Positions 1 to 64,000 of a DNA stretch of 64,000 nucleotides are shown here, piece by piece (positions within the stretch are counted from its first letter, which is position 1; every line of letters begins with the position of its first letter). A model generated the notes under the pieces. That model ran no database searches. It was not told where the DNA came from and saw only the letters and a list, made by a program, of their open reading frames with translations. The translations under genes and the position numbers were made by a program. This DNA is from an uncultured Flavobacteriaceae bacterium. Its GTDB lineage: Bacteria; Bacteroidota; Bacteroidia; Flavobacteriales; Flavobacteriaceae. The stretch is from NCBI GenBank assembly GCA_947500575.1, contig CANMSI010000001.1:310001-374000 (forward strand), given 5' to 3'.

Positions 1-1794
1 ATGGATGGTAGACGCTACTCTGATGGATTACACCAAGCAATAGAAGCCAAAGAAAATGTAAAGATTGAAGCTCTTACCCAAACCTTTGCAACGGTTACAC
101 TTCAAAATTACTTTAGAATGTATCAAAAGTTATCTGGGATGACAGGTACAGCTATTACTGAGGCCGGAGAATTTTGGGAGATTTACAAGTTGGATGTCAT
201 GGAAATCCCAACCAATAGACCTATTGCGAGGGATGATAGACATGATCTTATCTACAAAACCAAGAGAGAAAAATACAATGCCATTATAGACGAGGTTACA
301 CAGCTTTCACAGCAGGGAAGACCAACGCTTATTGGTACTACCTCTGTAGAAATCTCTGAACTATTATCCAGAATGCTTACAATTCGTAAAGTACCACATA
401 ACGTACTGAATGCGAAACTTCATAAAAAAGAGGCTGATATTGTTGCTGAAGCAGGAAATGGTGGTGTAGTAACGATAGCTACCAACATGGCTGGTAGGGG
501 TACAGATATTAAACTCTCCGATGAAGTAAAAGCAGCTGGTGGACTTGCCATTGTAGGTACAGAAAGGCACGATTCTAGAAGGGTAGACCGTCAGTTAAGA
601 GGTAGAGCCGGGCGTCAGGGAGATCCTGGTAGTTCTCAGTTCTATGTTTCTTTGGAAGACAATTTAATGCGTTTATTTGGGTCTGATAGGGTTGCAAAAA
701 TGATGGACCGCATGGGCTTGGAAGATGGCGAAGTAATTCAGCATTCCATGATGACCAAGTCTATTGAACGTGCTCAGAAAAAAGTGGAGGAGAATAACTT
801 TGGTATTCGAAAGCGATTACTAGAGTATGACGACGTTATGAATGCGCAACGTGAAGTTGTGTATAAAAGAAGAAGGCATGCACTACAAGGCGAACGTCTA
901 AAAGTAGACATTGCCAATATGATCTATGATACTTGTGAGGTAATTACCGATACCAACAAAGCGGCCAACGATTATAAGAACTTTGAGTTTGAACTTATTA
1001 AGTATTTTTCTATTACGGCTCCTATAAATGAAGATGAATTTGCAAAATTAGGGGTGCAAGAAATTACCAATCAAATTTATGCCGCTTCTTATAATCACTA
1101 TCAGGATAAAATGGAAAAGAGTGCGGCCACCGCTTTTCCAGTGATTAAAAATGTTTTTGAAGATAGTGCCAGTAAATTTGAACGTATTGTTGTTCCTTTT
1201 ACGGATGGTATTAAAACGCTTAACGTAGTTACCAATTTGAAAGAGGCTTACGAAAGTAATGGGAAACAATTGATCACAGATTTTGAAAAAAACATTACAC
1301 TTGCCATCATTGATGATTCATGGAAAACACATCTTCGTAAAATGGATGAGTTAAAACAATCCGTCCAATTGGCAGTACATGAGCAAAAAGACCCCTTACT
1401 TATTTACAAGTTTGAAGCTTTTGAATTGTTTAAAGGCATGATTGAAAAAGTAAATAAAGAAGTGGTGTCTTTCTTGTACAAAGGAGAATTACCCTCATCT
1501 AATAGCTCTAATATTCAAGAAGCGGGTACCGTAAGAAGGCCCAAAGAGAATTTAAAAACATCTAAAGAAGAAATTCCAAATAGTGATGAACGTGCTGCTC
1601 AAAGCAGAGCAGTAGGTCAAAACCAAGGCGGTAGACCTCAGGTAACCGAAACAATTACTAGGGAACGCCCTAAAATTGGTAGAAATGAACGCGTTACCAT
1701 CAAGAATGTGATGAGCGGCGAAAGTAAGGTCGTAAAATACAAACAAGCAGAACCTTTGATTGACAAAGGTGAATGGGTCTTAGTAGAAGATTAA
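1..1794 (+). CDS. secA: SecA preprotein translocase ATPase, C-terminal part (5' end outside window)
   Basis: This is the ATP-driven motor of the Sec translocon, working at the inner face of the cytoplasmic membrane. The window opens inside the gene. The first in-frame ATG is an internal methionine, because the residues around it ([16 protein letters not shown]) match the middle of SecA, so roughly the first half is missing. Visible in order are the MTGTA segment near residue 47, the second nucleotide-binding domain with GTTSVE near 113, [10 protein letters not shown] near 163 and the arginine-finger region [14 protein letters not shown] near 198, then the helical scaffold and wing domains. 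The C-terminus keeps GRN near residue 560 but then reads [14 protein letters not shown] and has no cysteines, so the usual zinc-binding tail is absent. A strong hairpin terminator follows 20 bases after the stop. Confidence 0.97.
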
Positions 1795-1816
1795 TTGCTT
1801 TTTTTAGAAAAAAGTC

Positions 1817-1848
1817 AAACGGCAACTCAAAAAAGAGTTGCCGTTTTT
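1817..1848 (+). terminator. Rho-independent terminator of secA
   Basis: A perfect 12-bp stem (1817-1828 with 1835-1846) encloses a six-A loop and runs into a T tract. It lies just after the secA stop. The T tract also supplies the -33 TTG of the next promoter, so termination and the next initiation signal overlap. Confidence 0.92.
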
Positions 1849-1877
1849 GATTTTATGACAAAACATATTTAGCTTTA
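1847..1877 (+). promoter_or_regulatory. Promoter of the first sensor kinase (copy 1 of a duplicated element)
   Basis: TTG at 1847-1849 and TAGCTTTA at 1870-1877 are separated by 20 bases. This fits the Bacteroidota promoter (-33 TTG, -7 TAnnTTTG) with one mismatch in the -7 box. The 33 bases 1847-1879 recur at 3332-3364 with only two differences and the same spacing. The start codon lies about 60 bases downstream. Confidence 0.65.
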
Positions 1878-1938
1878 CATCAAACACTTGCGCCTCCCCG
1901 CTCCTCTTGTAGCTTACCTACTTTACAAAACAAATAAA

Positions 1939-3156
1939 ATGAAAAATCTGACTACCAATCAAAGTAGGGTCAATGATAAAACACGTTTACTCCTAAAATT
2001 CAATTATACCTCTTCTCTGTTGAGTTTATTATTTGGCTTTTTTTGTTTTTATCCAATGGGTATTACCAAAATAATACCTCACGTTTTTATTGGGTATTTT
2101 GTTTTGAATCTTATCAATGTAATGGCGTTCAAGAATCATAAAAACCTAATTAGAATGGCCTTGATTACTTCGGGTTTATCGTTGGTATCTACCTTAGTAA
2201 TCACCTTATTCAGTGGTGGAATTAATAGTCCTTTCATTTTTGTTCTAGCAATCATTGTATTAGCGGGTTATATTTCTACCAGTGTTTTTGGAAAGATTTA
2301 CTTTAATGTAATTGTGATCCTTATCCTAGGAATTTATTGCCTTCCATATGCCAATTTCAAATTTATATACAATGCAATTCCGAACACTTCTGAAGCACTT
2401 TTTAGTTTATTAAGCATCCTATTCTCTGTCTATTTATTAGGGGCTATTTTTGGTAGGAATCTTTTAAAAGCACATCATAAATTATACAAGTCCAAAGCAG
2501 AAATTGAACAGCGAATTAATGAAAAAGAAACCTTACTAAGAGAGGTACATCATCGTGTAAAGAATAACTTGCAGACGGTCTCAAGTCTATTAAGTCTTCA
2601 GGCAAGGAATACCAAAAGTAAGCAATTTAGAAAGTTGATTAAAAGCAGCCAGAACCGCGTGATTTCAATGGCAATGATCCATGAAATGCTATACATGCAT
2701 GATAATATTTCCAAAATTGAATACAAATCATATGTAAAGGAACTGGGAAACTATCTCATTAGGTCCCTAAAAGGAAGTGACAGTCAGGTGCAACTCCATT
2801 TAGATATCACAAATGTGGAATTGGGTATTGATACGGCCGTTCCTTTGGGCTTATTAATCAATGAAGCCATTACAAATTCTTTAAAATATGGATTTGAGGA
2901 GGGAGTCCCAGGACAGATATTTGTTTCGCTAAAGCAAGAGGAAGCCAATAACTATGTACTTACCATTGGAGATAATGGCATTGGTTTCCAAGAAGATGTC
3001 GATTTAACTACTAATAAATCCTTAGGACTAAAATTAATACATAAGCTAGCAAGACAATTAGCAGGTTCTGTAATAAAAGATACCTCTAAAAAGGGAACTC
3101 ATTATGTTATTAAGTTCAAAGATATTAGTCAACAGTTTAAGACAGTAGCTGCTTAA
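1939..3156 (+). CDS. Membrane sensor histidine kinase, HisKA_2 type (paralogue 1)
   Basis: A 405-residue membrane-bound sensor kinase. About six hydrophobic segments fill residues 20-180 and a short coiled coil follows (KAHHKLYKSKAEIEQRI). The HisKA_2 dimerisation/phosphoacceptor box is EVHHRVKNNLQTVSSLLSLQ with the His pair at 204-205. The ATPase domain carries the N box (INEAITNSLKYG), GDNGIGF and a KSLGLKLI lid segment. There is no periplasmic sensor domain, PAS domain or attached receiver. The ATG at 1939 is chosen over an in-frame TTG 51 bases upstream because the protein aligns from here with its tandem paralogue and the upstream codons give no recognisable N-terminus. The stimulus is unknown and no response regulator is nearby. 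Confidence 0.88.
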   Translation: MKNLTTNQSRVNDKTRLLLKFNYTSSLLSLLFGFFCFYPMGITKIIPHVFIGYFVLNLINVMAFKNHKNLIRMALITSGLSLVSTLVITLFSGGINSPFIFVLAIIVLAGYISTSVFGKIYFNVIVILILGIYCLPYANFKFIYNAIPNTSEALFSLLSILFSVYLLGAIFGRNLLKAHHKLYKSKAEIEQRINEKETLLREVHHRVKNNLQTVSSLLSLQARNTKSKQFRKLIKSSQNRVISMAMIHEMLYMHDNISKIEYKSYVKELGNYLIRSLKGSDSQVQLHLDITNVELGIDTAVPLGLLINEAITNSLKYGFEEGVPGQIFVSLKQEEANNYVLTIGDNGIGFQEDVDLTTNKSLGLKLIHKLARQLAGSVIKDTSKKGTHYVIKFKDISQQFKTVAA

Positions 3157-3331
3157 AATTACTAGTTTTTAAATTTTTAGTCTTCTCCGTATCCCAGTTT
3201 TTCGACTTTGCACTAGTCTCTATTAGAAATAATTCTCTATTAATCCTTTGACAAACAAGGCTTTATTAATTATTATAAACCGAAGAATTTTCTTACCTTA
3301 TATGTTCTTTAAAATTAAATGACATGCTATA

Positions 3332-3362
3332 TTGATTATATGGCAAAACATATTTAGCTTTA
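3332..3362 (+). promoter_or_regulatory. Promoter of the second sensor kinase (copy 2 of a duplicated element)
   Basis: TTG at 3332-3334, a 20-base spacer and TAGCTTTA at 3355-3362 repeat the element upstream of the first kinase (31 of 33 bases identical over 3332-3364). It sits in the 295-base gap between the kinase genes. Apart from this element I see only AT-rich sequence in the gap. The leader to the ATG is about 90 bases. Confidence 0.65.
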
Positions 3363-3451
3363 CACGGTAGATATATATTGGTTTCAACTGATCTGGCCTT
3401 TTGCGCCAACAGCAAAAAAATTCGAATATCAAGGTATTAAAAACCCGTTGA

Positions 3452-4666
3452 ATGGAAGATAAAATTGTAGACCAAGAACGTCTTAAAAATAAAGTAAGAC
3501 TGGTACTCAGGGTAAATTATTTTACCTCAGTATTTTCTCTTATCTTCTTTTTCATATGCATGTTTTTATTAAAAATTGAACATGTAATTCCATACATTTT
3601 CTTAAGTTTTGGTATTTTAAATCTTATCAACACCTATTTATATAGAGTTCATAAAAACATTACACTTACCTATAACATTGTCTCCATTATGACATTGGCT
3701 GGAGCAACAGTAATTACACTTTACAGTGGGGGTATCAATAGTCCATTTATCTTTGTTTTAGCTCTCATTGTGTTCGCCGGTTACGTTACTACTAGGGTAT
3801 ATGGGAAAATTTACCTAAACCTCAACTTGTTAATTGTAGTGCTTATATACTCTCAGAGCGTTACAGATTTTAGCTTTGTTTCCAATGCAGTACCTGAACA
3901 GTCCAAAGATTTATTCGCTTTTTTTAGTATTCTATTCTCTGTTTATTTATTGGGGGGTGTTTTTGGGAAAAACCTATTAGAGGCGCACCACAATTTGTAT
4001 AAATCAAAAGGAGAAATTGAAAACAGAATCAAAGAAAAAGAAACACTGTTAAAGGAGGTACACCACCGAGTTAAAAACAATTTACAGACAGTATCTAGTT
4101 TACTTAGTTTGCAGTCTAGAAGTATTGATGATGAACATGCAAAAGCACTTATTAAGAGTAGTCAAAATAGAGTTATTTCCATGGCAATGGTACATGAAAT
4201 GCTGTACAACAGAGACGATCTTACCAAGATAGAATACAAATCGTATGTGGAAGAATTAAGTGAATATTTGGTACGTTCTTTAAAAGGTCCTGATAGCAAC
4301 GTAAAAGTACACATAGATATTTCTGATATTGCTTTGGGAATTGACACGGCAATTCCGCTAGGACTACTTATTAATGAAGCCGTCACCAATGCCCTTAAAT
4401 ATGGAATTACAGATGATAACGAAGGGGAAATTCATATTGCACTAAAAAAAGAGGATGAACAAGATTATGTTCTAAATATTGGGGATAATGGGATTGGATT
4501 TTCTGAAACCATCAATTTTAAAAATACCAAGTCTTTAGGACTCAAATTAATTCATAACCTTGCAAGGCAACTAAAGGGTACCATTATACGAGATGCTACT
4601 AAAAAAGGAACCAACTACATTTTAAAATTCAAGGAAATAGAACAACAATTACATCCTGTTGTCTAA
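3452..4666 (+). CDS. Membrane sensor histidine kinase, HisKA_2 type (paralogue 2)
   Basis: A 404-residue tandem paralogue of the preceding kinase with the same layout: about six membrane segments, a short coiled coil, HisKA_2 box EVHHRVKNNLQTVSSLLSLQ with its His pair again at 204-205, N box INEAVTNALKYG, GDNGIGF and KSLGLKLIHNLARQL. The kinase half is more alike between the two than the membrane half, although a loop with SGGINSPFIFVLA is also kept in both. HisKA_2 kinases usually pass phosphate to separate receiver proteins, and none is encoded here. ATG start, with its own copy of the duplicated promoter about 90 bases upstream. The pair most likely arose by duplication of promoter plus gene. 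Confidence 0.88.
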   Translation: MEDKIVDQERLKNKVRLVLRVNYFTSVFSLIFFFICMFLLKIEHVIPYIFLSFGILNLINTYLYRVHKNITLTYNIVSIMTLAGATVITLYSGGINSPFIFVLALIVFAGYVTTRVYGKIYLNLNLLIVVLIYSQSVTDFSFVSNAVPEQSKDLFAFFSILFSVYLLGGVFGKNLLEAHHNLYKSKGEIENRIKEKETLLKEVHHRVKNNLQTVSSLLSLQSRSIDDEHAKALIKSSQNRVISMAMVHEMLYNRDDLTKIEYKSYVEELSEYLVRSLKGPDSNVKVHIDISDIALGIDTAIPLGLLINEAVTNALKYGITDDNEGEIHIALKKEDEQDYVLNIGDNGIGFSETINFKNTKSLGLKLIHNLARQLKGTIIRDATKKGTNYILKFKEIEQQLHPVV

Positions 4667-4801
4667 TACTTCTTCCATTTTTATTCGTCACTTTTCTGCT
4701 TTAAAAATCCTTTCCAATTTAAGACGTTAAAAGTTTTTAGCTCTCAATCATTTAATGATATTATTCCTATATTTAAAAGGACTAATTCAAAAGACCTTCC
4801 A

Positions 4802-7321
4802 ATGCAAAAAAAACTACTTCTACTGGTGCTTCTTTTCAGCACCATTGGCTACAGTCAAGATTACTTTTTTAAAAAATTCCATCCTTTTAATGCATCCATT
4901 CCTTCTCCTGAACAATTCTTGGGATATGGAATCGGAGAACGCCATACAAGGCACGATCTAATTGTAGCTTATTTGGAAAAATTAGCAGCTGTATCAGATA
5001 GGGCATCTATCTATGAATATGGAAAGACGCATGAAGGACGAAAATTAGTTATTCTTACCATTACCACGCCTGAAAATCTTCAAAACTTAGCGCAGTTAAA
5101 AAAACAGCATTTGGCTTTTACGGATCCAAAAGCTACAGTTTCCAATTATAATGAAGTCCCTGTATTTATTAATTTAGCGTACAATGTTCATGGTAATGAG
5201 CCCTCAAGCTCCGAAGCTGCTTTGTTAACAGCTTATACCTTGGTAGCTTCAAATCATCCTGAAATAATGAACTACCTCAAAAACGGGGTCATTTTTCTAG
5301 ACCCTACTATTAATCCAGATGGGCGCGACCGGCATACGCAATGGGCAAACACCTATCAAGGGAGTCCTTTGGTAAGTGATCCTCAAGATGCAGAACATAA
5401 TGAGTATTGGCCTGCTGGGCGCACAAATCACTATTGGTTTGATTTAAATCGCGATTGGTTGCTTGGAATTAATCCTGAGAGCAGAGGAAAACTAACTTGG
5501 TATCACGCTTGGTACCCCAATGTAGTAACAGATTTTCATGAGATGGGTTCACAAAGCACCTATTTCTTTGAACCTATGAAAGCCAACGGTTCTTTAGATC
5601 CTATTATGCCCAAAGAAAACTATGAAGACCTCAATAATCTTTTTGGAGATTACTTTGCCAAAGCCTTAGATAGTATTGGTTCTTTCTATTTTACCAAAGA
5701 AGTATTTGATGGCACCTATCCTGGATATGGTTCGTCCTATCCGGATCTACAGGGAGGTTTGGGTTTATTATTTGAACAGGCAAGCTCCAGAGGGCATATA
5801 CAAAAAACGGCTTTTGGAGAAATTACTTTCCCGTTTACCATTCGAAATCAATACACTTCTAGCCTCACTACCGTAAAAGCTGCCGTAGAAAATAAAGGTA
5901 CTTTACGAAAGTACCAGCAAGACTTTTTTAAAAGCGCTCTTACAAGAGCCTCCAAAAGCAAAATCAAGGGATACCGTTTTGGAGATGACTACGACCAAGC
6001 AAGAGTGCAAGCCTTTATTGACAAACTATTGTTGCACAAAATTAAAGTGTACAAATCTGGTAAAAAAAGCTATGTAGTACCTACACAACAGCCCCAATAC
6101 AGAATGGTACAAACCATGTTTGAAACCTATAATAAATACAGAGATAGTGTCTATTATGATGCTTCTGCCTGGTCTGTAGCGAACTTTTACAATATGAAGT
6201 ATAAGGGTGTTAGCAGTTTAGATTTGGGAGAAGAGGTCGAGAATATTAAGGACATTTCTACAATACCTTCTCTAAAAAAAGCATCTTATGCATACATCAT
6301 TGACTGGGACAACTATAACGCTCCGGCTATGCTCTACGAATTACAATCCAAAGGAGTGGTTGTATCCTCTTCTTTTAAACCTTTTACAACCAAAATAGAA
6401 GGTGGAAATAAAACTTTTAATTATGGAGCCCTTGTAATTCCCATTTCACTTCAAAAAAAGAAACCTGAAACACTTTTTACATTGGTAAAAGAAGCGAGTG
6501 ATAAATATGTAGTTCCCACTTATGGAGTTACTTCTGGTTATAATGTAAAGGGTGTTGATCTAGGAAGCAGGTATGTTAGTCCAGTAGGCAAACCAAAAGC
6601 AGCTATGCTTATTGGGAATGGGGTGCGTTCGTATGAGGCAGGTGAAGTATGGCATTTATTAGACACTAGAGTACATATGCCCATTACCAAAATCCCCGTA
6701 CGAAACTTTAATAGAGTAGGTTTGGATAAGTACAATACCTTGGTGATGGTATCTGGATGGTATTCCCTATCAAAGAATCAAGTAAAACGCATCAAAGATT
6801 GGGTTAGCAAAGGAAATACGCTTATTACTATTGGTACGGCTTCTAAATGGGCTATAGACACAAAATTAGTAAAGGAAAAGCTAGTGGTTGTAAAAAAAGA
6901 CTCGACCAAAGCCGTGATACGAAAACCTTTTGTTGACGCAAGGGAGAATATTGGAAAGGAAAGTGTTGGAGGAATTATTTTAAAAGTAGATTTGGATACC
7001 ACACATCCACTTGCTTTTGGATATCATGACAAATCCATTCCGGTTTATAAAAACAATACAGTGTGGATAGCACCCAGTAAAAGTGCCTATGGTACGGTTG
7101 CTCAGTATACCAAAAACCCTTTAATTGATGGTTTTATAACGAAGAAAAATAAAGAAGAATTTTTGGCGAAGTCGGCTTCGCTGGTTGTAAGTCAACTAGG
7201 CGGTGGAAGAGTAATACTATTCGCTGATAATCCGAACTTTAGAGGTTCTTGGTATGGAACAAATCGCTTATTTTTAAATGCTTTATTTCTAGGCGACAAA
7301 ATATATGTTCCCAATGAGTGA
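4802..7321 (+). CDS. Secreted M14-family zinc carboxypeptidase
   Basis: An 839-residue exported metallopeptidase. It has a signal peptide ending near GYSQ and an M14 catalytic domain over roughly residues 45-370. Expected zinc ligands are H130 and E133 (NVHGNEPSSSE) and H246 (VVTDFHEMGS); E325 (GLLFEQASSRG) is placed as the catalytic glutamate. NPDGRDRHTQW fits the family's substrate-pocket segment. The C-terminal half (about 400-839) has no domain I can name with certainty; part of it (LVMVSGWYSLS to WVSKGNTLITIG) resembles glutamine-amidotransferase-like folds that often follow such peptidases. It probably trims peptides in the periplasm or outside the cell. The amidohydrolase gene follows 52 bases later, beyond a terminator-like hairpin. 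Confidence 0.88.
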   Translation: MQKKLLLLVLLFSTIGYSQDYFFKKFHPFNASIPSPEQFLGYGIGERHTRHDLIVAYLEKLAAVSDRASIYEYGKTHEGRKLVILTITTPENLQNLAQLKKQHLAFTDPKATVSNYNEVPVFINLAYNVHGNEPSSSEAALLTAYTLVASNHPEIMNYLKNGVIFLDPTINPDGRDRHTQWANTYQGSPLVSDPQDAEHNEYWPAGRTNHYWFDLNRDWLLGINPESRGKLTWYHAWYPNVVTDFHEMGSQSTYFFEPMKANGSLDPIMPKENYEDLNNLFGDYFAKALDSIGSFYFTKEVFDGTYPGYGSSYPDLQGGLGLLFEQASSRGHIQKTAFGEITFPFTIRNQYTSSLTTVKAAVENKGTLRKYQQDFFKSALTRASKSKIKGYRFGDDYDQARVQAFIDKLLLHKIKVYKSGKKSYVVPTQQPQYRMVQTMFETYNKYRDSVYYDASAWSVANFYNMKYKGVSSLDLGEEVENIKDISTIPSLKKASYAYIIDWDNYNAPAMLYELQSKGVVVSSSFKPFTTKIEGGNKTFNYGALVIPISLQKKKPETLFTLVKEASDKYVVPTYGVTSGYNVKGVDLGSRYVSPVGKPKAAMLIGNGVRSYEAGEVWHLLDTRVHMPITKIPVRNFNRVGLDKYNTLVMVSGWYSLSKNQVKRIKDWVSKGNTLITIGTASKWAIDTKLVKEKLVVVKKDSTKAVIRKPFVDARENIGKESVGGIILKVDLDTTHPLAFGYHDKSIPVYKNNTVWIAPSKSAYGTVAQYTKNPLIDGFITKKNKEEFLAKSASLVVSQLGGGRVILFADNPNFRGSWYGTNRLFLNALFLGDKIYVPNE

Positions 7322-7341
7322 GTTTTTCAAACTCATTTTTT
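7319..7341 (+). terminator. Terminator-like hairpin overlapping the M14 peptidase stop codon
   Basis: The stem TGAGTTT (7319-7325) pairs with AAACTCA (7329-7335) around a three-base loop, followed by six T residues. The TGA stop codon forms the base of the stem. The stem is only 7 bp, so termination may be partial and the amidohydrolase may still be co-transcribed. Confidence 0.55.
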
Positions 7342-7373
7342 ATAAAAAATAAACCACCACTAGAACAATACAT

Positions 7374-8936
7374 ATGAAAACTAAACTTGGCTTTTTTATA
7401 GCTTTTCTATGCTGCATTTATGTAAGTGCGCAAAACAATGAGGGAGAAGGTCCTTTTCCGCAATTGATTATTAGAGGAGTAACCCTTATTAATGGTAATG
7501 GAGCACCGCCACAAGGTCCTATAGATGTTGTTGTTGAAAATAATAAGATTACCAAAATACAGGTGGTTGGATATCCTGGAGTTGCCATAGATGCTAGCAA
7601 GAGACCAAAATTGAAACCAGGTGGCAAAGAATTAAACTGTGAAGGGATGTACCTCTTACCGGGTTTCATTGACATGCACGGACATATAGGAGGAATTGCG
7701 CAAGGTGCCGATTACGATTATGTTTTTAAACTTTGGATGGCACATGGTATTACTACCGTTAGAGAACCTAGTGGCAGAGGCATTGATTGGACCTTGGATT
7801 TGAAGGAAAAAAGTGCTAAAAATCAGATTACAGCTCCAAGACTTTTAGCGTATACGGGCTTTGGACAAGGAAGTAAAGAAACTATTAGCACCCCGGAAAT
7901 GGCACGAGAATGGGTGCGAGCTAACGCAAAAAAAGGAGCAGATGGCATTAAATTTTTTGGAGCAGCCCCTGAAATAATGGCCGCCGCTTTGGACGAGAAT
8001 AAGAAATTAGGTCTTAAGTCTGCCTGCCACCATGCACAACTTAATGTAGCGCGATGGAACGTATTACATTCCGCAAGAGCAGGACTTACCAGTATGGAAC
8101 ACTGGTACGGACTTCCAGAGGCTTTATTTGAAGACAGAACGGTGCAGAACTATCCTTTGGACTACAATTATCAGAATGAACAACATCGCTTCGAAGAAGC
8201 AGGGAAATTATGGCAGCAAGCCGCAAAACCTTATTCGGAGCATTGGAATGCAGTGATGGATGAATTAATCTCTTTAGATTTCACACTAGACCCCACGCTG
8301 AACATATACGAAGCAAGTAGAGATTTACAACGTGCAAGAAGGGCGGAATGGCATGAAGATTATACGTTACCATCTCTCTGGGAGTTTTATCAACCAAGCA
8401 AAATTTCCCACGGCTCTTACTGGCACAATTGGGGCACAGAACAGGAAGTAGCATGGAAAAAAAATTACCAACTATGGATGACGTTTATCAATGAATACAA
8501 AAATAGAGGAGGGCGTGTTACGACGGGCTCAGATTCTGGATTCATTTTCCAATTATATGGCTTTGCATATATCCGTGAGATGGAATTGCTACGCGAAGCT
8601 GGTTTCCATCCGTTAGAAGTAATTAGATCTGCCACCTTAAATGGCGCAGAAGCCTTAGGTCTGGATCATAAAATAGGAACGGTTACGGTAGGTAAATTGG
8701 CAGATTTTGTGATTGTACCCGAAAATCCACTCAAAAACCTAAAAGTACTTTACGGCACAGGTGCTATTCAATTAACCGAAGATAACAAGGTTGTAAGAGT
8801 AGGTGGCGTAAAATACACTATAAAAGATGGTATTATCTATGATGCAAAGGAACTCCTAAAAGATGTAAAAGAAATGGTAGATACCGAGAAGAAAAACAAA
8901 CAGTATACCATTTTACAACCAGGTGTAAAAGAATAG
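7374..8936 (+). CDS. Exported amidohydrolase family protein
   Basis: A 520-residue metal-dependent hydrolase of the amidohydrolase superfamily (imidazolonepropionase/prolidase-like branch). A signal peptide ends near VSAQ. Metal-binding features are HxH at 102-104 (GFIDMHGHIGG), a lysine in DGIKFFG that suits a metal-bridging position, SACHHAQ and TSMEHW histidines, and the aspartate in TTGSDSGF. The C-terminal LGLDHKIGTVTVGKLADFVIV is the usual composite beta-sandwich closure. The substrate cannot be read from sequence; exported relatives are often peptide or cyclic-amide hydrolases. Its place behind the M14 peptidase suggests a joint role in breaking down or detoxifying peptides, which is an inference. 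Confidence 0.85.
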   Translation: MKTKLGFFIAFLCCIYVSAQNNEGEGPFPQLIIRGVTLINGNGAPPQGPIDVVVENNKITKIQVVGYPGVAIDASKRPKLKPGGKELNCEGMYLLPGFIDMHGHIGGIAQGADYDYVFKLWMAHGITTVREPSGRGIDWTLDLKEKSAKNQITAPRLLAYTGFGQGSKETISTPEMAREWVRANAKKGADGIKFFGAAPEIMAAALDENKKLGLKSACHHAQLNVARWNVLHSARAGLTSMEHWYGLPEALFEDRTVQNYPLDYNYQNEQHRFEEAGKLWQQAAKPYSEHWNAVMDELISLDFTLDPTLNIYEASRDLQRARRAEWHEDYTLPSLWEFYQPSKISHGSYWHNWGTEQEVAWKKNYQLWMTFINEYKNRGGRVTTGSDSGFIFQLYGFAYIREMELLREAGFHPLEVIRSATLNGAEALGLDHKIGTVTVGKLADFVIVPENPLKNLKVLYGTGAIQLTEDNKVVRVGGVKYTIKDGIIYDAKELLKDVKEMVDTEKKNKQYTILQPGVKE

Positions 8937-8969
8937 GCAATCCATCTTGTCGTATAACAAGAATTATGA

Positions 8970-9089
8970 TTATCTACTTCTCTTTGTTGCACGCACCCTT
9001 ATAGGGCGTAACTTAGGTTCTGGTTGAGGAAATATTGCTACTAAGGCGGCAATAATAATAACGAGTGATATAAGTATAAGTACAATCAT
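8970..9089 (-). CDS. Small single-span membrane protein, 39 residues
   Basis: Reading the minus strand from ATG at 9089 gives 39 codons and a TAA. The product starts MIVLILISLVIIIAALVAIF, one membrane span, and ends with a short basic tail rich in Arg and Lys. The ATG lies two bases after the stop of the upstream exported basic protein, so it is probably translated with it. I do not recognise a family. A clean span followed by a positively charged tail and the tight coupling argue for a real gene, but only 39 codons support it. An N-out orientation would put the basic tail in the cytoplasm. Confidence 0.55.
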   Translation of the reverse strand: MIVLILISLVIIIAALVAIFPQPEPKLRPIRVRATKRSR

Positions 9090-9091
9090 AA

Positions 9092-9346
9092 TTAAGCTAA
9101 TTTAGCACGGTTTCTTTTAGTAGTAAACTTTAATGCTTTCTTGATACGAGCATTTTTATGACGGTATAAACGAGCTACACTGTTCTCTTTAGCAGGAGCA
9201 ACCTCCATTTTATCTGTAGTAGTTTCGGCATCAGTAGCAGTTACAATGGTAATCTCTGTAACAGACTTAGTATCTTCCTTTACATCTTGTGCGATGGCGA
9301 AGGCTCCGAAAAAAATAACTAGTGATAAGGTTAAAACAACTTTCAT
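9092..9346 (-). CDS. Small exported protein with basic C-terminus
   Basis: An 84-residue protein. The start is put at the ATG giving MKVVLTLSLVIFFGAFAIAQ, a clear signal peptide, rather than at an in-frame ATG seven codons upstream. The mature part is acidic and Thr/Val-rich (DVKEDTKSVTEITIVTATDAE) and then strongly basic (LYRHKNARIKKALKFTTKRNRAKLA). I do not recognise a family. The sharp acid-to-base switch may mean self-association or binding to a polyanion in the periplasm, but this is speculation. The 39-residue membrane protein follows directly. Confidence 0.6.
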   Translation of the reverse strand: MKVVLTLSLVIFFGAFAIAQDVKEDTKSVTEITIVTATDAETTTDKMEVAPAKENSVARLYRHKNARIKKALKFTTKRNRAKLA

Positions 9347-9438
9347 AATACTGCGATTTGGGTACATAAATTTAACGCCTATCGTGTATGAAAGGGGGTT
9401 ACAAATCGCTCAAAGTCCCTTATTTTTCGGTATCTGAC

Positions 9439-9467
9439 AAAAAAAAGGATAAAGTGCATTTTATCCT
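9439..9467 (-). terminator. Terminator of the M23 peptidase gene
   Basis: An 8-bp perfect stem (9446-9453 with 9460-9467) with loop GTGCAT. Read on the minus strand, a run of seven T follows. It lies about 60 bases beyond the M23 stop codon. Between it and the small exported protein gene (9347-9438) I see nothing else. Confidence 0.7.
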
Positions 9468-9526
9468 CGATGAACGGATTTCATTCTTTAAACCGCTTAT
9501 CGACGGAATGTGTTTTTTACCGACAT

Positions 9527-10210
9527 TTATTCATGGAAAGAAAATAGAAAATTGGGATCGGGGCAGTTCTTCTGATAATAATGCTGCTCCCTTTCTGTGC
9601 AAACACCTGGATAATCTCCAAAATATCCTTTAATATCCCGTATGAGTTGGAAATGTAAATGCGGTGCATAGTTTACGTTCACCTCAGGGGTTCCTAAAGT
9701 TCCTAGTACGTCAGTCGCATTAAATCGTTTTCCAACATACAGTTCTTTTAGAGATTCCAAAGACAGATGTCCATAAAGACTATAAAAAGTATATTCTTTA
9801 AGGTTATGCTCTAAAATAATGGTAGGTCCATAATCTCCTTTTACATCATTATTTTTAAAGCTATGTACTTTCCCAGCAATGGGTACTTGTACATTGGTAC
9901 CTGCTTTTGCCCAGAAATCAACGCCTAAGTGAATATTTCTACTTTCCATACCATTTGCTTCAAAATTCTGATTGGTACGATACAGATTCCGTTTTTCCAT
10001 ATAGCCTCCATATGCTACTAAGGCATTATTCTTATGCAGTACCATATCTATATATTCCTGACATATAATAGGATTGGTAATATCCAAAGAGTTAATTGCA
10101 TCATTTGTAACCGAAAAATCAATAATCGTATACTTATTTAAGTTAATCTTGGCATCCAAAATTCGAAGAGGTTCTGGAGCTTGCGTTTTAAGAAATTTTT
10201 CAAAAGACAT
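9527..10210 (-). CDS. M23-family (LytM-type) metallopeptidase without a signal peptide
   Basis: A 227-residue protein whose C-terminal two thirds is a LytM/M23 fold: HLGVDFWAKAGT gives the first His/Asp zinc ligands, YGHLS follows, and APHLHFQL gives the HxH motif. M23 enzymes cut peptide crosslinks in peptidoglycan, or glycine-rich peptides. The N-terminus (MSFEKFLKTQAPEPLRILD) is not a signal peptide and has no lipobox, which is unusual for a cell-wall enzyme. The first 90 residues are an unassigned domain. A long insert after the catalytic core (YFGDYPGVCTEREQHYY) is also unassigned. It is a single-gene unit with its own terminator. Confidence 0.8.
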   Translation of the reverse strand: MSFEKFLKTQAPEPLRILDAKINLNKYTIIDFSVTNDAINSLDITNPIICQEYIDMVLHKNNALVAYGGYMEKRNLYRTNQNFEANGMESRNIHLGVDFWAKAGTNVQVPIAGKVHSFKNNDVKGDYGPTIILEHNLKEYTFYSLYGHLSLESLKELYVGKRFNATDVLGTLGTPEVNVNYAPHLHFQLIRDIKGYFGDYPGVCTEREQHYYQKNCPDPNFLFSFHE

Positions 10211-10385
10211 ATGGCGGGCTAAGAATACATACTATTTAGAAAGCGTTGAACATCCTATATGATAAAAATAATCATTCTTTGATCGATATTAAAAGCCCAT
10301 AAAACTATTAAAATTGTTAAAAGAGTAGGGTTTTTATTTCTTTGGTTGTTACTTTTAATAGAAAGGGTCTATAGATACTATACAT

Positions 10386-11996
10386 ATGCAGTTCATAAAA
10401 CTAAATAAATTGGCTTCCCCCCTATTATATTCCTGTTTGGCAATATTACTCATTGTAATGGCTTGCAGTAAATCTGAGCCTCCGATAAGTAATGACGATG
10501 AAATAGGCGTGGAAGACCCAATGGATAACGATTCAACTCCCGAAGATCCGCCAGCAGATGATCCGCCAGCAGACGACCCCCCTGCAGAACCAAGTTCTAT
10601 CCTAAAATTGAATAGCGGAGGAATGGATGTTACTTTTGGAGACCAAACATACATTTTGGATGATTATTTTATGGATGGTGACTTGTATACCAACGAGAAT
10701 GTTACTGCTATTGAGGGAACAGAAAACGATGAAATTTATTTAACAGAAAGAAGTGCAGGCACAGATCTAGGCAGTTTTAGCTATGCTATTCCCTTGACCA
10801 ATGGTATGTATACGATCGACTTGCATTTTGCAGAGATCTATTGGGGAGCAACTGGTGGTGGTCCCGGTGGCGTGGGTCAACGTGTTTTTAACGTGGCTAT
10901 TGAAGGCGAAGAAGCACTTGCCAATTACGATATTATCGAAGATGCAGGAGCTGCCATGACAGCAATTGTCAAAACATTTACTGTAGAAATAAACGACGAA
11001 GAACTAAATATTGATTTCACAGCAGTGAAAGATCAGCCTAAACTGTCTGCTTTAGAAATTATTGGAGATGGAATGCTACTTCCTAAACCACCTGATCCCT
11101 GTGCGCCAAATGCCTTAGCAAGCTCGTCATTAGCAAAAGTAGAATCGCAAAGTGCCAAAGTAAATGGAAAACTATACGTGCTTGCAGGTTTTGTAGAAAA
11201 TCTGAAGATAACCGATGTCACCGAAATTTATGACCCTATGACCAACCAATGGTCTCTAGGAGCACCCATGCCACTAGCAGTTACACATATGGGATCTGTG
11301 GTGGTAGACAACGCTATTTGGATTGTGGGAGGTTTCTCTGGAGATCATCCCGGGGTGGCTACCGATAGGGTGCAAATATATAATACCCTCAGTGATTCTT
11401 GGGAAGATGGACCTTCCCTACCCAATCCCAGAGGATCCGGAGCAGCAGTTTACAATAATGGTAAAATTCACTTCTTTGGAGGCTTATTGCCCGATAGACG
11501 AACTGATGTGGGAGAACACCTTGTATTGGACCTAGCAAATATGAATGATGGATGGCAGTCTGCTGCCGATATGCCTGATCCAAGAAATCATCATAGTGGT
11601 GCCAGTGTCAATGGTTTGGTATATGCTATTGGCGGACAATTTGGTCATGATGGAGGCACAGAAGATCAAAATTTCTTGGATGTATACGACCCTAGTTCAG
11701 ATACTTGGGAACGTTTGGCCAATTTACCTTCTGATAGATCGCATTTTGAGCCAGGTACTATTGTGCACAACGATAAGATTATTATTGTAGGAGGTAGAAA
11801 TGGTAATTTCTTTTTTGATGACATCACCATCTATGATCCCGCTACAGATCAATGGGCAGAAGATTGTAAGTTATCAAAGAAGCTATTAGCGCCTTCCGCT
11901 AAGATTTTTGGAAATCAACTCATTATTGCCAACGGTGGTGAAAATGGCACCTGTTGCCCATTAGATATTGTAGAGTGGATTACCATAGATCCTTGA
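10386..11996 (+). CDS. Malectin-Kelch lipoprotein
   Basis: A 536-residue lipoprotein. The signal peptide ends in a lipobox (LLIVMAC, Cys27) and is followed by an acidic, Pro-rich linker with PPADDPPADDPPAE, a short tandem repeat also visible in DNA near 10545-10586. A malectin-like carbohydrate-binding domain follows at about 75-225 (LNSGG start, YTIDLHFAEIYWG core). A Kelch beta-propeller of about five or six blades fills 240-536, with recurring GxxYVxGG and Y(D/N)PxxxxW motifs. Malectin domains bind sugars and Kelch propellers bind ligands or act as hydrolase scaffolds. I infer a surface or periplasmic glycan-binding protein. The acidic residues after the cysteine would suit surface export, but the exact signal is uncertain. 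Confidence 0.85.
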   Translation: MQFIKLNKLASPLLYSCLAILLIVMACSKSEPPISNDDEIGVEDPMDNDSTPEDPPADDPPADDPPAEPSSILKLNSGGMDVTFGDQTYILDDYFMDGDLYTNENVTAIEGTENDEIYLTERSAGTDLGSFSYAIPLTNGMYTIDLHFAEIYWGATGGGPGGVGQRVFNVAIEGEEALANYDIIEDAGAAMTAIVKTFTVEINDEELNIDFTAVKDQPKLSALEIIGDGMLLPKPPDPCAPNALASSSLAKVESQSAKVNGKLYVLAGFVENLKITDVTEIYDPMTNQWSLGAPMPLAVTHMGSVVVDNAIWIVGGFSGDHPGVATDRVQIYNTLSDSWEDGPSLPNPRGSGAAVYNNGKIHFFGGLLPDRRTDVGEHLVLDLANMNDGWQSAADMPDPRNHHSGASVNGLVYAIGGQFGHDGGTEDQNFLDVYDPSSDTWERLANLPSDRSHFEPGTIVHNDKIIIVGGRNGNFFFDDITIYDPATDQWAEDCKLSKKLLAPSAKIFGNQLIIANGGENGTCCPLDIVEWITIDP

Positions 11997-12105
11997 TATT
12001 TCTCATATTATTTTGCATTTTTATGCCCTGAACATTCACACTTTTTTAACGGCTTTATTGTAAGGAGTTGTATCTTGTGGACTACTAATTGGAAAAAGAA
12101 ATACC

Positions 12106-12789
12106 ATGAAACTACTAAAAGTAATAGTCCTAGGAATAATTACCCTATTCTCCCTTAGTTGTTTGTCCAAAAACCAAGCTCCTGTTCAGAAAAAATCAGA
12201 TGAGAAAGTTGCTGAAATAGCCAAATTAAGTCAAGAAGATTTACAACAATATGAAACCGCTTATTTCGCAAGTGGATGTTTCTGGTGTGTTGAAGTTATT
12301 TTTGAGAGTGTAAAAGGAGTAAAAGAAGTTATTTCTGGTTACTCTGGTGGTATTGAAGAAAATCCAACATATGAACAAGTAGGATATGGAAAAACAACCC
12401 ATGCGGAGGCTGTTGAAGTATACTACGATCCAAAAGTTATATCCTTTACTGCTTTGGTACAAGTGTTCTTTGGTTCCCATGACCCTACTAGTTTAAATAG
12501 GCAAGGGCCAGATAGGGGCACACAATACAGATCTATCGCTTTCTATAAAAATGATAGCGAAAAAAAGATCATTACTGGTTACAGAGATGCCTTAGAAGAA
12601 AGTAAGGTGTACAATCGTTCGATTGTAACGGAGATTAAGGAGTTTTCCAAATTTTGGATTGCAGAAGAGTATCATCAGGACTATGAAAAAAAGCATCCAA
12701 ACAATTCTTACATTAGAAATGTGTCTATACCACGTTTCAATATTTTTAAGAAAAATTTTCCAGAATTCTTAAAGGAAGAGGCTCATTAG
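12106..12789 (+). CDS. msrA: Peptide methionine sulfoxide reductase MsrA, lipoprotein form
   Basis: A 227-residue MsrA, which reduces methionine-S-sulfoxide in oxidised proteins. The active-site motif GCFWC is at 57-61, with catalytic Cys58. SGYSGG, the segment YEQVGYGKTTHAEAVEVYYDP and HDPTSLNRQGPDRGTQYRS are all family signatures. The N-terminus carries a lipobox (FSLSC near residue 20), so the enzyme is exported and membrane-anchored, repairing envelope proteins. Such forms need an electron source outside the cytoplasm; none is obvious nearby. ATG start. Confidence 0.95.
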   Translation: MKLLKVIVLGIITLFSLSCLSKNQAPVQKKSDEKVAEIAKLSQEDLQQYETAYFASGCFWCVEVIFESVKGVKEVISGYSGGIEENPTYEQVGYGKTTHAEAVEVYYDPKVISFTALVQVFFGSHDPTSLNRQGPDRGTQYRSIAFYKNDSEKKIITGYRDALEESKVYNRSIVTEIKEFSKFWIAEEYHQDYEKKHPNNSYIRNVSIPRFNIFKKNFPEFLKEEAH

Positions 12790-12892
12790 ACGGTATATCC
12801 TCCCAAATTTAGTATTTTAGATAGCTGAATAATGCTCCAAATTTGGTAAAGATGCTCATATCTTATGACCATTTTGCAACTAATACCTAAAG

Positions 12893-13624
12893 ATGAAATA
12901 TACCTATGTATTACCCATGCTCCTAATATGCATGGCCTGCAGTACTTCCCAAAAGAAAGACCATCAATTAATTGAAGTTAATAAAACGGAACAACCGCCT
13001 CTGATTGACGGAAAAGCTACAGAACAATGTTGGAATCTAAGTGATTGGAAGGCGCTGGATCAAAATTGGCTTGGGGATTCATATACTCATGAAGATTTTA
13101 ATGGACGTTATAAACTAAGCTGGGATAAAGATGCCTTGTATCTGCTTGTCGAAATCACGGATGATGTTTTATACGACCAGCACAAAGATCCACTTACTTT
13201 ATGGTGGGATGATGATTGTGTAGAGGTTTTTGTTGATGAAGACAATTCTGGTGGCAACCATCAATTTACGCACAATGCATTTGCCTATCACATTGCTCTA
13301 GATGGAAATGTTGTTGATTTAGGTCCTGATGAACAACCAAGATTGTATAACGATCATATCGTTTCTAAAAGAAACACAAATGGAAATCTTACCACCTGGG
13401 AGATCGCTTTAAAAGTATATCCAGATACCTTTGTAGATGGGGCTAAAAATATTGTTAGTCAGCTATCGGTAGGAAAAAAAATGGGATTTGCTTTGGCGTA
13501 TTGTGACAATGATAATAGTAAAGAAAGAGAGAATTTTATAGGCTCCGTTTTTGTGCCAGGTGAAGACAAAAATCAAGGATGGATTAACGCAGATATTTTT
13601 GGGACCTTGGTGCTTAAAGAATAA
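12893..13624 (+). CDS. CBM9-like carbohydrate-binding lipoprotein
   Basis: A 243-residue lipoprotein with a lipobox (LLICMAC near residue 16) and a single beta-sandwich domain resembling carbohydrate-binding family 9. Typical features are PPLIDGKATEQCW at the start, YKLSWDKDALYLLVEITDD, and DDCVEVFVDEDNSGG in the middle, ending in WINADIFGTLVL. It has no catalytic domain, so a binding role in sugar capture is inferred. Its stop codon directly abuts the stop of the convergent gene on the minus strand, with no spacer. Confidence 0.82.
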   Translation: MKYTYVLPMLLICMACSTSQKKDHQLIEVNKTEQPPLIDGKATEQCWNLSDWKALDQNWLGDSYTHEDFNGRYKLSWDKDALYLLVEITDDVLYDQHKDPLTLWWDDDCVEVFVDEDNSGGNHQFTHNAFAYHIALDGNVVDLGPDEQPRLYNDHIVSKRNTNGNLTTWEIALKVYPDTFVDGAKNIVSQLSVGKKMGFALAYCDNDNSKERENFIGSVFVPGEDKNQGWINADIFGTLVLKE

Positions 13625-15127
13625 TTACTCATTCAGTATTACATTGCTATACTTTGAATTAATAATAATAGATTTATCACTTTTGGAATTCAAATGATAG
13701 CCTTTATGAAAAGTTCTAGGATAATTCTTAGTGCGGTCGAGAACTAAACTTGCCGGAGTGGCAAGTTTAGAATTGTTTCCATCTACCGAAATTTGATATG
13801 CTACGGTCGGCAGTTGACAAACTACCTTCCCGTTTTGAACAGAAATATTTAAATTTTCAAAATTCTTAGATACTGCATTTATCGTTAGCAAACCCAAATC
13901 ATTATTTACATAAGCGCTTTTCAAAAGATGATCTATCGTTACATCAGAAGAGTTCACATATAATTGAAGATTGTTTACTTCCTTTAAAATTATTTTATCA
14001 GAATAATCGGCCTTTAATTTTCCATAATTCCATTTTTGGACCGCTACAGGAGAATAAGCTGCCACAATAGACGTCTCGTGTCCATCAATAGTGGCTGCCT
14101 TTAAGGTAGCATAGGATAAATTTGCATTCATATTTCTAGTATTTGCCGCTAATTTTACCTCTCCATGCCTCACATTCATCTTTAACTTGGCAGACTTAGG
14201 CATTTTTATTTTAATAGATTTTTTAATCTTATAATTTTTATTTTCACCATCTGAGGAAAAGTAAAAGATATTAGGAGAATACCTACGTATACTATCTCTG
14301 GTATGAAATAGGCTTCTCGAAGAATCGCGAAGAGCTCTTCGCTCCTTTAAAAGTACGGCTCTTTTTTCCTTACGTTCTTCTAAAAGCTCTTTGCGTTCCT
14401 CTAGAAGTTCTTTTCTCTTCTCAGCCCGTTCTTTTAGTAATTTCGCACGCCTTACTTCCTGTTCTTTTCGTCTTTTCTCCATTTGGACCTTTTTTTTGTC
14501 CATTCGCTTGGCCCACTCTTCTAACTTTTTTTCATATTCTTCATTAAAGCCTTTAGAAAATTCTTTTTGCCACTTCTTTAGATACGCCTCTCCTTCTTTC
14601 TGGAAACGCTGATAATTAAAATTTTGTTTGGGCATTGGTGGCATCGGCGGCAGCTCTAATAATTCTGGAAAATCTGGAAGCGCATGCAATTCCATTTCTT
14701 CTAACTCCCATATGTTATCGTGCAAATCGTCTTTGAGGTTATCAAAATCAAAAAAGTTAATATTAAAATCGTTGTTATGAAGCCCCCCCACGCCATGCTT
14801 AAAAAACCAAGTGTTATCTGTGCCTGTTGTGATTTCGATCTTTTTACTATTTCCAACAATGCTTACTCCAACATTTTCAAAATAAGCTTTTGCTTGTTCT
14901 GGGGTTGCACCCTCAATTTCGATCGTAGCTTCTACCACCACCTGTTTTTTATCCCAAGTAGAAAATTCAATATCGGTTCTACTAGTATTAATATCTAATA
15001 TGGCATCATCGCCAACATTAAAGGTCTCTTTGTAGGTCTTTACTTCTTTTTGACCATACACTCCTTGAGTTATAAAACAGACTCCTAAAAGAAGTACAAG
15101 AATAAATTTATGCTGTAATTTGTTCAT
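13625..15127 (-). CDS. Exported coiled-coil protein, DUF4097-like beta-helical C-terminus
   Basis: A 500-residue protein with a signal peptide ending near GVYGQ. Residues 30-110 form a beta-rich start (ILDINTSRTDIEFSTWDKKQVVVEA) like DUF4097 putative-adhesin proteins. Residues about 170-270 are a highly charged helix with near-tandem units such as KELLEERKELLEERKE, predicting a long coiled coil. Residues 295-500 return to short beta-strand repeats of the DUF4097 kind. It is the last gene of a sigma/anti-sigma operon, starting inside the end of the anti-sigma gene (20-base overlap). I infer an envelope protein made under control of that sigma factor; the biochemical role is unknown. Confidence 0.75.
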   Translation of the reverse strand: MNKLQHKFILVLLLGVCFITQGVYGQKEVKTYKETFNVGDDAILDINTSRTDIEFSTWDKKQVVVEATIEIEGATPEQAKAYFENVGVSIVGNSKKIEITTGTDNTWFFKHGVGGLHNNDFNINFFDFDNLKDDLHDNIWELEEMELHALPDFPELLELPPMPPMPKQNFNYQRFQKEGEAYLKKWQKEFSKGFNEEYEKKLEEWAKRMDKKKVQMEKRRKEQEVRRAKLLKERAEKRKELLEERKELLEERKEKRAVLLKERRALRDSSRSLFHTRDSIRRYSPNIFYFSSDGENKNYKIKKSIKIKMPKSAKLKMNVRHGEVKLAANTRNMNANLSYATLKAATIDGHETSIVAAYSPVAVQKWNYGKLKADYSDKIILKEVNNLQLYVNSSDVTIDHLLKSAYVNNDLGLLTINAVSKNFENLNISVQNGKVVCQLPTVAYQISVDGNNSKLATPASLVLDRTKNYPRTFHKGYHLNSKSDKSIIINSKYSNVILNE

Positions 15128-15701
15128 TTTTTGATGATTTTAATTCGTTTAATTTTTCTTTTAATTGATGTAACAACTGTAACCGCAACTGTAAATTCTT
15201 AATTAAAGCATTAATGGTCTGGTCATTAGGCCCTACTTGATTTAATTCTGTATTAAGCTTACCATATTCATTATTAAGCTCTAACAGACGTTTCATAAAA
15301 CTATCTACCAAGGCTTTATTCTCGTCAGAAACTTGCAATTGAGATAATTCTAAATTAATATTGGCCACATAATAATTTTCTACTTTTTCCAGATCAGGTG
15401 ATAAATCACCTAAAGAAATGCCTGTAGCCTCTTTTACAGGGTCTTCGGTATTTACAATAGGGTTTTCTTCATTTGTATTTTCTTCAACCGTATTTTTAGC
15501 ATATTGGATATAACCATAAATACCAACACTAAGCATTAATACTATTGAAGCAGCGATTTTTAGAAAAAAGAAAGATGACTTTTCTGACTGAGGAAGTTCT
15601 TTCTCTAATAGCTTAGAAAAACGCTCTTCATGACCTTCCTTCATCTTATAGGTCTTTTCTTTCTGTGCTTTTTTAAATAGCTCTCTAAGATCCTGTCCCA
15701 T
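15108..15701 (-). CDS. Anti-sigma-factor-like single-span membrane protein
   Basis: A 197-residue protein with a basic/acidic N-terminal cytoplasmic part (residues 1-45), one membrane span (FFFLKIAASIVLMLSVGIYG, about 45-64) and a periplasmic part with a helical region (about 130-190, many Leu/Asn/Gln). This layout and its place directly behind an ECF sigma gene (17-base overlap) suggest that it binds and restrains the sigma factor. I do not see a clear ZAS zinc motif (HxxxCxxC). The function is inferred from position and topology, not from a recognised domain. Confidence 0.72.
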   Translation of the reverse strand: MGQDLRELFKKAQKEKTYKMKEGHEERFSKLLEKELPQSEKSSFFFLKIAASIVLMLSVGIYGYIQYAKNTVEENTNEENPIVNTEDPVKEATGISLGDLSPDLEKVENYYVANINLELSQLQVSDENKALVDSFMKRLLELNNEYGKLNTELNQVGPNDQTINALIKNLQLRLQLLHQLKEKLNELKSSKNEQITA

Positions 15702-16281
15702 ATCTTTTTTCTTTTAATAGTTCTTTCAAAATTCCTTTTCCACGACGCAATCGGGTTCTGCAAGTAGTTCCTGTAATATTTAAAATCTGAGAAATCTCGT
15801 TATGATCGTATCCTTCTAACAAATACAGCTTTACCACATGAACATAGGTGTCTGGGAGTTGATCCATAGCTAACTGCACCATTTCTATAGTAATACCATC
15901 CTCTACCGTCCAATCATCGTCTTCCGCAACCTCCATATAGGAGTCTTTAAATTCTACTCGTTGTTCTTTTTTTGATTTTAAAAAATCAAGGCACTTATTA
16001 ATTACAATTCTTTTTAACCAGGCCCCAAATGTTACCTCACCTTTAAATTGCTCTATCTTCTGAAAAGCTTTAATAAATGCTTCCTGTAAAATATCCTCCG
16101 CATCATCCGTATTTTTCAAAAAACGCATCGCTACACAATACATTCCATCGCAATACTGTCTATAAAGCTTTAATTGGGCTTTACGATCGTTCGCTTTGCA
16201 TTGCTCTACGAGATTCATATGAAACATTTGGTTCGTTTCGATTGCTGGTTTCAGTTGTTGTTCGCTATAAGGACGAGCCAT
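15685..16281 (-). CDS. ECF-family RNA polymerase sigma factor
   Basis: A 198-residue ECF sigma factor. Region 2 covers about 28-95 (LYRQYCDGMYCVAMRFLKNTDDAEDILQEAF with the DAEDxxQE motif) and region 4 about 130-185 (LPDTYVHVVKLYLLEGYDHNEISQILNIT, then a recognition helix with RTRLRRGKG). The first ATG is used; an in-frame ATG 18 codons later (MFHMNLVEQ) is an alternative start that would remove a non-conserved leader. It is the first gene of the operon with the anti-sigma-like gene and the coiled-coil exported protein, all with overlapping ends, and it is divergent from galM. Confidence 0.92.
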   Translation of the reverse strand: MARPYSEQQLKPAIETNQMFHMNLVEQCKANDRKAQLKLYRQYCDGMYCVAMRFLKNTDDAEDILQEAFIKAFQKIEQFKGEVTFGAWLKRIVINKCLDFLKSKKEQRVEFKDSYMEVAEDDDWTVEDGITIEMVQLAMDQLPDTYVHVVKLYLLEGYDHNEISQILNITGTTCRTRLRRGKGILKELLKEKRYGTGS

Positions 16282-16336
16282 ACATTAGCATGTTGCAAAA
16301 AAAAATTATTTTTAACAAAGTTTTAAAAATCGTCAC

Positions 16337-17245
16337 TTGAAGCAAATTACTATTAAAAATGATTCAATCTCTCTTACTACCTTAGATTACGGGGCAATCA
16401 TTCAAAAAATTGAACTTAAAAATAGTGCGGGTGAATTAATCAATGTTGTAGTTGGCCATACGGTTCCGGAGCAATATTTAGACGACCCATCATACCTTGG
16501 GGCCTGCGTAGGAAGATATGCAGGTAGAATTAGTCAAGAAGGCTTTACGCTTCAAAAAAAGAGGTATATGCTTCATACAGAAAATGGAGTGCATTTACAT
16601 GGGGGCAAAGAAGGGTTTAGCAAAAAATATTGGACCATAGAAGAGGTACATCATGGAGAAAACCCATTTATAAAACTTTCGTATTTAAGTAAGGATCTAG
16701 AAGAAGGCTATCCTGGAAATTTACAGGTGCAGATCACTTATCAACTTATAAAGAGTGCATTGCATATTACGCATAAGGCAACCACAGATAAAACAACCGT
16801 GGTAAACTTAACCAATCATTCCTACTTTAAATTGGATGATGAAGCGTCTGTGGTAGATTACAAGCTCTTATTGGACTGTGACCAGCGATTAGAAATGGAT
16901 GCTAATTTAATCCCAACAGGAAAAACAAGTCCTGTCAAAGAAACGCTTTACGACTTTCGTATCGAAAAGCGTATTGGAAACACATTGTTGGATACCCCTT
17001 TTATTATTTCCAATAAAGCAGTGAACGCTGTCCAAGTAAGTTCTCAAAAATCTGGTATCCGCATGGAAGTTTCCACCAATCAACCTGCAGTGGTAGTGTA
17101 TACTCCAAAAGATTTTCACGGAATATGTTTTGAAACACAAAATCATCCAGACGCACCTAATATTGACTCCTTTCCTTCAAGTGTGCTAAGACCAGGAGAA
17201 ACCTATAACAATACGGCAATTTTTAAATTTGGTTTTGTACTTTAG
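16337..17245 (+). CDS. galM: Aldose 1-epimerase (galactose mutarotase)
   Basis: A 302-residue mutarotase that interconverts alpha and beta anomers of hexoses in the cytoplasm. It has the family N-terminus, GRYAGRI, the HLHGG segment, the catalytic histidine in NLTNHSYFKL and the catalytic glutamate in CFETQNHPDAPN. No signal peptide is present. The start codon is TTG, the only start giving the conserved beginning (MKQITIKN). It is divergent from the ECF sigma gene, with only 55 bases between the starts. meaB follows 34 bases downstream. Confidence 0.93.
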   Translation: MKQITIKNDSISLTTLDYGAIIQKIELKNSAGELINVVVGHTVPEQYLDDPSYLGACVGRYAGRISQEGFTLQKKRYMLHTENGVHLHGGKEGFSKKYWTIEEVHHGENPFIKLSYLSKDLEEGYPGNLQVQITYQLIKSALHITHKATTDKTTVVNLTNHSYFKLDDEASVVDYKLLLDCDQRLEMDANLIPTGKTSPVKETLYDFRIEKRIGNTLLDTPFIISNKAVNAVQVSSQKSGIRMEVSTNQPAVVVYTPKDFHGICFETQNHPDAPNIDSFPSSVLRPGETYNNTAIFKFGFVL

Positions 17246-17279
17246 AACTATGCAGTAAACAACATTCTAATAAGAGGTA

Positions 17280-18326
17280 TTGAGCACACAGAAAAACACA
17301 AGTTCGGATCAAATTTCCAAGATTAAATCATATCGTAAGACACCGCTATCTTCCGACTTTCTGATAAAAGGAATATTGGAGGGTAATAAAACGGCTTTGG
17401 GACAAGCAATAACGCTTGTAGAGAGTACTCAAAAAAAGCATTTAGATAAAGCAAACAAAGTGATTACTGCTTGTCTTGGTCAAAAAAAACGCACCATCCG
17501 TATTGGTATTACAGGTGTTCCTGGAGTGGGGAAAAGTACCTTTATAGAATCGCTCGGCAAGATGCTTACGACTGCCGGGCATAAAGTAGCCGTGCTTGCG
17601 GTAGACCCTACCAGTACACTTAGCAGGGGAAGCATTTTAGGGGATAAAACCCGCATGGAAGAATTGGTAAAAGACCCAAATGCTTTTATACGCCCATCTC
17701 CTTCAGGAACTTCGCTGGGAGGAGTAGCTCGTAAAACTAGAGAGTCCATTATTCTATGTGAAGCTGCTGGCTATCATATAATTTTAGTAGAAACCGTTGG
17801 TGTAGGACAAAGTGAAACAGCAGTTCATAGTATGGTAGATTTCTTTGTGCTCTTAAAATTAGCAGGAGCTGGTGACGAACTACAAGGCATTAAACGAGGT
17901 ATTATGGAAATGGCAGATGCCCTAGTCATTAACAAGGCAGATGGCGATAATTTAAAAAGAGCAAAAAAAGCAGCAGTAGAATTCACAAGAGCCTTGCATC
18001 TTTATCCTCCCAAGGAAAATGGATGGACTCCTAAGGTATATTCTTGTTCTGCTATTGAAAATACTGGAATTGAGACGATCTGGGGTATGATTGATCAATA
18101 TACGAAAGACATGCAAGCAAATTCTTTTTTTTCAAAAAAGAGAAGCGAACAAAATAAATATTGGCTTTTACAAACTATCGATGATCGTTTAAAACAAAAC
18201 TTCTATCAAAATAAAAAGATTAAGGAAGCATTGAAATTAGTGGAAAAAGAAGTAATCACTAATGCTTTATCCCCTTTTGCGGCAGCAGAAAAGCTGCTTG
18301 CTTTACAACAGAAGGAACTTAAATAA
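17280..18326 (+). CDS. meaB: MeaB/ArgK-type GTPase (methylmalonyl-CoA mutase chaperone)
   Basis: A 348-residue G3E-family GTPase. It carries the P-loop GVPGVGKST, the switch and base regions DPTSTLSRGSILGDKTRM and SPSGTSLGGVA, ILVETVGVGQSE, and NKADGDN as the guanine-specificity motif. MeaB protects and loads B12-dependent methylmalonyl-CoA mutase. No mutase subunit lies in this window, so the partner must be elsewhere. The start is TTG. Two genes for lipid-linked sugars follow on the same strand, but a -7 box before the next gene suggests a separate transcript. Confidence 0.93.
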   Translation: MSTQKNTSSDQISKIKSYRKTPLSSDFLIKGILEGNKTALGQAITLVESTQKKHLDKANKVITACLGQKKRTIRIGITGVPGVGKSTFIESLGKMLTTAGHKVAVLAVDPTSTLSRGSILGDKTRMEELVKDPNAFIRPSPSGTSLGGVARKTRESIILCEAAGYHIILVETVGVGQSETAVHSMVDFFVLLKLAGAGDELQGIKRGIMEMADALVINKADGDNLKRAKKAAVEFTRALHLYPPKENGWTPKVYSCSAIENTGIETIWGMIDQYTKDMQANSFFSKKRSEQNKYWLLQTIDDRLKQNFYQNKKIKEALKLVEKEVITNALSPFAAAEKLLALQQKELK

Positions 18327-18332
18327 AAAGTA

Positions 18333-18340
18333 TAACTTTG
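18333..18340 (+). promoter_or_regulatory. Putative -7 box of the GT2/flippase-like pair
   Basis: TAACTTTG matches the Bacteroidota -7 consensus TAnnTTTG and lies 20 bases before the ATG. I see no TTG at the expected -33 distance, so this rests on the -7 box alone. Confidence 0.4.
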
Positions 18341-18359
18341 TGCCTTTAATATATACTGC

Positions 18360-19319
18360 ATGAACCCTGTTACCTCTTCTTTACTATCTATTGTTGTTCC
18401 ACTGTACAACGAGGCAGAAAATGTAACACTACTTACCCAAAAAATTCATGAAAGTCTAAGAGGGTATACCTATCAAATTATCTATGTAGACGATTTTTCT
18501 ACGGATAATACACGAAAGGTGGTAAAGGAGCTTAAAGACCCTAAAGTACATCTAATCAATCTGAAAAAGAATTATGGTCAGAGTTTGGCACTTGCTGCCG
18601 GACTAGATTATGCGGAAGGTGAGTACATTATTACCATGGACGGGGATCTACAAAACGATCCTTCTGATATCCCTGAAATGCTTTCCTTTGCCACAAGCGG
18701 AGCATACGATGTAGTCACAGGAATTAGACAAAAAAGAAAAGACTCTTTGATTAAAAAAATTCCCTCTAAAATTGCTAACTTTTTAGTGAGACGGGTTACG
18801 AAACTAGATATCAAAGATAATGGTTGTGCATTGAAAGTTTTTACCAAAGACATTGCTAAAGATCTAAATCTTTATGGAGAGATGCACCGTTTTATTACAC
18901 TTTTAGCACATTTAGAAGGAGCTCAAATAAAACAGGTCCCTGTTAAGCACCATGCACGGCATGCTGGTGTTTCTAAATATGGATTAGAGCGAGTTTTTAA
19001 GGTCGTCGCAGACATGATGTTATTGTTATTCATAAGAAAATATTTTCAACGACCTATTCACCTCTTTGGTATTCTTGGTGTTTTACTGATTCTAGTAGGA
19101 ATGCTAATTAATATGTATTTACTAGTTCTAAAGTTTGGTTGGGGAGAAGATATTGGAACAAGACCTCTGCTTACATTTGGTATGATGTTTATTTTAGCTG
19201 GGATACAACTTTTTACGATAGGTATTGTAATGGAATTACTGATAAGAACCTACTACGAATCTCAGCAAAAACGCCCATATAGAATTAAAAATATATCCAT
19301 AGGTGGCACAACAACGTAA
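18360..19319 (+). CDS. DPM1/GtrB-like GT2 glycosyltransferase
   Basis: A 319-residue membrane-associated GT2 enzyme of the type that moves a sugar from a nucleotide sugar onto polyprenyl phosphate. The GT-A core is at about 8-230: VVPLYNEAENV, IYVDDFSTDNT, TMDGDLQNDP as the metal-binding segment, and ALKVFTKD and LAHLEG further on. Two C-terminal membrane spans (about 235-260 and 270-295) fit the GtrB topology. The next gene, coding for a flippase-like membrane protein, begins inside its last 17 bases. I infer synthesis of polyprenyl-phosphate-hexose, possibly the donor for the GT39 enzyme encoded convergently. Confidence 0.88.
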   Translation: MNPVTSSLLSIVVPLYNEAENVTLLTQKIHESLRGYTYQIIYVDDFSTDNTRKVVKELKDPKVHLINLKKNYGQSLALAAGLDYAEGEYIITMDGDLQNDPSDIPEMLSFATSGAYDVVTGIRQKRKDSLIKKIPSKIANFLVRRVTKLDIKDNGCALKVFTKDIAKDLNLYGEMHRFITLLAHLEGAQIKQVPVKHHARHAGVSKYGLERVFKVVADMMLLLFIRKYFQRPIHLFGILGVLLILVGMLINMYLLVLKFGWGEDIGTRPLLTFGMMFILAGIQLFTIGIVMELLIRTYYESQQKRPYRIKNISIGGTTT

Positions 19320-20187
19320 ACAGCTACTGACTGCCTTTAAGATTATATTTAGTGCGGTCTTACTTTATTTCATTTTTACAAAAATTCAGCTCATTGATGT
19401 TTTAGCAGTGCTCAAAACAGCTCACTTAGGATACGTTCTATTGGCAGTGTTATTTTTTATTTTATCTAAAATAATTGCTGCCATGCGTTTAAATCTTTAT
19501 TTCCATCAATTACAACTATTCCTCACGCAATGGAGCAATATACAATTATACTGGTTGGGTATGTTTTATAACCTATTTTTACCAGGTGGTATTGGGGGAG
19601 ATGCGTACAAAGGCTATCTAATAAAAAAGACATTTAACATTCCTACCAAAAGAGTGGTTTCCGCATTAGTTGTGGATAGACTAAGTGGACTATTACTATT
19701 GTTTTTGTATGCCTGTGGAATTGCACTTACATTGGAATATCAAATCCTTCAAGATTTCAAAGTGCTAATTGCCATATGTATACCACTATCCATTGTTACA
19801 TTTTGGTTTCTAAATAAAAAATTCTTCCCCTATATAGTACCTGCTTTTTGGACTTCTTTTATCTATTCTTCTTTGGTACAATTAGCGCAGTTGGGAAGTG
19901 TGTATTTTATACTTCAAGCTTTACAAATCACGGAATATACAACGGCCTATTTACTTATTTTTCTGATCTCTTCCATTGTCTCTGTTCTACCCCTTACAAT
20001 CGGTGGAATTGGAGCACGAGAAATCACCTTTCTTTATGGAGCCACCTGGTTTTCCTTAAAAGAAAACACTTCTGTAAGTATTAGTATGTTATTCTTTTTA
20101 ATAACGGCAATTGTATCTTTAGTGGGTATTTGGTACCATTTTCAAAAACCTGAATTAATCACAAAACTTTCGGTGTCAGAAGAATAG
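19303..20187 (+). CDS. LPG-synthase TM-region/UPF0104-like integral membrane protein
   Basis: A 294-residue protein with about eight membrane spans, of the family related to the membrane half of lysyl-phosphatidylglycerol synthase (AglD/UPF0104). Recognisable parts are YWLGMFYNLFLPGGIGGDAYKGYLIKK, VVDRLSGL and LPLTIGGIGARE. The start is GTG, overlapping the GT2 gene by 17 bases, which suggests coupled translation. Relatives occur next to polyprenyl-phosphate sugar genes and are thought to move or process lipid-linked sugars. The exact activity is not established by sequence. Confidence 0.8.
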   Translation: MAQQRKQLLTAFKIIFSAVLLYFIFTKIQLIDVLAVLKTAHLGYVLLAVLFFILSKIIAAMRLNLYFHQLQLFLTQWSNIQLYWLGMFYNLFLPGGIGGDAYKGYLIKKTFNIPTKRVVSALVVDRLSGLLLLFLYACGIALTLEYQILQDFKVLIAICIPLSIVTFWFLNKKFFPYIVPAFWTSFIYSSLVQLAQLGSVYFILQALQITEYTTAYLLIFLISSIVSVLPLTIGGIGAREITFLYGATWFSLKENTSVSISMLFFLITAIVSLVGIWYHFQKPELITKLSVSEE

Positions 20188-20215
20188 TATAGCTATAAGT
20201 TGCACGTATTCCTGC

Positions 20216-21877
20216 TTAATATACGTGAATAAGATGCATCTTTTTCAGCACTTTTTTACGGGTAATAGGATCAAGGAACTTAGCTTGAAGACGTGTAATT
20301 CTAAACTGATCTACAGTAAACTGTCGATCCCAATCAAAACCAGAATTACGAAGCTCCTGTAGCTCTTTATCAGTTACATATACCCATGTATCTTTCTCTT
20401 TTTCTTCTAATTTTTTCATAGAAGATATTTGCACCGGGTTTTTGTTGTAAAAATCGAGCGCCCATGTATGCCTATCCGATAATTTATAAATATTATCTAC
20501 AGGAATCTTATTTTCTTCAACAATATGAGCCATGGAAGAACCCGCTTGAAATTTTAGTAAAAAAGGATAGAAATGTGTATTCATTACTGCATTTAATAAT
20601 ACAGAGCTGTATACCGACAAGGTAATAATACGCAAATAATAGGCCTCTCGCTTTAAACAGAAGTACACAATAATAGCGAACAGTATGCACAAATTTACAT
20701 AGGCAAAAGTACTTTCAAACTTAAATACAAAGAAACAGATAAGTACCGTTGCTATAAAAACAAGACTCAATATGAAATATTGAATCCCTAACACTACTTT
20801 GGTTGTTTTATTCTTAGAAAAGCGATATACGCTATAGAGATAGGAAGCGCTTAAAACCGAAAAAAGCGGAATGGTAATATTTAAATAATGTGGCAATTTA
20901 AATTGAGCAAAACTGATGAGTAGAAAAATGAGTGTAATACCACCAATGGTTAAGAACTCATACTTCGGATTAAACTTAAAACGCATTTTAAGAAAGGTTT
21001 TAGCCCTACACCAATAGGCGGTTAAACCAATAATTGTCCAAGGGAGAAAAACCCATAAAAAAGTATGAAAAAAGAAAAAATAATCACTACTATTTTTTCC
21101 TACTCCTTCCCCACTTAGCCTTTCAAAACTTTGTTCCCAAAGAATAAACAAAATACCACTACGATTATTTCTCCCACGAATTACCTTTTCCGGATGTAAA
21201 TCAAATTGTAGGTAGTACGCATATAGCATAGGGGTTATTACAATAGCAAAAACAATCAACGCAACTAGCACGCGCCAATTGATAAAAGCTTTCCATTTGC
21301 GTGTATAAGTTAAATGACATAATAAAGGCAATCCTATGACTACCAGTGCTATTTGACCTTTGGTAGAGAAGGCCACTCCCGCACCTATGGCACCCAAAAC
21401 AATATGCCAGATGGTCCTTTTCTCTATATATGCTGTTAATTGCCATATGGCAAAAATGGTAAAACCAGTAAGAACTGCGTCTGTACGTACGTCAATGCCT
21501 CCCAGTACAATTGTTTGCGCACTTAAAAAAATAAGCGAAGCTAATTTCCCTATATCCTTATTGTAAAGCAAACGCCCTAAACCATAACAACTATATGCTC
21601 CCAAAAGAGTTGCTAAAATACCTGGGATTCTATAGGCCCAATCATGGATTCCAAAAATTTTAAAGGAGAGCGCAGCCAACCAATAATGCATATGTGGCTT
21701 ATCTAGATATTCTTGGGTTCCCTTAAATAGATTGATAAAATCGTTCTCCTGAAACATCCGCATGGCCATAACAGCAAATTGCGCTGAATCATTTTCGAAG
21801 AGAGTAACAAACATCCCAGCGACATATACCAGAACTAGGATAGCAAACAAAAACCAATACCTCGTATTAGAGATCAT
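20216..21877 (-). CDS. GT39/ArnT-like membrane glycosyltransferase
   Basis: A 553-residue integral membrane glycosyltransferase of the PMT/ArnT type (GT-C fold), which uses a polyprenyl-phosphate sugar on the outer side of the membrane. The first loop has the acidic pair ENDSAQF, followed by YLDKPHMHYWLAA and DWAYRIPG, with about eleven membrane spans. The start is put at the ATG that overlaps the PAP2 stop codon as ATGA; an upstream in-frame start would add 16 residues with no match to the family. The acceptor is unknown: lipid A, a glycan or a protein are all possible. It is the last gene of a three-gene minus-strand unit. Confidence 0.87.
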   Translation of the reverse strand: MISNTRYWFLFAILVLVYVAGMFVTLFENDSAQFAVMAMRMFQENDFINLFKGTQEYLDKPHMHYWLAALSFKIFGIHDWAYRIPGILATLLGAYSCYGLGRLLYNKDIGKLASLIFLSAQTIVLGGIDVRTDAVLTGFTIFAIWQLTAYIEKRTIWHIVLGAIGAGVAFSTKGQIALVVIGLPLLCHLTYTRKWKAFINWRVLVALIVFAIVITPMLYAYYLQFDLHPEKVIRGRNNRSGILFILWEQSFERLSGEGVGKNSSDYFFFFHTFLWVFLPWTIIGLTAYWCRAKTFLKMRFKFNPKYEFLTIGGITLIFLLISFAQFKLPHYLNITIPLFSVLSASYLYSVYRFSKNKTTKVVLGIQYFILSLVFIATVLICFFVFKFESTFAYVNLCILFAIIVYFCLKREAYYLRIITLSVYSSVLLNAVMNTHFYPFLLKFQAGSSMAHIVEENKIPVDNIYKLSDRHTWALDFYNKNPVQISSMKKLEEKEKDTWVYVTDKELQELRNSGFDWDRQFTVDQFRITRLQAKFLDPITRKKVLKKMHLIHVY

Positions 21878-22443
21878 ACACGATATTTGTGAAGTGCAAA
21901 TATATATAACTTTGAACACAACCAACTTAAAAACAAGCCTATTGCTATACCACTGAATACATCTAGTGGAAAATGAACCCCAATATATATTCTACTATAA
22001 GCTACTAAAATCGCCCAAATAAAAAGGAAAAATCCTACTAATTTATATTTTTTTCTAAATAATTTAGTAAAGAAAAACGCTACTGCAGTGGCGTTTGCCG
22101 CATGTGCTGAAAAATATCCATACCTCCCTCCACATGATTTTTTAACCAAGCGCATTAGATCATTTATTTCTGGATCAAAACAAGGACGAAGACGTTGCAC
22201 GCCATTCTTTAAAAAATTAGCAAATTGATCGGTTACTAAGATCAATAGAGCAATTGTTAACAGAATCCCCAGCGTACGCTTCCATCCAAAATTTAGATAA
22301 CATAAATAGGCCAATAGAAGATATAGGGGAACAGAACTCCATTTGTTGGTTATAAACATCCAAAAGCCATCCCAAGTACTACTTCCCAGATTATTCAAAA
22401 AAAGAAATAGTTCTTTATCCTGTTGCACTAAGGTTTCTAACAT
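21874..22443 (-). CDS. PAP2-family membrane phosphatase
   Basis: A 189-residue type 2 phosphatidic acid phosphatase with about five membrane spans. The three signature motifs are KNGVQRLRP, YFSAHAANA (a variant of PSGH with the catalytic His) and SRIYIGVHFPLDV. Members of this size often dephosphorylate undecaprenyl diphosphate or lipid phosphates at the outer face of the membrane. Its ATGA overlap with the GT39 gene suggests a link to lipid-linked sugar use, such as recycling the carrier. Which substrate it uses is an inference. Confidence 0.9.
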   Translation of the reverse strand: MLETLVQQDKELFLFLNNLGSSTWDGFWMFITNKWSSVPLYLLLAYLCYLNFGWKRTLGILLTIALLILVTDQFANFLKNGVQRLRPCFDPEINDLMRLVKKSCGGRYGYFSAHAANATAVAFFFTKLFRKKYKLVGFFLFIWAILVAYSRIYIGVHFPLDVFSGIAIGLFLSWLCSKLYIFALHKYRV

Positions 22444-22446
22444 ATT

Positions 22447-22674
22447 CTAATCTTGATATCTCGCTACTTCTCTATCATAAAAAGCAGTGGCTTCCACCAC
22501 GAAATTTTCCGTTTCAGTGGTCAGTTCTTTTTCATCCTCAGGAGAGAAATCTTCTAACCATTCTACCTCATCATTCTCCAAATTAATTATAAAACGCGGA
22601 TAGTGGGTATGTATCACAAAAATTGCCGTCGGATAGTCTGTATTGTCACCTAATAAATATTTCGGAAATTCCAT
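22447..22674 (-). CDS. Small conserved-type hypothetical protein, 75 residues
   Basis: An acidic cytoplasmic protein with no signal peptide or membrane span. It begins MEFPKYLLGDNTDYPTAIFV and ends with a Glu-rich helix (EDEKELTTETENFVVEATAFYD). I recognise no domain. It is three bases upstream of the PAP2 gene, so the two are co-transcribed. The composition and steady coding signal support a real gene. Confidence 0.7.
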   Translation of the reverse strand: MEFPKYLLGDNTDYPTAIFVIHTHYPRFIINLENDEVEWLEDFSPEDEKELTTETENFVVEATAFYDREVARYQD

Positions 22675-22741
22675 GTTTTGTTTGCTAGTTTTTATATAGT
22701 TTAATTAAAGTAGCCTTTCTTCTATAGTAACCGAAAGGAGT

Positions 22742-24109
22742 TTAATTTTCGATAAGCTTTTTGGTTAAATAATTAAATCGAAGATACAACATTATGGCCG
22801 AAGCAGTAAGTCCTGAAAGTAGTCCTATCCAGATTCCAGTGCTTTTTAGATCAGTATATAAACCAAGGTAAAACGACACTGGAAAACCAATTAACCAATA
22901 GGCAACAAAGGTAATAACCGTAGGGATTTTAACATCTTGTAAACCTCTTAAAGAACCTAAAATAACAACCTGAAGACCATCCGATATTTGAAAGAAAGCT
23001 GCTACTAGTAATAATTTTGCAGCCAAAAAAATCACTTCCGTATTATCTGCTTCATTGGCCACATCGTTTACGTTCAAATAAACCGTTGGAAACCATTCCT
23101 TACCCAAAAGAAACAAAAGTGCAAATACAATTTCAATTATTAAGGTGAGTAAGAAAATGCTCTGGGCAATACGTCTAAGTTCCTTAAAATTCATAAGTCC
23201 TTTTTGGTTGCCAACACGTACCATGGCTGCAACACCAAGCCCCATGCCAACCATAAAGGTCATACTGCTTAAATTCAATGCAATCTGATTTGCTGCTTGC
23301 GGATTTGCCCCAAGCACTCCGCTTAGCCAAATAGCAGCAGTGAATATTGCTACCTCAAAAAACATTTGCAAAGCAGAAGGAAAGCCCAATGCCATAATTT
23401 TCTTCAAGATCTTTTTTTCGATAACTTTAAAATTAAAGTTAGTAACGTATGGAGTAAATTTCTTTTTTTTCTTTAAAAGTGTCCAAATAAAAATGACCAT
23501 AATAATCCGTGCAACCAAAGTTCCAATGGCAGCTCCAACGATTCCTAATTTTGGAAAACCAAAGGAACCAAATATGAGCAAATAATTAAGTACAATATTC
23601 ACCACATTTGCGATGATCGTAGCATACATGGGATATTTGGTCTGTGAAAGTCCTTCTGAAAATTGCTTAAAAGCTTGAAATATGACTAATGGAACCAAGG
23701 AAAAAGCGACTAAATTTAAATATGGAATGGCAAGATCTACCACCTCAGCCGGTTGTTTCATGTAATGGATAAGAGGTTTGCAAAATAAAATAACAAGAAA
23801 GAGAGAGAGCCCTAGCAAGGTACATAGTACCAATCCATGTTTTAAAGCACTTTTCGCATTTGTAGTATTTCCAGCACCATCTGCTTCTGCTACTAAAGGA
23901 GTAATCGCTGTTGAAAAACCAATACCCAATGACATGGCAATGAAAACGAAACTATTTCCTAAGGATACTGCAGCCAGCTCTGATGTACCCAATTGTCCTA
24001 CCATTACATTATCGGCAAAACCCACAAATGTATGCCCTAGCATCCCCAAAATTACAGGAGAAGCTAAGCGTAAGTTATATCTAAATTCTTTGGTATATTG
24101 ATGAAGCAA
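22742..24109 (-). CDS. MATE-family multidrug efflux transporter
   Basis: A 455-residue, 12-span transporter of the NorM/MdtK type, expelling cationic drugs or metabolites in exchange for Na+ or H+. It opens with LRLASPVILGMLGHTFVGFADNVMVGQLG, the standard first helix, and an equivalent motif starts the second half (LGFPSALQMFFEVAIF). Length and layout are normal. The start appears to be TTG; the nearest upstream ATG is out of frame. Confidence 0.92.
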   Translation of the reverse strand: MLHQYTKEFRYNLRLASPVILGMLGHTFVGFADNVMVGQLGTSELAAVSLGNSFVFIAMSLGIGFSTAITPLVAEADGAGNTTNAKSALKHGLVLCTLLGLSLFLVILFCKPLIHYMKQPAEVVDLAIPYLNLVAFSLVPLVIFQAFKQFSEGLSQTKYPMYATIIANVVNIVLNYLLIFGSFGFPKLGIVGAAIGTLVARIIMVIFIWTLLKKKKKFTPYVTNFNFKVIEKKILKKIMALGFPSALQMFFEVAIFTAAIWLSGVLGANPQAANQIALNLSSMTFMVGMGLGVAAMVRVGNQKGLMNFKELRRIAQSIFLLTLIIEIVFALLFLLGKEWFPTVYLNVNDVANEADNTEVIFLAAKLLLVAAFFQISDGLQVVILGSLRGLQDVKIPTVITFVAYWLIGFPVSFYLGLYTDLKSTGIWIGLLSGLTASAIMLYLRFNYLTKKLIEN

Positions 24110-24196
24110 GGCCAGTCCATTTTGAAGCAGTAAAGATACAGTCTTCCTTCTTCATCTAGTGCTCCCTTCTCAAATTATTATATGCGTTAAAGACAA

Positions 24197-24970
24197 TTAT
24201 AATGCTTTGGCCTCATTCCAATAAACATCCATCTCCGCAAGGGTCATTTCTTTTAAGGATTTCCCATTTTCTTTGGCTTTACTTTCCAAATATTGAAAAC
24301 GTTTTATAAACTTCTTATTGGTCCTCTCAAGAGCGTTTTCAGGATTAATTTCCATAAAACGAGCATAATTCACCATAGAAAAGAGCACATCACCAAACTC
24401 AGCTTCCATACGTTGCTTATTCTGTGATTTAATCTCCTCTTGAAATTCGGCTAACTCTTCCTGCACTTTTTCCCAAACTTGTTCGGGTTTTTCCCAATCA
24501 AAACCAACACCAGCCACTTTATCTTGAATACGATTTGCCTTTACCAAGGAGGGGAGTCCCTTTGGAACCCCTTCTAAAACACTTTTCTTACCTTCTTTTA
24601 ATTTGATGTTTTCCCAGTTGCGTTCTACCTCTTCAGCGTTCGCTACATCTATATCACCATAAATATGTGGATGTCGGTTAATCAATTTATCACATATCTC
24701 ATTGGCTACATCTGCAATATCAAAATCCTTCGTTTCTGAGCCAATCTTAGCGTAAAAAACGATATGCAATAGCAAGTCTCCTAATTCTTTTTTTACTTCT
24801 TCCAAATCATGCTCCAAGATGGCATCTCCAAGTTCATAGGTTTCCTCTATAGTGAGATGCCTCAGTGTTTCCATAGTTTGTTTTTTATCCCATGGACACT
24901 GGGTTCTGAGTTCATCCATAATCGTTAAAAGGCGATCAAACGCCTGCAATTGAACTTCTCTGCTATGCAT
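24197..24970 (-). CDS. mazG: Nucleoside triphosphate pyrophosphohydrolase MazG
   Basis: A 257-residue enzyme that cleaves (d)NTPs to the monophosphate and pyrophosphate, clearing abnormal nucleotides. It has the two tandem MazG domains of the full-length form: LRTQCPWDKKQT, EETYELGDAI and EELGDLLLHIVFYAK in the first, and VQEELAEFQEE, EFGDVLFSMVNYAR in the second. These EExxE and ExxD residues bind Mg2+. It is a single gene divergent from the second ECF sigma gene. Confidence 0.95.
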   Translation of the reverse strand: MHSREVQLQAFDRLLTIMDELRTQCPWDKKQTMETLRHLTIEETYELGDAILEHDLEEVKKELGDLLLHIVFYAKIGSETKDFDIADVANEICDKLINRHPHIYGDIDVANAEEVERNWENIKLKEGKKSVLEGVPKGLPSLVKANRIQDKVAGVGFDWEKPEQVWEKVQEELAEFQEEIKSQNKQRMEAEFGDVLFSMVNYARFMEINPENALERTNKKFIKRFQYLESKAKENGKSLKEMTLAEMDVYWNEAKAL

Positions 24971-25129
24971 AAATAATCTTTTAGTAAAAGTACAAAGTCA
25001 ATTGTTCTCTTATTTCAAAATTACTTTTATTTTAAACCATTACATAAAATAAATACTTACTGAGAAAAGAAAATTATCCCTTGACTGTAATAATTGCTAC
25101 TTTAAGTCACTAAACAAGAAAAAGGAAGA

Positions 25130-25621
25130 TTGAGCAGCGATTTTTACACGTCTTACATTTATCCCTATGCGGGTATCATTATTAAAATATGCAGAGCGTA
25201 TAGTAATTCTCAAGAGGATTTTGAAGATTACTATCAAGAAGTCTGCTTACAATTATGGAGAAGCAAAGATAATTTCAAAGGAAATTCTAAATGGTCCACC
25301 TGGGTATATCGAATTTCTTTGAATGTGTGTTTAACCCTTCTTAAAAAAGACAAAAGAAGTAAAAAGCATTTTGTTTCAGATGCCCTCCCTATGGAAGCAA
25401 TAGAAGATGGTAAAAGCTATGAAGAGGATGCTATTAATCACTTATACATTGCGATTAAAAAGCTTTCCGAAATAGACAGAGCAGTTATTGTCCTGTATTT
25501 AGAAGAAAAATCCAATATTGAAATTGCTCATATTATCGGAACCAACCCCAATAATATTGGAGTGCGAATTAATAGGATTAAAGAACGTTTAAAAAAATTA
25601 ATGGATGGAAAAATCAATTGA
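25130..25621 (+). CDS. ECF-family RNA polymerase sigma factor
   Basis: A 163-residue ECF sigma factor. Region 2 has YSNSQEDFEDYYQEVCLQLWRSKDNF and region 4 has LSEIDRAVIVLYLEEKSNIEIAHIIGTNPNNIGVRINRIKERLKK. The start is TTG, preceded by a purine-rich AAAGGAAGA at about six bases. The downstream membrane-protein gene begins inside its last 17 bases, the usual position of an anti-sigma gene. It differs clearly from the sigma factor encoded at about 16 kb. Confidence 0.9.
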   Translation: MSSDFYTSYIYPYAGIIIKICRAYSNSQEDFEDYYQEVCLQLWRSKDNFKGNSKWSTWVYRISLNVCLTLLKKDKRSKKHFVSDALPMEAIEDGKSYEEDAINHLYIAIKKLSEIDRAVIVLYLEEKSNIEIAHIIGTNPNNIGVRINRIKERLKKLMDGKIN

Positions 25622-26261
25622 GACTATTTGGAAAGAGGGCTTTTTAAAGAGTGAAGCACTTTTAGCGCCTAAGGTTACGGATTTATACAATAAAAAATCA
25701 AATCATTTTATTGATAAGTACAAGCGCATGTTTAAACTCAATATTAATCTCATTGTTCTTGGTGCCGCCGTATTTGCATTAATTTCTTTTCCGATAGGCA
25801 TCCCATATTTAGGGGTTCCATTATTTTTCATCCTGAACATAATGGCCTTTGTAGACAGCAAATTATTAAAAGAACTTGAGGCCATTGACAAAAGTAAAAG
25901 CAGTTATGACTACCTCAAAAGTTTTGATCAGTGGATGAAACGAAAGACACGTATCAACATTCAAATGGCTAGGGTCTTTTACCCTTACGCCTTCCTTTCC
26001 TTCGTGTTAGGATTTTGGTTTTTAAAGATCAAAGCTAGCACCTTAGGAATTATCATAAGAGATCAATTGCTCATAGAATTTCCTAACATGCAATTAGTCT
26101 TCGGAATCCCTTTGGCTGGAATTGTATCTGTACTTCTTATTGCCACCTTTTTGATATTCTTAGGAGAAAGACTTTACAAATGGGATCTCTCTATGGCTTA
26201 TGGTCCTGTATTAAAGAAGTTAGACGAACTCATTGCTGATATGGAAACATTGAGGAACTAG
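25605..26261 (+). CDS. Membrane protein coupled to an ECF sigma factor
   Basis: A 218-residue protein with a hydrophilic N-terminus of about 45 residues, two spans close together (about 46-85), a charged middle and two more spans (about 120-145 and 160-185). I recognise no domain and no zinc anti-sigma motif. Overlap with the sigma gene suggests that it controls the sigma factor, perhaps through its N-terminal segment, and this is inferred only from position. Confidence 0.68.
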   Translation: MEKSIETIWKEGFLKSEALLAPKVTDLYNKKSNHFIDKYKRMFKLNINLIVLGAAVFALISFPIGIPYLGVPLFFILNIMAFVDSKLLKELEAIDKSKSSYDYLKSFDQWMKRKTRINIQMARVFYPYAFLSFVLGFWFLKIKASTLGIIIRDQLLIEFPNMQLVFGIPLAGIVSVLLIATFLIFLGERLYKWDLSMAYGPVLKKLDELIADMETLRN

Positions 26262-26361
26262 CACCCTTGAGTTTCATAAGCTTCTTACTATTGAACAGTT
26301 AGGTTAAAAGATTCCTAATATTGTAAGTTCTCTCTTATTTAGAAGACCACTTATATAAAAT

Positions 26362-27351
26362 ATGAAGATGAAAAGTATCTTTAGCGGGCTGTGGGTTCTC
26401 TTTATGGGACTCTTTCTTACCAATAGTCAGGCACAAGAAAGGACTTCTCCAAGCGATCAACCAGACGAGTTAGGTAAAGTTAGTTGGTATCGAGATTATG
26501 AGACGGCAAAAAAGCTAGCAACGGAACAGCAAAAGGCGATTTTAGTCTTTTTTCAAGAAGTCCCTGGTTGTGCCACTTCTACAGGATATGGAACTACTGT
26601 ATTACAACATCCATTACTTGTAGAAGCAATTGAAGAGGAATTTATTCCATTGGTGATATTCAACAATCAAGATGAAAAGGATAAAGAAGTACTTACGCTG
26701 TTTAAAGAACCTAGTTGGAATAACCCTGTGGTACGTATCGTGGATCCCGAAGGAAAAGATCTTGTAAAACGAGTAGCGGGAGATTATACCGTAAGAGGGC
26801 TCTATACTGCAATGAAAAATGCTTTAAATGCAAGCAATAAAGTGTTCCCAGAATATTTTAAGTTAGCAATAGAAGAATTAGAAGCAGCTGGCAGTTCTTC
26901 CATTAAAGAAAAGCATTTTAAAATGTATTGTTTTTGGAGTGGCGAAACCCATTTGGGTAAAGCCAGGGGTGTATTAAAAACGGAACCAGGTTTTATGGGG
27001 GGTTATGAGGTGGTTAAAGTAGTTTATGATGAAAATAAAATATCGGAAAAGGAGCTAAATGCACATGCACAAAGTGCTCGTTTTGAAGGTATTGCCAAAG
27101 ATAAGTCCTATAGGATTGCCACAAAGGACAACAAATACAATTTACAACATACAAATTATAAATACCTTCCACTAACTGCGCTTCAACAAACCAAAATTAA
27201 TAGCGCTTTAGGGAATAGAAGAGCGGCTGAGGAATACCTTAGTCCAAAACAACTTGTTTGGCTTCAGCAATTAAATAGCGGAGCTACCAAAGGAAAAGCG
27301 CTTTCGCAAGAAAATTTTAAACTGGCCTGGGAAATAAAATTAGGTAGGTAA
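26362..27351 (+). CDS. Exported thioredoxin-like protein of VPGUxxT type (Cys form) with a degenerate MsrA-like domain
   Basis: A 329-residue exported protein (signal peptide ending near SQAQ). Residues 40-160 are a thioredoxin-like domain with EVPGCATSTG, where Cys70 stands where the VPGUxxT thioredoxin-like family often has selenocysteine. Residues 185-230 resemble MsrA: YCFWSGETHLGKARGVLKTEPGFMGG and VVKVVYDENKISEKEL follow the order GCFWC...GYSGG...AVEVYYD of a true MsrA, with Cys190 at the catalytic position but the motif Gly replaced and the sulfoxide-handling middle loop missing. I infer a redox protein of the envelope. The family name is from memory and should be confirmed by search. 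Confidence 0.75.
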   Translation: MKMKSIFSGLWVLFMGLFLTNSQAQERTSPSDQPDELGKVSWYRDYETAKKLATEQQKAILVFFQEVPGCATSTGYGTTVLQHPLLVEAIEEEFIPLVIFNNQDEKDKEVLTLFKEPSWNNPVVRIVDPEGKDLVKRVAGDYTVRGLYTAMKNALNASNKVFPEYFKLAIEELEAAGSSSIKEKHFKMYCFWSGETHLGKARGVLKTEPGFMGGYEVVKVVYDENKISEKELNAHAQSARFEGIAKDKSYRIATKDNKYNLQHTNYKYLPLTALQQTKINSALGNRRAAEEYLSPKQLVWLQQLNSGATKGKALSQENFKLAWEIKLGR

Positions 27352-27381
27352 ATACCTTAAAAATTCCTTTACTAGTTGCTT

Positions 27382-27425
27382 AGAGACGTTCCTATTTAAT
27401 TATAGTAGCGTCTCTTCTTTTTTAT
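27382..27425 (+). terminator. Probable terminator after the thioredoxin-like gene
   Basis: AGAGACG (27382-27388) pairs with CGTCTCT (27409-27415); an inner CTAT/ATAG helix closes most of the loop, and a T-rich run follows. It is the only structure in the 180-base gap before the M28 peptidase gene. Confidence 0.6.
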
Positions 27426-27532
27426 ACATAGTTGTCCTTCTAAAACTGGGATGAATGAAGCTTCATGCGATATTTATTCATTTTCAACTCTTTAAAAAAA
27501 ACGCTACCTTCCTTAGCCAAAAATCAACCATT

Positions 27533-29722
27533 ATGAAGCAGCGTTACCTTAGTCTTTTATTCAGTTGTGCACTATGTTTTACCTATGGACAGATAGGTAT
27601 TACCGGATTCAAATCTGAAAATGCATCTAAACAATTAGCATTGGAAGCCAGTTTTGATTCCAAACTTTCCGCAGAAAATTTAGATCAATGGATGCAGATT
27701 TTATCAGATCAGCCACATTACGTTGGTACCGAGAAAGGGAAACAGAATGCGGAATGGATTGCTAAGCAATTTAAATCGTGGGGATATCAAACAAAGATCG
27801 AATCCTATGATATTCTTTTCCCATATCCAAAGATCCGTTCATTAAAACTTACTGCTCCTACGGTTTATAATGCCAAACTAACCGCTGTACCTGTTGAAGG
27901 TGATCCTTATACCGCACAAGGTGATGCGTTATTGCCCAGTTATAATGCTTTTTCAAGAGATGGAAATATAGAAGCCGAATTGGTTTTTGTGAATTATGGT
28001 GTTCCAAGTGATTATGAAGAATTAGAAAAATTAGGTATTGATGTGAAAGGGAAAATTGTCATTGCAAAATATTATGGATCATGGCGAGGTATTAAACCAA
28101 AGTTAGCGGCAGAAAAAGGTGCTATTGGTTGTATTATCTATTCAGACCCCAAGGATGATGGTTTTGTGAGAGGAGATGTGTATCCAAAAGGCGCCTTTAA
28201 AAATAAAACAGGGGTGCAACGAGGCTCCGTAATGGATATGCCATTATACCCAGGGGATGTACTTACACCGGGTTATGGAGCTACTAAAAATGCGAAACGC
28301 CTAGACAGATCTAAGGCTCCTACAATCACTAAAATTCCAGTTTTACCTATCTCCTATGAAGATGCAGAACCTTTACTAAAAGCATTAGAGGGTGCAGTTG
28401 CGCCCGAAGCATGGAAAGGAGGATTGCCCATAACCTATCATATAGGACCTGGCCCCGCAAAAGTGCACTTGCAACTGGAGTTTGATTGGCAACTAAAACC
28501 TGCCTATAACGTGATAGCAAAAATGAAAGGTACCGAATACCCAGATCAATGGGTAATGCGCGGAAATCATCACGATGCATGGGTACATGGCGCAAACGAC
28601 CCTATCAGTGGAATGGTTGCTTTAATGGAAGAAGCACGTGCCATTGGAGCTTTGGTTAAAGAAGGAAAAAAACCAAAAAGAACATTGGTTTATTGCGCAT
28701 GGGACGCTGAAGAGCCTGGCCTTATTGGTTCTACGGAATGGGTAGAGGATCATAAAACTGAGTTACAGCAGAAAACTGTTGCCTACATTAACACAGATGG
28801 CAACGGAAGAGGTTTTTTTAATGCCGGAGGTTCGCACACCTTACAGTCCATGGTTGGTGAAGTAGCACAACAAGTAAAAGATCCTCAAAAAAAAGTATCC
28901 ATAGCAACTAGAAGAAGTGCAAGAAATCTTCTTTATGGAGGTACAGAATCTTTTTCTTTATATGCTTTAGGCTCGGGATCTGATTATACCCCTTTCATTC
29001 AGCATGCAGGGATTGCTTCCCTAAATATTGGATTTAGTGGTGAAAATTCTGGCGGTGAATACCATACTATTTACGATACATATCCGCATTACAAACGTTT
29101 TAAAGACCCCGGCTTTGTTTATGGGATTACACTGGCGAAAACGGCAGGCAGAATTGTTTTACGTTTGGCAAATGCTGATGTATTGCCTTTTGAATTTGTA
29201 CAATGGCAGAGTACTGTAAATACGTATATAGAAGAGGTAATTAAGTTGAACAACACTATGCGAGAGGCGGTACAAAAACACAATGAATTAGTAGATAAAA
29301 ATGCATTTGAATTAGCGGCAGATCCTACTAAAACCTTTGTAAAACCCCAGCGCAAAGATGCGATTCCTTATCTGGATTTTAGTCCGCTTCAAAACGAAAT
29401 TACAGCATTGAATACTACCATTCAAAAAATCTCGAGTACAGATCTTACAAAGCGTACTACAAAAGATTTAGAAATAATAAATGGTATCTTAATGCATGCA
29501 GAACAAAGCTTAACAAACTCAACAGGTCTCCCAAGAAGATCATGGTACAAGCATCAAATATATGCACCTGGCTTTTACACAGGATATGGAGTAAAGACCT
29601 TACCGGCCGTACGGGAAGCTATTGAACAAAAAGATTGGAAGGAAGCGCAAGAGCAAATACACGTCCTTTCAAAAACATTGGAAAAATTTCATAAACATAT
29701 CAAACAAATCATAACGCGATAA
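27533..29722 (+). CDS. Exported M28 peptidase of the glutamate carboxypeptidase II type
   Basis: A 729-residue exported zinc peptidase related to glutamate carboxypeptidase II/NAALADase. The start is the ATG giving MKQRYLSLLFSCALCFTYGQ, a good signal peptide; an in-frame upstream start would add 26 residues that break it. After the N-terminal segment come a PA domain (about 110-260, with GKIVIAKYYGSWRG), the M28 core with zinc ligands in GNHHDAWVHGANDP, WDAEEPGLIGS, NTDGNGRG and GGEYHTIYDTY, and a C-terminal TFR-type dimerisation domain (about 560-720). It removes C-terminal residues from peptides. The beta-lactamase-fold gene follows four bases later. Confidence 0.92.
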   Translation: MKQRYLSLLFSCALCFTYGQIGITGFKSENASKQLALEASFDSKLSAENLDQWMQILSDQPHYVGTEKGKQNAEWIAKQFKSWGYQTKIESYDILFPYPKIRSLKLTAPTVYNAKLTAVPVEGDPYTAQGDALLPSYNAFSRDGNIEAELVFVNYGVPSDYEELEKLGIDVKGKIVIAKYYGSWRGIKPKLAAEKGAIGCIIYSDPKDDGFVRGDVYPKGAFKNKTGVQRGSVMDMPLYPGDVLTPGYGATKNAKRLDRSKAPTITKIPVLPISYEDAEPLLKALEGAVAPEAWKGGLPITYHIGPGPAKVHLQLEFDWQLKPAYNVIAKMKGTEYPDQWVMRGNHHDAWVHGANDPISGMVALMEEARAIGALVKEGKKPKRTLVYCAWDAEEPGLIGSTEWVEDHKTELQQKTVAYINTDGNGRGFFNAGGSHTLQSMVGEVAQQVKDPQKKVSIATRRSARNLLYGGTESFSLYALGSGSDYTPFIQHAGIASLNIGFSGENSGGEYHTIYDTYPHYKRFKDPGFVYGITLAKTAGRIVLRLANADVLPFEFVQWQSTVNTYIEEVIKLNNTMREAVQKHNELVDKNAFELAADPTKTFVKPQRKDAIPYLDFSPLQNEITALNTTIQKISSTDLTKRTTKDLEIINGILMHAEQSLTNSTGLPRRSWYKHQIYAPGFYTGYGVKTLPAVREAIEQKDWKEAQEQIHVLSKTLEKFHKHIKQIITR

Positions 29723-29726
29723 ACCT

Positions 29727-30989
29727 ATGACACTATTTAAAAAAATAAGAATATCAAAGTCATCCCTATTTGGCATATTTTTCATTCTTTTTATTTCTGG
29801 TCCAATCTATGGACAAGGACAAATTCCTGAGGTAGTTGAGTCTGAAATTGCTGGTGTATCGCAAGCGCGTCTCGACAGATATGAAGCCTTCTTAAGAAAA
29901 GAAATTGTAGATGGTCGTATTCCTGGAGCTATTTCTTATGTGATGCGCAAAGGACAAGTGGTGCATAAAGAAGCTTTTGGGTATAGTAGTCTTAAAGAGA
30001 AAACACCTATAAAGCAAGATCAAATTGTACATATAATGTCCATGACCAAACCCATTATTACAGTGGCTTTTATGATGTTATACGAAGAAGGCCATTTTTC
30101 TCTAAAGGATCCAGTATCCAACTATCTGCCACAATTCAAAGATCTTAAAGTGGCAAAAGATGTAAATGAGGGAATCAAAGGCGGCACAAAACCGGCAAAC
30201 AAAGAAGTTACCATTCTCCAGGTATTGAGCCATACTGCTGGTTTTTCTCATGGTCTAGGGGGTACTACTTTAGATAATGAAATTGCTCAAGAACTTTACT
30301 TTAAACCTCAAAAAGATATTGAAAGCAGAGTGAATACTATGGTAAGTTTGCCTCTAGTTGGGCATCCTGGTGAACAATGGTATTATAGTGCTTCTCCGGA
30401 TGTTCTATCCCTATTAATTGAGCATTTCTCGGGAATGACGGCAGCGGAGTTTTTGCAAAAGAGACTTTTTAGTCCTCTTGGAATGAAGCATACCGGCTAT
30501 AATATTAAGAAAGAACATGAAAAATTGTGGATGCCAGTTCACAATAAAAACAAAGAGGGAATACTGGTAAATTCTCCACAGCAACTACCCATTGTTGGCA
30601 ATACGGTATATGGGGGGAGCCATGGTCTCTTTTCAACAGCGGCTGACTATATGACTTTCTGTCAAATGCTATTAAACAATGGAGAATGGAAAGGGCGACG
30701 CTATCTCAGTAGAAAAACTCTGGAACTAATGACCAAAGATCATGTAGGTGATCTATATCAGGCACCTGGACAAGGATTTGGACTTGGTTTTGGTGTTACC
30801 ACCGATTTAGCAGATGGGAAAGCTACCGGCTCTGTAGGCCAATACTATTGGGGAGGTGCCTATTGTACTTATTTTTTTATTGACCCAAAAGAAGAATTAA
30901 TATCTATTTTGATTACTCAATTACAACCCTACAGCAATTATTACTCGGATAAGATGAGACAGTTTGTATATCAAGCTATTATAGATTAA
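29727..30989 (+). CDS. Exported serine hydrolase of the class C beta-lactamase fold
   Basis: A 420-residue exported protein with a signal peptide ending near YGQG. The catalytic SxxK is SMTK in HIMSMTKPI, the tyrosine motif is YYSASPD, and the C-terminal WGGAYCTYFFIDPKEEL stands where the KTG-like strand is expected. Such proteins are often esterases or D-aminopeptidases rather than drug-inactivating lactamases, so resistance should not be assumed. The gene lies four bases after the M28 peptidase gene, so the two form an operon. Confidence 0.87.
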   Translation: MTLFKKIRISKSSLFGIFFILFISGPIYGQGQIPEVVESEIAGVSQARLDRYEAFLRKEIVDGRIPGAISYVMRKGQVVHKEAFGYSSLKEKTPIKQDQIVHIMSMTKPIITVAFMMLYEEGHFSLKDPVSNYLPQFKDLKVAKDVNEGIKGGTKPANKEVTILQVLSHTAGFSHGLGGTTLDNEIAQELYFKPQKDIESRVNTMVSLPLVGHPGEQWYYSASPDVLSLLIEHFSGMTAAEFLQKRLFSPLGMKHTGYNIKKEHEKLWMPVHNKNKEGILVNSPQQLPIVGNTVYGGSHGLFSTAADYMTFCQMLLNNGEWKGRRYLSRKTLELMTKDHVGDLYQAPGQGFGLGFGVTTDLADGKATGSVGQYYWGGAYCTYFFIDPKEELISILITQLQPYSNYYSDKMRQFVYQAIID

Positions 30990-31024
30990 AGAAAAATAAT
31001 ACCTTTAGAAATAAAATATACCAA

Positions 31025-31453
31025 ATGAAAAAGATTTGTTTTTTACTTTGTTGCTTTGTTTTAATAACAAGTTGTTCTAACGATAGTGATGATGGAACGG
31101 AGGAAGAGTTTGACCCTTCAGCAATTGTTGGCTCCTGGAAATTGGCTCGCGCCACCTTTTTAGCGGCAGATGGGAGTCCTACTGAAGAAGATTTCTCCAG
31201 TAAAGATGTTGTATACACCTTTGAAACTAATGGAAATTTAACAGTTAGTAATAATTCCCCAGGACACATCGCTGGGAATTATTCCTATACTTTTAAAAGA
31301 GATTTTTTAAGCAGTACTCCCGGTCAAAACGAATCAGAAGTATTGGTTGTTGAAATTGAAAATACGAAATGGGCTTATAATTCGCTTAATGGAACACTTG
31401 TATTAAGTCTAGCGCATATAGATGGTCCAGGTTTGTTTTTTGATCCGCAATAA
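31025..31453 (+). CDS. Small lipocalin-like lipoprotein
   Basis: A 142-residue lipoprotein with lipobox LITSC near residue 17 and an acidic stretch right after it (SNDSDDGTEEEFDP), which suits surface export in flavobacteria. The mature domain begins IVGSWKLARATFL and continues as alternating strands (VVYTFETNGNLTVS, GNYSYTF), the pattern of Bacteroidota lipocalin-like proteins. The ligand is unknown. Only 35 bases separate it from the upstream hydrolase gene. Confidence 0.75.
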   Translation: MKKICFLLCCFVLITSCSNDSDDGTEEEFDPSAIVGSWKLARATFLAADGSPTEEDFSSKDVVYTFETNGNLTVSNNSPGHIAGNYSYTFKRDFLSSTPGQNESEVLVVEIENTKWAYNSLNGTLVLSLAHIDGPGLFFDPQ

Positions 31454-31469
31454 AAAAGAAATTGAAAGT

Positions 31470-32351
31470 ATGAAAAGGCATCTCATTTTATTCATTTTTC
31501 TTAGTATTTTAACCCATGGTATGGCCCAGAAAATAATTGAACTTCCACATCAAAATCCATCCCATATTGAATGGAAAGAACCCGAGAAGCAATTTTTTTC
31601 CAAAGTGTGGGATACAGAGGTTGTTACCAATGTCGCTACTCCTAGTCTTCAAATCTTTAAGCCAGACCCTACAATTTCAAATGGCACCTCAGTGATTATA
31701 GCACCTGGCGGGGCGCTTTACGCTCACAGTATCGAAAGTGAAGGAAATGAAGTAGCCAAGTGGCTGAATAGTAAGGGAATAACAGCTTTTGTTCTTAAAT
31801 ACCGTTTGGTGCCCACTGGTAAAGATGGGGCGCAAGAAGTTTCTGATTTAAGTACCACCAATCCTGGAGAAATGATGAAACAGGTTGAAAAAGTGCTTCC
31901 TCTATCCATAGAAGATGGTCTTGCCGCCATTAGTTATGTTAGATCCAATGCGTCTAATTTGGGGATCGCCAAAGATAAAATAGGGTTTATGGGATTTTCT
32001 GCTGGTGGAGCAGTTACAATGGGTGTTTTGTACAATTATGAAGAAGAAAATAGACCAGATTTTGTTATTCCAGTATATCCATGGATTAGCGCGATGCCCG
32101 TACAAGAAACACCAAAAAATGCACCTCCCATGCTAATTGTATGTGCCTCTGACGATCCTTTAGGTCTCGCTGCTGGAAGTGTAGATCTATATCTCTCTTG
32201 GTTAAAAGCTGGCAAAACCGTTGCCTTGCATATGTATGCAAAAGGAGGACATGGCTTTGGAATGCGAAAACTTGGATTACCTTCAGACAAGTGGATAGAG
32301 CGTTTTTACGATTGGTCTATTAGTGAAGGCATTACCGTTCCAAAAAAATGA
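31470..32351 (+). CDS. Exported alpha/beta hydrolase (esterase-like)
   Basis: A 293-residue exported alpha/beta hydrolase. The ATG at 31470 gives a signal peptide (MKRHLILFIFLSILTHGMAQ); an upstream in-frame start inside the lipocalin-like gene would disrupt it. An APGGALYAHS oxyanion loop, the nucleophile elbow GFSAGG, SDDPLG for the acid and GGHGFGM for the histidine make a complete catalytic triad. The family includes acetyl-xylan and other sugar-ester esterases. It starts 17 bases after the lipocalin-like gene. Confidence 0.88.
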   Translation: MKRHLILFIFLSILTHGMAQKIIELPHQNPSHIEWKEPEKQFFSKVWDTEVVTNVATPSLQIFKPDPTISNGTSVIIAPGGALYAHSIESEGNEVAKWLNSKGITAFVLKYRLVPTGKDGAQEVSDLSTTNPGEMMKQVEKVLPLSIEDGLAAISYVRSNASNLGIAKDKIGFMGFSAGGAVTMGVLYNYEEENRPDFVIPVYPWISAMPVQETPKNAPPMLIVCASDDPLGLAAGSVDLYLSWLKAGKTVALHMYAKGGHGFGMRKLGLPSDKWIERFYDWSISEGITVPKK

Positions 32352-32432
32352 AGTGAGATACTATAGATCAAAGCTCATTCTTTTGTTTAAAAAACGAATT
32401 AAACTTAATTTAAAAATCTTAATTTAACTTCT

Positions 32433-33077
32433 GTGAAACATTTCTTTTTGGTTCTTTTGTTAGTAAGCGCGTTTTGCAAGGCGCAAGAAAATTTACCTTT
32501 TGCTGAGGAAGTATCAGCGCTTGAAAAAAAATATGATAGCCTTTGGGATACTTCTAAAGAAACGGTAGTATTTGCTGGTAGCTCTAGCATTCGAGTATGG
32601 AAGAACTTAGAAACTTCCTTTCCGGAACATCAAATCATAAATTCTGGTTTTGGAGGATCTCAAGCATCTGATCTTTTAACACATATTAATACCTTAATTC
32701 TTCGTTACAAACCCAAAAAAGTGTTCTTGTACGAAGGAGATAATGATATTGCCTCAAAGAAAAAAACAAAAGATATTATTGCTACTACTCAAGAGATTAT
32801 TCAACTTATTAAAAAGCAGAATCCAAATACAGAAATTGTATTAATTGCGGCTAAACCTAGTAAAGCTCGTTGGAAATTAAAAGGAAAATACAAACGCTTG
32901 AACAAAAAATTTATAAAGCTTGCCAAGATGGATCCATTACTAAAATATGCAAATGTATGGGATGCGATGCTTAAAGGAAGACGGGTAAGATCTGATATTT
33001 TTGTAAGCGATGGTTTGCATATGAATAGCAAAGGATATGAATTATGGTATGAAGTAATACGTCCCTTTCTAAACTAA
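32433..33077 (+). CDS. Exported SGNH/GDSL-type hydrolase
   Basis: A 214-residue lipase/esterase-like protein with GTG start and a signal peptide ending near FCKAQ. The SGNH blocks are VVFAGSSSIR (nucleophile Ser), NSGFGGSQASD (Gly), YEGDNDIA (Asn) and VSDGLHMNSKGYEL (Asp/His). Relatives remove acetyl groups from glycans or hydrolyse lipids. Its position next to an esterase and a GH20 gene favours glycan deacetylation, which is an inference. Confidence 0.87.
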   Translation: MKHFFLVLLLVSAFCKAQENLPFAEEVSALEKKYDSLWDTSKETVVFAGSSSIRVWKNLETSFPEHQIINSGFGGSQASDLLTHINTLILRYKPKKVFLYEGDNDIASKKKTKDIIATTQEIIQLIKKQNPNTEIVLIAAKPSKARWKLKGKYKRLNKKFIKLAKMDPLLKYANVWDAMLKGRRVRSDIFVSDGLHMNSKGYELWYEVIRPFLN

Positions 33078-33202
33078 TATGTGGTTTTTCTCATTCATAA
33101 AGACCGCTTGGAACTGACATTTTAGTATCCTTTTCAATATAATAGAAGTGATCATTTAAAGCGCACTTCTTCAAATAATAGCATTAATTAAACCCATTTA
33201 AA

Positions 33203-34819
33203 GTGAAAAACTCTATCCTTCTAAGAACCTTTGTGCTATCACTGGCCATTTGCTTCATTGTAGCATGTCAAAAAGAAAAGAAAGTCATTAATTTTCCCAA
33301 AACAGACTTATCTATGGAATCCATGGTTCCCAAACCTTTAGAAGTAATACCAACCCATAGTGCGTTTGGTTTAAACCAGTATACCGCTATTTATACTTCA
33401 CAAACTGCTAATGGTTTTGAGGAAGTTGGCCAATTTCTTGCGGACAAGATAAAAGATAAAATTAATTTAAGACTCTCAGTTAACGAATCAGATGCAGGAT
33501 CTGTGGAGCGAATTATTTATATAAATCAATCGGACAGTACCGCTTTAGATGGGAAAGAATCATATCAATTATACATTACCAAAGATTCCGTAATCCTCAA
33601 CGCCAAGACCGCGGAGGCAGCTTTTAGAGGTGTTCAAACACTAAGGCAAATTGTACCTGAAATAAGCAATGATACCCTCACCGAACACCCCATGTGGCTA
33701 ATTCCTACTGGAAAAATAATAGACCGCCCAAATCTCGAATATAGAGGAGGAATGTTAGATGTAGCGCGTCATTTTTTCACAGTTAAAGAAGTTAAAAAAT
33801 ATATAGACCTGCTGGCTTATTACAAATACAATGCTTTGCATTTGCATTTATCGGACGATCAGGGCTGGCGTATCGAAATTAAATCATGGCCAAAACTAAC
33901 GGAAATTGGTGGTAGCACAGAAGTTGGTGGCGGTGAAGGCGGTTTTTATACCCAAGAAGAGTACGCCGAAATTGTGAGTTATGCGTTGAAACAACACATG
34001 CTTATTATTCCAGAAATTGATATGCCTGGACACACGAATGCGGCCTCGGTCTCCTACCCTATTCTTAATGGAAACGGGAAAACACCTAAATTATACACTG
34101 GCATGCGAGTTGGGTTTAGCACTTTTGATACCAGAAAAGATACCGTCTATGCATTTATTGATGATGTGGTACGAGAAATTTCGGCTTTAACACCCGGTCC
34201 ATTTTTTCATATTGGAGGTGATGAAAGCCATGTTACCAAGAAAAAGGATTATATCTATTTTGTTGAAAGAGTAGAAAAAATTGTTCAGAAACATGGCAAA
34301 CGCATGGTAGGCTGGGATGAAATTATGCAAGGTGACCTTGATAAAACTTCGGTTGCACAACATTGGAATACAGAAAAAAATGCCTTAATGGCTGTAGAAA
34401 AAGGAGCACAAATTATTCTTTCTCCTGCAAAAAAAGCGTATTTGGATATGCAGTATGATAGTTTATCCAAACACGGTTTGCATTGGGCTGCTTATATTCC
34501 TGTTGACACTGCATACATTTGGACACCAAAGAAATTCATTGCAGGCATTCCAGAAGAAAATATTCTTGGAATTGAAGCGCCTTTATGGTCAGAAACTATT
34601 AGTACAGGTAGTGAATTAGAATATCTGGCGTTTCCACGGGCCATTGGATATTCGGAATTGGGCTGGACAACGGCTGAAAATAGGGACTGGGAAAATTATA
34701 AAATTCGCTTGGCAGATCAGGCTCCTTTTCTAGAACGTATGGAGGTAAATTATTATCCTTCGAAGCTCATTGATTGGAAAAAGAGCAAACATACGGAAAG
34801 GCCTATTTTAAAGGATTAA
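33203..34819 (+). CDS. Beta-N-acetylhexosaminidase, GH20, lipoprotein
   Basis: A 538-residue GH20 enzyme that releases terminal N-acetylglucosamine or N-acetylgalactosamine. GTG start and a lipobox (CFIVAC near residue 22) anchor it in the envelope. The N-terminal GH20b-type domain spans about 35-175 and the catalytic barrel about 180-510: RGGMLDVARHF, LHLHLSDDQGWRIEI, PEIDMPGHTNAA, the catalytic pair in HIGGDESH, and APLWSETIS. Substrates could be chitin oligomers, peptidoglycan or host/algal glycans. Confidence 0.95.
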   Translation: MKNSILLRTFVLSLAICFIVACQKEKKVINFPKTDLSMESMVPKPLEVIPTHSAFGLNQYTAIYTSQTANGFEEVGQFLADKIKDKINLRLSVNESDAGSVERIIYINQSDSTALDGKESYQLYITKDSVILNAKTAEAAFRGVQTLRQIVPEISNDTLTEHPMWLIPTGKIIDRPNLEYRGGMLDVARHFFTVKEVKKYIDLLAYYKYNALHLHLSDDQGWRIEIKSWPKLTEIGGSTEVGGGEGGFYTQEEYAEIVSYALKQHMLIIPEIDMPGHTNAASVSYPILNGNGKTPKLYTGMRVGFSTFDTRKDTVYAFIDDVVREISALTPGPFFHIGGDESHVTKKKDYIYFVERVEKIVQKHGKRMVGWDEIMQGDLDKTSVAQHWNTEKNALMAVEKGAQIILSPAKKAYLDMQYDSLSKHGLHWAAYIPVDTAYIWTPKKFIAGIPEENILGIEAPLWSETISTGSELEYLAFPRAIGYSELGWTTAENRDWENYKIRLADQAPFLERMEVNYYPSKLIDWKKSKHTERPILKD

Positions 34820-34828
34820 TACCCGTGA

Positions 34829-35278
34829 ATGAAAAGAACAAAGAAGAAAAATTTAGTGCTTTGGATAAGCCTAGTATTTTTTCTTATTTCTTTAACACAA
34901 CAATCCTATTGTACCAATAATGATTATGGAAGTTATGGCTCTGGTTTTGTATGCGTCGTATTCGGAGTTTTGGGACTTGCAATTGGAGGTGCTTTTCTAA
35001 TCTGGCTTGCCAATCCTTTCCTATTAATTTCTTGGTTCTTTACAAGAAAAAATCCAATAGTTGCCTGCATTGTTAGTGGCATTTCTTTAGCCATTGCCCT
35101 CTCTTTTCTATTTTTTGATGAGATTATGATTAATGAAGCAGGGCATTATGGCACTATCACTGGATATGCGCTGGGCTATTGGTTATGGGTTCTTAGTATT
35201 GCCACTGTTTTCATAGGAAGTGCTAAGAACCATCTAGAACTTCAATCTGCTAAAACCAAAAAGCAGTTACCGGAGTAA
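34829..35278 (+). CDS. Membrane protein of unknown function
   Basis: A 149-residue protein with a short N-terminal span (LVLWISLVFFLISLTQQ) and three or four further spans (for example GVLGLAIGGAFLIWLANPFL and CIVSGISLAIALSFLFF). It ends in a charged tail. I recognise no family. It starts nine bases after the GH20 stop and is probably co-transcribed. Its stop codon is inside the terminator stem. Confidence 0.68.
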   Translation: MKRTKKKNLVLWISLVFFLISLTQQSYCTNNDYGSYGSGFVCVVFGVLGLAIGGAFLIWLANPFLLISWFFTRKNPIVACIVSGISLAIALSFLFFDEIMINEAGHYGTITGYALGYWLWVLSIATVFIGSAKNHLELQSAKTKKQLPE

Positions 35279-35285
35279 CTGCTTT
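35260..35285. terminator. Two-way terminator between convergent genes
   Basis: An 11-bp perfect stem (35260-35270 with 35275-35285) around the loop CGGA. It overlaps the plus-strand stop codon and lies eight bases past the convergent minus-strand stop. The T tract is better when read on the minus strand, so it probably serves both genes. Confidence 0.7.
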
Positions 35286-35292
35286 AGTTTAT

Positions 35293-38200
35293 TTACTTCT
35301 TCACCCCTGGTAAGCCAGTAGGCTTTTTAGTTTGCCAATAAAAGGTTTCTGCCTTTTTTTCTGCTGGCCATACCTCATCTAAAGTATCTGCATTATATAC
35401 TCTGCCATTTTTAATCACATGGGTGATCGTATTGGTATTTCGGATATTGTCTAAAGGATTTTTGTCTAAAATCAAAATATCAGCCAATTTCCCTGCTTCC
35501 AAGCTTCCTAAATCCCCATCTAAGCCCAAGGCCTCTGCTCCATGACTGGTAGCCACTTTTAATGCATCATGGTTCTTCATTCCTCCGCTACCCACAGACC
35601 AAAGTTCCCAATGATATCCTAAGCCTTGCAACTGTCCATGACTTCCAACACCGGCCAATCCACCGGCTTCCACTAGGTCTTTCATAAACTCAGCATGCTT
35701 TTTAAATACATGCTCTTCATCCATGAACCATCCTGGTCTTCTTCTAGATTTTTGTGCTAACTCTTGATAGGGTGTAAAGTTTTGAATTTTTTTATCTCCC
35801 CAAACATCTTCTCTAGAATAATAATAATTCTCTGCCCACGGACCACCATAAGAAACTAATAAGGTAGGCGTCACTGCCATTTTAGAATCTGCAATAGTTT
35901 TTACAACATCTTTATAAATAGGATATATAGGTAAGGAATGCTCATGACCAGGATAACCATCTAAAAGCTGGGTCATGTTTAATTTAAAGTCCAAACCACC
36001 CTCCGTGGTAGGCATTAGTTTTAGCTCCTTAGCCGCCATCATGATCCATTGTCTAGCCTGACGGTTTCCAACTAAATACATTTTAATACTCTTGGTATTA
36101 TAATATTCACTGTACTGCTTTAATACCTCTTTTGCATGATCCAAACTTTCAATCTTATATCGCCAAAAACCAACTCCAGGTCCTGTACTATACACTCGTG
36201 GTCCATGTAACATTCCAGATTCTACCATATCTGCATAGGTAAGCACATCTGTAGTAGCTGTTTGCGGATCTCTAGTAGTTGTAACACCATAGGCTAGGTT
36301 GGCCGAATAAATCCATACCTGATTCTTATGTACGCCCCAATTAGGCCACATATGTGCATGTGTATCTATAAAACCAGGTACTAAGGTTTTCCCAGATACA
36401 TCTATTGTTTTGGTATCTGCAGGCACTGACAAGCTTCCGGAGGGTCCTACCGCTTTTATTCGATTGTTTTCTACTAGTATATCTCCATTTTCAATTACTT
36501 CATTGCCTTTCATTGAAATAATTCGTCCTCCTTTTAGTAATAAATTCCCTTTCGGAATGTCTTTTTGATAGCGAACCTTTATTTTAAACTCTTCTGCTGT
36601 AAACTTAGCTTCTTTCTTTTTCTCCTTTTTATCCTTCTCCTTATCTGTCTTCGTAGAATCAGATTTCTTCTCCGCTTTCTTTAGTTCTTTCTCTTTCTTT
36701 TTAGCAGCTGCAACACTATCCCTAAATTGTTTACCCGCCTCAAGATCATATCTAAAATGACTTGCTCCTAAAGACCAATGAACTCTTTTGCTATCCGAAG
36801 ACCAGAAAGGAAATTCACCACCAATCACTGTCAATTTAACCGCTGGGAACGCAGCACTCTCTGCTTTTGCCAAGGATACCGTGGGGGTTTTTCCAAATCT
36901 AGGAATCGTAACCGTATAGATATCATTATTAATATGTGCTAAAGCTGTTTTCCCGTCGGGAGAAATTCGTATTTCCGAAGGTCTTGAAGCAGTATTATTT
37001 TCTCTCCACCCTTCCTCCGCAGAAGGCAATGCCGTGGGCATACAGAGATTTTCAAAGGCCTCATCATGATCTTTTCCAAAAATGTCTTGAGAGCCATACG
37101 TCTGAATTCCTGTTAATTTTAGATGTGCTTTTTCATCAGATCCATCCCATCGAATAGATATTAGTCCTTTGGAACCATGTGTTAAATAGATACGGTTGTC
37201 TACTTTCGTAAAATGTGGCTTTTGTCGCCCTTTGGCTTTGTCTATTAAATTAATTGCACCTCCATTTGTTGAAACCCATACCAAATCTTCTTGTGCTCCT
37301 CTTGCAAACGGACCAATGGCATCGTCATACGTTTGCGACGATCCTCTATGAAAAGCAATCCTATTCGATTGATAAGACCACTCTGGAAAAGTGTAGATAC
37401 CAGCTTCTTTAGTAAGTTGCACAGGTTTAGGTCTTCCGGTAGTATTAATTTTATATAAGTGACCGCCTCCTCTTTTCCAAGTAGTAAATACTAAGAACTT
37501 GCCATCTGGAGACCAAGTGGGTTGTGCTTCTGTAAAATCGTTGTTGGTGAGCCTTCTTGGGGTACCACTGGGTAAGTCCATTATATAGAGTCTATTCAGT
37601 GCCGTAAACGCTAACTGGGAACCATCAGGGGAAGGTTTCCCGTCTCTTATCTGTGTAACAAAGCTTTCTTCTGCGTCTTCAATAGGATATTTAAAGGCAA
37701 GCTGCGGCCCTAAATCAAGTTCTATATCAACTTCAAAAGGGATCTCAGTAGCTGTATTAGTATCTAGTGAAATACTATAAATTTTACCACCATAAGAAGC
37801 AATCAAGTTCTTATTATCTGGCGTAAAAGACATTGCAGGTAATACACCTAAGGGAGCTATAGATTCTTGTTCATCTCGTTGCACTGGATACGCCAACCAG
37901 CGTTCCTTTCCCGTATTTAAATTACGAAGTACTAAACCTGTTTCGTCTTCAAATCGGGTGCCATATACTAACCAATTACCATCACCAGACAAAGTAGGAG
38001 TAAAAGCAGAACCATATCTGGAAGTAATCGTAGCTCTATCTCCATCTTCCATATCATATGTTCCAATTTGATATTGCGGTAATTGAGCATTATAGTTCCA
38101 AGAATTAAAGCGCTGTGAAAAGTATAGTAATTTACCATCCGCACTAAATGCCGGGTCCGTTGCTTTTATATTCTTAGGCTCTCCAAATAACTGACTTCCA

Positions 38201-38724
38201 GCACCACCATCCTTGTGATAAATATGAAGTTTTATATTTCTTCGTCCTTTACCTCCAACGATATAATTCCCGTCGGGCGTCCAAGCCGCAGAAAAGAAAT
38301 TGTGCTTGCTATCTTTGGTAATCTGCTTATCTTCCTTGGTAGCTAAATCCAACGTCCAAATATTATCTGAACCACTTTTATCAGAAATAAACGCCAAGGA
38401 TTTTCCGTCAGGGCTGTATTGCGGATGTACATCATACGCCATTCCTGAGGTAATACGAGTAGCTTTACCTCCAGAAATAGGCATGGTATATAAATCGCCC
38501 ATCATATCAAAAACAATTGTAGAGCCATCTGGACTAACATCTAAAGATATCCACGTACCATTGGTAGTAGTAAATGCAATGGTCCTGGTAGGCTCCATTG
38601 GTAATTCTTTGGTTGCTTTTTTAATAGTGTCGTTTTCTTTTTTAGCATCTTGAGAGAATGCAGGAAAGAGCGTTGATAAAAGAAAAAGAAAGGTAAGGCC
38701 TAACTTTAAAGGTGAGTTCTTCAT
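35293..38724 (-). CDS. Very large exported beta-propeller amidohydrolase
   Basis: An 1143-residue exported protein (signal peptide ending near AFSQ). Residues 45-650 form TolB/tricorn-like WD40 (PD40) propeller repeats, seen as recurring SPDG(K/S) and W(S/T)PDGK turns. A long Lys/Glu-rich linker (about 660-710) joins to an amidohydrolase domain (about 730-1130) with metal-binding GFIDTHAHMWP, later histidines in GYPGHEHS and GVGSHGQ, and the closing LGLDGDLGSLEAGKLADILIL. The propeller may gate or hold peptides as in tricorn-type proteases. The substrate is unknown. It is a distant relative of the amidohydrolase at 7.4-8.9 kb but has gained the propeller. Confidence 0.88.
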   Translation of the reverse strand: MKNSPLKLGLTFLFLLSTLFPAFSQDAKKENDTIKKATKELPMEPTRTIAFTTTNGTWISLDVSPDGSTIVFDMMGDLYTMPISGGKATRITSGMAYDVHPQYSPDGKSLAFISDKSGSDNIWTLDLATKEDKQITKDSKHNFFSAAWTPDGNYIVGGKGRRNIKLHIYHKDGGAGSQLFGEPKNIKATDPAFSADGKLLYFSQRFNSWNYNAQLPQYQIGTYDMEDGDRATITSRYGSAFTPTLSGDGNWLVYGTRFEDETGLVLRNLNTGKERWLAYPVQRDEQESIAPLGVLPAMSFTPDNKNLIASYGGKIYSISLDTNTATEIPFEVDIELDLGPQLAFKYPIEDAEESFVTQIRDGKPSPDGSQLAFTALNRLYIMDLPSGTPRRLTNNDFTEAQPTWSPDGKFLVFTTWKRGGGHLYKINTTGRPKPVQLTKEAGIYTFPEWSYQSNRIAFHRGSSQTYDDAIGPFARGAQEDLVWVSTNGGAINLIDKAKGRQKPHFTKVDNRIYLTHGSKGLISIRWDGSDEKAHLKLTGIQTYGSQDIFGKDHDEAFENLCMPTALPSAEEGWRENNTASRPSEIRISPDGKTALAHINNDIYTVTIPRFGKTPTVSLAKAESAAFPAVKLTVIGGEFPFWSSDSKRVHWSLGASHFRYDLEAGKQFRDSVAAAKKKEKELKKAEKKSDSTKTDKEKDKKEKKKEAKFTAEEFKIKVRYQKDIPKGNLLLKGGRIISMKGNEVIENGDILVENNRIKAVGPSGSLSVPADTKTIDVSGKTLVPGFIDTHAHMWPNWGVHKNQVWIYSANLAYGVTTTRDPQTATTDVLTYADMVESGMLHGPRVYSTGPGVGFWRYKIESLDHAKEVLKQYSEYYNTKSIKMYLVGNRQARQWIMMAAKELKLMPTTEGGLDFKLNMTQLLDGYPGHEHSLPIYPIYKDVVKTIADSKMAVTPTLLVSYGGPWAENYYYSREDVWGDKKIQNFTPYQELAQKSRRRPGWFMDEEHVFKKHAEFMKDLVEAGGLAGVGSHGQLQGLGYHWELWSVGSGGMKNHDALKVATSHGAEALGLDGDLGSLEAGKLADILILDKNPLDNIRNTNTITHVIKNGRVYNADTLDEVWPAEKKAETFYWQTKKPTGLPGVKK

Positions 38725-38785
38725 TGGTTCGTTTTTAGATTAATTTGATAGCTAAATATAAAAAATATATTACTGATTATATCAT

Positions 38786-38817
38786 AAAAAAGCCCCGATG
38801 TAAACATCGGGGCTTTT
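38786..38817 (-). terminator. Terminator of the ruvX-def-DUF5606 operon
   Basis: A 13-bp GC-rich perfect stem (38788-38800 with 38805-38817) with loop TAAA. On the minus strand it ends in a T run and lies 17 bases after the DUF5606 stop. Confidence 0.92.
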
Positions 38818-38833
38818 CATATATTCTCTTCTT

Positions 38834-39262
38834 TTATTCTTCTTCAGAAGCATCATTTTCTTCCTCTATGGGTTCTGAAAAATCAGTAAAATTATGATCG
38901 TGTAATACATTGTACCACTGAATTATTTTTTTAATATCACTGGCATACACTCGATCCTCATCATAATTAGGAAGTACTTCAAAAAAATATTCTTCTAACT
39001 TAATCTTTTCAGCTTTATGCGGTATGGAAGTTTTACCACCTTTTTCCTTTTCCTGTATTTTTTGAAAAACAACACGCAAGGGCAACTCTTCCTCTAAGGT
39101 ATAAACGGCAATTTCTGATAAGACGCTTACGTTATTTCTAAAACCTACTGTAATCTTTTTTCCGTCTATTAAAGACTCAGCTACAAAACCTGTTCTTGTC
39201 TGGGTCATTAATTTAAAAAGACCTGGTCTTCCACCAATCGATAGTATTTTATCTAAACTCAT
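38834..39262 (-). CDS. DUF5606 family protein
   Basis: A 142-residue cytoplasmic protein of a Bacteroidota family of unknown role (MSLDKILSIGGRPGLFKLMTQ start, acidic C-terminal tail EEENDASEEE). The N-terminal 55 residues look like a small beta barrel. It regularly sits beside peptide deformylase in flavobacteria, and here it lies 60 bases after def and ends the operon. The position hints at a role near translation, which is an inference. Confidence 0.85.
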   Translation of the reverse strand: MSLDKILSIGGRPGLFKLMTQTRTGFVAESLIDGKKITVGFRNNVSVLSEIAVYTLEEELPLRVVFQKIQEKEKGGKTSIPHKAEKIKLEEYFFEVLPNYDEDRVYASDIKKIIQWYNVLHDHNFTDFSEPIEEENDASEEE

Positions 39263-39322
39263 GTGTTATTTTAAAATTTGATGGCGCAAATATTACATTT
39301 TTGTATCAATAAAGAAATTAAT

Positions 39323-39913
39323 TTAACGTCCTTTTTTAATATCAGGAAAACGCATTCGATAATCTACTTTTATTTTTCCTTTAGAAATATTGCTCAAACG
39401 ACTCTTAATAAGACGTTTTTTTAAAGATGATAATTTGTCGGTAAACAAAATGCCTTCAATATGGTCATATTCGTGCTGAATAACTCTCGCTAGCAAACCA
39501 TCATAAGAAGCGGTAATTTTTTTAAAATTCTCATCGAAATAGGTGATTGTAATGGTGTCTTTCCGAGAAACATCTTCTCTCACATCAGGTATACTGAGAC
39601 AACCTTCATTAAAAGCCCATTCTTTTCCGGTTTCTTCTTCAATAGTGGCATTGATAAATACCTTTCTAAATCCGTCAAGAGTGTCCTTCTCTTCTGGCGA
39701 AAGATCATCATCATCCGCAAAAGGAGTCGTATCTACTAAAAATAATCGAATGGGTAATCCTATCTGAGGTGCTGCTAAACCTACACCATTCGCATTATAC
39801 ATGGTCTCCCACATATTCGAAATAAGGGAAGCTAAATTGGGATAGTCTTTGGAAATATCTTTTCCAACTTTTCTAAGTACAGGATCGCCAAATGCAATAA
39901 TGGGTAATATCAT
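39323..39913 (-). CDS. def: Peptide deformylase
   Basis: A 196-residue metalloenzyme that removes the formyl group from new proteins. The three motifs are GVGLAAPQIG, EGCLSIPD and QHEYDHIEG; Cys and the two His bind the metal and Glu is catalytic. Length and order are normal. Its ATG lies one base after the ruvX stop, so translation is coupled. Confidence 0.97.
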   Translation of the reverse strand: MILPIIAFGDPVLRKVGKDISKDYPNLASLISNMWETMYNANGVGLAAPQIGLPIRLFLVDTTPFADDDDLSPEEKDTLDGFRKVFINATIEEETGKEWAFNEGCLSIPDVREDVSRKDTITITYFDENFKKITASYDGLLARVIQHEYDHIEGILFTDKLSSLKKRLIKSRLSNISKGKIKVDYRMRFPDIKKGR

Positions 39914-39914
39914 T

Positions 39915-40328
39915 TTAATGTGCTCTATTTAAATATGATTGCAAAATAAGAGTAGCGCTAATTTCATCGACTAGGGCCTTATTTCTGCGTTGCTTCTTTT
40001 TAAGACCTCCATCAATCATGGATTGAAAAGCCATTTTAGATGTAAATCGTTCGTCTTGTCGCACCACTGGAATTTCCGCAAAAGTAGCCTTTAACTTTTT
40101 CAAAAACTCCTGAATCAATACTTCGGATTCAGAAGGCATGTTATTCATTTGTTTGGGTTCTCCTACAACAAAGCAATCTACAGCTTCTTCTGATAGGTAC
40201 TTCTTCAAAAAATCTATAAGATCCTCTGTAGCAACAGTGGTTAAACCAGAAGCAATTAATTGCAACTCATCAGTAACCGCAATTCCCGTGCGCACCTTTC
40301 CAAAATCCAATGCTACCAAACGTGCCAA
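39915..40328 (-). CDS. ruvX: Holliday junction resolvase-like RuvX/YqgF
   Basis: A 137-residue RNase H-fold nuclease. LDFGKVRTGIAVTD carries the first catalytic aspartate, FVVGEPKQMNNMPSE the second acidic segment, and VRQDERFTSKMA plus LVDEISATLILQSYL the last. Family members act in pre-16S rRNA end maturation and possibly recombination. The start is TTG, with a -7 box 14 bases upstream. First gene of the ruvX-def-DUF5606 operon. Confidence 0.95.
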   Translation of the reverse strand: MARLVALDFGKVRTGIAVTDELQLIASGLTTVATEDLIDFLKKYLSEEAVDCFVVGEPKQMNNMPSESEVLIQEFLKKLKATFAEIPVVRQDERFTSKMAFQSMIDGGLKKKQRRNKALVDEISATLILQSYLNRAH

Positions 40329-40342
40329 TATTGTTTTTTTTG

Positions 40343-40350
40343 CAAAAATA
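40343..40350 (-). promoter_or_regulatory. Putative -7 box of the ruvX operon
   Basis: On the minus strand this reads TATTTTTG, a full match to TAnnTTTG, ending 14 bases before the ruvX TTG start. No TTG is found at the -33 distance, so support is partial. Confidence 0.4.
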
Positions 40351-40432
40351 AAGTATAAATTGTTATAAGTATAAATTTGAAGGTTTTATTACAGAGTACC
40401 ACTTATATTTGTCAAAATTTGATATTAAAATA

Positions 40433-41245
40433 ATGGAAATAAAACAGCTTATAGAGCAAGCATGGGATAATAGGGCATTGTTGAAAGAGGAGAAAACTCA
40501 AAATACCATTCGCGAGGTAATTGGTATGATTGATGCAGGTACGCTGCGTTGTGCAGAGCCCACGGAAAACGGTTGGCAAATAAACGAATGGGTAAAGAAG
40601 GCCGTGGTATTGTATTTTCCAATTCAAAAAATGGAAACCTTAGAAGCAGGTATTTTTGAATATCACGATAAAATGCCTTTGAAAAGAGGCTATGAGGCGA
40701 AAGGAATACGGGTAGTTCCTGGCGCTATTGCCAGACATGGGGCTTATATTTCTCCAGGAACTATAATGATGCCCAGTTATGTAAATATTGGAGCTTATGT
40801 GGACGAAGGTACCATGGTAGATACCTGGGCCACTGTAGGGAGCTGTGCTCAAATTGGTAAAAATGTGCATCTTAGTGGAGGTGTAGGTATTGGAGGTGTA
40901 TTAGAACCTTTGCAAGCTGCACCTGTAATCATAGAAGACAACGCGTTTATTGGCTCAAGAAGCATTGTTGTAGAAGGCGTTCGGGTAGAAAAAGAAGCTG
41001 TTTTAGGTGCCAATGTAGTGCTTACTGCTTCTACAAAAATCATAGATGTTACAGGAGATACCCCAATAGAAAGAAAGGGACTAGTACCAGCAAGATCTGT
41101 TGTAATACCTGGAAGTTATACCAAAAAATTTGCAGCAGGAGAATACCAAGTATCCTGTGCCTTAATTATTGGACAACGTAAGGAGAGTACTAACAAAAAA
41201 ACATCGCTTAATGATGCACTGCGCGAGTATGACGTAGCGGTATAA
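40433..41245 (+). CDS. dapD: Tetrahydrodipicolinate N-succinyltransferase DapD
   Basis: A 270-residue enzyme of lysine and diaminopimelate synthesis that succinylates tetrahydrodipicolinate. The ATG at 40433 gives the family start MEIKQLIEQAWDNR; an upstream TTG is less likely. The left-handed beta-helix shows as hexapeptide repeats in about 100-220 (AYVDEGTMVDTWATVGSCAQ, GVGIGGVLEPLQAAPVIIED). It is divergent from the ruvX operon. Confidence 0.96.
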   Translation: MEIKQLIEQAWDNRALLKEEKTQNTIREVIGMIDAGTLRCAEPTENGWQINEWVKKAVVLYFPIQKMETLEAGIFEYHDKMPLKRGYEAKGIRVVPGAIARHGAYISPGTIMMPSYVNIGAYVDEGTMVDTWATVGSCAQIGKNVHLSGGVGIGGVLEPLQAAPVIIEDNAFIGSRSIVVEGVRVEKEAVLGANVVLTASTKIIDVTGDTPIERKGLVPARSVVIPGSYTKKFAAGEYQVSCALIIGQRKESTNKKTSLNDALREYDVAV

Positions 41246-41257
41246 ATAGATGCTATT

Positions 41258-41842
41258 ATGGCATATGATATCACTTTAGAGGGTAAAAATTTAGAAAGAG
41301 CAGAGACACTCTTAGAAGACGCCATCCAAATTTTTGATCAGTGTAAAATTGCTTACTGGTTGGAAGGAGGTACTTTGTTAGGTATTCGAAGAGAACAACG
41401 TTTACTGCCATGGGATGATGATTTGGATATTTCAATGATGCAAAAGGAACTCGGCAAATTAAACCCGCTACTAAGCAGTCTTAAAAAAGCTGGGTTCCGC
41501 ATACGAATTCGAACATTTGATGAAGACTCTGCATACTTTAAAAAGGGAGATATTCGAATGATTAAAATTCGAACCAAGCGTTTCTTTGGACTTTTAAAAG
41601 GGCAGGTATGTCTTGATGTTTTTGTAAAATACCCTCATGAGCAAAAGGCCTACTGGGAAATTGCAAATAAAACCAAATTTGTTCCCGTTAAATTTTATGA
41701 ATCTCTCAAAACTATAACGTTCAAAGGGTATTCGTATCAGGTTCCCTTGCAAACGGATGAATATCTTAGTTATCGCTACGGAGATTGGCAAACACCTGTG
41801 AAAGACTGGGATACCACCAAAGATGATAAAGCCCTCAATTAA
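41258..41842 (+). CDS. LicD-family phosphotransferase
   Basis: A 194-residue protein of the LicD nucleotidyltransferase-fold family. YWLEGGTLLGIRREQRLLPWDDDLDISMM contains the signature GG/GT...R...PWDDDxD with the metal-binding aspartates. LicD enzymes move phosphocholine or a related group from a CDP-linked donor onto glycans. It starts 12 bases after dapD, yet its partners appear to be the downstream nucleotidyltransferases and the polymer phosphotransferase. The C-terminus (DTKDDKALN-like acidic tail) is short, so this is the compact form of the family. Confidence 0.88.
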   Translation: MAYDITLEGKNLERAETLLEDAIQIFDQCKIAYWLEGGTLLGIRREQRLLPWDDDLDISMMQKELGKLNPLLSSLKKAGFRIRIRTFDEDSAYFKKGDIRMIKIRTKRFFGLLKGQVCLDVFVKYPHEQKAYWEIANKTKFVPVKFYESLKTITFKGYSYQVPLQTDEYLSYRYGDWQTPVKDWDTTKDDKALN

Positions 41843-41846
41843 AATA

Positions 41847-42464
41847 CTATTTCGTTATTAGTTGCAGGGTATTTTTAAGTACGGTACTACTCACATTCGC
41901 TGTATACGGAAAATACTCCATGGCGCAACTTACCGGTGGGTATTTACCACGCCAATCGTCCCCAACAGAAATTGCATCAATTTTATAGGTGTCAACAATT
42001 TTTTGTTTGTTTTTGTCTTCTTGCGCAATCACTTCGTCTACATATCGCACAGCTTCAATGACCCTCTTGCGTTCTTCAAAAGGAATAACCGGACGCTTTC
42101 CTTTTTCCTTTTCAATGAGCTCATCTGTGGAAACACCCACGATTAGATAGTCACAAAGTTCTTTTGTTTTTTTAAGGATGTTTAGATGACCATAGTGAAA
42201 AATATCAAAACATCCAGAAGTGTACATTCTATGATATTTTACTTCTTTGCAGATAGTAGCTGCTATTTTTAAAATTGGTAATTCAGAAACTTGAATAGAA
42301 AAATTTTCTTTTGGCATTGCCTTAAAAAGCTGTTCTAAAATTTCAGGTATTACCTCTCTAGATACTTCGGCATTCTTAGGAACTGCTATTAAGGTATCTT
42401 CATCTTTGGAGAAGTTCCATTCCTCGAATGTGGCTGTAAGTTCAGAAATTGTTAAGTTATTCAT
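41847..42464 (-). CDS. Cytidylyltransferase of TagD/ethanolamine-phosphate type
   Basis: A 205-residue protein. Its C-terminal part (about 75-205) is a cytidylyltransferase: YTSGCFDIFHYGHLNILKK gives the nucleotide-binding HxGH motif, DYLIVGVSTDELI and KGKRPVIPFEERKRVIEAVRYVDEVI follow. This makes CDP-glycerol, CDP-ethanolamine or similar from CTP. The first 75 residues are an extra domain I cannot name. It is convergent with the licD-like gene (four bases between the stops) and divergent from the second nucleotidyltransferase. Which phosphate sugar or alcohol it activates cannot be told by sequence. Confidence 0.87.
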   Translation of the reverse strand: MNNLTISELTATFEEWNFSKDEDTLIAVPKNAEVSREVIPEILEQLFKAMPKENFSIQVSELPILKIAATICKEVKYHRMYTSGCFDIFHYGHLNILKKTKELCDYLIVGVSTDELIEKEKGKRPVIPFEERKRVIEAVRYVDEVIAQEDKNKQKIVDTYKIDAISVGDDWRGKYPPVSCAMEYFPYTANVSSTVLKNTLQLITK

Positions 42465-42487
42465 GAAACTGAGTTCAATTGGTTGTG

Positions 42488-42495
42488 CAAAGTTA
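42488..42495 (-). promoter_or_regulatory. Putative -7 box of the cytidylyltransferase gene
   Basis: On the minus strand this reads TAACTTTG, matching TAnnTTTG, 23 bases before the ATG. There is no clear -33 TTG at the expected spacing. Confidence 0.42.
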
Positions 42496-42591
42496 CGAAA
42501 AAGCTAAGGGTATTTATTCAGATAAGCTTTTATCCAAACAAATATGGTCTTAAAGTACTTCGCTAATTAATGAATTACGATTAACTTTGAC

Positions 42592-42599
42592 ACTGTAGT
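42592..42599 (+). promoter_or_regulatory. Putative -7 box of the plus-strand glycan genes
   Basis: TAACTTTG, identical to the divergent box at 42488-42495, lies 57 bases before the start of the nucleotidyltransferase gene. The twin boxes would drive divergent transcripts. No -33 TTG is seen. Confidence 0.42.
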
Positions 42600-42656
42600 A
42601 AATTAACTTTTTTTTAACTTGCTGAGATTTACTATCATTTATAAATACTAATTTTC

Positions 42657-43343
42657 ATGAAGATTGTTATTCTTGCTGCGGGCATAGGTTCTAGACTCGG
42701 TAATCCTTTTCCAAAACCACTTACTCCTTTAAACAACGGTAAAAGTATTATGCAGATGCAGGTAGATAATTTGAGTGAATACTTTCCCCTGGACGATATA
42801 AGCGTTGTAGTAGGGTTCAAAAAAGATTTGATCATGGAACGTTTTCCAGAACTCACCTATATCTACAATGCATTCTTTGACAGAACCAATACCTCCAAAA
42901 GTTTATTAAAAGCACTTAGGAAGAATAAGGACAAATCCGTTCTATGGTTGAATGGAGATGTAGTTTTTGATGCCAAATTACTTTCCATACTAAGACCTTA
43001 TATAGATAAAAGACAATCCTTTGTGGCAGTTAATACCAGTAAAGTCGCAGAGGAAGAAGTAAAATATACTTTAAGGGGAAATTACATTGACGAACTCTCT
43101 AAATCTGTTAAGAACGGTTTAGGAGAAGCGGTAGGGATCAATTTTATTTCATCCAAAGACATCACTTCCTTTATAGCTCGCTTGGAAGAATGCGATACGA
43201 ATGACTATTTTGAAAGAGGATTAGAAATTGCCATTGAAAAAGATAATTTACAAGTAAGCCCTGTAGATATTTCGGCCTACGACTGTATGGAAGTAGACTT
43301 CAAAGAAGATTTGGAAAATGCCAACAATTTATTCCAGAAATGA
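42657..43343 (+). CDS. LicC-like NTP transferase
   Basis: A 228-residue nucleotidyltransferase of the GT-A/NTP-transferase fold: ILAAGIGSRLGNPFPKPLTPLNNGKSI is the nucleotide-binding loop, VLWLNGDVVFD the metal-binding centre and VDFKEDLENAN the C-terminal acidic site. Homologues include LicC (CTP:phosphocholine cytidylyltransferase) and sugar-1-phosphate nucleotidyltransferases. It overlaps the start of the polymer-phosphotransferase gene by four bases (ATGA), so both products are made together. Choline, inositol or sugar phosphate are all possible substrates. Confidence 0.87.
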   Translation: MKIVILAAGIGSRLGNPFPKPLTPLNNGKSIMQMQVDNLSEYFPLDDISVVVGFKKDLIMERFPELTYIYNAFFDRTNTSKSLLKALRKNKDKSVLWLNGDVVFDAKLLSILRPYIDKRQSFVAVNTSKVAEEEVKYTLRGNYIDELSKSVKNGLGEAVGINFISSKDITSFIARLEECDTNDYFERGLEIAIEKDNLQVSPVDISAYDCMEVDFKEDLENANNLFQK

Positions 43344-45181
43344 AGGTAATTCTCTTCTGTCAGAATGCCTATGCTTTTGGAATTCTTTCTCCAATAAGAG
43401 ATGTTCTAAAAGAGCAAGGGCACCCCTTTCTCTGGTATATTTCGGATAAAATATGGAAAAATTTTCCTTTCAAGGAAGAAGCTTTTACCACACGTATTTT
43501 AGATCTCCAATATTTTAAAAGCGATGCCATATTTGTTCCAGGAAATGAAGTGCCTTACTTTTTAAGAGGCTTAAAAATTCAAGTATTTCACGGCTTGGCT
43601 GGAGAGAAAAAAGGGCATTTTAGGATACGACACTATTTTGACCTATACCTTACGCAAGGGCCATTTTTCACCAAAAAGTTTGAAGAACTGAAGAGCAAGC
43701 ACCAAGATTTTGAGGTGATTGAAACTGGATGGCCCAAACTAGATGTATTTAGCACCAATAAAGACAAATACGTCTATGAAAAAAATGCCATTCTTGAAAA
43801 GTACAATACCGATAAAATTGTGCTCTATGCTCCTACTTTCTCGCCTAGTCTCACCTCTGCACCTTATCTAGTACATGAGATAAAACAGCTAGCGCTTTCT
43901 ACCGGATATGTCATTTTTATTAAGTTTCACGACCTGATGTATGATCGTTGGATTGATGCTTACAAAGAACTTGCAAAAGAGATTCCCAATATCATTTTCA
44001 AGGAAGATAAAAACATCATCAAGTTTTTACTACAGGCAGATATCTTAATTAGTGATACCTCTTCTGTTATTTATGAATTTATTTTACTAGACAAACCCGT
44101 TATATCTTTTAAAAATATAGCAAGTAATGTTCTATGGGACAATTCTAAACATTATAGTGGTTTAACAGAAAGGGTTTTAGATAACCTAAACAGTGACAAA
44201 CTTGCACCGGAAAGAGCATATATAAATATGCAGTTTCATCCTTACAGAGACGGAAAATCTGCCCAACGTATGGTAGAGGCTGCTCTGCATTATATTGGGA
44301 CTCATGGGGTGCCAGAACAACGTCAATTATCGGTTTCCAGAAAATTAAAAATTCAATCTATTTTTGGAAAGCCTACCCCAGCTATTTTTCAGGGTCCTTT
44401 GAAAACAAAACTTTCTTTACTACTTATTACCTACAATGAAATACTCCATATAGATGCAGTTTTGGAGAACATTAAATTTGCCGATGAAATTATAGTGGTA
44501 GATTCTTTTAGTACAGACGGTACTGTAGATCGTATAAAAGAGCATCCAAAGGTAAAATTGATACAACGTCCATTTAAGAATTATACGGATCAAAAGGCCT
44601 TCGCCTTAGAACAAGCGTCTAATGATTGGATTCTATTTTTAGATGCCGATGAAAGGGTTACCGACAGTTTAAAAAATGAGATTCTACAGACCATCAATGC
44701 CGATACAACTATTACCGCTGCAGCCTATTTCTTTTACAGAACATTTATGTTTAAGAACAAAATACTTCGCTATAGTGGTTGGCAAAGTGATAAAAATTAC
44801 AGGCTCTTTAGAAAAAGTAAAGTGCATTTTACCGAAGACAGAATTGTACACGAAACATTAGTGGTGAATGGAAAATCGGATGTTCTAAAACACAAACTAA
44901 TCCATTACTCCTACAAAAATTATGAGGATTACCGCGGAAAGATGATCAAGTATGGACAGATGAAAGCCCAAGAAGAATTTAAAAAAGACTACGATCCCAA
45001 TCCCTACCATTTTGTTTTTCGTCCTTTGTATAAGTTTTTTAACCACTACATTCTGCGGCTGGGGATTTTAGATGGGAAAAAGGGATTTATTATTTGCTAT
45101 TTAAATGCTTTGGGAGTTTATGCACGGTATAAAGAATTAAGAAGACTACGATTGTTAGAGCTTACTAAAACTTCAGAATAG
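43340..45181 (+). CDS. Fusion: CDP-glycerol-type polymer phosphotransferase plus GT2 glycosyltransferase
   Basis: A 613-residue two-domain enzyme with no signal peptide. Residues 1-340 match the CDP-glycerol:polyglycerophosphate phosphotransferase family (TagB/TagF type): IQVFHGLAGEKKGHF holds the catalytic-type HG, then LYAPTFSPSLTSAP, IFIKFHDLMYDRW and the nucleotide-binding ILISDTSSVIYEFILLDKPVI. Residues about 353-600 are a GT2 domain: LLLITYNEILHID, IIVVDSFSTDGT, WILFLDADERV and GWQSDKNYRLFRKSK. The same GT2 domain recurs as a separate protein in the next gene. I infer one enzyme that both adds a phosphodiester unit and a sugar to a surface polymer. Confidence 0.88.
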   Translation: MKVILFCQNAYAFGILSPIRDVLKEQGHPFLWYISDKIWKNFPFKEEAFTTRILDLQYFKSDAIFVPGNEVPYFLRGLKIQVFHGLAGEKKGHFRIRHYFDLYLTQGPFFTKKFEELKSKHQDFEVIETGWPKLDVFSTNKDKYVYEKNAILEKYNTDKIVLYAPTFSPSLTSAPYLVHEIKQLALSTGYVIFIKFHDLMYDRWIDAYKELAKEIPNIIFKEDKNIIKFLLQADILISDTSSVIYEFILLDKPVISFKNIASNVLWDNSKHYSGLTERVLDNLNSDKLAPERAYINMQFHPYRDGKSAQRMVEAALHYIGTHGVPEQRQLSVSRKLKIQSIFGKPTPAIFQGPLKTKLSLLLITYNEILHIDAVLENIKFADEIIVVDSFSTDGTVDRIKEHPKVKLIQRPFKNYTDQKAFALEQASNDWILFLDADERVTDSLKNEILQTINADTTITAAAYFFYRTFMFKNKILRYSGWQSDKNYRLFRKSKVHFTEDRIVHETLVVNGKSDVLKHKLIHYSYKNYEDYRGKMIKYGQMKAQEEFKKDYDPNPYHFVFRPLYKFFNHYILRLGILDGKKGFIICYLNALGVYARYKELRRLRLLELTKTSE

Positions 45182-45381
45182 CCCCATAAAAAAAACAATC
45201 ACACATTTATTCCAATATATAAGCAACCCTTTTAGTATCACCTTCTCTTATAAATGTATAAATCGTTCTATAAATGCTGAGTTCAAATGAAAACAAGCAT
45301 TTAAAAATTTTGTAGGATTTTTTTTCAATCTTCTATACTTTTTATACGGTTTTGCTGTTATATACTAAATATTTGCCTCCA

Positions 45382-46176
45382 ATGTCTTTGAACGGAAATA
45401 AGATTTCTGCCCTTATAATCACCTATAATGAGATGGGTTACATACAAAAGTGTGTAGATTCTGTTGATTTCGCTGATGAAATAATTGTTGTGGATTCTTA
45501 TAGCACCGATGGTACGTATGAGTATTTGCACAAGCATCCCAAAGTGAAGGTTATTCAAAGACCCTTTAAGAATTTTACAGACCAAAAATGTTATACCCTA
45601 GAGCAAGCTTCTAACGATTGGGTACTATTTTTAGATGCGGATGAAGTAATTCCGGAAAATCTAAAAAATGAAATTTGTGCTACCGTAGAAAATCCAAAAG
45701 AGGGCGTTGCGTTTTGGTTTTACCGAAAATTTATGTTCCAAAATGAACGTTTAAGATTCAGTGGTTGGCAAACAGATAAGAATTACCGACTATTCCGAAA
45801 AAGCAAGGCAAAGTTTTGTGATAAGCGAATTGTGCATGAAACCTTAAATGTAAATGGAAAATCAGGGATTCTTAAGGAGAAAATGATCCATTATTCCTAT
45901 AAAAATTATAAAGGGTATCGTTCAAAAATGCTTCGTTATGGACAATTAAAGGCAAAAGAAGCTTTCCTAAAAGAAAAACGATTTAATTATCTTAAGCTTT
46001 TTATAAAACCTAGTTGGAAGTTTTTTAACGATTACATTATTCGTCTAGGTATTTTAGATGGTAGAAAAGGAATTACGATCTGTTATTTGAGCGCACTCGG
46101 TGAGGTTGAACGTTTTAGAGAATTAAAACGTTTAGAAAAACAACCAAAATTAATATACACCCTTTCTACACCTTAG
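45382..46176 (+). CDS. GT2 glycosyltransferase, paralogue of the preceding fusion domain
   Basis: A 264-residue GT2 enzyme like LPS core glycosyltransferases of the KdtX/WaaE kind. It has LIITYNEMGYIQ, EIIVVDSYSTDGT, WVLFLDADEVIP and GWQTDKNYRLFRKSK, and stays collinear with the last 250 residues of the preceding protein down to LGILDGRKGITICYL, with more than half of residues identical by eye. The ATG at 45382 is chosen; an in-frame TTG 30 bases upstream gives no family residues. The 200-base gap in front contains a TTTGTAGGA motif (45309-45317) also found near two T9SS genes. Confidence 0.9.
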   Translation: MSLNGNKISALIITYNEMGYIQKCVDSVDFADEIIVVDSYSTDGTYEYLHKHPKVKVIQRPFKNFTDQKCYTLEQASNDWVLFLDADEVIPENLKNEICATVENPKEGVAFWFYRKFMFQNERLRFSGWQTDKNYRLFRKSKAKFCDKRIVHETLNVNGKSGILKEKMIHYSYKNYKGYRSKMLRYGQLKAKEAFLKEKRFNYLKLFIKPSWKFFNDYIIRLGILDGRKGITICYLSALGEVERFRELKRLEKQPKLIYTLSTP

Positions 46177-46244
46177 GCATACCATTCACATTTTTCTATT
46201 AGCCCTTCTCTGGTACTTTTGTTTGAATTATGAGTTAATCTGTT

Positions 46245-46272
46245 TTGCAAATTATACAAACTCCTATCTTTG
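46245..46272 (+). promoter_or_regulatory. Promoter of tsaC
   Basis: TTG (46245-46247), a 17-base spacer and TATCTTTG (46265-46272) give a full Bacteroidota consensus promoter. Transcription should begin near 46278, so an in-frame TTG at 46270 lies within the -7 box and cannot be the translation start. Confidence 0.75.
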
Positions 46273-46290
46273 TATTCTTATTTTTTTAAG

Positions 46291-46851
46291 ATGCTCGAAG
46301 AAATTAATAACTGTTTACAAATTTTAGAAGCTGGCGGCTTAATCCTGTACCCTACAGATACTGTTTGGGGGGTAGGTTGCGATGCCACCAATACAGAAGC
46401 TGTTAAAAAGGTATATGCGCTAAAAAAAAGGTCCGATACCAAAGCGTTGATATGTTTGGTGAGTACGGATGCAATGTTGGAGAGACATGTAACTAAGGTT
46501 CCAGAAGTAGCCTATGACATTCTAGATCTAGCAAATAAGCCCACTACCATTGTTTATGACGCACCGCTAGGCATCGCTAAAAATCTCATAGCTTCTGATA
46601 ATACCTTAGCCATCCGAGTAGCATCTGATCAATTTTGTCAATACCTTATTAATAGATTTAAAAAACCCTTAGTATCAACTTCTGCTAATATAAGTGGCGA
46701 TCCTACACCGCAATCATTCAAAGAAATTAATTCAGAGATTTTAAAAGGTGTAGACTATGTGGTAAATTTGGAGCATAATGTAATAAAGAGCACTCCTTCT
46801 TCCATTATTCAATTAAAAAATGATGGAAAAGTAAAAGTGATTCGCGAGTAA
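46291..46851 (+). CDS. tsaC: Threonylcarbamoyl-AMP synthase (Sua5/YrdC/TsaC family)
   Basis: A 186-residue enzyme making threonylcarbamoyl-AMP for the t6A modification of ANN-decoding tRNAs. LEAGGLILYPTDTVWGVGCDA, YALKKRSDTKALICLV, PTTIVYDAP and LVSTSANISGDPTP are the family blocks that bind ATP and threonine. It is the short form without the Sua5 C-terminal domain. The ATG is set by the promoter. The cca gene starts six bases later. Confidence 0.95.
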   Translation: MLEEINNCLQILEAGGLILYPTDTVWGVGCDATNTEAVKKVYALKKRSDTKALICLVSTDAMLERHVTKVPEVAYDILDLANKPTTIVYDAPLGIAKNLIASDNTLAIRVASDQFCQYLINRFKKPLVSTSANISGDPTPQSFKEINSEILKGVDYVVNLEHNVIKSTPSSIIQLKNDGKVKVIRE

Positions 46852-46857
46852 AATGTC

Positions 46858-48288
46858 ATGCAACAAAATTATAAAGAGGCTCTTAAAGACCCCGTTTTCA
46901 ATATTATTTCCGATGCAGCTGCTGAACTTTCAGTAGATTGCTATGTTATTGGAGGCTTTGTACGCGATTTTTTCTTGAAGAGAAATACGCCAAAAGATAT
47001 TGATATTGTTGCAGTTGGAAGTGGAATTGAACTTGCAAAAGCTGTTGCTAATCGGCTTCCCAAAAAACCGCAGGTCAGTGTTTTTAAGAATTTTGGAACT
47101 GCTATGATTAAACATCAAGGAGTAGAACTAGAATTTGTGGGAGCAAGAAAAGAAAGCTACCATAAAGACAGTAGAAATCCGGTCGTGGAAAATGGAAGTT
47201 TGGAAGATGACCAGAAGCGCCGCGATTTTACGATCAATGCACTAGCCTTATCTTTAAATGAAAAAGACTACGGTGCTTTATTAGATCCCTTTGACGGCAT
47301 CACAGATTTAAAAGAAAAGAGGATCCAAACTCCTTTAGAACCTGGTATTACTTTTTCTGATGATCCATTGCGCATGCTAAGAGCAATACGGTTTGCTACG
47401 CAATTGAACTTTGAGATTCAACTTTCGTCTTTGCAGGCAATTACAGCACATAAAGAACGAATCAAAATTATTTCTAAGGAGCGTATTGTGGATGAGCTCC
47501 ATAAAATTTTGAGTAGCATAAAACCTTCCATCGGTTTTTCCTTATTACATCAAACAGATCTTTTGGCATATATTTTACCAGAATTGGTAGCATTGGAAGG
47601 GATTGAAGAAATAGAAGGTCAACGTCATAAAGATAATTTTTGGCATACCTTAGAGGTAGTAGACAATATTACGCCACATACAGATAATGTTTGGCTCCGC
47701 TGGGCCGCCTTACTTCACGATATTGGAAAAGCCCCTACAAAGCGCTTTGACAAGAAAATAGGGTGGACATTTCATGCGCATGAATTTGTGGGAGCGAAAA
47801 TGGTATATAAACTTTTTAAAAGACTTCGAATGCCATTGAACGACAAAATGAAGTTTGTTCAGAAAATGGTTTTTATGAGTTCCAGACCCATTGCATTATC
47901 CCAAGATCATGTGACCGATTCTGCTGTTCGAAGACTGGTTTTTGATGCAGGGGAATATGTAGACGATTTAATGACTCTTTGCGAAGCAGATATTACCACA
48001 AAGAATCCCAATAAACAGAAAAAGTATAAAAACAACTTTAAACTTGTACGTCAAAAAATCATTGAAGTTGAAGAAAGAGATCATATTAGAAATTTTCAAC
48101 CTCCTGTAAGTGGAGCAGAAATTATGAAAGCTTTTAACTTAGAACCATCCAAAGAAATTGGGATCATTAAAGAGGCTATAAAAGAAGCCATTTTAGAAGG
48201 TGAAATTGCGAATGAGTATGATGCTGCTTATACATTTATGCTCAAAAAAGGAAACGATTTAGGGTTAAAAGTGGTTAAAAAGACATAA
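46858..48288 (+). CDS. cca: CCA-adding tRNA nucleotidyltransferase with HD domain
   Basis: A 476-residue enzyme that adds or repairs the CCA end of tRNA. The head domain has VIGGFVRDFFLKRNTPKDIDIVA with metal-binding DID, and DQKRRDFTINALAL. The neck region has DPLRMLRAIRFATQL. An HD phosphohydrolase domain follows (LRWAALLHDIGKAPTKRF, about 280-400). tsaC directly upstream gives a tRNA-maturation operon. Confidence 0.95.
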   Translation: MQQNYKEALKDPVFNIISDAAAELSVDCYVIGGFVRDFFLKRNTPKDIDIVAVGSGIELAKAVANRLPKKPQVSVFKNFGTAMIKHQGVELEFVGARKESYHKDSRNPVVENGSLEDDQKRRDFTINALALSLNEKDYGALLDPFDGITDLKEKRIQTPLEPGITFSDDPLRMLRAIRFATQLNFEIQLSSLQAITAHKERIKIISKERIVDELHKILSSIKPSIGFSLLHQTDLLAYILPELVALEGIEEIEGQRHKDNFWHTLEVVDNITPHTDNVWLRWAALLHDIGKAPTKRFDKKIGWTFHAHEFVGAKMVYKLFKRLRMPLNDKMKFVQKMVFMSSRPIALSQDHVTDSAVRRLVFDAGEYVDDLMTLCEADITTKNPNKQKKYKNNFKLVRQKIIEVEERDHIRNFQPPVSGAEIMKAFNLEPSKEIGIIKEAIKEAILEGEIANEYDAAYTFMLKKGNDLGLKVVKKT

Positions 48289-48318
48289 TTAATGCATTTC
48301 ATCTAGTAAGAAATCAAA

Positions 48319-48370
48319 AATATTTTGTAAGAAATAACTATAACATTCCTACAAATATTGATTTTTTTAG
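48319..48370 (+). terminator. Probable terminator of the tsaC-cca operon
   Basis: An AT-rich imperfect stem (48319-48329 with 48350-48359, one bulged T) is followed by a seven-T run. It lies about 30 bases after cca. The right arm contains the complement of TTTGTAGGA, so it could instead, or also, be a regulator site. Confidence 0.45.
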
Positions 48371-48423
48371 TCATAAACGCCTAAATGCCTGGGCTTTTAC
48401 TTCATTTTTAACATTTCCCTAGC

Positions 48424-48431
48424 TATTTTTG
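48424..48431 (+). promoter_or_regulatory. Putative -7 box of the T9SS substrate gene
   Basis: TATTTTTG fits TAnnTTTG and lies about 75 bases before the start codon. No TTG is found at the -33 spacing. Confidence 0.42.
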
Positions 48432-48506
48432 TAAAACCATTAACAATTGGTAATCTAATTAATAGTTTGCCACGTACATACTTAAACACTCACCTAAATT
48501 TCTCAA

Positions 48507-51500
48507 ATGCGTATGAAAAATTCTACCCTACTTCGATACTTGGTATCGAAGCGAACGACCTATATGTCTAAACTACTGTTCTTAAGCCTTCTAGGCTTTT
48601 TGTTTTGCACAGTAGTCCAAGGACAAGATTTTGATGGAGATTTAATTCCAGATATTACGGATCAAGACGACGATAATGATGGTATATTAGATATTGATGA
48701 GGGCTTTACCTGTGTGGTAGTGGCCGATGTGAATACTCCTGGATTTGCTACCAACACCAATTTTGCCGCAGGACCAACTAGTACTGTAGTTCTAAATGGG
48801 CTAGACAATGGGACTTTCAATTTCACAGCGAATGTTGGAGGCACCGCCACTTGGAACAATGGGATTCAAATTCAGTTGAACCCATCCGTTGGTAATTACA
48901 TTTTTGCACAACCAAGGAATACACAAAATACAGCTACTACCAATGTAGCCACCTATACTTATGACTTTCCAACCCCTGTTACTGATTTTTCTTTCTTTAC
49001 AGGAGGTTTAAACAATGACGATCAGGTAACTATAACAGCTTTCCTTGCCGGAGTACCTGTTAGTATCACTCCTGCAAACTTTAGTGAATTGGCTACCGGT
49101 TTAGTGCCAACAGGAAATACCGTTAGGGGTACTGTTTTTGATAATAGTCCTGATCCACTTATCAACCTCTTTAGAACTACCATTCCAGAAACAATTGATC
49201 AGATTGTTATCACTTCTGGAAAAGCAAATAACAACAATGGAAATGTCACCATTGGTATGTACTCTTTTTCGTATTGTATTGCAGATGCTAATGGAGATTT
49301 TGATGGAGATGGCATTCCTAACTTATTCGATACGGATAGTGACAATGATGGCTGTAGTGATGCAGATGAAGCCTATTTTACAACGGTTGCGGATGCAGAT
49401 CCAGATAATGATGGAGTTTTCGGAAGTGGAATGGCTTCTGTAGATGGAAATGGAAGAGTAGATGGGGCTGGTTATGATGAAGTAAATGAAAGCTACTTGG
49501 ATGGTAGTATCGCTTCCTGCAAGGATATAGATGGTGATGGCGTACCAGATGCTTTGGATTTAGATAACGATAATGATGGAATTACCGATGCAGAAGAACT
49601 TGGATCGGGAATCCTAAATTTTCAACCCAGTTGTGGAGGAGATGTATTGGATTTTAGTGGAACTTTTACGGAAGAAAGTGGTGACGGAAATGTTAGTACT
49701 TTTTTACAAGGAGAGGTGTTTCGTTTCCCAGCAGTTGCCGCAGGTGTTGATGCACTTGTTACAGTTGTACAAACTTTAAATACCACCATTCCCTTACTAG
49801 ATGATAATAGTACAGATCCTGGAGCATTTAAACCTCAGACTACCTTTAATCTAGCATTGAGTGGTAGCGCCGCCTATTCGGAATTTAATTTTCAATTTGT
49901 TCAAGCCGGAGGTACCACACCGGTTGAATTATCAGAGTTTTTTGTCAACTTTAATGATGTAGATGGAAATAACCAGTATGGAGAACAAGATTGGGCACAA
50001 AACCCTGCAAGTTTTACCACCAATGGCACTACCGATATCACTTTCGATAATACCGCGGAGTGGTTAGTAGCTACGGCAGGAATGGTAGAATTTCCTGGGG
50101 TTTCCAATGTAAACTCGGAAGTGAACTTCAGTACTAGGAATATATCAAAATCTAGCTATTCAATTCGTCTTGGCGTAATAGCACGCCAAGCAAACGTAAT
50201 GTTTATAGGAAGACAACATAGCGTAGAATTTCAGTGCTTAACTAATTTTTCGAACCCAACTACCTTTCTTACGGATTTTGATGGAGATGGCATTCCCAAT
50301 CATTTGGATTTGGATAGTGATAATGATGGCATTACCGATGTAATAGAGTCTGGAGGAACCGATGCTAATGGCGACGGAATAGCTGATGGTGCCGTAGATC
50401 CTATGAATGGAATTCCTGCCTCTGCAGGTACAGGTACTATACCCATAAATACAGATGGAACGGGTGGAGATAATTACTTGGATATTGATGCAGATGATGA
50501 TGGAATACCAGATAATATTGAAGCACAACCTACAGATACCTACATACCACCCAGTGGAATTGGAACCGGTATGACCGATACCAATAATAATGGAGTAGAT
50601 GATAATTATGAAAGTGGAGGTACTGTTGGATTAACTCCCGAAAATACAGATAGTACCCTTCCCAATTCAGATACGATTCCAGATTATATTGATGATGATT
50701 CTGATGGTGATGGAATTTTAGATATTGAAGAAAATGGCGATACTGATAACGCCACATTAGGCACAGATGCAGATAATGATGGATTGGACGACGCCTTTGA
50801 TGATATTGATGATAGTGCCACAGATGGTTTTACCGTAAATGACGGCATTAACCCACCCGATGGAAGTAATTTAGGGGATGAAGATGGGGATTTAGCCAGC
50901 GGAGGAGATGTAGATTATAGAGACGCCCCAAATGTAGATTCTGATGGAGATGGCATACCAGATGATATTGATGTTGATGATGACAATGATGGCATCTTAG
51001 ATACTGTAGAAGGTACTGGAGACACGGATGGGGATGGAATCATAGATAGTTTGGATTTAGATAGCGACAATGATGGAATCCCAGATATCATAGAAGCTGG
51101 AGGGACAGATGCGGATGGCGATGGAGAAGTAGACTATCCCGTACCTGGTGATCCCACATCCATGACAGATACCAATAATGATGGTTTGGATGATGGAATT
51201 GAAGCAAATCCCTTACCAGACCCAGATACCGATGGAGATGGCTTAGTAGACCGTTTGGATCTGGATTCTGATAATGATGGAATTGCAGATATCATAGAAG
51301 CTGGTGGAACAGATACCAATGGAGACGGGGAAGTAGACTACCCTACTCCAGGAGATCCAACCACGATGGTCGATGTAGATAACGATGGATTTGCAGACAG
51401 TATTGATACCGATGATAACACAGTTGCAGGTACCGGCGATGGAGGTACTGCACTTCCCAATGAAGATACAGATGGGGATGGTGTAGCCAATAGACTAGAC

Positions 51501-52715
51501 TTGGATTCAGACAATGATGGAATCCATGATGTGATTGAGTCCGGTGGTATGGATGATGACGGAGATGGTAGAGCAAATGATGATGATGACAATGCTGATA
51601 ATACTGGAAGTAATGGAATTCCGACCTCAGCAGGAGGGGGAACTACTCCTATAGACACTGGGAACGATGGTTCTGCAGATTACTTGAATCTAGATAGTGA
51701 TGGCGATGGTTGTTCAGATGCCAATGAAGCCTATGCCAACGGTAATGCAGATGGAGGAGATGGTGGTCAATTTGGTCTAGGCACTCCGGCAAATACCGAT
51801 GCCAATGGATTAGTACTTACTGCCCCTTATGATACAGGAGCTGTTGCTGCGGTGACAGATGCAGGAGATACTTCTGGATGTACCATAACAGATACGGATG
51901 GAGATGGAGTAACAGATACCCAGGAAACTACAGACGGAACAGATCCAAATGACCCTTGTGATTTTCTAACTGCCAGTGTAACCCTAATACAAACCGGCCC
52001 TTATCTTCTGGCAGATTGCGATGGAGATGGAGTAACCAATGGAGATGAAATTGTAGGACCCGATGGAGATCCCAATACCACGCCCGATAATACAGATCCA
52101 AATGATCCTTGTGACTTTGATATTGCTAGTATTACCCTAACGCAAACCGGTGCCTATTTAGCCGCGGATTGTGATGGGGATGGAGTTTCTAATGGTACTG
52201 AAATTGCAGACGGCACCAATCCTGAAGATCCTTGCGATTTTGATATAGCAAGTATTACGCTGCCTCTAACAGGAGATTATCTATTGGTAGATTGTGATGG
52301 AGATTTAATTAGTAACGGTCAAGAAATAGCAGACGGTACAGATCCTAATGATCCTTGTGATTCTATTGGAGGTACACCTCCACCTGGCGCCAACTGCGAT
52401 CCGATCATAACAGATCTGGTAGTAGAAAATACAATTGTTACACCAGATGGTGATGGTATTAACGATGTATTTAACATCCAAAATATTGAGTCTTTCCCTA
52501 ATAATACGGTTGAAATATACAACAGATGGGGTATCAAAGTATTTGAAACATCGAGTTATAATAATACTACAAATGCCTTTAGAGGTATTTCAAATGGAAG
52601 AGTAACCTTGAGTGAAAGCGATGGGCTTCCAGTAGGTGTATATTACTACATCATCGATTATGTAGATGGTAGTGAAAACAAAACACTATCAGGATATTTA
52701 TATGTTAACCGATAA
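48507..52715 (+). CDS. Secreted T9SS type B substrate with thrombospondin type 3 repeats
   Basis: A 1402-residue secreted protein. A long N-terminus ([29 protein letters not shown]) is a signal peptide with an extended leader. TSP3 calcium-binding repeats, rich in DxDxDG such as DLDNDNDGI, occur at about 45-70, 255-310 and densely at 590-1250. Two beta-rich globular segments (about 75-250 and 365-590) interrupt them. Four DPNDPC-like units follow at about 1150-1290. The end, about 1310-1402 ([14 protein letters not shown] to SGYLYVNR), is the gliding-motility-associated/type B T9SS sorting domain. T9SS type B proteins are exported with a matching PorP/SprF, which is encoded next. It may be an adhesin or calcium-stiffened surface filament. 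Confidence 0.92.
50270..51720. repeat. Tandem TSP3-coding repeats
   Basis: DNA inside the secreted protein gene is built of imperfect repeats coding [10 protein letters not shown] plus a spacer. Clear copies of this unit start at 50304, 51051, 51255 and 51495, giving longer periods of about 204 and 240 bases. The 51051 and 51255 copies also share the following EAGGTD...GDGEVDYP stretch, so they look like a recent duplication. Confidence 0.8.
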
Positions 52716-52740
52716 TCAAAACACTAAAAGCTATATACCG

Positions 52741-53670
52741 ATGAAAAAATATATCGCACTTTTTATACTTATAATCCTTTCTACCGAGGTAGCAAAGGCA
52801 CAACAAGACCCACAATACACCCAATATATGTATAACACCATAGTAGTAAACCCTGCCTATGCAGGTTCTAGAGGTGTTTTAAGTATGGCCGCTCTATACC
52901 GTACCCAATGGGTAGGATTAGATGGAGCTCCTAATACATTTACGCTAAATCTAAACACGCCTGTTTCGGAACGTGTGGGAGTTGGCCTATCCGTTATCAA
53001 CGACGAAATTGGAGAAGGAACCAATCAGGAAACGTATATAGATGCATCTTTTTCTTATACAGTACCTACATCAGAAACAGGAAAATTATCGTTCGGCGTA
53101 AAGGCAGGTGGGCATTTCTTAAATGTAGATTTCTCCAAACTCGCCAATTTTGGAGCAGAGCCTAACCTTCCAAATATCGACAGGAAATTCTCTCCTAACT
53201 TTGGAGCAGGTATCTATTATCATACAGATACTTTTTATGCAGGACTCTCAGTTCCCAACTTTTTACAAACGGAACATTTTGATGAATCTGGACTTAGCAG
53301 TTCTTTCTTAGCACAAGAAAGAATCAACTGGTATTTAATTACGGGCTATGTATTTGACCTCAATCCAAGTTTAAAGTTTAAGCCAGCGCTTTTAGTAAAA
53401 GCGGTAAAAGGAGCTCCTTTACAAGCAGATCTATCAGCAAATTTTATGTTGAATAACAAGTTTACCTTAGGTGCAGCGTACAGATGGGATGCCGCAGTAA
53501 GTGCCTTATTTGGATTTCAATTGACAGATCAGTTAATGCTAGGACTTGCCTATGACCGGGAGACTACTAGACTAGGCAATGCCTCTTTTAATGATGGCTC
53601 TTTTGAAGTACTGCTTCGCTATGAGCTACTTACGAAATATAAAAAAGTAATCACCCCAAGATTCTTCTAA
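52741..53670 (+). CDS. PorP/SprF-family T9SS membrane protein (paralogue 1)
   Basis: A 309-residue outer-membrane beta-barrel protein of the PorP/SprF family, which helps anchor or export type B T9SS substrates. A signal peptide ends near VAKAQ, followed by QDPQYTQYMYNT and NPAYAGSRG, the family start, and ends with a barrel-closing TPRFF. The ATG at 52741, 26 bases after the substrate gene stop, is used; an upstream in-frame start lies inside the substrate gene. It most likely serves the 1402-residue protein. Confidence 0.93.
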   Translation: MKKYIALFILIILSTEVAKAQQDPQYTQYMYNTIVVNPAYAGSRGVLSMAALYRTQWVGLDGAPNTFTLNLNTPVSERVGVGLSVINDEIGEGTNQETYIDASFSYTVPTSETGKLSFGVKAGGHFLNVDFSKLANFGAEPNLPNIDRKFSPNFGAGIYYHTDTFYAGLSVPNFLQTEHFDESGLSSSFLAQERINWYLITGYVFDLNPSLKFKPALLVKAVKGAPLQADLSANFMLNNKFTLGAAYRWDAAVSALFGFQLTDQLMLGLAYDRETTRLGNASFNDGSFEVLLRYELLTKYKKVITPRFF

Positions 53671-53681
53671 AACAGTTCACA

Positions 53682-55655
53682 ATGAAAACATATATAAAAC
53701 TACCCCTTGCACTCTTCATTGCTCTCCTTAGTTTTTCCGTAGGATATGGGCAAGATAAGAACGAGAAAAAAGCAAACGAAAAATTTGATAACTACGCATA
53801 TGCAGATGCTATTGACACCTACGAACATTTAATAGAAAAAGGATATGATTCCGAGGAGATCTATAAGCGTTTAGGAAATGCCAATTATCTGAACGCCAAC
53901 TATAAAAAAGCAGCTGAATGGTACGGACGTCTTTTCGCAATTGAAAACGCAACCATAGATGCAGAATACCTATATAAATATGCGCAGACTTTAAAATCCT
54001 TAGAGAAGTATGATGCTTCAGATCAATGGATGCAGAAGTTTGAAGCAGCGAAGGCGCAAGACAAACGTGTGATGCAGTTTGCAAAGAATACAGACTACTT
54101 AGAAAAAATTAAAGAGCAATCTGGTAGGTACGACATTAAAAATCTGGCTATTAATTCTAGTGCATCCGATTTTGCTCCCTCCTTTTATGGAACACAACTA
54201 ATTTTTTCTACCGCAAGAGATACTGGAATTGTATCCCGAACTACGCACTTATGGAACAAAAAGCCTTTCTTAAATCTATTTGTTTCTGAGCCTTCAGAAA
54301 GTGGTGATTACACTACAAGCAGTAAATTTTCAAAGGTATTGAATACCAAAACTCATGAGTCTTCTGCCGTTTTTACCAAAGATGGAAATACAGTGTACTT
54401 TACTAGAAATAATTCCAAAAACAGAACTTTTGCACGTGATGCCGAAGGGGTAAGTAGGCTTAAAATATATAGAGCAAATTTACAAGATGGAGAATGGACC
54501 AATATAGTAGCATTGCCTTTTAATGGCGATGATTATTCTGTGGCGCACCCGGCACTTAGCCCGGATGAAACTATCCTTTATTTTTCTTCTGATATGCCGG
54601 GAACCACTGGCAAATCAGATATATTTAGCGTGTCTATTGGATCCGACGGTAATTTTGGAACTCCTATTAATCTTGGAGAAACCATTAATACAGAAGGTAG
54701 GGAAACATTTCCCTTTGTAACGGAGGCTAAGGTTTTATATTTTGCATCAGATGGCCACCCTGGTTTAGGCGGATTAGATGTGTATGCTACCAGATTGGAA
54801 GACATGGACGATCTCTACATTGTAAATGTTGGAGAACCTGTGAACAGTATAGAAGATGATTTCTCCTATGTAATTAATGAAGAGACTAGTAAAGGCTTTT
54901 TTGCAAGCAATAGAGACGGAGGAAAAGGAAGTGATGATATATATAGTTTTGTGCAAAATACACCTCCTGACTTAATTTGTAATACCCTGGTAAGTGGAAT
55001 TGTAAAAGATCAAGAAACAGCTGCTCCGTTAGAAGGCGCTAAAGTAGCTATATTTAACAGTGAAAGCGAAGTAGTCGCAGAAACAATTTCCAATGCTGAT
55101 GGTACGTTTAATTTAGAAGGAGATTGTAAAGAAGACTCTTATAAATTAGTTGTACTAAAAGATGAGTATGATGAAGGCAACGAGATGTTTACTACGGTAA
55201 ACGCCAATGATACAGAGGGGATAGAAGTAGCATTGGAACGCTCCATTAAAAGAGCAGCCATAGGAACCGATTTGGTACAATTCCTTGAGATAAATCCTGT
55301 TTATTTTGACTTAGATAAATCTAATATCCGTCCAGATGCGGAACAGACTTTAAGCAAAGTTATTGAATATCTTGCCGTCTTCCCAGACATGTACGTTCAA
55401 GTACAATCGCATACAGATGTAAGGGCAAGTACTAGCTATAATGAGCGCCTTTCTGATAGGAGAGCGAAAGAGACTGTAGCATATTTAATTGCCAAAGGAA
55501 TCGATACTAGTCGTATTAGTGGAAAAGGCTTTGGAGAAAGTCAATTAGTAAATGACTGTACTACAAGAGATAAATGTAGTGACGAACAACATCAACAAAA
55601 TCGTAGATCAGAATTTATTGTCATCACTAAGGAAGACGCCTCCCAAAATGAATAA
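53682..55655 (+). CDS. OmpA-family protein with TPR and PD40 domains (PorE-like)
   Basis: A 657-residue exported outer-membrane protein. Signal peptide ends near GYGQ. TPR-like helices are at about 25-115, PD40/WD40-like propeller strands at about 150-410 (SPDETILYFSSDMPG, TSKGFFASNRDGGKGSDDIY), a carboxypeptidase-regulatory-like beta domain at about 430-500, and the peptidoglycan-binding OmpA domain at 540-650 (NPVYFDLDKSNIRPDAEQTL to NRRSEFIV). This order matches PorE-type proteins that tie T9SS to peptidoglycan. It is 11 bases after the PorP/SprF gene, in the same operon, and a terminator follows. Confidence 0.9.
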   Translation: MKTYIKLPLALFIALLSFSVGYGQDKNEKKANEKFDNYAYADAIDTYEHLIEKGYDSEEIYKRLGNANYLNANYKKAAEWYGRLFAIENATIDAEYLYKYAQTLKSLEKYDASDQWMQKFEAAKAQDKRVMQFAKNTDYLEKIKEQSGRYDIKNLAINSSASDFAPSFYGTQLIFSTARDTGIVSRTTHLWNKKPFLNLFVSEPSESGDYTTSSKFSKVLNTKTHESSAVFTKDGNTVYFTRNNSKNRTFARDAEGVSRLKIYRANLQDGEWTNIVALPFNGDDYSVAHPALSPDETILYFSSDMPGTTGKSDIFSVSIGSDGNFGTPINLGETINTEGRETFPFVTEAKVLYFASDGHPGLGGLDVYATRLEDMDDLYIVNVGEPVNSIEDDFSYVINEETSKGFFASNRDGGKGSDDIYSFVQNTPPDLICNTLVSGIVKDQETAAPLEGAKVAIFNSESEVVAETISNADGTFNLEGDCKEDSYKLVVLKDEYDEGNEMFTTVNANDTEGIEVALERSIKRAAIGTDLVQFLEINPVYFDLDKSNIRPDAEQTLSKVIEYLAVFPDMYVQVQSHTDVRASTSYNERLSDRRAKETVAYLIAKGIDTSRISGKGFGESQLVNDCTTRDKCSDEQHQQNRRSEFIVITKEDASQNE

Positions 55656-55680
55656 AAAGTAAATACCAACCTAAATTTGA

Positions 55681-55716
55681 AAAAGGCTGTTCATTTCATA
55701 TGAATGGCCTTTTTTG
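55681..55716 (+). terminator. Terminator of the T9SS cassette
   Basis: A 10-bp stem with two wobble pairs, flanked by A and T tracts, with loop TTCAT, ends in six T. It lies 25 bases after the OmpA-family gene and separates it from the second PorP/SprF gene. Confidence 0.8.
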
Positions 55717-55809
55717 CTAAAATCCATATTCCAAACGCTTTACAATCGGATTCATTTCATTGGATAAATGAAATTAGAAATATCAATATTATAGCTTCAC
55801 ACATCATAT

Positions 55810-55825
55810 TTGTAGGAATTTACAA
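55810..55825. promoter_or_regulatory. Inverted repeat, possible regulator site
   Basis: TTGTA (55810-55814), GGAATT and TACAA (55821-55825) form an inverted repeat about 90 bases before the second PorP/SprF gene. A 14-base stretch (55806-55819) is the exact reverse complement of 48345-48358, in front of the T9SS substrate gene. No known regulator is assigned. Confidence 0.4.
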
Positions 55826-55915
55826 CAAAAATTGATTTAAAAATAAGAATTATCCCACTTTAGTGTTATTATCAAACATACGGTAGTTCCCATTTAAACC
55901 GACCTAATTTTTGTT

Positions 55916-56857
55916 ATGAAAAAGTTCTTTCTTGTTTTACTAATGAGTCTTATTTCATATGAAGCAGCCGTTGCACAACAAGACCCTCAATTTACGCAAT
56001 ATATGTATAATACTTTGGCGGTAAACCCAGCATATGCAGGTTCTAGAGGAGTTTTCAGTATTGCTGGACTCCATAGATCTCAATGGGCAGGTTTAGACGG
56101 TGCACCTAGTACACAAACGCTAAACTTTAATTCACCCGTTTCTGAAAGAATGGGAATTGGACTCTCTGTAATCAATGATGAAATAGGAAATAACACACGA
56201 CAAGAAACCTATATAGATGCCGCCTTTTCCTATTCAATTCCACTTTCTGCAAGGGGCGAGAAGTTATCATTTGGTCTAAAAGCGGGAGGACATCTTTTAA
56301 ATATAGATTTTTCTAAATTATCAGGTTTTTCAGAAGAGCAAAGCACAAATGGCTTGGTAAACATAGATAATAAATTCTCTCCCAATTTTGGAGCTGGCAT
56401 TTATTACCATACCAATACTTTTTATGCCGGCGTCTCTGTTCCTAATTTTTTAGAAACAGAACATTTTGACGAATCAGGAAGCGCTACTTCATATTTGGCG
56501 AGGGAACGAATTAATTATTATTTTATTTCTGGTTATGTATTTGACCTCAATAGGAATCTTAAATTTAAACCCGCGGTACTTTTTAAAATAGTAAGTGGTG
56601 CTCCATTGCAAGCAGATATATCTGCCAATTTTTTAATTAATAATCGATTTAGTTTAGGAGCAGCGTATCGTTGGGACGCTGCAGTAAGTGCTTTATTTGG
56701 ATTTCAACTATCAGATCAATTCATGTTAGGACTTGCATATGATAAAGAAACTACTCAACTTGGGAGTGCCGCTTTTAACAATGGTTCTTTTGAAGTGTTC
56801 TTGCGTTTTGAACTATTTAATCAAATTTCTAATGTAGTTACTCCTCGCTTTTTTTAA
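55916..56857 (+). CDS. PorP/SprF-family T9SS membrane protein (paralogue 2)
   Basis: A 313-residue beta-barrel protein with the same layout as the first PorP/SprF (signal peptide ending near AVAQ, QDPQFTQYMYNT, NPAYAGSRGVFS, AAYRWDAAVSALFGFQLSDQ, TPRFF at the end). The two share well over half their residues, so they are a duplication. This copy has no type B substrate gene next to it: a terminator separates it from the first cassette. Its partner substrate may be encoded elsewhere, perhaps the large secreted protein at the window's right edge. Confidence 0.92.
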   Translation: MKKFFLVLLMSLISYEAAVAQQDPQFTQYMYNTLAVNPAYAGSRGVFSIAGLHRSQWAGLDGAPSTQTLNFNSPVSERMGIGLSVINDEIGNNTRQETYIDAAFSYSIPLSARGEKLSFGLKAGGHLLNIDFSKLSGFSEEQSTNGLVNIDNKFSPNFGAGIYYHTNTFYAGVSVPNFLETEHFDESGSATSYLARERINYYFISGYVFDLNRNLKFKPAVLFKIVSGAPLQADISANFLINNRFSLGAAYRWDAAVSALFGFQLSDQFMLGLAYDKETTQLGSAAFNNGSFEVFLRFELFNQISNVVTPRFF

Positions 56858-56938
56858 ATTCACATCCATTTGCTTTCCTTCCGCATATAAAAAGGACAAA
56901 AACTGCCATAAAATAGAAAGAATACAGTTAAAGTATGC

Positions 56939-56946
56939 TAATTTTG
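56939..56946 (+). promoter_or_regulatory. Putative -7 box of ctaA
   Basis: TAATTTTG fits TAnnTTTG and lies 24 bases before the ATG. There is no TTG at the right distance upstream. Confidence 0.42.
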
Positions 56947-56970
56947 TAATCCACAATAAGTGTTCATTGC

Positions 56971-57996
56971 ATGCAACAAACTTTTCTTAGAATTGCGAAG
57001 ATTTCACTGATTCTAGTATACTTAGTGATCATTGCTGGTGCCGTAGTAAGAATGACAGGTAGTGGCATGGGATGCCCAGACTGGCCCAAGTGTTTTGGCT
57101 ACTACATTCCGCCCACAGATTCATCAGAATTAGAATGGAAAGAAGAATGGCAGTACCAAAAAAATCAGGTGATCATCAAAGATGAAATGCTTAGAGTAGC
57201 TAAAACCAACTTTAAAACAAATACCTCCTATGATGCATCTAATTGGGAGCCTTATACTAAACACGATTATGCAATTTTCAATGTTTGGCATACCTGGATA
57301 GAATACATTAACAGACTTTTTGGTGCATTAGCAGGTTTAGCCACCTTTGTATTAGCGCTCTATTCTCTCCGCTATTGGAAAAAGAAAAAAAAATTAACAA
57401 TTACCTCTTGGCTTATCGTATTTGCAATGGGTTTCCAAGCATGGTTGGGAGCTACGGTTGTCTATTCGGTGCTGGAACCTGTAAAAATTACTATACACAT
57501 GGTAATGGCCTTGGTTATAGTAGCAATGCTTTTATACCTTATTTTTAAGGCAAGTGACCGAGCTATAGATGGCTCTTACGATAAAAGAACCGCCTTACTA
57601 GTATTTGTAGCTTTGGGGTGTACCCTTATTCAAATTGTTTTAGGTACCCAAGTAAGACAGTTTGTAGATGAACAGATAGATCTAGTTGGGGAGCAGGCAA
57701 AAAATTTATGGCTATTGGAACCAACCCTACAATTCTACATACATCGTTCATTTTCCATTTTTGTCGTTCTATTGAATTTATATATAGCGTATCGAATGTA
57801 TACCCAACTACAAAACCATTCCAAAATTAACTGGGTATTGATACTAATTGGTCTAGAAATAGTTACGGGGATGTTGATGTATTATGTGGACTTCCCCTTT
57901 GCTTCCCAACCATTACACCTGGTAATCGCTTCTATTCTATTTGGAGTACAGTTTTATTTAGTATTAGAGACAAATAAACAAAAGTTAGTTGTGTAA
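56971..57996 (+). CDS. ctaA: Heme A synthase CtaA/COX15
   Basis: A 341-residue inner-membrane protein with about eight spans that turns heme O into heme A for cytochrome oxidase. Family features are GAVVRMTGSGMGCPDWPKCFGYYIP at the start, HTWIEYINRLFGALAG, ITIHMVMALVIVAM, QIVLGTQVRQFVDE and FYIHRSFSIFVVLLN, giving the conserved heme-binding histidines. The bulky first periplasmic loop (residues 45-100) is typical of Bacteroidota forms. A single gene with its own -7 box. Confidence 0.94.
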   Translation: MQQTFLRIAKISLILVYLVIIAGAVVRMTGSGMGCPDWPKCFGYYIPPTDSSELEWKEEWQYQKNQVIIKDEMLRVAKTNFKTNTSYDASNWEPYTKHDYAIFNVWHTWIEYINRLFGALAGLATFVLALYSLRYWKKKKKLTITSWLIVFAMGFQAWLGATVVYSVLEPVKITIHMVMALVIVAMLLYLIFKASDRAIDGSYDKRTALLVFVALGCTLIQIVLGTQVRQFVDEQIDLVGEQAKNLWLLEPTLQFYIHRSFSIFVVLLNLYIAYRMYTQLQNHSKINWVLILIGLEIVTGMLMYYVDFPFASQPLHLVIASILFGVQFYLVLETNKQKLVV

Positions 57997-58044
57997 TTCC
58001 ACATTAGAACTTTTAAATTCTAGTCTTAAAATCGTAATTCTTTG

Positions 58045-58052
58045 TACCTTTG
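58045..58052 (+). promoter_or_regulatory. Putative -7 box of the pRiA4b ORF-3-like gene
   Basis: TACCTTTG is a full TAnnTTTG match, 23 bases before the ATG. No -33 TTG is present at the usual spacing. Confidence 0.45.
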
Positions 58053-58075
58053 CCATTACGTAAAAGTCACAACGC

Positions 58076-58570
58076 ATGATTTATAAAATCAGGATCATAC
58101 TAGATGCTGAAGAAGATATCTTTAGAGATATGGAAATTGAAGCTAGCAACAGTCTCGAAGAATTCCATAATGCAATTACCCAAGCCTTTGGTTTTTTGGG
58201 AAATGAAATGGCTTCTTTCTATACCTGTGATGCGGAATGGAATCAGGATGAAGAAATTGCGCTTTTTGATATGAGTGAAAATGGCTCCAATGTTCGCTTA
58301 ATGAATGAAATTAAGTTGGAAGATATTATCACCACAAATACACCAAAACTCCTCTACGTATATGATTTTTTAAATATGTGGGCGTTCTTCATTGAATTGG
58401 CAGATGTGGTTGAAAAAGAAGATGGAAAAGCCTATCCTAATATTATATTTTCATTTGGGGAATTACCGGATGCGCCGCCAGAAAAAAAGTTTGAGGCAGA
58501 CCCATCTTTTGACTTTGATAATACGCTAGACAATTATGATGATCTAGACTTTGACGAGAATTGGAACTAA
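58076..58570 (+). CDS. Plasmid pRiA4b ORF-3-like protein
   Basis: A 164-residue acidic cytoplasmic protein. Its start, MIYKIRIILDAEEDIFRDMEIEASNSLEEFHNAITQAFGF, is the usual beginning of this family (also named after an IS1096 passenger gene), and LLYVYDFLNMWAFFIELADV matches the later LxYxYDFGDxW block in a diverged form. The C-terminus is a low-complexity acidic tail (FDFDNTLDNYDDLDFDENWN). The function is unknown. Despite the name, nothing here suggests a mobile element. Confidence 0.82.
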   Translation: MIYKIRIILDAEEDIFRDMEIEASNSLEEFHNAITQAFGFLGNEMASFYTCDAEWNQDEEIALFDMSENGSNVRLMNEIKLEDIITTNTPKLLYVYDFLNMWAFFIELADVVEKEDGKAYPNIIFSFGELPDAPPEKKFEADPSFDFDNTLDNYDDLDFDENWN

Positions 58571-58637
58571 AAAGCACTCAAGAAGCTTTTAATTTGTCTA
58601 TTACACTTTACTCAACACTAAATATTCAATACCATAC

Positions 58638-59696
58638 ATGATTAACCTCTACTCTACCCAAATTGAAAGCGTATCATTGCATCGCGTTGGAAATAAAAAT
58701 AAAGGAGAATCTGTTTTTTTATCAGACCAACCTCATCTATTAAATGATGAAACCAATGGTCTATTAAAAGAATATTTCTTTAAGCCATTTAGAGAAAAGG
58801 AAGAAAATTACTTTCGATTTGACCATGAAGTAGACATTGAATTTAATGAACTGTATAAGTTTGCTACTGAAATTTTCAATGATTCCGACAGCATCCACGC
58901 CAACTCTAAAAAAATTACAACGCATTTATTTGAACAATCAAATCATCCACATATTAAAAGTGGAGAGGTGTATGTAGCCTATTTGACTAATGTCTTATTA
59001 GACAATGTTAAAACCGATGCTATTGGCATTTTCAAAAGTGAATTAAAACACGACTTTATACAATTTGAGGAGAAAGGAAGTAATTTAGATTTGGTAATTC
59101 AGCAAGGAATTAACATCAATAAATTAGATAAAGGTTGCCTTATTTTTAATACAGACAAAGAAGAGGGATATAAAATACTTTCTGTAGATAGTAACCGCTA
59201 CGATACGAAATACTGGTTGGAAAATTTTCTGGGAGTAGATGCACTGGCTGATGAAAATTTTTATACCAAAAACTATTTGAAATTTTGCCAGAATTTTGCC
59301 AAAGATGTAGTACTTCCGGCAGAAGATAAACAACAAGAAGTGCTTTTCTTAAATAGGGCCGTAAATCATTTTGCCAAAAATGATGCCTTTGAAGAAACTA
59401 GCTTTTTAAATGAAGTAATGGACAATCCGGAGCTAATACCAGAGTTTAAACATTACAAAGTAGAAAAAGGACCTAAATACAGCATTGAAGATGTTTCCAA
59501 TTTTGATATTGCAAACAAAGCAGTTTCCGATGCGCGAAAGAAAATTAAAAACACCATCAATCTGGATACCAATATTCAGATAAAACTAGATTTCATTAAC
59601 CCAGAATCTGCTGAAAAATTTGTAGAAAAAGGATGGGATGAAGAGCGTCAAATGTATTATTACTTGGTGTATTTCAACAAAGAGCAAAAGAGTTAA
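58638..59696 (+). CDS. 37-kDa nucleoid-associated protein family (YejK/NdpA-like)
   Basis: A 352-residue cytoplasmic protein of the NA37 nucleoid-associated family. Typical parts are the N-terminal ESVSLHRVGNKNKGE, SGEVYVAYLTNVLLDN, AIGIFKSE and LDKGCLIFN. The family was named from its binding to the nucleoid in enterobacteria; its function is not well known. It stands alone, 67 bases after the previous gene, and is convergent with the kinase-like gene. Confidence 0.85.
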   Translation: MINLYSTQIESVSLHRVGNKNKGESVFLSDQPHLLNDETNGLLKEYFFKPFREKEENYFRFDHEVDIEFNELYKFATEIFNDSDSIHANSKKITTHLFEQSNHPHIKSGEVYVAYLTNVLLDNVKTDAIGIFKSELKHDFIQFEEKGSNLDLVIQQGININKLDKGCLIFNTDKEEGYKILSVDSNRYDTKYWLENFLGVDALADENFYTKNYLKFCQNFAKDVVLPAEDKQQEVLFLNRAVNHFAKNDAFEETSFLNEVMDNPELIPEFKHYKVEKGPKYSIEDVSNFDIANKAVSDARKKIKNTINLDTNIQIKLDFINPESAEKFVEKGWDEERQMYYYLVYFNKEQKS

Positions 59697-59700
59697 AAAT

Positions 59701-59715
59701 ACGCTGACTAAGCGT
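59701..59715 (-). terminator. Weak terminator of the kinase-like gene
   Basis: A 5-bp stem (ACGCT/AGCGT) with a five-base loop, followed on the minus strand by TATTTTTAA. It overlaps the minus-strand stop codon. Short stem, so moderate support only. Confidence 0.4.
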
Positions 59716-60790
59716 CAAAACGTTTCTCAATAATTTGTTTCATACTTACGTCTTCGTAGTTTCTTTTTACGAAATCTAGAGCCAATGTTAACACCTCTCC
59801 CATGGTGTTACATTTTTTAAATTGAGCATCCATAGTTAGCTCATAAATCTGCGCTTTTAAAAGTGCTACGTTTTCATCCAAAGAAATAACATCTTCCCTA
59901 CAAATGCTTACCAATTCTTCTATCCTGTTTTCTGAACTTATAATACGTTTGGCAACGATAGACCGTTCTTCTATTTTGTACTGATCAACAGAATCGTTCT
60001 GTAGCTTACTCTTAACGAGCTCTACCATTAAATAGTTTTCCTTAAAAAACTGAGGTCGGTATACCTTTAATTTGCCCTCAAAACACTGTTGATCAAAATC
60101 GATTGCCCTAATTTTATACACCACATGATCAAAATCGTGGGTAGGTACAATCACATAATTATACGAACGCATATCGCCTAGCAAACGTATCATACAACGT
60201 TCATTAAACTTCACAAACTCCTTTGCTAATTGTGCTTTTTCAGACTCAGAACATTTGGGCAACATTTCTTTGATAAAGACATCTCCTGGAATTCCTGCAA
60301 TATGTTCCTCTATTAACGTATTTTTATAGACCAAAAAGTTCAAATTATAGGGGGATAGCATATGTTCTAATTCCAATCCATACACTCTGGAAGCATCGGT
60401 CTTTTTAACATAGATATAAGTGAAGTTATCATTGAGAATATTTCGAACTCGAATGCGAAAAGGTTTCGAATTCCCAAAAGTGCAATAATCTACAGCATCA
60501 ATATTAAGGTATTGAATAATGCGATCGCTACCATCTGAATGTAAAATAGAATATACCTTTTTTAGACTTAAATCAATCTCCTCCCGCTCAAATTCGGAAT
60601 AATACACACGTACCCAAAGTGTGTCTTCTTCCTTCGAATCATACACTACAACAGAACCCGAAAAGCGTAAAAGATCTTCATAAAAAATGGGAATTTCAAT
60701 TTTTCTGCTGTATTGATCCAAATAAGCATCTAACCTGCTACTAATAGGATACGCAGGTTTTTTCTTGGACATTAATCGTTCAGACGTCAT
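59708..60790 (-). CDS. Unrecognised cytoplasmic protein with protein-kinase-like motif order
   Basis: A 360-residue soluble protein (or 354 from the ATG at 60772), with no signal peptide or span. I do not recognise its family. Its middle follows the order of a kinase fold: YIYVKK with K129/K130 where the VAIK lysine would be, GLELEHML with an acidic helix (E140/E142), a hinge-like LVYKNTLIEEHIAG, then GDMRSYN, where D206 and N211 are spaced as in the HRDxxxxN catalytic loop, and AIDFDQ (231-233) like DFG. No Gly-rich loop is obvious. A protein or small-molecule kinase, or a dead relative, is possible. The C-terminal 100 residues are helical. Divergent from the ABC genes. Confidence 0.6.
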   Translation of the reverse strand: MTSERLMSKKKPAYPISSRLDAYLDQYSRKIEIPIFYEDLLRFSGSVVVYDSKEEDTLWVRVYYSEFEREEIDLSLKKVYSILHSDGSDRIIQYLNIDAVDYCTFGNSKPFRIRVRNILNDNFTYIYVKKTDASRVYGLELEHMLSPYNLNFLVYKNTLIEEHIAGIPGDVFIKEMLPKCSESEKAQLAKEFVKFNERCMIRLLGDMRSYNYVIVPTHDFDHVVYKIRAIDFDQQCFEGKLKVYRPQFFKENYLMVELVKSKLQNDSVDQYKIEERSIVAKRIISSENRIEELVSICREDVISLDENVALLKAQIYELTMDAQFKKCNTMGEVLTLALDFVKRNYEDVSMKQIIEKRFDA

Positions 60791-60881
60791 ATAAATAAAC
60801 TTGAAATCAACTTATCTTGTAACAAATTACGGATTTACTCGTCAACTATACTATAGAACTAACACAAAAACGAATCGGACT

Positions 60882-61784
60882 TTGGAAACAATTCTAACGG
60901 TTAACAACCTCACCAAAAAATATGGGTATCTCACGGCAGTGAAAGACCTCTCTTTTACCATTGAAAAAGGAAATGTATACGGTATTCTAGGGCCTAACGG
61001 CAGCGGAAAATCAACCACGCTTGGTATTGTACTGAATGTGGTGAACAGAACGCTAGGAGATTTTCATTGGTTTGACGGAAATACAACAACCCATGACGCC
61101 CTTAAAAAAGTAGGCGCCATTATTGAGCGTCCTAATTTTTACCCATATATGACGGCTATCCAGAATTTAAAACTAGTTTGTAAAATTAAAGGGGTTGGTG
61201 CTGATAAGGTAGAGGAGAAATTACAATTGGTTGGGCTCTGGGAACGAAGAAATAGTAAATTCAAAACCTATTCCTTAGGTATGAAACAGCGTTTAGCAAT
61301 AGCTTCTGCGCTTTTAAATGATCCAGACATTCTAATCCTTGACGAACCTACCAATGGTTTAGATCCGCAGGGAATACATCAAATTAGAGAAATTATTAAA
61401 AAAATTGCTTCTCAAGGAACTACCATCTTACTGGCATCTCACTTGCTAGATGAGGTAGAGAAAGTTTGCAGTCATGTAATTATTCTGCGAAAAGGAGAAA
61501 AATTATATTCAGGTTCAGTAGATGGCATGTTAGCAAGTCATGGATTCTTTGAATTAAGTACAGAAAATAAAGAAGCACTTACCAGCTTCTTAAAATCGAA
61601 TCCTAAGTTTGGAGAAATTAAGGAAGAAAACAATCTCATTACAGCCTTTTTGAAGGAAGAAATGGATGCTGCAACCTTTAATAAACTCTTGTTTGATCAG
61701 GGCATTGTACTCTCGCATTTAGTAAAACGCAAAGAGAGTCTAGAAGAACAATTCCTAACCTTAACTAAAAACCAATCCAATTAA
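60882..61784 (+). CDS. ABC transporter ATP-binding protein
   Basis: A 300-residue ATPase subunit of an ABC-2-type exporter. Walker A is GPNGSGKST, the signature is YSLGMKQRLAIA, Walker B is ILILDEPTNGLDP and the switch His is LLASHLLDE. The TTG at 60882 gives the family start (METILTVNNLTKKYG); an upstream in-frame start at 60801 adds 27 residues with no match. The C-terminus carries the small regulatory domain usual for exporters. The permease gene follows after 14 bases. Confidence 0.9.
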   Translation: METILTVNNLTKKYGYLTAVKDLSFTIEKGNVYGILGPNGSGKSTTLGIVLNVVNRTLGDFHWFDGNTTTHDALKKVGAIIERPNFYPYMTAIQNLKLVCKIKGVGADKVEEKLQLVGLWERRNSKFKTYSLGMKQRLAIASALLNDPDILILDEPTNGLDPQGIHQIREIIKKIASQGTTILLASHLLDEVEKVCSHVIILRKGEKLYSGSVDGMLASHGFFELSTENKEALTSFLKSNPKFGEIKEENNLITAFLKEEMDAATFNKLLFDQGIVLSHLVKRKESLEEQFLTLTKNQSN

Positions 61785-61798
61785 TTTCGCACTTTCCT

Positions 61799-62632
61799 AT
61801 GAAACGTTTACTTCAAATAGAATTTATAAAACTTTGGAATAACAGGGCCAGTAAAATACTGATCATTGCGTATTTTATTTTACTAACCCTGATATCATTA
61901 GTAGCTGCTATCAAATTCGATATTGGTCCAATTAAATTTCACCTAGCAGAACTAGGGATTTTCAATTTCCCCTACATCTGGCACTTTAATGCATTTATTG
62001 CCGCTTTCTTTAAGCTATTTCTAGCCGTGGTTATTGTTTCCATGATGGCCAATGAATACAGTAATAAAACCATTAAACAGAATTTAATTGATGGGCTCAG
62101 TAAATGGGAGTTTATCTACTCAAAATTTTTAACGGTAATTGCCTTCTCCGCTATTTCAACAGTCTTTTTATTCCTTGTCTCTTTAATTTTAGGGCTAATT
62201 TATTCCGACTATAACGAACTTAGTATCATCTTCTCTGATCTAGAATATATATTAGCCTTTTTTGTAAAGTTATTGGGCTTCTTTTCTTTCTGTCTGTTCT
62301 TGGGAATCTTTGTAAAAAGATCTGCCTTTGCTTTAGGGTTTTTAATCCTATGGGCAATTTTCGAGCAATTTGTTTTTGGGATGCTAGGTTGGAAAGTTAC
62401 TTCTTGGGAAAATGCTTTAATTATAAAAGGTTTCTTCCCCTTAGAGGCTATGTCAAATCTGGTACACGAACCCTTTAGCAGACTCTCTGCCGTACAAAAT
62501 ATAGGAGAACAAATTGGGGAAAATCTAAAATTTGACTATGCAGTTCATTGGTATGATTTTGTCATTGTCTTATGTTGGACGGCGATTTTCATCTATTTAT
62601 CGTATGCATTGCTAAAAAAACGAGATTTATAG
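61799..62632 (+). CDS. ABC-2-type transporter permease
   Basis: A 277-residue membrane subunit with about six spans, partner of the ATPase encoded just upstream. It starts with the usual MKRLLQIEFIKLWNNRASKIL amphipathic segment. NEYSNKTIKQNLIDGLSKWEF is the family's coupling-like loop. ABC-2 exporters of this kind carry lipids, peptides or drugs; the substrate is not clear. Low hydrophilic content between spans means no extra domain. Confidence 0.85.
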   Translation: MKRLLQIEFIKLWNNRASKILIIAYFILLTLISLVAAIKFDIGPIKFHLAELGIFNFPYIWHFNAFIAAFFKLFLAVVIVSMMANEYSNKTIKQNLIDGLSKWEFIYSKFLTVIAFSAISTVFLFLVSLILGLIYSDYNELSIIFSDLEYILAFFVKLLGFFSFCLFLGIFVKRSAFALGFLILWAIFEQFVFGMLGWKVTSWENALIIKGFFPLEAMSNLVHEPFSRLSAVQNIGEQIGENLKFDYAVHWYDFVIVLCWTAIFIYLSYALLKKRDL

Positions 62633-62663
62633 TATCTTGTCAGGTAGAGAACCTATCTGATCA

Positions 62664-64000
62664 ATGCTTAAAAAGATTTCCATACTTTCTTGTATGCTGC
62701 TTTCTTTTGTTTGTTGGGGACAACGCGCAAACGATTGTACGAATGCTGTTGTAGTATGTGGTAATAGTGTTATTGAAAGTAATGCTTCTGGTTTTGGTGT
62801 TCAAGAATTAGATAACACCTCCAATCCTTGTTTCTTTGAAGAAGTAAATAGTCTTTGGCTACAACTTAATATTGCAGAAAGTGGCTTATTAGCTTTTACA
62901 CTAACACCAGATAGTCCGGATATTGTAGTAGATTATGATTTTTACGTTTTTGGACCATCCGATAGCTGTGGCAATTTCAATGACCCAGTTCGCTGTTCTA
63001 CCACCAATCCTGTCAATGCAGGATTAGCAAGTAATTTAACAGGACTGCGTGATTCGGAAACAGATGATTCTGAAGGACCTGGACCAAACGGAAATAGTTT
63101 TGTTTCTTCCCTACCAGTTTTTGCGGGAGAAACCTATTATTTATTAATAGATAGACCGGTAGGCGAAGGTGGTTTTAGTTTAGACTGGACAGGAACTTCT
63201 TCCTTTTTTGAGCTTCCTCCTTTAGGAGAACCAGATGACATTGACCTATGTTTAGCAAATAGTGCAACTACCGTAGACCTTACGCAGAATCAAAATCAGA
63301 TTACAACAGATTCTGCGCTCGATATAGCCTACTTTATAAGCAGGGCAAATGCCTTTGATGGAGCTAATCCTATAACATCCCTCACAGATTTTGAAATTGG
63401 GGCTGCAAATACCCCCATCTTTGTAAAAGTAACCGGAGTTAATGAATGTTTTGAGATTCTAGAATTTAATATTGTTGCGGACGATTTTATAAATACATCT
63501 GGACTTACCTACACAGCCTGTGATCAGGATGGTGATTTGGAAGAATCATTTGACTTAGATACTATGACTACAGATGTGGCTACCCTTGTAAATAACCCTG
63601 AGGACTATGATATAAGCTTTCACCCAGACCCAACTGCCGCAGAAGACAATACAGGCTCGTTAACCGGACCTTCTCTCTTAGCAATGGATCGAAGCATATT
63701 TACACGTATTACATCTCTTACAGATGCAAGCTGTTTCGTTGTAATTCCTATTAAGCTGAGGGTAGTAACGAGCCCTATACCTGCCGCATTAGAACTTATT
63801 CAATGTGATGTAGATCCTTCCAATTCCATTGACGGTATCACAGGCTTTAATTTGGAGCAACTCTTTGAATCCATTGAGGGAATTGAGAATTTTGAAATTT
63901 TCTTTTATGAAACCATTGCGGATAGAGATGCGAACACCCCAATAGCCAATACTATAGGATATACCAACACTACCCCTTTTACAGAGGACATCTATTACCG
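62664..64000 (+). CDS. Large secreted protein, probably a T9SS substrate (3' end outside window)
   Basis: An open frame starts at ATG 62664 and stays open to the right edge (445 full codons). It begins with a signal peptide (KKISILSCMLLSFVCWGQ) and then NDCTNAVVVCGNSVIESNASGFGVQEL, an N-terminal domain found in flavobacterial gliding-type secreted proteins. Further on are repeat-like beta modules, for example the stretch ending FFYETIADRDANTP followed by YTNTTPFTEDIYY, the kind found in tandem in proteins with a type B T9SS sorting domain. The C-terminal domain itself is outside the window, so T9SS dependence is inferred. It starts 31 bases after the permease stop. Confidence 0.8.
   Translation, partial: MLKKISILSCMLLSFVCWGQRANDCTNAVVVCGNSVIESNASGFGVQELDNTSNPCFFEEVNSLWLQLNIAESGLLAFTLTPDSPDIVVDYDFYVFGPSDSCGNFNDPVRCSTTNPVNAGLASNLTGLRDSETDDSEGPGPNGNSFVSSLPVFAGETYYLLIDRPVGEGGFSLDWTGTSSFFELPPLGEPDDIDLCLANSATTVDLTQNQNQITTDSALDIAYFISRANAFDGANPITSLTDFEIGAANTPIFVKVTGVNECFEILEFNIVADDFINTSGLTYTACDQDGDLEESFDLDTMTTDVATLVNNPEDYDISFHPDPTAAEDNTGSLTGPSLLAMDRSIFTRITSLTDASCFVVIPIKLRVVTSPIPAALELIQCDVDPSNSIDGITGFNLEQLFESIEGIENFEIFFYETIADRDANTPIANTIGYTNTTPFTEDIYY

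Follow-up and report, generated by a model that had tools for sequence, protein, structure and literature searches.

A Bacteroidota protein family with a predicted PKL kinase fold and invariant candidate active-site residues

A gene in the window, by which we mean the whole 64,000-nucleotide stretch of DNA analysed, encodes a protein that very probably has a PKL fold with an intact active site. We further consider it probable that the protein is a soluble ATP-dependent PKL phosphotransferase in a family of its own, and that its architecture is closest, among those compared, to the PI3K/PI4K/PIKK kinases. Here we describe the gene, its conservation, its distribution and its predicted fold. What is new is the family itself, and the fact that a gene widespread in a bacterial phylum resembles PI3K. 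A sequence-only reading of the same DNA had proposed a divergent kinase family. The proposal stands as a prediction of fold and active site, because D206, N211 and D231 are invariant and the model is two-lobed as it had expected.

Table 1. Positions in the window of the kinase-like gene, its predicted parts and its neighbours.
Feature	Position	Strand	Basis or remark
Kinase-like protein CDS	59708..60790	-	360 aa and stop; homologues align from residue 1-10 on
Alternative start, in-frame ATG at residue 7	60770-60772	-	
Predicted N-lobe core, residues 95-163, five strands and helix C	60302..60508	-	AlphaFold2 model mef7dded9819d
K129, ATP-lysine candidate, third N-lobe strand	60404..60406	-	165/165 homologues and model
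D132-x-x-R135, +3 and +6 from K129, like PI3K K-x-G-D-D-L-R	60386..60397	-	165/165 homologues
E140-L-E142, helix C, salt-bridge candidates for K129	60365..60373	-	E142 in 165/165 homologues; model
Hinge-like segment E161-x-H-I-x-G-I-P168, after strand 158-163	60287..60310	-	H163, G166 and P168 invariant, 34/34
Catalytic-loop candidate D206-M-R/H-S-x-N211	60158..60175	-	Alignments
Metal-binding motif candidate D231-F-D-Q234, in the DFG place	60089..60100	-	165/165 homologues
Predicted C-lobe, residues 164-348, mostly helical	59747..60301	-	Models; structural alignment
NA37-type nucleoid-associated protein	58638-59696	+	PF04245, E 6e-59; convergent with the kinase-like gene
ABC ATPase and ABC-2 permease	60801-62632	+	Divergent from the kinase-like gene

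The reading frame is open for 360 aa, and every residue that the sequence-only reading named is at the position given there. Table 1 lists the gene and its parts. The NA37-type gene lies on one side of it and the divergent ABC genes on the other. A scan for promoters gave only the background level (6 found against 5.6 expected). Three terminator-like sites were found against 0.6 expected, one of them at the stop codon of the kinase-like gene (59701-59715), and an Rfam search of 58500-61500 matched no RNA element. The listed start of the ABC ATPase (60801-61784) is a TTG at 60801, and homology to the ATPase domain begins only at residue 47; the gene therefore probably starts further downstream, which would lengthen the divergent promoter region. 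Directly upstream of the NA37 gene, a PRiA4_ORF3-like protein is encoded at 58076-58570 (PF07929, E 2e-18), an order that relatives often keep. An NA37 cluster occurs near the kinase-like gene in 52 of 120 loci and in none of the 28 distant ones. Also in the window, 53682-56857 encodes a type IX secretion-related pair, an OmpA/PD40 protein and then a PorP/SprF protein (PF11751, E 6e-90).

The protein belongs to no family in the collections that were searched. Its only row against Pfam is at chance level (E 0.14), it has no NCBIfam or PADLOC match, PHROGs gave weak chance-level rows only, and nothing in PDB was matched either by phmmer or by a 33-sequence profile. Nine diverse homologues likewise stay below every Pfam cut-off, so that in 10 family members no match was obtained to HipA (PF07804), APH (PF01636), DUF2252 (PF10009), UbiB/ABC1 (PF03109) or PF00454. 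The open-licence PMC literature yielded no description of the family. A gene of a mobile element, a phage or a defence system was considered and rejected, with 0 matches in 50,697 phage records, 72,556 plasmid records and IMG/VR, and none in PADLOC.

Within Bacteroidota the family is common. Among related genomes 56 of 99 have a match, 55 of them convincing (the match in G016 is a 50-residue fragment with a stop), and in the phylum-wide sample the count is 99 of 395, 98 of them convincing (G342 has a 43-residue fragment). Identity declines from 85% in the closest relatives to some 40% in other classes. The gene is nearly always single-copy, as it is in the window's own genome, and G188 is the sole genome of the phylum sample with two matches. 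Its second, more diverged copy, with 40% identity and the catalytic residues kept, is located at L075:5219-6322, in the same genome as L074. One homologue, in L071, appeared to carry an N-terminal extension of 258 residues; it overlaps bshA out of frame and was dismissed as an artefact.

Conservation was evaluated in 165 distinct sequences from 177 loci, a set that leans towards Flavobacteriaceae, and in 34 diverse members that cover several classes and give the same outcome; two further alignments consist of 33 sequences (A1) and 81 sequences (A2, the window protein and named genomes). It was found that K129, D132, R135, E142, G205, D206, N211, D231, F232, D233 and Q234 are identical in 165/165 homologues, and the catalytic residues are likewise invariant in 81/81 and 33/33 of the smaller sets. 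Conservation of D206, N211 and D231 had been set as a test beforehand, and these three never vary. The active-site lysine had been left between K129 and K130. Position 130 is Lys in only 119 of the 165, while K129 is fixed, and the lysine is therefore K129. Position 140 is Glu in 161 homologues, Asp in 3 and Ala in 1, and position 208 is Arg in 151 and His in 14; the catalytic-loop candidate reads GDMRSYN in the window protein and GDMHSGN in other classes. As had been noticed, there is no glycine-rich loop: GxGxxG is absent and the family holds F-G-N-[ST]-x-P-F-R in its place.

For the motif-register comparison, ungapped 18-residue catalytic-loop profiles, one for each of five kinase-like families, were scored at every register of the family profile, with column-shuffled profiles as the null. 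The best register is D206 for four of the five, namely PI3K (4/1000 shuffles as good; 1/1000 in a first run), DUF2252 (1/1000), APH (30/1000) and ABC1 (51/1000). The HipA profile, built from one usable sequence, falls on residue 119, where 360/1000 shuffles are as good. The PI3K HIDFG segment puts its Asp best at D231 (34/1000), and with the PI3K lysine segment K129 ranks only third, a result that is not significant since 790/1000 shuffles beat the top score. Judged at the level of sequence, the order and spacing of the motifs exceed chance, in agreement with the kinase-like order originally read from the letters. The PI3K profile consists of 4 human sequences only. For the other families, the protein of each locus was the longest frame between stops across its middle; one HipA entry (66 aa) was clearly wrong, and two APH entries had 759-768 aa; after a regular-expression filter 16/20 ABC1, 16/18 APH, 1/10 HipA and 4/4 DUF2252 sequences were usable.

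A profile search had also been put forward as decisive. With hhalign and a limited profile set, no family gave a significant whole-domain match. The best score, 29.4 (1/60 shuffles as good), belongs to ABC1/UbiB, whose alignment of 165 columns runs in order across the hinge, the catalytic loop and the DFD motif. PI3K scored 20.5 (3/60 shuffles as good), and the other kinase-like families, at 18.5 to 20.3, are at background level.

The full-length AlphaFold2 model, built on 81 sequences, is two-lobed (pLDDT 83.4, pTM 0.82), which agrees with the fold that had been anticipated. Its predicted N-lobe has strands at 95-103, 111-117 and 122-130, the last carrying K129, then a helix at 133-145 that bears both E140 and E142, the residues earlier assigned to an acidic helix, and strands at 152-155 and 158-163. 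Helices follow at 169-179 and 182-206, the latter ending at D206, then a hairpin at 210-219/222-231 that ends at D231, and helices up to 348. In this model D206-N211 follows helix E and D231 comes after the next hairpin, and the elements as a whole are in the order of a kinase. A second model, of a trimmed Aquimarina intermedia homologue, has the same order of elements (pLDDT 81.3, pTM 0.74); both models were built on the same 81 homologues and are therefore not fully independent. Confidence is lowest at the active site. In the full-length model the mean pLDDT is 71 for residues 201-210 and 67 for residues 231-240, and in the trimmed model residues 203-207 and 233-247 are below 50. Because both models lose confidence around the catalytic loop and past the DFD motif, the geometry of the active site is a prediction only.

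Two signs of a PKL kinase are thus combined in the family with a fold that is two-lobed in both models. One is a conserved Lys on what the model places as strand 3 of the N-lobe, with an acidic residue on helix C (K129 and E142); the other is a catalytic-type Asp with an Asn five residues on, followed by an Asp-Phe of the metal-binding type (D206, N211, D231 and F232, 165/165).

In Foldseek's own ranking all listed rows are kinases, protein kinases coming first and the TYK2 JH2 pseudokinases giving the best raw matches of the full model, with poor superpositions (TM 0.27, rmsd about 15). Searching a library of viral structures similarly gave nearly all protein kinases, poorly superposed. Structural re-alignment covered Foldseek's 1000 best chains only. 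The 50 entries shown for the full model are without exception PI3K or PI4K, led by VPS34 (Z 11.2, rmsd 4.9, 274 residues aligned) and including PI4K-III-beta (Z 9.7), and 59 of the 1000 chains reach a Z of 8 or more. For the trimmed model, the first 17 rows hold PI3K or mTOR structures exclusively (Z 8.0-10.3, 214-229 residues aligned), which span residues 1-261, the full domain, whereas the other rows, among them CDK6, SIK3, the JAK2 pseudokinase and the bacterial PKL kinase WaaP (Z 7.0), have a Z of at most 7.1 and cover 137-181 residues. A Z of 10-11 is moderate, and with that grade and this limited list of candidates both models are consistent with a PI3K-type fold. The comparison with kinase, HipA and APH folds that had been suggested came out kinase-like, with a resemblance, among the chains re-aligned, to PI3K/PI4K/PIKK rather than to HipA or APH; structures of HipA, APH, UbiB and DUF2252 are absent from the rows shown for both models and may fall outside the 1000 re-aligned chains.

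The likeness to the PI3K group extends beyond the predicted fold. Both share the IDF motif, the lack of GxGxxG and a D-x-[RH]-x-x-N loop, the Asn being five residues from the Asp in all four PI3K-group kinases too. The spacing of Lys, Asp at +3 and Arg at +6 is common to VPS34, PI4K-III-beta and p110-alpha, and mTOR has Glu at +3. According to a passage in PMC4702295, PI3K conserves an Arg or His in the catalytic loop, and residue 208 of the family (R or H) would be its counterpart. On the other hand, the distance from the Lys to the catalytic Asp is 77 residues in the window protein against 107-151 in the four PI3K-group kinases, and that between the two Asp residues (D206-D231) is 25 against 18-19, i.e., 6-7 longer. 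Met replaces the Arg of DRH and Asp the Gly of DFG, giving D-M-[RH]-x-x-N and D-F-D instead. There is no significant sequence match to PI3K/PI4K (PF00454), and the host is a bacterium without inositol synthase. Given the missing PF00454 match and the motif differences, the protein would work like a PI3K but cannot be classed as one. From eukaryotic-type protein kinases (PF00069) it differs in having no GxGxxG, no HRD and no Pfam match, with FGN[ST]xPFR and LGD[MQ][RH] in the family.

It is possible, if on the unlikely side, that the protein is a PKL kinase nearer to UbiB/ABC1 or to another bacterial PKL family (DUF2252, APH, KdoK), and that it looks like PI3K only because its N-lobe is compact, its activation segment short and its C-lobe helical. 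The ABC1 hhalign score points this way, as does the choice of D206 by the DUF2252 and ABC1 catalytic loops, and many bacterial PKL structures may be outside the re-aligned chains. UbiB/ABC1/ADCK nevertheless gave an alignment that is not significant, its Asp-x-His-Pro-Gly-Asn loop is not kept, and the window protein has no counterpart of the insert that PMC1821047 describes between strand 3 and helix C of UbiB. DUF2252 shares the loop (G-D-x-H-x-x-N-F against G-D-M-[RH]-x-x-N-[FY] in the family), but only 20 columns align; its lobes are flipped, as a section of PMC9758233 has it. HipA and APH are of the PKL superfamily and the APH loop register is D206, but that of HipA is off D206. None of these families was matched in Pfam by the 10 members, and against all of them stands the PI3K group, which has the top Z in both models and covers the whole domain in the trimmed one. 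A pseudokinase, or an ATP-binding scaffold that regulates a partner without phosphate transfer, would explain the missing Gly-rich loop, the DFD in place of DFG and the rank of TYK2 JH2 in the raw Foldseek matches. We regard it as quite improbable: pseudokinases typically lose some of the catalytic positions, while here all are invariant in 165/165 homologues, and PI3Ks are also without GxGxxG.

The genomic context bears on the possible substrate. The gene had been described as standing alone and facing an ABC exporter, which holds here and is common in Flavobacteriaceae, where the divergent layout is usual, but does not hold in distant loci: among 120 loci examined, 69 have an ABC ATPase cluster close by, and of the 28 distant ones none has. 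This neighbourhood looks like inherited gene order, and since the exporter is absent from the distant loci it is no evidence for function. Of 11 loci from the phylum's other classes, 9, representing 7 families, have bshA as the gene immediately upstream, on the same strand, and the three bshA neighbours that were scanned are far above the TIGR03999 (NCBIfam) cut-off. In three such loci (L060, L064 and L090) the pair of bshA and the kinase-like gene is flanked by a GloB-like metallo-beta-lactamase and LptF/LptG-like permeases. Bacteroidetes make bacillithiol and N-methyl-bacillithiol, as stated in a portion of PMC6282198. The adjacency is a clue to bacillithiol metabolism, the only one that the context gives, and not proof of it. 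That the enzyme acts on bacillithiol or a precursor, in the pathway starting with BshA, seems to us unlikely, as bshA is adjacent in none of the 17 same-class or same-order loci and bacillithiol synthesis is not known to include a kinase step. All 99 genomes of the phylum sample with a family match also have a BshC match, but so do 384 of the 395 genomes (Fisher P 0.07, kinship uncorrected), and most genomes with BshC have no kinase-like gene; BshC being nearly universal in the sample, its co-occurrence is uninformative. A true phosphatidylinositol kinase, as in eukaryotes, is very improbable in spite of the resemblance of the predicted fold to VPS34 and p110. PF00454 exceeds its cut-off in 0 of 118 sampled Bacteroidota genomes. 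A search for inositol-1-phosphate synthase (PF01658) that matched 6 of 14 control genomes, a Bacteroides among them, had no match in the window's genome and a single one among 99 relatives (G047, completeness 82, contamination 6). Without this synthase the cell is unlikely to make an inositol lipid of its own, inositol uptake being the other possible source, and a literal phosphatidylinositol kinase becomes improbable on this ground.

For the reading that we prefer, a PKL phosphotransferase with PI3K-like architecture, we infer ATP binding, catalysis and the class of substrate as follows. ATP-Mg would bind between the two lobes, with the backbone near residues 163-168 as the hinge. K129, paired with E142 (or E140) of helix C, would hold the alpha and beta phosphates, and N211 and D231 the magnesium ions. 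D206 may act as the catalytic base that activates a substrate hydroxyl, assisted by R208 (H208 in other classes), which would take the position of the His in the Asp-Arg-His of PI3Ks. One specific substrate is probably recognised by the invariant stretch that follows Asp-Phe-Asp (Q234, Y244, N252). This substrate is most likely a cytosolic metabolite, small and hydroxylated, or else a lipid head group, and probably not phosphatidylinositol.

PI3K appears among the eukaryotic-specific families recognised only by structure in the part of Kannan et al. 2007 (PMC1821047) that lists them. Tentatively, this widespread, single-copy and probably old gene of Bacteroidota might be a bacterial sister lineage of PI3K/PIKK with a non-inositol substrate, perhaps linked to bacillithiol, which would suggest that the PI3K fold has a prokaryotic root; we think this idea rather doubtful. 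A kinase that is conserved through much of a major phylum, and for which Pfam and NCBIfam have no model, would add a family to the PKL kinases, probably one with an undescribed substrate. If its resemblance to PI3K reflects common descent, the family would also bear on the origin of the PI3K and PIKK kinases.
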